Shown here: positions 1 to 14,591 of the stretch, in pieces
Layout of the letters: every line of letters begins with the position of its first letter
Position numbering within the stretch: the stretch's first letter is position 1
Source: Candidatus Adiutrix sp.
Lineage (GTDB): Bacteria > Desulfobacterota > Desulfarculia > Adiutricales > Adiutricaceae
DNA: 14,591 bases
NCBI GenBank assembly: GCA_031273445.1
Contig: JAISRV010000068.1
Span: 1-14,591 of the forward strand
Direction of reading: 5' to 3'
The notes under the pieces: model-generated
What the model was told of the DNA's origin: nothing
Database searches by the model: none
Seen by the model: only the letters and a program-made list of their open reading frames with translations
Translations under genes and position numbers: made by a program

Positions 1-42
1 TTTTACTACCGGGGCGGCTTGGCATCTTTTGCATTGAGGCAT
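1..42 (-). CDS. start of a CxxC (zinc-finger-like) protein, cut off by the left edge
   Basis: Only 14 codons are visible: an ATG at 42 opens a frame reading M-P-Q-C-K-R-C-Q-A-A-P-V-V-K that runs off the window. An AAGGA about 10 bases upstream could be its ribosome binding site, and a good -10 box lies just beyond. In-frame ATGs at 60 and 72 are alternatives; the one at 72 has GGAGG and GGGG upstream, so the protein may be 6 or 10 residues longer. A Cys-x2-Cys at the very N terminus followed by Ala/Val-rich residues resembles the N-terminal zinc finger of TtcA/TtuA-like tRNA sulfurtransferases, but 14 residues cannot establish this. The gene lies downstream of namZ in the same direction. Confidence 0.4.
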   Translation of the reverse strand, partial: MPQCKRCQAAPVVK

Positions 43-70
43 AATTGCACCATCCTTCATTTGATGGATC

Positions 71-99
71 ATTATACCCCTTTCCTCCATATTTATCTA
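71..99 (-). promoter_or_regulatory. candidate sigma-70 promoter for the left-edge gene
   Basis: On the minus strand a perfect TATAAT (71-76) is preceded, after a 17-base spacer, by TAGATA (94-99), which matches four of six positions of the -35 consensus. Transcription would begin near 64, just before the ATGs at 60 and 42. The purine-rich GGAGGAAAGGGG in the spacer could instead be the ribosome binding site for the ATG at 72, in which case the TATAAT is coincidental. Confidence 0.4.
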
Positions 100-152
100 T
101 CTTTATGTGAACACTCTCCAATTTATTTCTATGACGCACACCCATCGCCGAC

Positions 153-174
153 CCCGGCGGCGCGGATCGCCGGG
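153..174 (-). other. GC-rich hairpin downstream of namZ
   Basis: Perfect 7-bp inverted repeat (153-159 with 168-174, loop 8) about 30 bases after the namZ stop. No T-run follows on either strand, so it is not a standard intrinsic terminator; it could mark the 3' end of the operon transcript or block exonucleases. The rest of 1-202 holds only the promoter and partial gene listed separately. Confidence 0.3.
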
Positions 175-202
175 AACAGCCTTTATGGACGCGGCGCCGT
201 CA

Positions 203-1372
203 TCATTCATACAGCAGACATTCAGCCCGCTGGTCCAAAAAATCGCGCAGGCCCGGCTGCCACGATTCTTCGAGAGCCGCGACATCCTCCCCGCCGGCCA
301 GGCGGTCGAAAAGCGTACGTTCCCCCAGGATAAGATCAATGGGGCGGCGCTCAAATTCGTATTCGTAAGGCGGCGCTTTCAGCTGGAACTGATCCGGCCA
401 TAAGCGCACTATCTCTCCGAGAATGGCCAGGCTCGTCAGGTAGGGCTTGAAACTGGAATCCAACGGAAACAGTTCCAGCCCCCGGCAGACCGCCCCGACC
501 CACTTATGAAAGGTGGGCTGAAAGTGAGCCTTGCGAAACCTGACTCCGGGCAGGTCTATTTTTTTCAGGCCCCGCAGCAGCGCCTCCGCATCAATAAAAG
601 GGGCGCCGACCAGATTGAAAGGCCGCGTAGTGCCCCGCCCTTCAGACACGTTCGTCGCCTCCCACAAAACCTGTCCCGGATAGACCCAGGCGCAATCGCA
701 AGTGGGCATATTGGGAGAGGGCAAAACCCAAGGCAGCCCGGTCTGCGGGAAGTATCGGCCGCGGCGCCAGTTGTCGCAGGTTATGCAATTAAGGGCGGCG
801 GGCCGCTTCAAACGCTTGTTGACGTAAAGAGCCATTTCGGCCATGGTCAGGCCGTGGCGCATGGGCACGGGGTGAAGCCCGACGAAAGAACGGCAGTCCG
901 CAGCCAGAATATTGCCTTCCACCTCGGCGCCGCCGATGGGATTGGGGCGATCCAGAATCACCACTTCGACCCCTGAGCCGGCGGCTTCCTCCAGGCAGTA
1001 AGACATGGTCTGGGCAAAAGTGTAGACTCTGGCGCCCACGTCCGCCAAGTCTATCAGCAACACGTCGATTTGAGCCAGCATCGCGCGGTCGGGGCGGCGG
1101 GTTTCGCCGTAAAGGCTGAAGATCGGACGGCCGCGGCGGTCGAGTCCGTGGTTCGACTCGACCATATTGTCCTGCTTCTCGCCGGCCCAGCCGTGCTGCG
1201 GACCGAACAGAGCCGTGACCGCCCCGGGCATGGCTTCATCCAGAAGCTCCAGCCCATGCGTATATTCCGGCCCCACCGAAGCCTGATTGGCCAACAGGCC
1301 CAGACGCGCTTTGCGGTAAGGCGCGCCGTCTTTTTTCAAAAATTTTTCCAGCCCGCTGACGGTTCTCTTCAT
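203..1372 (-). CDS. namZ: DUF1343 / NamZ-family exo-beta-N-acetylmuramidase-like protein
   Basis: A 389-residue DUF1343 protein (GH171). Characterised members remove non-reducing terminal N-acetylmuramic acid from peptidoglycan fragments during cell-wall recycling. The family pattern is clear: a Rossmann-like N-terminal half with LGLLANQASV (24-33), GPQHGWAGEKQDN (57-69), LLIDLADVGARVYTF (105-119) and VILDRPNPIGG (138-148), then HGLTMAEMA (173-181), PSPNMPT (218-224) and NVSEGRGTTRPF (241-252). The ATG at 1372 is chosen because family similarity starts there; the longer frame opens with TTG inside mutM. It begins 4 bases after the mutM stop, so translation is probably coupled. This start gives no signal peptide, implying a cytoplasmic location. 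Residue 59 is Gln in PQHG, where I recall Glu (PEHG) in characterised NamZ enzymes, so activity needs care. Confidence 0.85.
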   Translation of the reverse strand: MKRTVSGLEKFLKKDGAPYRKARLGLLANQASVGPEYTHGLELLDEAMPGAVTALFGPQHGWAGEKQDNMVESNHGLDRRGRPIFSLYGETRRPDRAMLAQIDVLLIDLADVGARVYTFAQTMSYCLEEAAGSGVEVVILDRPNPIGGAEVEGNILAADCRSFVGLHPVPMRHGLTMAEMALYVNKRLKRPAALNCITCDNWRRGRYFPQTGLPWVLPSPNMPTCDCAWVYPGQVLWEATNVSEGRGTTRPFNLVGAPFIDAEALLRGLKKIDLPGVRFRKAHFQPTFHKWVGAVCRGLELFPLDSSFKPYLTSLAILGEIVRLWPDQFQLKAPPYEYEFERRPIDLILGERTLFDRLAGGEDVAALEESWQPGLRDFLDQRAECLLYE

Positions 1373-1376
1373 GACT

Positions 1377-2255
1377 TTATGAGCCGCTCCCGCCGGAAAG
1401 GCCGGGCGCCCTCTGGCAAGAAGGGCAATAATGGGCGCCGCGCCCGCCGACCACAATGCGCTTGACGACTCCGCGGCAGACGGGACAGGGCTCTCCGGCC
1501 CTTCCGTAGACTTTATGGCTTTTCTGAAACGAACCCCCGCCTTTCAAGCCCTGGTAATTGCTGGTGGTCGAGCCGCGCGCCCTGATGGAGGCGGAAAGAA
1601 TGCGCCGGATTTCCCTGAGCAGCAGGTCGGATTGAGCCCTGGTCAGGGCGCGGGCGGGCGCAAGAGGCGAAAGGGCCGCGGCGAAGAGGCTTTCGTCGGC
1701 ATATATGTTGCCCAGGCCGGCCACGACCCGCTGATCCAGGAGAACGCTCTTCAGGCGGCCTTTTTTGGCTTTCAGACGCTCATGAAATTCGTCTTCGGAA
1801 ACGGCCAGCGCGTCCGGCCCCAGAGCCAGTTCCGCCAGAAAAAGGTCAAGTTCGGCCGCGTCGAAGGCCCGGAGACGGCCGAACTTGCGAATGTCGCGAT
1901 AGAACAGGGCCTCGCTTTCCGGCGGCAGGCCCGACAACCTGAAGGCGGCCCGGTCATGGGGAAGCCAGCCCCGCCCCCCCTGCCCTTCCGGCCAGGCGCC
2001 GAGATGAAACTGGCCCGTCATCTTCAAATGGACCAAAAGGGCCGCGGCCCCGTTTTCGCTTTTGAGGACAAAGTGAATCCACTTGCCGAGCCGCTTGACC
2101 CTGATGATTTCGGCGCCCGTCAACAGCCAGGCGAAACGCCCGGCCTCGCTGGCCACGATTTTGGCGCATGAGACCGACACTTCTTCTATCCGGCGTCCGC
2201 CGACGGCTTCATCAAGATCCGCGGCCATGGTTTCCGCTTCCGGCAGCTCAGGCAT
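1377..2255 (-). CDS. mutM: formamidopyrimidine-DNA glycosylase (Fpg/MutM)
   Basis: Bifunctional DNA glycosylase/AP lyase that removes 8-oxoguanine and ring-opened purines. The 292 residues match the family length. The N terminus MPELPEAE supplies the catalytic Pro2 and Glu3 after Met removal. Lys58 lies in RLGKW, HLKMTGQ (76-82) follows in the beta sandwich, and the helix-two-turn-helix carries LGNIYADE (181-188) with its DNA-contacting Asn183. The C-terminal zinc finger is complete: Cys257, Cys260, Cys277 and Cys280, with Arg272 in the GRGAHYC finger turn. Nei-type enzymes lack the PELPE start, which settles the assignment. GGAGGGG sits 3 bases before the ATG. The gene starts 22 bases after the cobD stop and ends 4 bases before namZ, probably as part of the sppA-to-namZ transcript. 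Confidence 0.96.
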   Translation of the reverse strand: MPELPEAETMAADLDEAVGGRRIEEVSVSCAKIVASEAGRFAWLLTGAEIIRVKRLGKWIHFVLKSENGAAALLVHLKMTGQFHLGAWPEGQGGRGWLPHDRAAFRLSGLPPESEALFYRDIRKFGRLRAFDAAELDLFLAELALGPDALAVSEDEFHERLKAKKGRLKSVLLDQRVVAGLGNIYADESLFAAALSPLAPARALTRAQSDLLLREIRRILSASIRARGSTTSNYQGLKGGGSFQKSHKVYGRAGEPCPVCRGVVKRIVVGGRGAHYCPSCQRAPGLSGGSGS

Positions 2256-2277
2256 TCGCCCCTCCGTAGTTCATTAT

Positions 2278-3366
2278 TCAGGCCAGCCGCAAGGCGCGCC
2301 GCAAAGCCATGATCAGCGCCTCCACTTCGGACTCCGGCCGCACGGCCAGCCGCAGGAAGCCCGGCCCCAAACCCCGAAAATTAGAGGCGTCCCGAACAAG
2401 CAGGCCTTGATTGAAGAGCGAGGTCAACAACGCTTGATGATCGATTTCCGGGCGTAGCTTCAAAAGCACATAGTTGGACTCGGACGGGAACACGCGGCCG
2501 AGGCCCAATTCCGAGAGCGCCTGAACCAGCGTATTTCGAAGCCGGGCCACGGCTGCCGCGCTCTGTTCCCTGAAGCCCGTCCGCGCCAGGCAGAAATGAC
2601 CGGCGGCGACGGCCAGGCTGGAGATGGACCAGGGCTCGACCAGAGGGCTCAGCGCGCCTATGGTTTCAGGGTGGGCGGCCATAAAGGCCAGGCGCAGACC
2701 GGGCAAGGCGAAAATCTTGGTCAGCGACCGCAGCACAATAAGTTTTTTATTTTTCCGCGCCAGAGGCAAAAGGGAATGCCCCGTCCCGGTAAAATCTATA
2801 AAAGCTTCATCGGCGATCAACCAGATGCCGCGCCTGTCGCACTCGTCGGCCAGCTCAAGCAAAAGATCGCCGGGCGTCAGGCGCCCGGTCGGGTTGGCCG
2901 GGTTGGCCAGAAAGACGGCGCCGGGGCCTGCCTCGAAAAGTCGTTTCAGGGTGTTCCCGGTCGTCAGCCAGTCGTCGTCAGGTCTGGTCAGAACATATTC
3001 AGCCTTAAGGCCTCCGCAGGTCAGCGCCGCCTCATATTCGGCAAAGGCCGGCCCTATAATCGCCGGAGCCCTGAAATCCAGGGCCCGGCATATCAGGTAC
3101 AGCTGCGGGGTCGAGCCTGCGCCGGGCATAATGCAGGTCGGCGGCAGATTCGCCATGACGGCCAATCCGTCACGGAGACTGGCGGCGTCGGCTTCAGGAT
3201 AGTGCAGGGTGAGGTCGAAGTCGCGGAACAAGGCCTCCTTCAGCCCCGGCGGCTGCCCCAGCGGGTTAATATTGGCGGAAAAATCAATAATTTCTGACCA
3301 GTCGCGCCCCAGCGCCCGCGCCGCCTCCACGACCTTGCCGCCATGTGCGGGAATTTTATTTTTCAC
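2278..3366 (-). CDS. cobD: threonine-phosphate decarboxylase (CobD, PLP enzyme)
   Basis: A fold-type I PLP enzyme of the histidinol-phosphate aminotransferase-like group. CobD decarboxylates L-threonine phosphate to (R)-1-amino-2-propanol phosphate, the linker that CbiB attaches to cobyric acid. From the GTG at 3366 it has 362 residues, the usual CobD size, and starts with the typical HGG (8-10). Visible sites are FSANINPLG (29-37), NPANPTG (155-161), DEAF (186-189), the PLP lysine Lys217 in SLTKIF, and LRLAVRPE (338-345). The frame stays open to 3528, but that part lies inside cbiB; the GTG overlaps the cbiB stop as GTGA and fits the homology. CobD and HisC are hard to separate by motif alone; the adjacent cbiB, the HGG start and the length favour CobD. 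Confidence 0.92.
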   Translation of the reverse strand: MKNKIPAHGGKVVEAARALGRDWSEIIDFSANINPLGQPPGLKEALFRDFDLTLHYPEADAASLRDGLAVMANLPPTCIMPGAGSTPQLYLICRALDFRAPAIIGPAFAEYEAALTCGGLKAEYVLTRPDDDWLTTGNTLKRLFEAGPGAVFLANPANPTGRLTPGDLLLELADECDRRGIWLIADEAFIDFTGTGHSLLPLARKNKKLIVLRSLTKIFALPGLRLAFMAAHPETIGALSPLVEPWSISSLAVAAGHFCLARTGFREQSAAAVARLRNTLVQALSELGLGRVFPSESNYVLLKLRPEIDHQALLTSLFNQGLLVRDASNFRGLGPGFLRLAVRPESEVEALIMALRRALRLA

Positions 3367-4343
3367 ATCCAGCCCAGCCTGCCGGTCAGAAACGACATGA
3401 CCGCGATACAGAGGGCCAGCATCAAAATAGCCGCCCCGACCATCAGGTTCTCCGCCGCGCGCACGGTTTCGGCGGCGGCTTCGCGGCCTCCCGCGCAGAT
3501 GACGGGCTTTTCCCGCCTGAGGCCGCAATAATAACTGGGGCCGCCCAGCCAGACCCCCAGCGCCCCGGCCATGGCCGCTTCCGGATGACCGGAGTTGGGG
3601 CTGTCGTGGAGGCGGCCGTCGCGCCGCCAGACGGTCAACCCGGCTCTCCAGTCATAGCCCTGAAGACGGGCGGACAGAACCAGAAGAAGAGCCGAGAGCC
3701 TGGCGGGAATAAAGTTGGCCGCATCGTCGAGTTTGGCCGCGAAACGGCCCAGGTCGACATAGCGCTCGTTGCGATAACCGATCATGGAGTCAAGGGTATT
3801 GACGGCTTTGTAGCCCCAGGCCAAAATCGGCCCACCCAGGGCCAGATAGAACATAGGCGCGACCAGGCCGTCGGAGAGATTCTCCGCCAGGGTTTCCGCC
3901 AAGGCGCGGCGAATGGAAGCCTCATCGAGATTGGCCGTGTCGCGGCCCACCACCCAGGCCAGACGCTGGCGGGCTTCATCGATAAACCCGCCCGCCAAAG
4001 CTTTCTCCACCCGCCAGGTCTGAAAATAAAGGTCTTTGAGACAGATGGCGCTGTAGGCCAGATAAACCGAGGCGACAAACCAGACCACAGGGCTGATGAA
4101 TGAGGCGGCGCCGGAAATCAGGGCGACCGCGGCCATGGCCGCGGCGACCGCGAAGAGGGCCAGAACCGCCCCGGCCAGGCGCGCCGCCGCCGGCGAAAGA
4201 GGCTGAGCGCCGGAGCGTGAGCGAATCTTTTTCTCGCCGAAGGCGATCATCTTCCCGATGAAACGCACCGGGTGCGGCCAGCGCTGGGGATCGCCCAGCA
4301 TCCAGTCGCAGATGAAAGCGATTATGGTGATCAAGGCGGCCAT
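3363..4343 (-). CDS. cbiB: adenosylcobinamide-phosphate synthase (CbiB)
   Basis: Integral membrane enzyme that joins aminopropanol (or its phosphate, made by CobD) to adenosylcobyric acid. The 326 residues are close to the usual length of about 320. Characteristic segments are DWMLGDPQRWPHPVRFIG (13-30), VGRDTANLD (132-140), ALAETLAENLSDGLVAPMFY (147-166), NTLDSMIGYRNERY (182-195), GRFAAKLDD (199-207) and SPNSGHPEAAMAGALG (248-263). Hydrophobic stretches near 2-12, 55-78, 82-101 and 299-318 fit a multi-pass protein. The ATG at 4343 shares its A with the sppA stop (TGATG), and the 3' end overlaps the cobD start (GTGA), so translation is probably coupled on both sides. A longer frame to 4460 lies within sppA and is rejected. 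Confidence 0.95.
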   Translation of the reverse strand: MAALITIIAFICDWMLGDPQRWPHPVRFIGKMIAFGEKKIRSRSGAQPLSPAAARLAGAVLALFAVAAAMAAVALISGAASFISPVVWFVASVYLAYSAICLKDLYFQTWRVEKALAGGFIDEARQRLAWVVGRDTANLDEASIRRALAETLAENLSDGLVAPMFYLALGGPILAWGYKAVNTLDSMIGYRNERYVDLGRFAAKLDDAANFIPARLSALLLVLSARLQGYDWRAGLTVWRRDGRLHDSPNSGHPEAAMAGALGVWLGGPSYYCGLRREKPVICAGGREAAAETVRAAENLMVGAAILMLALCIAVMSFLTGRLGWM

Positions 4344-5371
4344 CAGTAGACGTTTGAGCCGAAGTCCGGCTGATAGATGTATTTCAGGGAAAATCCCGGC
4401 GTCAAAGCCGGAGGCAGGGCGAGGCCGATATTCGTTTTGCTGGCGATGAAAGTCTGCCACCAGGGTTTACGGCCGTCGTCAATAGTCAGTTCAGGGCGCT
4501 TTCCGGCCTCCAGTCCGCCCATTTTAGCCGCCCGCGCGACCGCGTCCTCAAAGCCGCCGACTTCATCGACCAGGCCCAGTTTAACCGCTTCGGCGCCGCT
4601 GTATATCCGGCCGTCGGCCAGCGCCCTCACGGCCGCCTCGCCCAATTTCGGCCGCCCGGCGGAAAGGTCGCCGAGAAACTGTTCGTAGACTTCATTCACC
4701 ATTTTTTGCAGAAGAGCGCGCTCATTTTCACGCATCGCCCGAAACGGAGACCCGATATCCTTGTATTCGCCGCTTTTTATGACCTGACTTTTCAGGCCGA
4801 TTTTCTCCATGGTCCCTGAGACTTCCACGCTTTGCATGATCACGCCGATGGAGCCGGTTATGGTGCCGGGGTTGGCCATGATGAGGTCGCCGGCCGCGGC
4901 GATGTAAAGTCCGCCGGAAGCCGCGATGGAGCCCATGGAAACGACCACCGGCTTTTTCATATTTTTCACGGCCTTATATATTTCCTGGCAGGGGGCGACG
5001 CCGCCGCCGGGGGAGTTGACGCGTATGACCACGGCCCTGATGTTAGAATCTTCATTAAAACCGCGCAAAATATCGGTAGCCCAGATCGAACCTGTGATTT
5101 CGTCTTCTATCACCAGAACGCCGACCCCGGGGGCCCTGGTCAGCGAACCGACGGAACCGAGGCTGTCGATCACATAAGTCAGGATATAAGCGCAGGCGCC
5201 GATTACGGCCAAACCGAAAAGCAGCGTCGCCATCGGCCAACCCATGCCGCCTCGGACGGGCCGGCCCTTCTTCTGGCCCGGATTCGCAGATACAGGGGTC
5301 GCGGCGGTCTTTTGATGGTCGTCTTCTACGGTTCGGCCGGCCTGCCAGGCCTGCCAGTCTTCGTGTCGCAT
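4343..5371 (-). CDS. sppA: signal peptide peptidase SppA (short, 36K type)
   Basis: Membrane-anchored serine protease of the ClpP/crotonase fold (family S49) that degrades signal peptides left in the membrane. The 342-residue length and single protease domain indicate the short form. A cytoplasmic N-terminal tail of about 45 residues precedes one transmembrane helix (47-67). Catalytic Ser152 lies in IAASGGLYIA and Lys204 in KSGEYKDIGSPFR, the Ser-Lys dyad of this family; RVNSPGGG (117-124) and ITGSIGV (171-177) are also typical. GGAGG lies 5 bases before the ATG. It follows rpsA after 102 bases that contain a probable terminator; rpsA followed by sppA is, as I recall, also found in Geobacter-type deltaproteobacteria. 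It leads the cbiB and cobD genes by stop/start overlap. The N-terminal tail is Gln/Lys-rich and not conserved. Confidence 0.95.
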   Translation of the reverse strand: MRHEDWQAWQAGRTVEDDHQKTAATPVSANPGQKKGRPVRGGMGWPMATLLFGLAVIGACAYILTYVIDSLGSVGSLTRAPGVGVLVIEDEITGSIWATDILRGFNEDSNIRAVVIRVNSPGGGVAPCQEIYKAVKNMKKPVVVSMGSIAASGGLYIAAAGDLIMANPGTITGSIGVIMQSVEVSGTMEKIGLKSQVIKSGEYKDIGSPFRAMRENERALLQKMVNEVYEQFLGDLSAGRPKLGEAAVRALADGRIYSGAEAVKLGLVDEVGGFEDAVARAAKMGGLEAGKRPELTIDDGRKPWWQTFIASKTNIGLALPPALTPGFSLKYIYQPDFGSNVY

Positions 5372-5379
5372 CTAGGCCT

Positions 5380-5417
5380 CCAAAACAAAGGCCGCGGGGG
5401 ATTATTCCGGCGGCCTT
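5380..5417 (-). terminator. intrinsic terminator after rpsA
   Basis: On the minus strand an 8-bp perfect stem AAGGCCGC/GCGGCCTT (5410-5417 with 5388-5395, 14-base loop that can pair further) is followed directly by TGTTTT, with the last stem bases adding TT. It lies 57 bases after the rpsA stop. Its T-tract runs straight into the GGAGG of sppA, so the hairpin could act as an attenuator of sppA as well as a terminator of rpsA. Confidence 0.6.
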
Positions 5418-5433
5418 CGCGCAGTTTGCAGAA

Positions 5434-5464
5434 CTCCCGGGCGACGGCTGTCGCCGCCAGGGAG
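5434..5464 (-). other. strong hairpin in the rpsA-sppA gap
   Basis: An outer 5-bp stem CTCCC/GGGAG (5460-5464 with 5434-5438) encloses a perfect 6-bp stem GGCGAC/GTCGCC (5450-5455 with 5440-5445) with a 4-base loop AGCC and a small internal loop. No T-run follows. Lying between the rpsA stop and the terminator, it could protect the rpsA 3' end or help set the balance between rpsA and sppA. Confidence 0.45.
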
Positions 5465-5473
5465 CTCATTGTC

Positions 5474-7315
5474 TCACTTGTCTTCGTCCTCGCCGGAGTT
5501 GTTGTTCTGACGGGCCGCGAAAGCTTTGGAGAGCTGTTCGCCGAGAACGGAAACGGAACCGGCACCGCCGCTGGAGCGGGAACTGTCTGAATAGTCCTTA
5601 TACAGACGCTCATCGTCTTCTTTTTTCATGCGCTTGACCGACAGGCCTATTTTATGATCCGCAGCGGAGATGGAGATGACCTTGGCGACCACCTCGTCGC
5701 CTAGATTGTAGGATTCGGACAAGGGTTTGCCCTTGGGCTGACCGGATTCTGAGACGTGAATCAGACCTTCGACGCTCTCGGCCAGTTCCACGAAAAGCCC
5801 GAAGTCGGTGATGTTGGTCACTTTGCCGGAGACGGTTTCGCCGACGGGGAACCTGGCCACGGCCACGCTCCAGGGGTCTTCCTCAAGCTGTTTGATGCCC
5901 AGGGAAAAACGCTCCTGATCACGGTCAATGGCCAGAATCAGCGCCCGCACCGAGTCGTTTTTCTTGAAGACTTCGGAGGGGTGTTTATACCGGCGGGTCC
6001 AGGAAATGTCGGATATGTGCACCAGACCGTCAATGCCCTCATCAATGCCTATAAATACGCCGAAATCAGTGATGTTCTTAATTTTCCCCTCAATGATGGT
6101 GCCGATGGGATAACGCTCGGCCACCGTGTCCCAGGGGTTGGGCTCCACCTGCTTCATGCCCAGGGAAATACGGCGGGCGTCCGTGTCGACTTTGAGGATC
6201 ACGCACTCGACCACATCGCCGACCTTGAGAATGGAGGCGGGATTACGCACCTTGCGGGTCCAGGACATTTCCGAGACGTGAATCAGGCCTTCAACCCCCT
6301 TGTCGAGCTCCACGAAGGCGCCGTAGTCGGCCAGCGAGACCACCTTGCCCGTAACCTTGTCGCCCACGCCGTAACGGTTGGCCGCGGTGATCCAGGGGTC
6401 TTCCTGAAGCTGCTTGACCCCCAGGGAGACCCGGGACTTTTCGCGATCGAAGGAAAGAACTTTGACGGTCGTCTTGTCGCCCACGGAAAACAGCTCCGAG
6501 GGATGAGTCAGGCGGCCCCAGGACATGTCGGTGACGTGCAGAAGGCCGTCAAGGCCGCCCAGATCAATAAACGCGCCATAATCAGTGAGGTTCTTGACCA
6601 CGCCTTCGACCACCGAGCCCACTTCCAGGGTGGACAGCGTTTCCTGCTTCTGGGTTTCGCGCTCGACTTCCAGAAGCGCGCGCCGGCTCAAAACGACATT
6701 GCCGCGGCGCTTGTTATATTTAAGAACCTTAAAGTCAAAGGTCTGGCCGACGAGATTTTCAAGATTCTTGATCGGGCGGCTGTCGACCTGGGAACCGGGC
6801 AGAAAGGCCGGCACTCCGATGTCCACGGAAAGACCGCCCTTGACCCTGGAAGTCACCGTGCCGCTGATCACGCCGTCGTCGTTATGGATGCGGGTGATCT
6901 CCTCCCAGACCTTGATCTTGGCGGCTTTGTCCTTGGAAAGGATGATTTCGCCGTCATCGTCGTCCCAGCGCACTAAAAGAGCTTCCACCTTATCGCCGAT
7001 CTTGACCTCAATGTTGCCGTCGGCGTCTTGAAACTCTTGCAGCAAAATGCGCCCTTCCGACTTGGCGCCCACGTCCAGCATGACATATTCCTTGCCGATC
7101 TGAACGACCACGCCTTTTAAGACCTCGCCTTCGGAAAGCGATTTGAAGCTCTCTTCATAAAGCTGATCCATGGCCATCCCCTGCTCTGACTGGCCCTGGG
7201 GTTCGCCGTTTTCAGTTTCGCCCGCAAACTGATCCTGCGTGTTGTCGCTGTCGGTTTCGCCCGCAAATTGATCCTGCGTGTCGTCGCTGTCGTGGTTGGT
7301 GAAGTTGTTTTCCAT
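5474..7315 (-). CDS. rpsA: 30S ribosomal protein S1, six S1 domains
   Basis: RNA-binding ribosomal protein that helps the 30S subunit capture mRNA. Six S1 (OB-fold) repeats lie near residues 61-128, 148-212, 232-301, 317-388, 404-473 and 491-562. Repeats 3 to 5 carry the strong GxVxxLTDYGAF...GLLHVTDMSW-type pattern and are joined by the typical LGxKQLxxxPW linkers, as in full-length S1. The 613 residues exceed E. coli S1 (557) because of an acidic extension of about 45 residues at the N terminus and an acidic, Asn/Ser-rich tail. The extension contains two 13-residue repeats. The ATG at 7315 has only GGGG nearby as a ribosome binding site; starting at Met47 or Met49 would remove the extension and cannot be excluded. 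It lies after cmk, a common arrangement, but 337 bases away and with its own candidate promoter. Confidence 0.96.
   Translation of the reverse strand: MENNFTNHDSDDTQDQFAGETDSDNTQDQFAGETENGEPQGQSEQGMAMDQLYEESFKSLSEGEVLKGVVVQIGKEYVMLDVGAKSEGRILLQEFQDADGNIEVKIGDKVEALLVRWDDDDGEIILSKDKAAKIKVWEEITRIHNDDGVISGTVTSRVKGGLSVDIGVPAFLPGSQVDSRPIKNLENLVGQTFDFKVLKYNKRRGNVVLSRRALLEVERETQKQETLSTLEVGSVVEGVVKNLTDYGAFIDLGGLDGLLHVTDMSWGRLTHPSELFSVGDKTTVKVLSFDREKSRVSLGVKQLQEDPWITAANRYGVGDKVTGKVVSLADYGAFVELDKGVEGLIHVSEMSWTRKVRNPASILKVGDVVECVILKVDTDARRISLGMKQVEPNPWDTVAERYPIGTIIEGKIKNITDFGVFIGIDEGIDGLVHISDISWTRRYKHPSEVFKKNDSVRALILAIDRDQERFSLGIKQLEEDPWSVAVARFPVGETVSGKVTNITDFGLFVELAESVEGLIHVSESGQPKGKPLSESYNLGDEVVAKVISISAADHKIGLSVKRMKKEDDERLYKDYSDSSRSSGGAGSVSVLGEQLSKAFAARQNNNSGEDEDK
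7215..7292 (-). repeat. two 39-bp tandem repeats in the rpsA N-terminal coding region
   Basis: 7215-7253 and 7254-7292 are identical at 37 of 39 positions. They encode DSD-N/D-TQDQFAGET twice within the acidic N-terminal extension of S1. One of the two differences changes Asn to Asp, the other is silent, which suggests a recent in-frame duplication. Confidence 0.9.
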
Positions 7316-7413
7316 GTTTACCCCGGATAAAATTTAACCTGAAGAAAGAAATTATCTTTCCCGTTCCTTCATAAAGTTCCGCAACTGGGAGAATAAGATG
7401 AAACGGCGTAACG

Positions 7414-7435
7414 GACCGGGAAAAAATACCCGGCC
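7414..7435 (-). other. hairpin in the rpsA leader
   Basis: On the minus strand GGCCGGG (7429-7435) pairs with CCCGGTC (7414-7420), seven pairs with one G-T, around an 8-base T-rich loop. The T-run is in the loop and not after the stem, so it is not a terminator. Confidence 0.45.
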
Positions 7436-7487
7436 ATTTGCCCCTGCGGACCGGAACCGCCCCCGCTTCATTTAAGATTTTGTTCCC

Positions 7488-7508
7488 GCGGAGATCCGCC
7501 TCAAGGCG
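7488..7508 (-). other. overlapping alternative hairpins in the rpsA leader
   Basis: On the minus strand CGCC-TTGA-GGCG (7497-7508) and GCGGA-TC-TCCGC (7488-7499) share the bases 7497-7499, so only one can form at a time. Mutually exclusive stems are typical of attenuators or protein-switched leaders; both are short, so the point is suggestive only. Confidence 0.4.
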
Positions 7509-7542
7509 AAAGTCCTTTTACCGAACTTATCTGAACTTCATA

Positions 7543-7572
7543 TCTATATCAAACATTGACGATGTTTTTCAA
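7543..7572 (-). promoter_or_regulatory. candidate rpsA promoter
   Basis: On the minus strand TTGAAA (7567-7572) and TATAGA (7543-7548) are separated by 18 bases in an AT-rich setting, matching five and four consensus positions respectively. It lies about 230 bases before the rpsA ATG and is the best sigma-70-like candidate I found between cmk and rpsA. Confidence 0.5.
7551..7567. promoter_or_regulatory. operator-like dyad between the -35 and -10 boxes
   Basis: Perfect 6-bp inverted repeat AAACAT-TGACG-ATGTTT filling almost the whole promoter spacer. A protein bound there would block RNA polymerase. No regulator gene is nearby, so the ligand is unknown, and a 6-bp dyad in AT-rich DNA can occur by chance. 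Confidence 0.35.
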
Positions 7573-7606
7573 GTCTTTTTTTAGCGCTGACCGCCCCACT
7601 GAAGCG

Positions 7607-7638
7607 ACATATTGAAGCATAATATAATAACATATTGA
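7607..7638. repeat. spaced direct repeat upstream of the rpsA promoter
   Basis: The 9-mer ACATATTGA occurs at 7607-7615 and again at 7630-7638, 23 bases apart (about two helical turns). A related AAACATTGA (7 of 9 matches) lies at 7551-7559 in the promoter dyad. This could be a set of binding sites, or chance in AT-rich DNA. Confidence 0.4.
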
Positions 7639-7652
7639 CTTTAATATTTATT

Positions 7653-8342
7653 TTATTTGAAGCCAAAAAAGCGGTTTCTAAAGGCGTTTACCATAACCTT
7701 CAGAACCCCGTCAATGGTCAGGTTGGTCGAGTCTATGGTCAGGGCGTCCGGAGCCGCCTTCAAAGGAGACGCTTCCCGGCGGCAGTCGGCCTGATCGCGT
7801 TCAAGGATATCGGCCAGCACCTCTTCGGAAGTAATATCCCGGCGGCAGGCGGACAATTCCCGGAAACGCCGCTCGGCTCTGAACTTCGGGTCGGCATAGA
7901 GGAAAAACTTGAGCCCGGCTTCAGGAAAGACCACTGTGCCCATATCGCGCCCCTCGGCCACTACGTCGCCTTTGGCGCCCAAAGACCGCTGGAGGCCCAG
8001 CAGAGCCTCGCGCACGCCAGGCCAGGCGGATATGGCGGAAGCGGCGAGAGAAATTTCCGGGGCGCGCAAAAGAGATGTGACGTCTCGACCGTCAACCATG
8101 ATGGACGTGCCGTCAGGGGTCGGCCGCGCGGTGAGGTCCAGGCTGGCCGCCAATTTTTCGGCCGCGGTTTGATCATGCGGGTCAAGGCCACGCTGAAGGG
8201 CGGTCAGGGCCAGAGCCCTATAGAGGGCGCCGGTGTCCAGATATATCCAGGTCAGACGCCGGGCCAGTTCGCGGGCCAGAGTCGATTTTCCGGCGCCCGC
8301 AGGCCCGTCTATAGTAATTATTTTTTTAATATTCTGATTCAT
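7653..8342 (-). CDS. cmk: (d)CMP kinase
   Basis: Phosphorylates CMP and dCMP with ATP in pyrimidine nucleotide supply. The 229 residues are typical of the bacterial Cmk family. The P-loop is GPAGAGKST (13-21), followed by LDTGALYRA (35-43), DGRDVTS (84-90), the conserved GRDMGTVVFPEA (131-142) and, near the end, RDQADCRREASPLKAAPDA (182-200), whose Arg/Asp positions form the NMP site and lid. The more usual Asp-Ser/Thr-x-Arg in this last motif is Asp-Cys-Arg here. The ATG lies 6 bases after the stop of the flavoprotein gene, with AAAGG just before it, so the two are probably co-transcribed. rpsA follows downstream, a common bacterial pairing, but here across a 337-base regulatory gap. Confidence 0.96.
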   Translation of the reverse strand: MNQNIKKIITIDGPAGAGKSTLARELARRLTWIYLDTGALYRALALTALQRGLDPHDQTAAEKLAASLDLTARPTPDGTSIMVDGRDVTSLLRAPEISLAASAISAWPGVREALLGLQRSLGAKGDVVAEGRDMGTVVFPEAGLKFFLYADPKFRAERRFRELSACRRDITSEEVLADILERDQADCRREASPLKAAPDALTIDSTNLTIDGVLKVMVNAFRNRFFGFK

Positions 8343-8348
8343 GAGCCT

Positions 8349-8954
8349 TTAATTGCGGTCTTGAGGGCCGGCGCCGGCCCTCATATTGCCGAAGGCCAGC
8401 CCGGCTTCGTAGACTTGCCGCAGTCGGTCAGGATCTTTCTCAAAGCCGCCCAGCCCTTCGATCTGCCTAAAAAAAAGGCTGTCGAAATGCCGGGGGAAAC
8501 CGATCGAGTCAAAAAAATATTTTATGCAAAGCCCCACCGGCAGGAACAGATCCTTGCCTTTCGTGGCCCCCAAGGCCAAGAGGAACCCCTTGCCCTCAGG
8601 GCGCAGGGTCTCCGTCTGCCCCAGGGCGTAACGACGCGACCACAAAGGCTGGGTGCGGTCGATGAGGGCCTTGCCTAAAGCAGGGACATCGTAGAAAAAA
8701 AGAGAGGTCGAGACGACGATCATGGGGGCCGCGGCCAGAAGCGGGTATAACCCGCCCATGTCGTCGCCGGAGATCACGCAGTCTCCGGTGGCTTCACAGG
8801 AACCGCAGCCCTGGCAGGGTTTGATCACATGATCGGAGACTGAAAAAGAAACTGTACAGGCGCCGGCGGAACGCGCGCCTTTAACGAATTCATCAAGCAT
8901 AACCGCGGAATTGCCGTTTTTACGCGGACTGAGGTGCAAAGCTAAAATATCCAT
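8349..8954 (-). CDS. flavodoxin-like iron-sulfur flavoprotein (NADPH-dependent FMN reductase family)
   Basis: A 201-residue flavodoxin-fold protein. The N terminus ILALHLSPRKNGNSAVML (3-20) is the FMN-phosphate binding loop of this family (S-P-R-x-x-G-N-S). A compact cysteine cluster Cys47-x2-Cys50-x2-Cys53-x5-Cys59 matches the CX2CX2CX4-7C motif of Isf-type flavoproteins, which hold a [4Fe-4S] cluster next to FMN. STSLFFYDVPALGKALIDR (82-100) is the second typical segment. Such proteins move electrons between ferredoxins and small acceptors in anaerobes; the true partner is unknown. A GGAAAG lies about 10 bases before the ATG. It starts 129 bases after the PHP gene, a gap in which I see no convincing terminator or promoter, and ends 6 bases before cmk. 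Confidence 0.85.
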   Translation of the reverse strand: MDILALHLSPRKNGNSAVMLDEFVKGARSAGACTVSFSVSDHVIKPCQGCGSCEATGDCVISGDDMGGLYPLLAAAPMIVVSTSLFFYDVPALGKALIDRTQPLWSRRYALGQTETLRPEGKGFLLALGATKGKDLFLPVGLCIKYFFDSIGFPRHFDSLFFRQIEGLGGFEKDPDRLRQVYEAGLAFGNMRAGAGPQDRN

Positions 8955-9083
8955 GACCGCAACTTTCCAGAGTTTTTTAAAGGGCTACAGACCAGGCTGT
9001 TGAATATCGCAACGCCTCGGCGACAAAAGTATTGTGATTTCCGGCTTTGACGAAATCAGACTTGATCTGTTTATTCGGCGAAG

Positions 9084-9980
9084 TCAATAGCTCATTTTTC
9101 GTTGAAGGCCGTCTAGCGCGTCCAGCCCCGCAAGGCTGTGTTCGATAGTCCAGCCTAAAGGCGACTGCGGCTTGCGGGGCCCGTGAAAATCAGAACCTCC
9201 GGTCGGCGTCAACCCGTATCGCCTGGCCAGACGGCTGAATAAAGCCGTTTGGCGTCGGTCATGAGTGGGGTGATAAACCTCCAGGCCGACCAAGCCGTGA
9301 TCGACCAGTTTTTCAATAACGGGCGCCAGTTCACTTTCGCCCGACAGCGCCAGACTGGCCGGATGGGCTAAAACAGGAGCCCAGCCTGCTTCGCGCAACA
9401 TGGTCAGCCCGCGTTCAGGGGCCAACTTCGCTTTCTCCACATAACCGGGGCCTCCGCGGCCCAGAAGCTTTTTAAAAACATCTTCGCTGGTCTGGAAACA
9501 ACCGCTCTCCACTAACGCGGCCGCGAAATGGGGGCGTCCGGTCTGCCCTCCGCCTGAAATTTCCAAAAGGCGCTCTCTGGAAATATGATACCCCAACTGA
9601 TCAAGTTTTTCCAGCATCCTGCGGTTTCGGTCGGCTCTAAAGGCTTTCAGCGCTTCCAACGACGCGGGAAGTCCCGGCGCGCCGCCGACGTTAAGCCCCA
9701 GAAGATGCATAGTCCCCGGATATAGAAGGCTGATTTCGACTCCGGCCAGAGCGACGACGCCGACGGCCGAGCCGGCCTCCAAGAATTCCGGCAGGCCGTC
9801 CACCGTGTCGTGGTCGGTCAGGGCCAGAAGCTTCAGCCCGGCCGCAACCGCCGCCGCCGCCAGAGCGGCGGGCGCAAGCTGGCCGTCAGAAGCCGTGGAA
9901 TGGCTGTGGAAATCAGCCAGCCCCGGCCAAACCGCGCCGCGAGGGGCCGGGCCCGGCGGACCCGCCGCGCCGGCGCTCAT
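9084..9980 (-). CDS. PHP-domain phosphoesterase (YciV/RNase AM-like)
   Basis: A 298-residue PHP-fold metallophosphoesterase of the group that includes E. coli YciV (RNase AM, a 5'-3' exoribonuclease) and 3',5'-nucleotide bisphosphatase. Metal-binding motifs occur in order: DFHSHSTASDG (23-33), LTDHDTVDG (54-62), GVEIS (80-84), HLLG (92-95), RPHFA (149-153), LAHP (204-207), LEVYHP (233-238) and GGSDFHG (261-267). The insert between GVEIS and LAHP, with its RPHFA motif, is typical of this group, which sets it apart from histidinol phosphatases. The ATG overlaps the stop of the biotin carboxylase gene as ATGA, so translation is probably coupled. Older annotation calls these proteins TrpH, but there is no tryptophan gene here. 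Substrate (nucleotide bisphosphate or RNA end) is not decided by sequence. Confidence 0.88.
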   Translation of the reverse strand: MSAGAAGPPGPAPRGAVWPGLADFHSHSTASDGQLAPAALAAAAVAAGLKLLALTDHDTVDGLPEFLEAGSAVGVVALAGVEISLLYPGTMHLLGLNVGGAPGLPASLEALKAFRADRNRRMLEKLDQLGYHISRERLLEISGGGQTGRPHFAAALVESGCFQTSEDVFKKLLGRGGPGYVEKAKLAPERGLTMLREAGWAPVLAHPASLALSGESELAPVIEKLVDHGLVGLEVYHPTHDRRQTALFSRLARRYGLTPTGGSDFHGPRKPQSPLGWTIEHSLAGLDALDGLQRKMSY

Positions 9981-11332
9981 TCGCCGGTCGCCTTCAAAAG
10001 CTCTTCAGCCAGTCCGGTATGAACGGCGCCTTCACGGAAAGGCGTGAACCTCATCAGCTTCCGAAGGAATGGAATGTTGGTCTTGACGCCTTCGACCGCG
10101 AAGTCGCCCAGGGCTTCATACATAAGGTCCAGGGCCTTTTCCCGGGCCTCGGCCTTCACTATCAGAAGAGCGATCATGGGGTCATAAAACGGCGTCACCG
10201 CGGCGCCTTCGGCAAAGCCGGTCTCGACCCTGAGGCCGGTTCCCCTAGGCGGCCGGAAAACTTTCAACCGACCCGGGGAAGGGAAAAACGTAACCGGGTC
10301 TTCGGCGTAGATGCGGGCCTCGACGGCATGGCCGGAGATACTGTCCGGCCGGTCGGGCATGGCCTCCGACAGCGGCAGACCCGCGGCCAGACGCACCTGG
10401 ACCGCCGCCAGGTCCACGCCGGCGACTTCTTCCGTCACGCCGTGCTCCACCTGCAGTCTGGGGTTGACTTCCAGAAAAGCGAAACCCGTCTCCGGCGTAT
10501 ACAGCGTCTCCACCGTGCCCAGATGGTCATAGCCCAGCGCGGACATGACGGCCGCGGCTCTTTCGGCCATGGCCTTCACCTGGTCCGCCGCCATAGCGGG
10601 CGCGCCGGCTTCCTCGACGACCTTTTGGCGGCGGCGCTGAGTGGAGCAGTCGCGCTCGAACAGATGAACGGCCCGGCCATTTTTGTCGGCCACGATCTGG
10701 AATTCCACATGGCGCGGATTTTCCATCAGCCTTTCCGCGTACAGCGAGGCGTCGGAAAAACTGCGGGCCGCCAGTTTAGCGGCCGACTCGATAGCCGCCG
10801 TCAGTTTTTCTTTTTCAAAAACCGGCGTCATGCCTATCCCCCCGCCGCCGCCGGCGGGCTTGATCAAGAGAGGGAAACCGAGAGCGGCGGCTTCCTCGGC
10901 CTGCCTGGCCGCATCTCCTTTCAACAGCCCGGTCGAGGGGCTCACGGGCAGGCCCTTTTGGGCCATCAGTTCTTTACAGGCGGTTTTGTCGCCCATAACC
11001 TTGAGCCATTTGGGGTCAGGCCCGATGAAGGCCAGGCCGGCCGCGGCCGTCTTTTCGGCAAAGGCGCTGTTTTCTGAAAGAAACCCGTAACCGGGGTGAA
11101 TGGCGTCTCCGCCGCATTTCACGGCCGCTTCTATTATGGCCGACTGATTCAAATAACTCTGCGGCGCCGGAGAGGGCCCGATCAGATATTTTTCATCGGC
11201 TTCATTCACGTAGGGCAGGTCAGAATCGGCTTCCGAATAAAGAGCCGCGCTTTTGACGCCCAAAACGCGCAAAGCGCGCACCAGCCGGGCGGCCACGGTT
11301 CCCCGGTTGGCAATAACGACCTTGTGAAACAT
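9977..11332 (-). CDS. stand-alone biotin carboxylase (AccC-like), divergent
   Basis: A 451-residue ATP-grasp enzyme that carboxylates biotin on a carrier protein with ATP and bicarbonate, as the AccC subunit of acetyl-CoA carboxylase or subunit A of two-part pyruvate carboxylase. HPGYGFLSEN (79-88), ATP-grasp lysines 116 and 158, GGGGGIGM (161-168), ENPRHVEFQ (204-212), EVNPRLQVEH (288-297) and GHAVEARIYAEDP (334-346) are present, including the biotin/bicarbonate-site Arg292, Gln294, Glu296 and Arg340. Several positions differ from E. coli AccC: NRGTVA for NRGEIA, GGIGM for GGRGM, QRRRQK for QRRHQK and VEHGVTE for VEHPVTE. No biotin carrier or carboxyltransferase gene lies beside it. It follows the sensor-fused synthase by 81 bases, and AAAGGAAA about 9 bases before the ATG is its likely ribosome binding site. 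Confidence 0.9.
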   Translation of the reverse strand: MFHKVVIANRGTVAARLVRALRVLGVKSAALYSEADSDLPYVNEADEKYLIGPSPAPQSYLNQSAIIEAAVKCGGDAIHPGYGFLSENSAFAEKTAAAGLAFIGPDPKWLKVMGDKTACKELMAQKGLPVSPSTGLLKGDAARQAEEAAALGFPLLIKPAGGGGGIGMTPVFEKEKLTAAIESAAKLAARSFSDASLYAERLMENPRHVEFQIVADKNGRAVHLFERDCSTQRRRQKVVEEAGAPAMAADQVKAMAERAAAVMSALGYDHLGTVETLYTPETGFAFLEVNPRLQVEHGVTEEVAGVDLAAVQVRLAAGLPLSEAMPDRPDSISGHAVEARIYAEDPVTFFPSPGRLKVFRPPRGTGLRVETGFAEGAAVTPFYDPMIALLIVKAEAREKALDLMYEALGDFAVEGVKTNIPFLRKLMRFTPFREGAVHTGLAEELLKATGE

Positions 11333-11413
11333 CGCATTATTTCCTTTATTTTTAGAGACAGCAGCTTAAGGTCTCAGGGCGCCGCGTTTACTCCGGGCTG
11401 ACGGAGAACCGGC

Positions 11414-13279
11414 TCATAAATCTTCTTGATCGTCTTCCGCCGCCGGGGACAGGTCTTCCGCCTCCATCTTGGCCAAGTCTTCAAAGCGGATATCCAGGCC
11501 CAGAATGCCTATTATTTCATCGTTATTGTCGCGGATGGGCCCTGACACGGTGATGCAAAGCGCCCCGGTGAAGCGGGAAGTGTAAAAATCGGTGACGTGA
11601 ATCTTGCCGTCTTCAATGGGTTTGACGTACCAGATGCGGTCGGAGAGGTTAGCCCCGACGCCCATGGTGGTGGAATTCATGAATTTCGACTTCTCGTTCA
11701 GCGAAACCACGTTGCGCGTCACTTTCACGCCTCTTTGGTCGGTGACGTACATAAACTGCACAAAGGGCGTCTCCGTCACCCACCGCTCCATCAGAGGCTC
11801 CTGCCTGGCCGGGTTCATTGAACGTATTTCAGGATTTTCGATCATTTCGCCTATGAGGCCCTGGGCCAGCTCGCGGGCCTTGGCCTTGAGACGGTCGAAC
11901 TGGGAGACGAAGCAGCCGGGCAGGTAATGCCGGGCCAGCTTTTCCATTTCCTTGTTGGACATGTTGGTGCTGCGCCCGTCGGAATATTCCCTGGCGATGG
12001 CCTTGTTCATTTTTATTATGCCCGGGTGGCGCTTGTCCAGAGCATTTTCGCCGGACAGATTCAGCCGGCGGTTGAGCCAGTGGGTCACGCCCGCCACGCC
12101 GGACTTGTCGTTTATGGAAATGGCCGGCGACCGCCCGAGGATCAGTTCCGTGTCGAAGATGTTGTATATTTCCTCGTTTTTTAAAAGCCCGTCGGCGTGA
12201 ATGCCGGCCGAGGTGACGTTGAAGTCGCGGCCGACCAGCGGCTGATAAGGCGGAATTCTATGTCCTATCTCCTTTTCGAAATAGCGGGCCATGTCGGTGA
12301 TGGCGGTCAGGTCCATCTGACGCGTGGTTCCGGTCAGGGCCGCATATTCGACGGCCAGGGCCTCAAGGGGCGTGTTGCCGGTGCGTTCGCCGAAGCCCAG
12401 GAGCGTGCCGTTGACGGCGCCCAGACCGTAAAGCCAGGCGGCGGCGGCGTTAACGAAACCCTTATGGAAATCGTTATGCCCATGCCACTCCAGGTCGGCG
12501 CCGTTATAGCCGGCTTCGTCTATCAGGACGCGCACTAGTTTGCCGACCGAACGCGGCAGGGCCGCGCCGGGATAGGTCACCCCCATGCCCATCGTGTCGC
12601 AGAGGCGGATAATAATCTTTATGCCGCTCTCGTCGGACAGACGTTTGAGCTTCTGCGCGAAGGGCGCCGCCAAGCCGAAGACGTCGGCGCGGGTCACGTC
12701 CTCGAAATGGCAGCGCGGCGTTATGCCCAGGGCCAGCGCGTCCTTGACCAGGGCCAGGTATTTTTCCACGGCCTTGGCGCGCGTCAGGTTCAGCTTCATA
12801 TAAATATGATAGTCGGAAATGGAGGTCAGTATGCCGGTCTCGGTGAGGTTCATTTCTTTGACCAGCTTCAGGTCCTCGGCCGCCGCCCTGATCCAGCTGG
12901 TGATTTTGGGAAAAGCCAACCCCAGTTCCCGGCAGGCGTCGACGGCTTGGCGGTCTTTTTCGCTGTAGAGGAAAAATTCAGACTTGCGTATGACGCCTTC
13001 CGGCCCCCCGAGGCGCGAAAGAAACTGGAATATCCTGACGATCTCGGCCACGCTGTAGGGCGGGCGGGCCTGCTGGCCGTCACGGAAAGTGGTGTCGGTT
13101 ATCAGCAGTTCGCGGGCCGGCGCCAGGGACGGCTCGCTGCCGTCAAAAGTGATGCGCGGCACCTCGGAATAAGGAAAAATGGCCCGATACAGCTCCGGGT
13201 CTTCCCGGTCTATGATTTCAAGACGGCGCTGAGCTTTCCTGTTGTTGATCAGCAGGATGCTTTCATTGTCGGTCGTCAT
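11414..13279 (-). CDS. isopropylmalate/homocitrate synthase-like enzyme fused to a C-terminal Cache (PDC-like) sensor domain
   Basis: A 621-residue two-part protein. Residues about 55-410 form a DRE-TIM barrel of the alpha-isopropylmalate/homocitrate/citramalate synthase family: DTTFRDGQQ (62-70), HFEDVTRAD (191-199), CDTMG (227-231), the metal site HGHND (266-270), GFGERTGNTPLEAL (295-308) and SAGIHADGLLKN (357-368). GERxGN is typical of the acyl-CoA condensing enzymes. A helical stretch (about 440-495) leads to a domain (about 500-605) with YVTDQRG (511-517), NLSDRIWYV (544-552), YTSRFTGALCITVSGPIRD (566-584) and IIGILGLDI (589-597), the pattern of Cache/PDC ligand-binding domains. The LeuA regulatory domain is absent. 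No transmembrane segment is present, so the sensor is cytoplasmic. GAGG lies 7 bases before the ATG, 18 bases after aspS. Substrates cannot be read from sequence; leucine biosynthesis is unlikely without leuB/C/D nearby. Confidence 0.88.
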   Translation of the reverse strand: MTTDNESILLINNRKAQRRLEIIDREDPELYRAIFPYSEVPRITFDGSEPSLAPARELLITDTTFRDGQQARPPYSVAEIVRIFQFLSRLGGPEGVIRKSEFFLYSEKDRQAVDACRELGLAFPKITSWIRAAAEDLKLVKEMNLTETGILTSISDYHIYMKLNLTRAKAVEKYLALVKDALALGITPRCHFEDVTRADVFGLAAPFAQKLKRLSDESGIKIIIRLCDTMGMGVTYPGAALPRSVGKLVRVLIDEAGYNGADLEWHGHNDFHKGFVNAAAAWLYGLGAVNGTLLGFGERTGNTPLEALAVEYAALTGTTRQMDLTAITDMARYFEKEIGHRIPPYQPLVGRDFNVTSAGIHADGLLKNEEIYNIFDTELILGRSPAISINDKSGVAGVTHWLNRRLNLSGENALDKRHPGIIKMNKAIAREYSDGRSTNMSNKEMEKLARHYLPGCFVSQFDRLKAKARELAQGLIGEMIENPEIRSMNPARQEPLMERWVTETPFVQFMYVTDQRGVKVTRNVVSLNEKSKFMNSTTMGVGANLSDRIWYVKPIEDGKIHVTDFYTSRFTGALCITVSGPIRDNNDEIIGILGLDIRFEDLAKMEAEDLSPAAEDDQEDL

Positions 13280-13297
13280 CTTGGCGCCTCAAAAGTT

Positions 13298-14591
13298 TTA
13301 CCCATGACTATTGTCCTTTTTCGATTCGATTCTGAGCCCAAGCTCAAGGAGCTGCCGCGGGTCGACCTGGCCGGGGGCTTCGGTCAGGGGGCAGGCCCCC
13401 TTCTGGGTCTTGGGGAAGGCTATGACCTCCCGGATGGATTTTTCCCCGGCCAGGAGCATGACCAGGCGATCCAGGCCGAAAGCGCAGCCCCCGTGGGGCG
13501 GGGTGCCGTAGGACAGGGCCTCCAGGAAGAAGCCGAACTTTTGCCTGGCCTCCTCCTCCCCCAGGCCCAGCGTCTTGAAGACCCGGGCCTGGACGTCAGG
13601 GCGGTGTATGCGCAACGAGCCCCCGCCTATCTCGTTGCCGTTCAGGACAAGATCGTACGAAAGGGCCCTGACCTTTTCCGGGGCGGATTCCAGGAAATCC
13701 AGATCCTCCTCCCGGGGGGCGGCGAAGGGGTGGTGGACGGCCTGCCAGCGCTTGTCCTCCAGGGACCATTCGAACATGGGGAAGTCGGTCACCCAGGCGA
13801 AGGAGAATAGGCCCTCCCCGACGAGGGAAAGATCCTCGGCCAGCTTTGTCCGGACCTGGCCCAGGATCTGGGCCACCAGCGGGGCCCTGTCCGCCCCGAA
13901 AAACAGGATATCCCCCGTCTCCAGGCCCAGACTGGAGCTTAGGGCCTCCCTTTCCCCCGGAGCCAGGAACTTGGCCAGGGGGCCTTGCCAGCCCTCCGGA
14001 GAGAGGCGGATCCAGGCCAGGCCCTTGGCCCCCAGGCCCACGGCGAAGCCCACCAGATCGTCCAGCTGCTTGCGGGAGAGGAGGGAGGCCGCCCCCGGGG
14101 CCCTTATGGCCCGGACGGAGCCGCCAGATTTGAGGGCTTCGGCGAATACCTGGGCCTCCGATCCCGACAGTAGATCCGAGACGTCGGCTATGGGCAGCCC
14201 GTAGCGCAGATCCGGGCGGTCGGTCCCGTAGCGCAGCATGGCCTGGTCATAGCCCAGGCGGGGGAAAGGCCCCTCCGGCTCTTTTCCCAGGGCCTCCCGG
14301 AAGACGGCCTTGGCGTAGCCCTCCAGGATGTCGATTATCTCCTCCTGGGAGGCGAAGGACAGCTCCAGGTCCACCTGGGTGAACTCGGGCTGGCGATCGG
14401 CCCTCAAATCCTCGTCCCTGAAGCAGCGGGTTATCTGGATGTAGCGATCCAGCCCGGCCATCATCAGTATCTGCTTGAAGAGCTGGGGAGACTGGGGCAG
14501 GGCGAAGAAGCTTCCGGGGGACAGGCGGGAGGGCACCAGGAAATCCCTGGCCCCCTCGGGCGTGGACTTGGTGAGTATGGGGGTCTCCACC
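13298..14591 (-). CDS. aspS: aspartyl-tRNA synthetase, bacterial type (5' end outside window)
   Basis: Class II synthetase that charges tRNA-Asp (or also tRNA-Asn if non-discriminating). About 430 C-terminal residues are visible; the anticodon-binding OB-fold and the start of the catalytic core lie beyond the right edge. The frame at the edge opens with GTG, an internal valine in VETPILTKSTPEGARDFLVP, not a start. Numbering from that valine: class II motif 2 is RCFRDEDLRADRQPEFTQ (55-72), a GAD insertion domain, the mark of bacterial AspS, spans about 115-260, NGNEIGGGSLRIH (317-329) binds the aspartyl-adenylate, and motif 3 is GGCAFGLDRLVMLL (367-380). Alanine is almost always GCC and arginine often AGG, giving a composition unlike the neighbouring genes. 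It ends 18 bases before the sensor-fused synthase and may share its transcript. Confidence 0.97.
   Translation of the reverse strand, partial: VETPILTKSTPEGARDFLVPSRLSPGSFFALPQSPQLFKQILMMAGLDRYIQITRCFRDEDLRADRQPEFTQVDLELSFASQEEIIDILEGYAKAVFREALGKEPEGPFPRLGYDQAMLRYGTDRPDLRYGLPIADVSDLLSGSEAQVFAEALKSGGSVRAIRAPGAASLLSRKQLDDLVGFAVGLGAKGLAWIRLSPEGWQGPLAKFLAPGEREALSSSLGLETGDILFFGADRAPLVAQILGQVRTKLAEDLSLVGEGLFSFAWVTDFPMFEWSLEDKRWQAVHHPFAAPREEDLDFLESAPEKVRALSYDLVLNGNEIGGGSLRIHRPDVQARVFKTLGLGEEEARQKFGFFLEALSYGTPPHGGCAFGLDRLVMLLAGEKSIREVIAFPKTQKGACPLTEAPGQVDPRQLLELGLRIESKKDNSHG

Follow-up and report, generated by a model that had tools for sequence, protein, structure and literature searches.

For LeuA, citramalate synthase, and homocitrate synthase, the amino acid that ends each enzyme's own pathway acts as an inhibitor, and LeuA consists of a barrel followed by a C-terminal ligand-binding domain. 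The enzyme described here has a homologous barrel and the same domain order, but carries a Cache/PDC sensor domain where LeuA has PF08502, is expected to use a different substrate, and coexists with a separate LeuA in the same genome. Even closer is the (Re)-citrate synthase (EC 2.3.3.3) of Clostridium kluyveri and Acetivibrio thermocellus, whose catalytic part is the same as that of the fusion (53% identity to the A. thermocellus protein), whereas its domain-less relatives lack the Cache domain. Kim et al. reportedly described in 2013 the Re-citrate synthase of Syntrophus aciditrophicus. For C. thermocellum, one report describes a candidate gene whose product is 61% identical to the biochemically verified Re-citrate synthase of C. 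kluyveri and which adjoins an aconitase gene, together with 13C labeling consistent with Re-type activity (PMC6115520). Some of the fusion loci likewise have an aconitase neighbor.

The sensor half of the fusion belongs to a different tradition. KinD, PctA, and Tlp3, whose sensor domains have the PDC fold in common with the fusion domain, carry extracytoplasmic double Cache domains as parts of membrane receptors, and PDC/Cache domains often dimerize. KinD is a double PDC with pyruvate as its reported ligand (PMC3831638, PMC8534201), whereas the fusion bears one soluble module on an enzyme. Cache domains are described as the main sensors that prokaryotes deploy outside the cell, coupled to signaling outputs, with only Diacid_rec and YkuI_C principally intracellular, and for single Cache domains organic acids are given as the major ligands known (PMC4822843). 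In YkuI, an EAL protein with a Cache-like domain, the fusion partner is a signaling EAL domain, whereas here it is an enzyme of central metabolism. Re-citrate synthase activity is already known, and the combination of HMGL and Cache is recorded in database Pfam tags; a search of the literature available outside subscription found no paper relevantly joining Cache with citrate synthase or isopropylmalate synthase.

Gene and domain organization

The gene occupies positions 11414..13279 on the minus strand of the window, by which we mean the whole 14,591-nt stretch of DNA analyzed, and its open reading frame, Pfam matches, and structure model (mean pLDDT 86.2) describe a Re-citrate-synthase-like protein of 621 residues with a C-terminal Cache/PDC domain. 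The catalytic part (residues 15-457; 11909..13237, minus strand), as delimited by PF00682 (110.3 bits), identity to the A. thermocellus protein P0268, and fold matches, is an HMGL-like TIM barrel together with the helices after it. Within it lie the motifs DTTFRDG (residues 62-68; 13076..13096, minus strand), of which R66 and D67 are invariant in 98 aligned rows, and HGHND (residues 266-270; 12470..12484, minus strand), invariant in the same rows; the invariance of R66, D67, H266, H268, and N269, that is, of the RDG and HxHN elements, identifies an HMGL/DRE-TIM barrel. We take the first motif to have a catalytic or metal-related role and the histidines of the second to bind metal, as in the DRE-TIM family. 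There follow a linker (residues 458-485; 11825..11908, minus strand), chiefly helical in the model and located near the point at which clostridial relatives lacking the domain terminate (their matches stop at 445-482), and a single Cache/PDC sensor domain (residues 486-607; 11459..11824, minus strand). By the order of elements in the model, the helices of residues 460-503 come after the catalytic part and before the Cache sheet. The first-pass annotation, which had reported DRE-TIM synthase motifs followed by a C-terminal Cache/PDC domain, was thus correct in its central observation.

Catalytic identity

The catalytic part aligns to P0268 (459 aa) without a gap over 443 residues (15-457), at 53% identity. 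Judging from species, size, and similarity, P0268 is most likely the C. thermocellum gene introduced above, through which the fusion most likely has close homology to a characterized Re-citrate synthase, and the relatives P0096, P0100, P0150, P0260, and P0277 are named 'citrate (Re)-synthase' by some sources. In structure comparison, the predicted fold of the whole model matches homocitrate and isopropylmalate synthases, all of the matches falling on the barrel. Nevertheless, no NCBIfam model of isopropylmalate, citramalate, or homocitrate synthase reached its cut-off, the best being nifV (151.7 against 462.9) and the best isopropylmalate synthase equivalog scoring 108.9 bits against 532, and Pfam gave no match to the LeuA allosteric domain PF08502 in the fusion protein. 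The same genome encodes a separate, true LeuA with PF08502 that passes two isopropylmalate synthase cut-offs (684.1 vs. 532; 637.2 vs. 598.7), and LeuC is present as well; LeuA_dimer was found in 195 of the 197 genomes sampled from the phylum, including 96 of the 97 carriers of a fusion-family gene. The enzyme is therefore most likely not the isopropylmalate synthase that its initial label made of it. Its closest named relative, together with the distribution and neighborhoods described below, favors a (Re)-citrate synthase, and, judging from such relatives, the fusion member likely makes citrate, presumably with Re stereochemistry. A homocitrate-synthase-like enzyme elsewhere in this genome (L004:516-2346) is seemingly split into two adjacent overlapping ORFs, with HMGL in one and HCS_D2 in the other.

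Misannotation recurs in the family. P0010, P0012, P0014, P0127, P0166, and others bear the NCBI name 'histone-lysine N-methyltransferase', although their Pfam tags comprise only HMGL-like and Cache; a wrong name has thus propagated through the records of a likely citrate synthase. Together with records titled 'isopropylmalate/homocitrate/citramalate synthase', these entries bear out the earlier suggestion that members may already reside in databases under generic names, and some of the names are wrong.

Spread and history of the fusion

Orthologues (E <= 1e-60) occur in 97 of 197 genomes of the window's phylum, and in 94 of them the match reaches residue 605 or beyond; two (G013 and G031) are without the domain, and a third (G125) is a fragment that stops at residue 334. 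In the phylum of locus L043, titled Nitrospirae, 19 of 78 genomes have the gene: 17 as whole fusions, one split across two contigs, and one cut at residue 486 by a contig end. In the phylum of L080, titled Bacillota, 15 copies were found in 14 of 149 genomes, none with the Cache domain (0/15). The domain-less relatives measure 449-487 aa, and Pfam of two of them shows no Cache domain. Because these clostridial relatives work without it, the Cache domain is dispensable for catalysis. Record titles place further fusions in Spirochaetes, Lentisphaerae, Omnitrophota, Elusimicrobia, Fibrobacteres, and Termititenax. Close homologues include those of Deltaproteobacterium Smac51 (L008, 79% identical) and Fundidesulfovibrio agrisoli (L051). 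The fusion is real and old. Homologues named Smithella or Smithellaceae, which we take to be close kin of Syntrophus, are 627-631 aa long and have the Cache domain, so the characterized enzyme of S. aciditrophicus probably carries one too.

In a quick barrel tree of 69 rows, for which three paralogues from the window's genome with very long branches served as the outgroup, the Bacillota forms appear as two starred groups among the fusions; the Cache-less label needs three changes on this tree, and the starred branches force only one. On contig C166 of genome G000 (2-370), the first 123 residues are encoded once more, at 94% identity, up to the contig edge; either the bin contains two strains or the gene is duplicated.

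Distribution against Si-citrate synthase

Within the same 197 genomes, the fusion-family gene alone is present in 82 and a full-length Si-citrate synthase alone in 84; 15 genomes have the two together, and 16 lack them both. This complementary distribution has a Fisher p of 2e-23 by a statistic that ignores shared descent. Genomes whose PF00285 matches were only partial and weak (ten, of which two are carriers) were scored as being without the Si enzyme. Seven families contain Re-only as well as Si-only genomes, a mixture that suggests repeated replacement. The window's own genome, which is 71.7% complete, gave no match in a PF00285 search and encodes an aconitate hydratase above the NCBIfam cut-off. 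In its carriers, the fusion-family enzyme stands in for Si-citrate synthase, but not strictly so: 15 of 97 carriers have both enzymes, and a full-length Si enzyme is found in 6 of 17 other genomes reached through fusion loci. Separately, in seven genomes (G035, G069, G095, and G120 of f36; G053, G107, and G151 of f17) the PF00285 match is partial, lies inside a 623-816 aa frame, and is accompanied by no orthologue of the fusion gene; these genomes perhaps have ATP-citrate-lyase-type proteins as their only citrate-related candidate.

Gene neighborhoods

Among the best 80 of 590 related loci, an aconitase-superfamily ORF lies within five genes of the fusion-family gene at 11, an isocitrate-dehydrogenase-like ORF at 8, and at least one of the two at 13. 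Ten such neighbor ORFs, drawn from six loci, were scored against NCBIfam. Those at L056 and L057 exceed the aconitate hydratase cut-off and the dehydrogenase at L034 exceeds that for NADP-isocitrate dehydrogenase; for the dehydrogenases at L049, L055, and L057, isocitrate dehydrogenase models give the best scores, yet below the cut-offs, and ORFs at L055 and L070 exceed a 'hydratase' model of the aconitase superfamily. The dehydratase at L034 is a split LeuC/LeuD-type pair, as are those at L036 and L042 by ORF size, and such a pair alone would be compatible with several pathways. At L034 the pair directly follows the fusion gene and is itself followed by the dehydrogenase. Within the 14,591-nt window itself, no aconitase- or isocitrate-dehydrogenase-type neighbor was found.

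What the window does contain upstream, 18 bp before the fusion gene, is a partial aspartyl-tRNA synthetase gene assigned by Pfam (13298..14590, minus strand). An aspS-like ORF also lies upstream in 33 of the best 80 of 590 loci, directly adjacent in 27, and another upstream ORF family, at 21 of these 80, is by eye what we take to be HisS. Downstream, 81 bp after the fusion gene, is a stand-alone biotin carboxylase recognized by Pfam and compared with NCBIfam (9977..11332, minus strand). The idea that it is a conserved, oxaloacetate-supplying partner was dropped, as no homologue (E <= 1e-10) was found among the ORFs of the best 80 of 590 loci, many of which have short flanks. The biotin carboxylase of the window falls below the cut-offs of all 25 NCBIfam models listed for it; since PYC_OADA-type carboxyltransferase matches lie elsewhere in the genome, it may be a subunit of a split pyruvate carboxylase. 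At the far end of the window, an exo-beta-N-acetylmuramidase NamZ-like gene (203-2255, minus strand) overlaps a formamidopyrimidine-DNA glycosylase gene.

Fold and location of the Cache/PDC domain

Modeled alone and then compared, the domain adopts a single PDC fold, one module of ~120 residues, in agreement with its match to a profile of the Cache/PDC superfamily. Its nearest fold is that of KinD, to which its sequence also matches across nearly the whole domain. A Cache/PDC domain thus occupies the position of the LeuA regulatory domain, as the first-pass annotation had proposed. The same annotation had named two findings that would undo this reading, namely that the region is a LeuA domain in divergent form or that it belongs to the barrel; both were rejected, because Pfam, which gives no PF08502, and the separate domain model agree on a Cache/PDC domain.

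The window protein has no visible membrane segment; its largest Kyte-Doolittle mean over 19 residues is 1.22, and among other members this maximum is up to 1.64. The extracytoplasmic, membrane-protein setting that is typical of Cache/PDC domains, though not universal, is therefore not that of the fusion protein, and since it shows no membrane segment, the protein and its Cache domain are most likely cytoplasmic, as initially suggested. For comparison, we took the 30 loci that best matched PF22673 in the window and in 20 relatives, and scored the 25 frames from them that matched the Cache profile of the family at E <= 0.01: the hydropathy peaks of the fusions are at most 1.33, those of the nine other Cache proteins 1.88-3.15. 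In the window's own genome, the fusion is the sole PF22673 match.

Predicted ligand pocket

Conservation and the KinD alignment delineate a predicted ligand pocket with the signature R548-x-W550-Y551 ... Y566 ... D596 (11492..11638, minus strand). PMC11237719 gives the amino-acid motif as [YFWL]x4[RK]xW[YFW] x13-17 [YFW] x27-34 D (x3 in its Results, x4 in its Methods), in which the first aromatic residue, the Arg, and the Trp contact the ligand carboxylate, while the second Tyr and the Asp contact its amino group. The window protein retains R548, W550, Y551, Y566 (gap 14), and D596 (gap 29), and has A543 in place of the first aromatic residue. W550, Y566, and D596 align with a Trp, a Tyr, and an Asp of PctA; R548 aligns with the KinD Arg at which the wild-type chain and the one titled R131A differ; and at the position of D596 the alignments have Asp in PctA and Ala in KinD.

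Counted over 74 fusion loci (from the best 80 of 590, leaving out L052, L071, L073, and L084 with their broken or cut frames), W550, S568, L574, and D596 are invariant, T577 and Y/F551 are kept in 73 each, and R548 in 69; the domain alignment has five invariant columns, W550 and D596 among them. The four-position core motif is found in 69 of 74 loci, being broken in the other 5, and in 238 of 240 listed proteins (the best 120 of each of two homologue listings, the window's own included), as compared with 31 of 14,800 shuffles, and is retained across about 45-80% identity. With x4 spacing, the full motif occurs in 11 of the 74 loci and in 9 of the 240 proteins, and with x3 spacing in none of either. 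In the PF22673 comparison, the core is found in 16/16 fusions and 1/9 other Cache proteins, counts that treat L127 (a 253-aa frame automatically labeled as a receptor, although it matches at 7e-51) as a cut fusion by our judgment and that become 15/15 and 2/10 under the automatic labels. Given this difference, the core, as a sequence pattern, is no general trait of PF22673 Cache proteins in the window's relatives.

Membership in the dCache_1AA class of amino-acid sensors was discarded, as A543 departs from the full motif and the domain is a single module, not two. The predicted pocket would nonetheless be suited to bind an alpha-carboxylate and an amino group. We prefer an amino acid as the putative ligand class, because D596 marks the position at which PctA, a sensor of amino acids, has Asp and KinD, a sensor of pyruvate, has Ala, and we keep a plain carboxylate as the alternative, since the first aromatic residue is lost and the overall fold is KinD-like.

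Proposed mechanism and alternative readings

Taken together, the data directly support the domain order, the predicted fold, the clostridial relation, the conservation, a distribution complementary to that of the Si enzyme, and neighbors of the aconitase and isocitrate dehydrogenase type at part of the loci. The explanation to which we assign a probability of roughly 60% is that the locus encodes a DRE-TIM enzyme closest to the clostridial Re-citrate synthases and fused to one Cache/PDC domain, that this enzyme condenses oxaloacetate with acetyl-CoA to form citrate, and that a small molecule, likely an amino acid (glutamate, for instance), regulates it allosterically by binding in the predicted cytoplasmic Cache pocket. 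The suggestion that the domain is an allosteric module accordingly stands as the most reasonable reading. An amino acid would occupy the cleft of the Cache domain, and the helices of residues 460-503 (linker helices 458-503) would transmit the binding change to the barrel, lowering its activity. The effect would be feedback inhibition, analogous to that exerted by the LeuA domain on isopropylmalate synthase, and by the same analogy the relevant end product would be that of the branch from citrate to 2-oxoglutarate, namely glutamate. Glutamate is our best guess for the ligand because citrate synthase is the committed step to glutamate where the cycle stops at 2-oxoglutarate. A more far-reaching version, that the Cache domain of Re-citrate synthase binds L-glutamate (or an amino acid of the glutamate family) and thereby shuts entry into the TCA cycle and glutamate synthesis in anaerobes from eight or more phyla, is possible and is offered tentatively.

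Other readings share some of this evidence. The Cache domain of the same enzyme might instead sense a carboxylate without an amino group, such as pyruvate, acetate, or a dicarboxylate, for example as a feed-forward activator. KinD, a pyruvate sensor, is both the nearest fold and a near whole-domain sequence match, the organic acids given for single Cache domains in PMC4822843 fit such a role, and the first aromatic position of the amino-acid motif is lost; we still regard this as unlikely, given that all 74 loci keep D596, whose counterpart in amino-acid sensors touches the amino group of the ligand and whose position is occupied by Ala in KinD. It is rather improbable that the domain serves as a fixed oligomerization or stability module with no ligand in the cell. 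The tendency of such domains to dimerize, the success of the clostridial relatives in managing without one, and the putative status of the Cache ligand are all compatible with this idea, but the predicted contacts W550 and D596 would then hardly be expected to be invariant, nor the core motif to be kept across about 45-80% identity when 8 of 9 other scored Cache proteins are without it.

The remaining alternatives concern the identity of the protein itself. A synthase of isopropylmalate, homocitrate, or citramalate in which a Cache domain took the place of the LeuA domain would account for a barrel from that superfamily and for the LeuC/LeuD-type pair next to the gene at L034. We rejected this identity as very improbable in view of the missed NCBIfam cut-offs, the true LeuA in the same genome, and the LeuA_dimer match in 96 of 97 carriers; the L034 dehydrogenase that passes the isocitrate dehydrogenase cut-off, the aconitate hydratases at L056 and L057, and the distribution complementary to citrate synthase weigh against it as well. 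As for an artifact, whether a mis-join of two genes by sequencing error, which the first-pass annotation had itself raised, or a divergent LeuA domain taken for Cache, no point in its favor was found and the counts exclude it: the same fusion recurs across many genomes of two phyla, in 94 of 97 orthologues of the window's phylum and as 17 whole fusions in the second.

Implications

A widespread, conserved Cache domain on an enzyme of central metabolism would mean that this module can also serve as an ordinary intracellular allosteric domain, and a class of citrate synthases in sulfate reducers, syntrophs, and several uncultured phyla would then have its own control mechanism. In practical terms, the misannotation affects an enzyme that is present without a full-length Si-citrate synthase in 82 of the 197 sampled genomes. 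The ligand is directly testable, since the predicted pocket residues are known and the natural Cache-less relatives provide controls. If the glutamate valve is true, this would be a metabolic enzyme directly under Cache control, and the Cache domain would be for citrate the counterpart of what the unrelated LeuA domain is for leucine.
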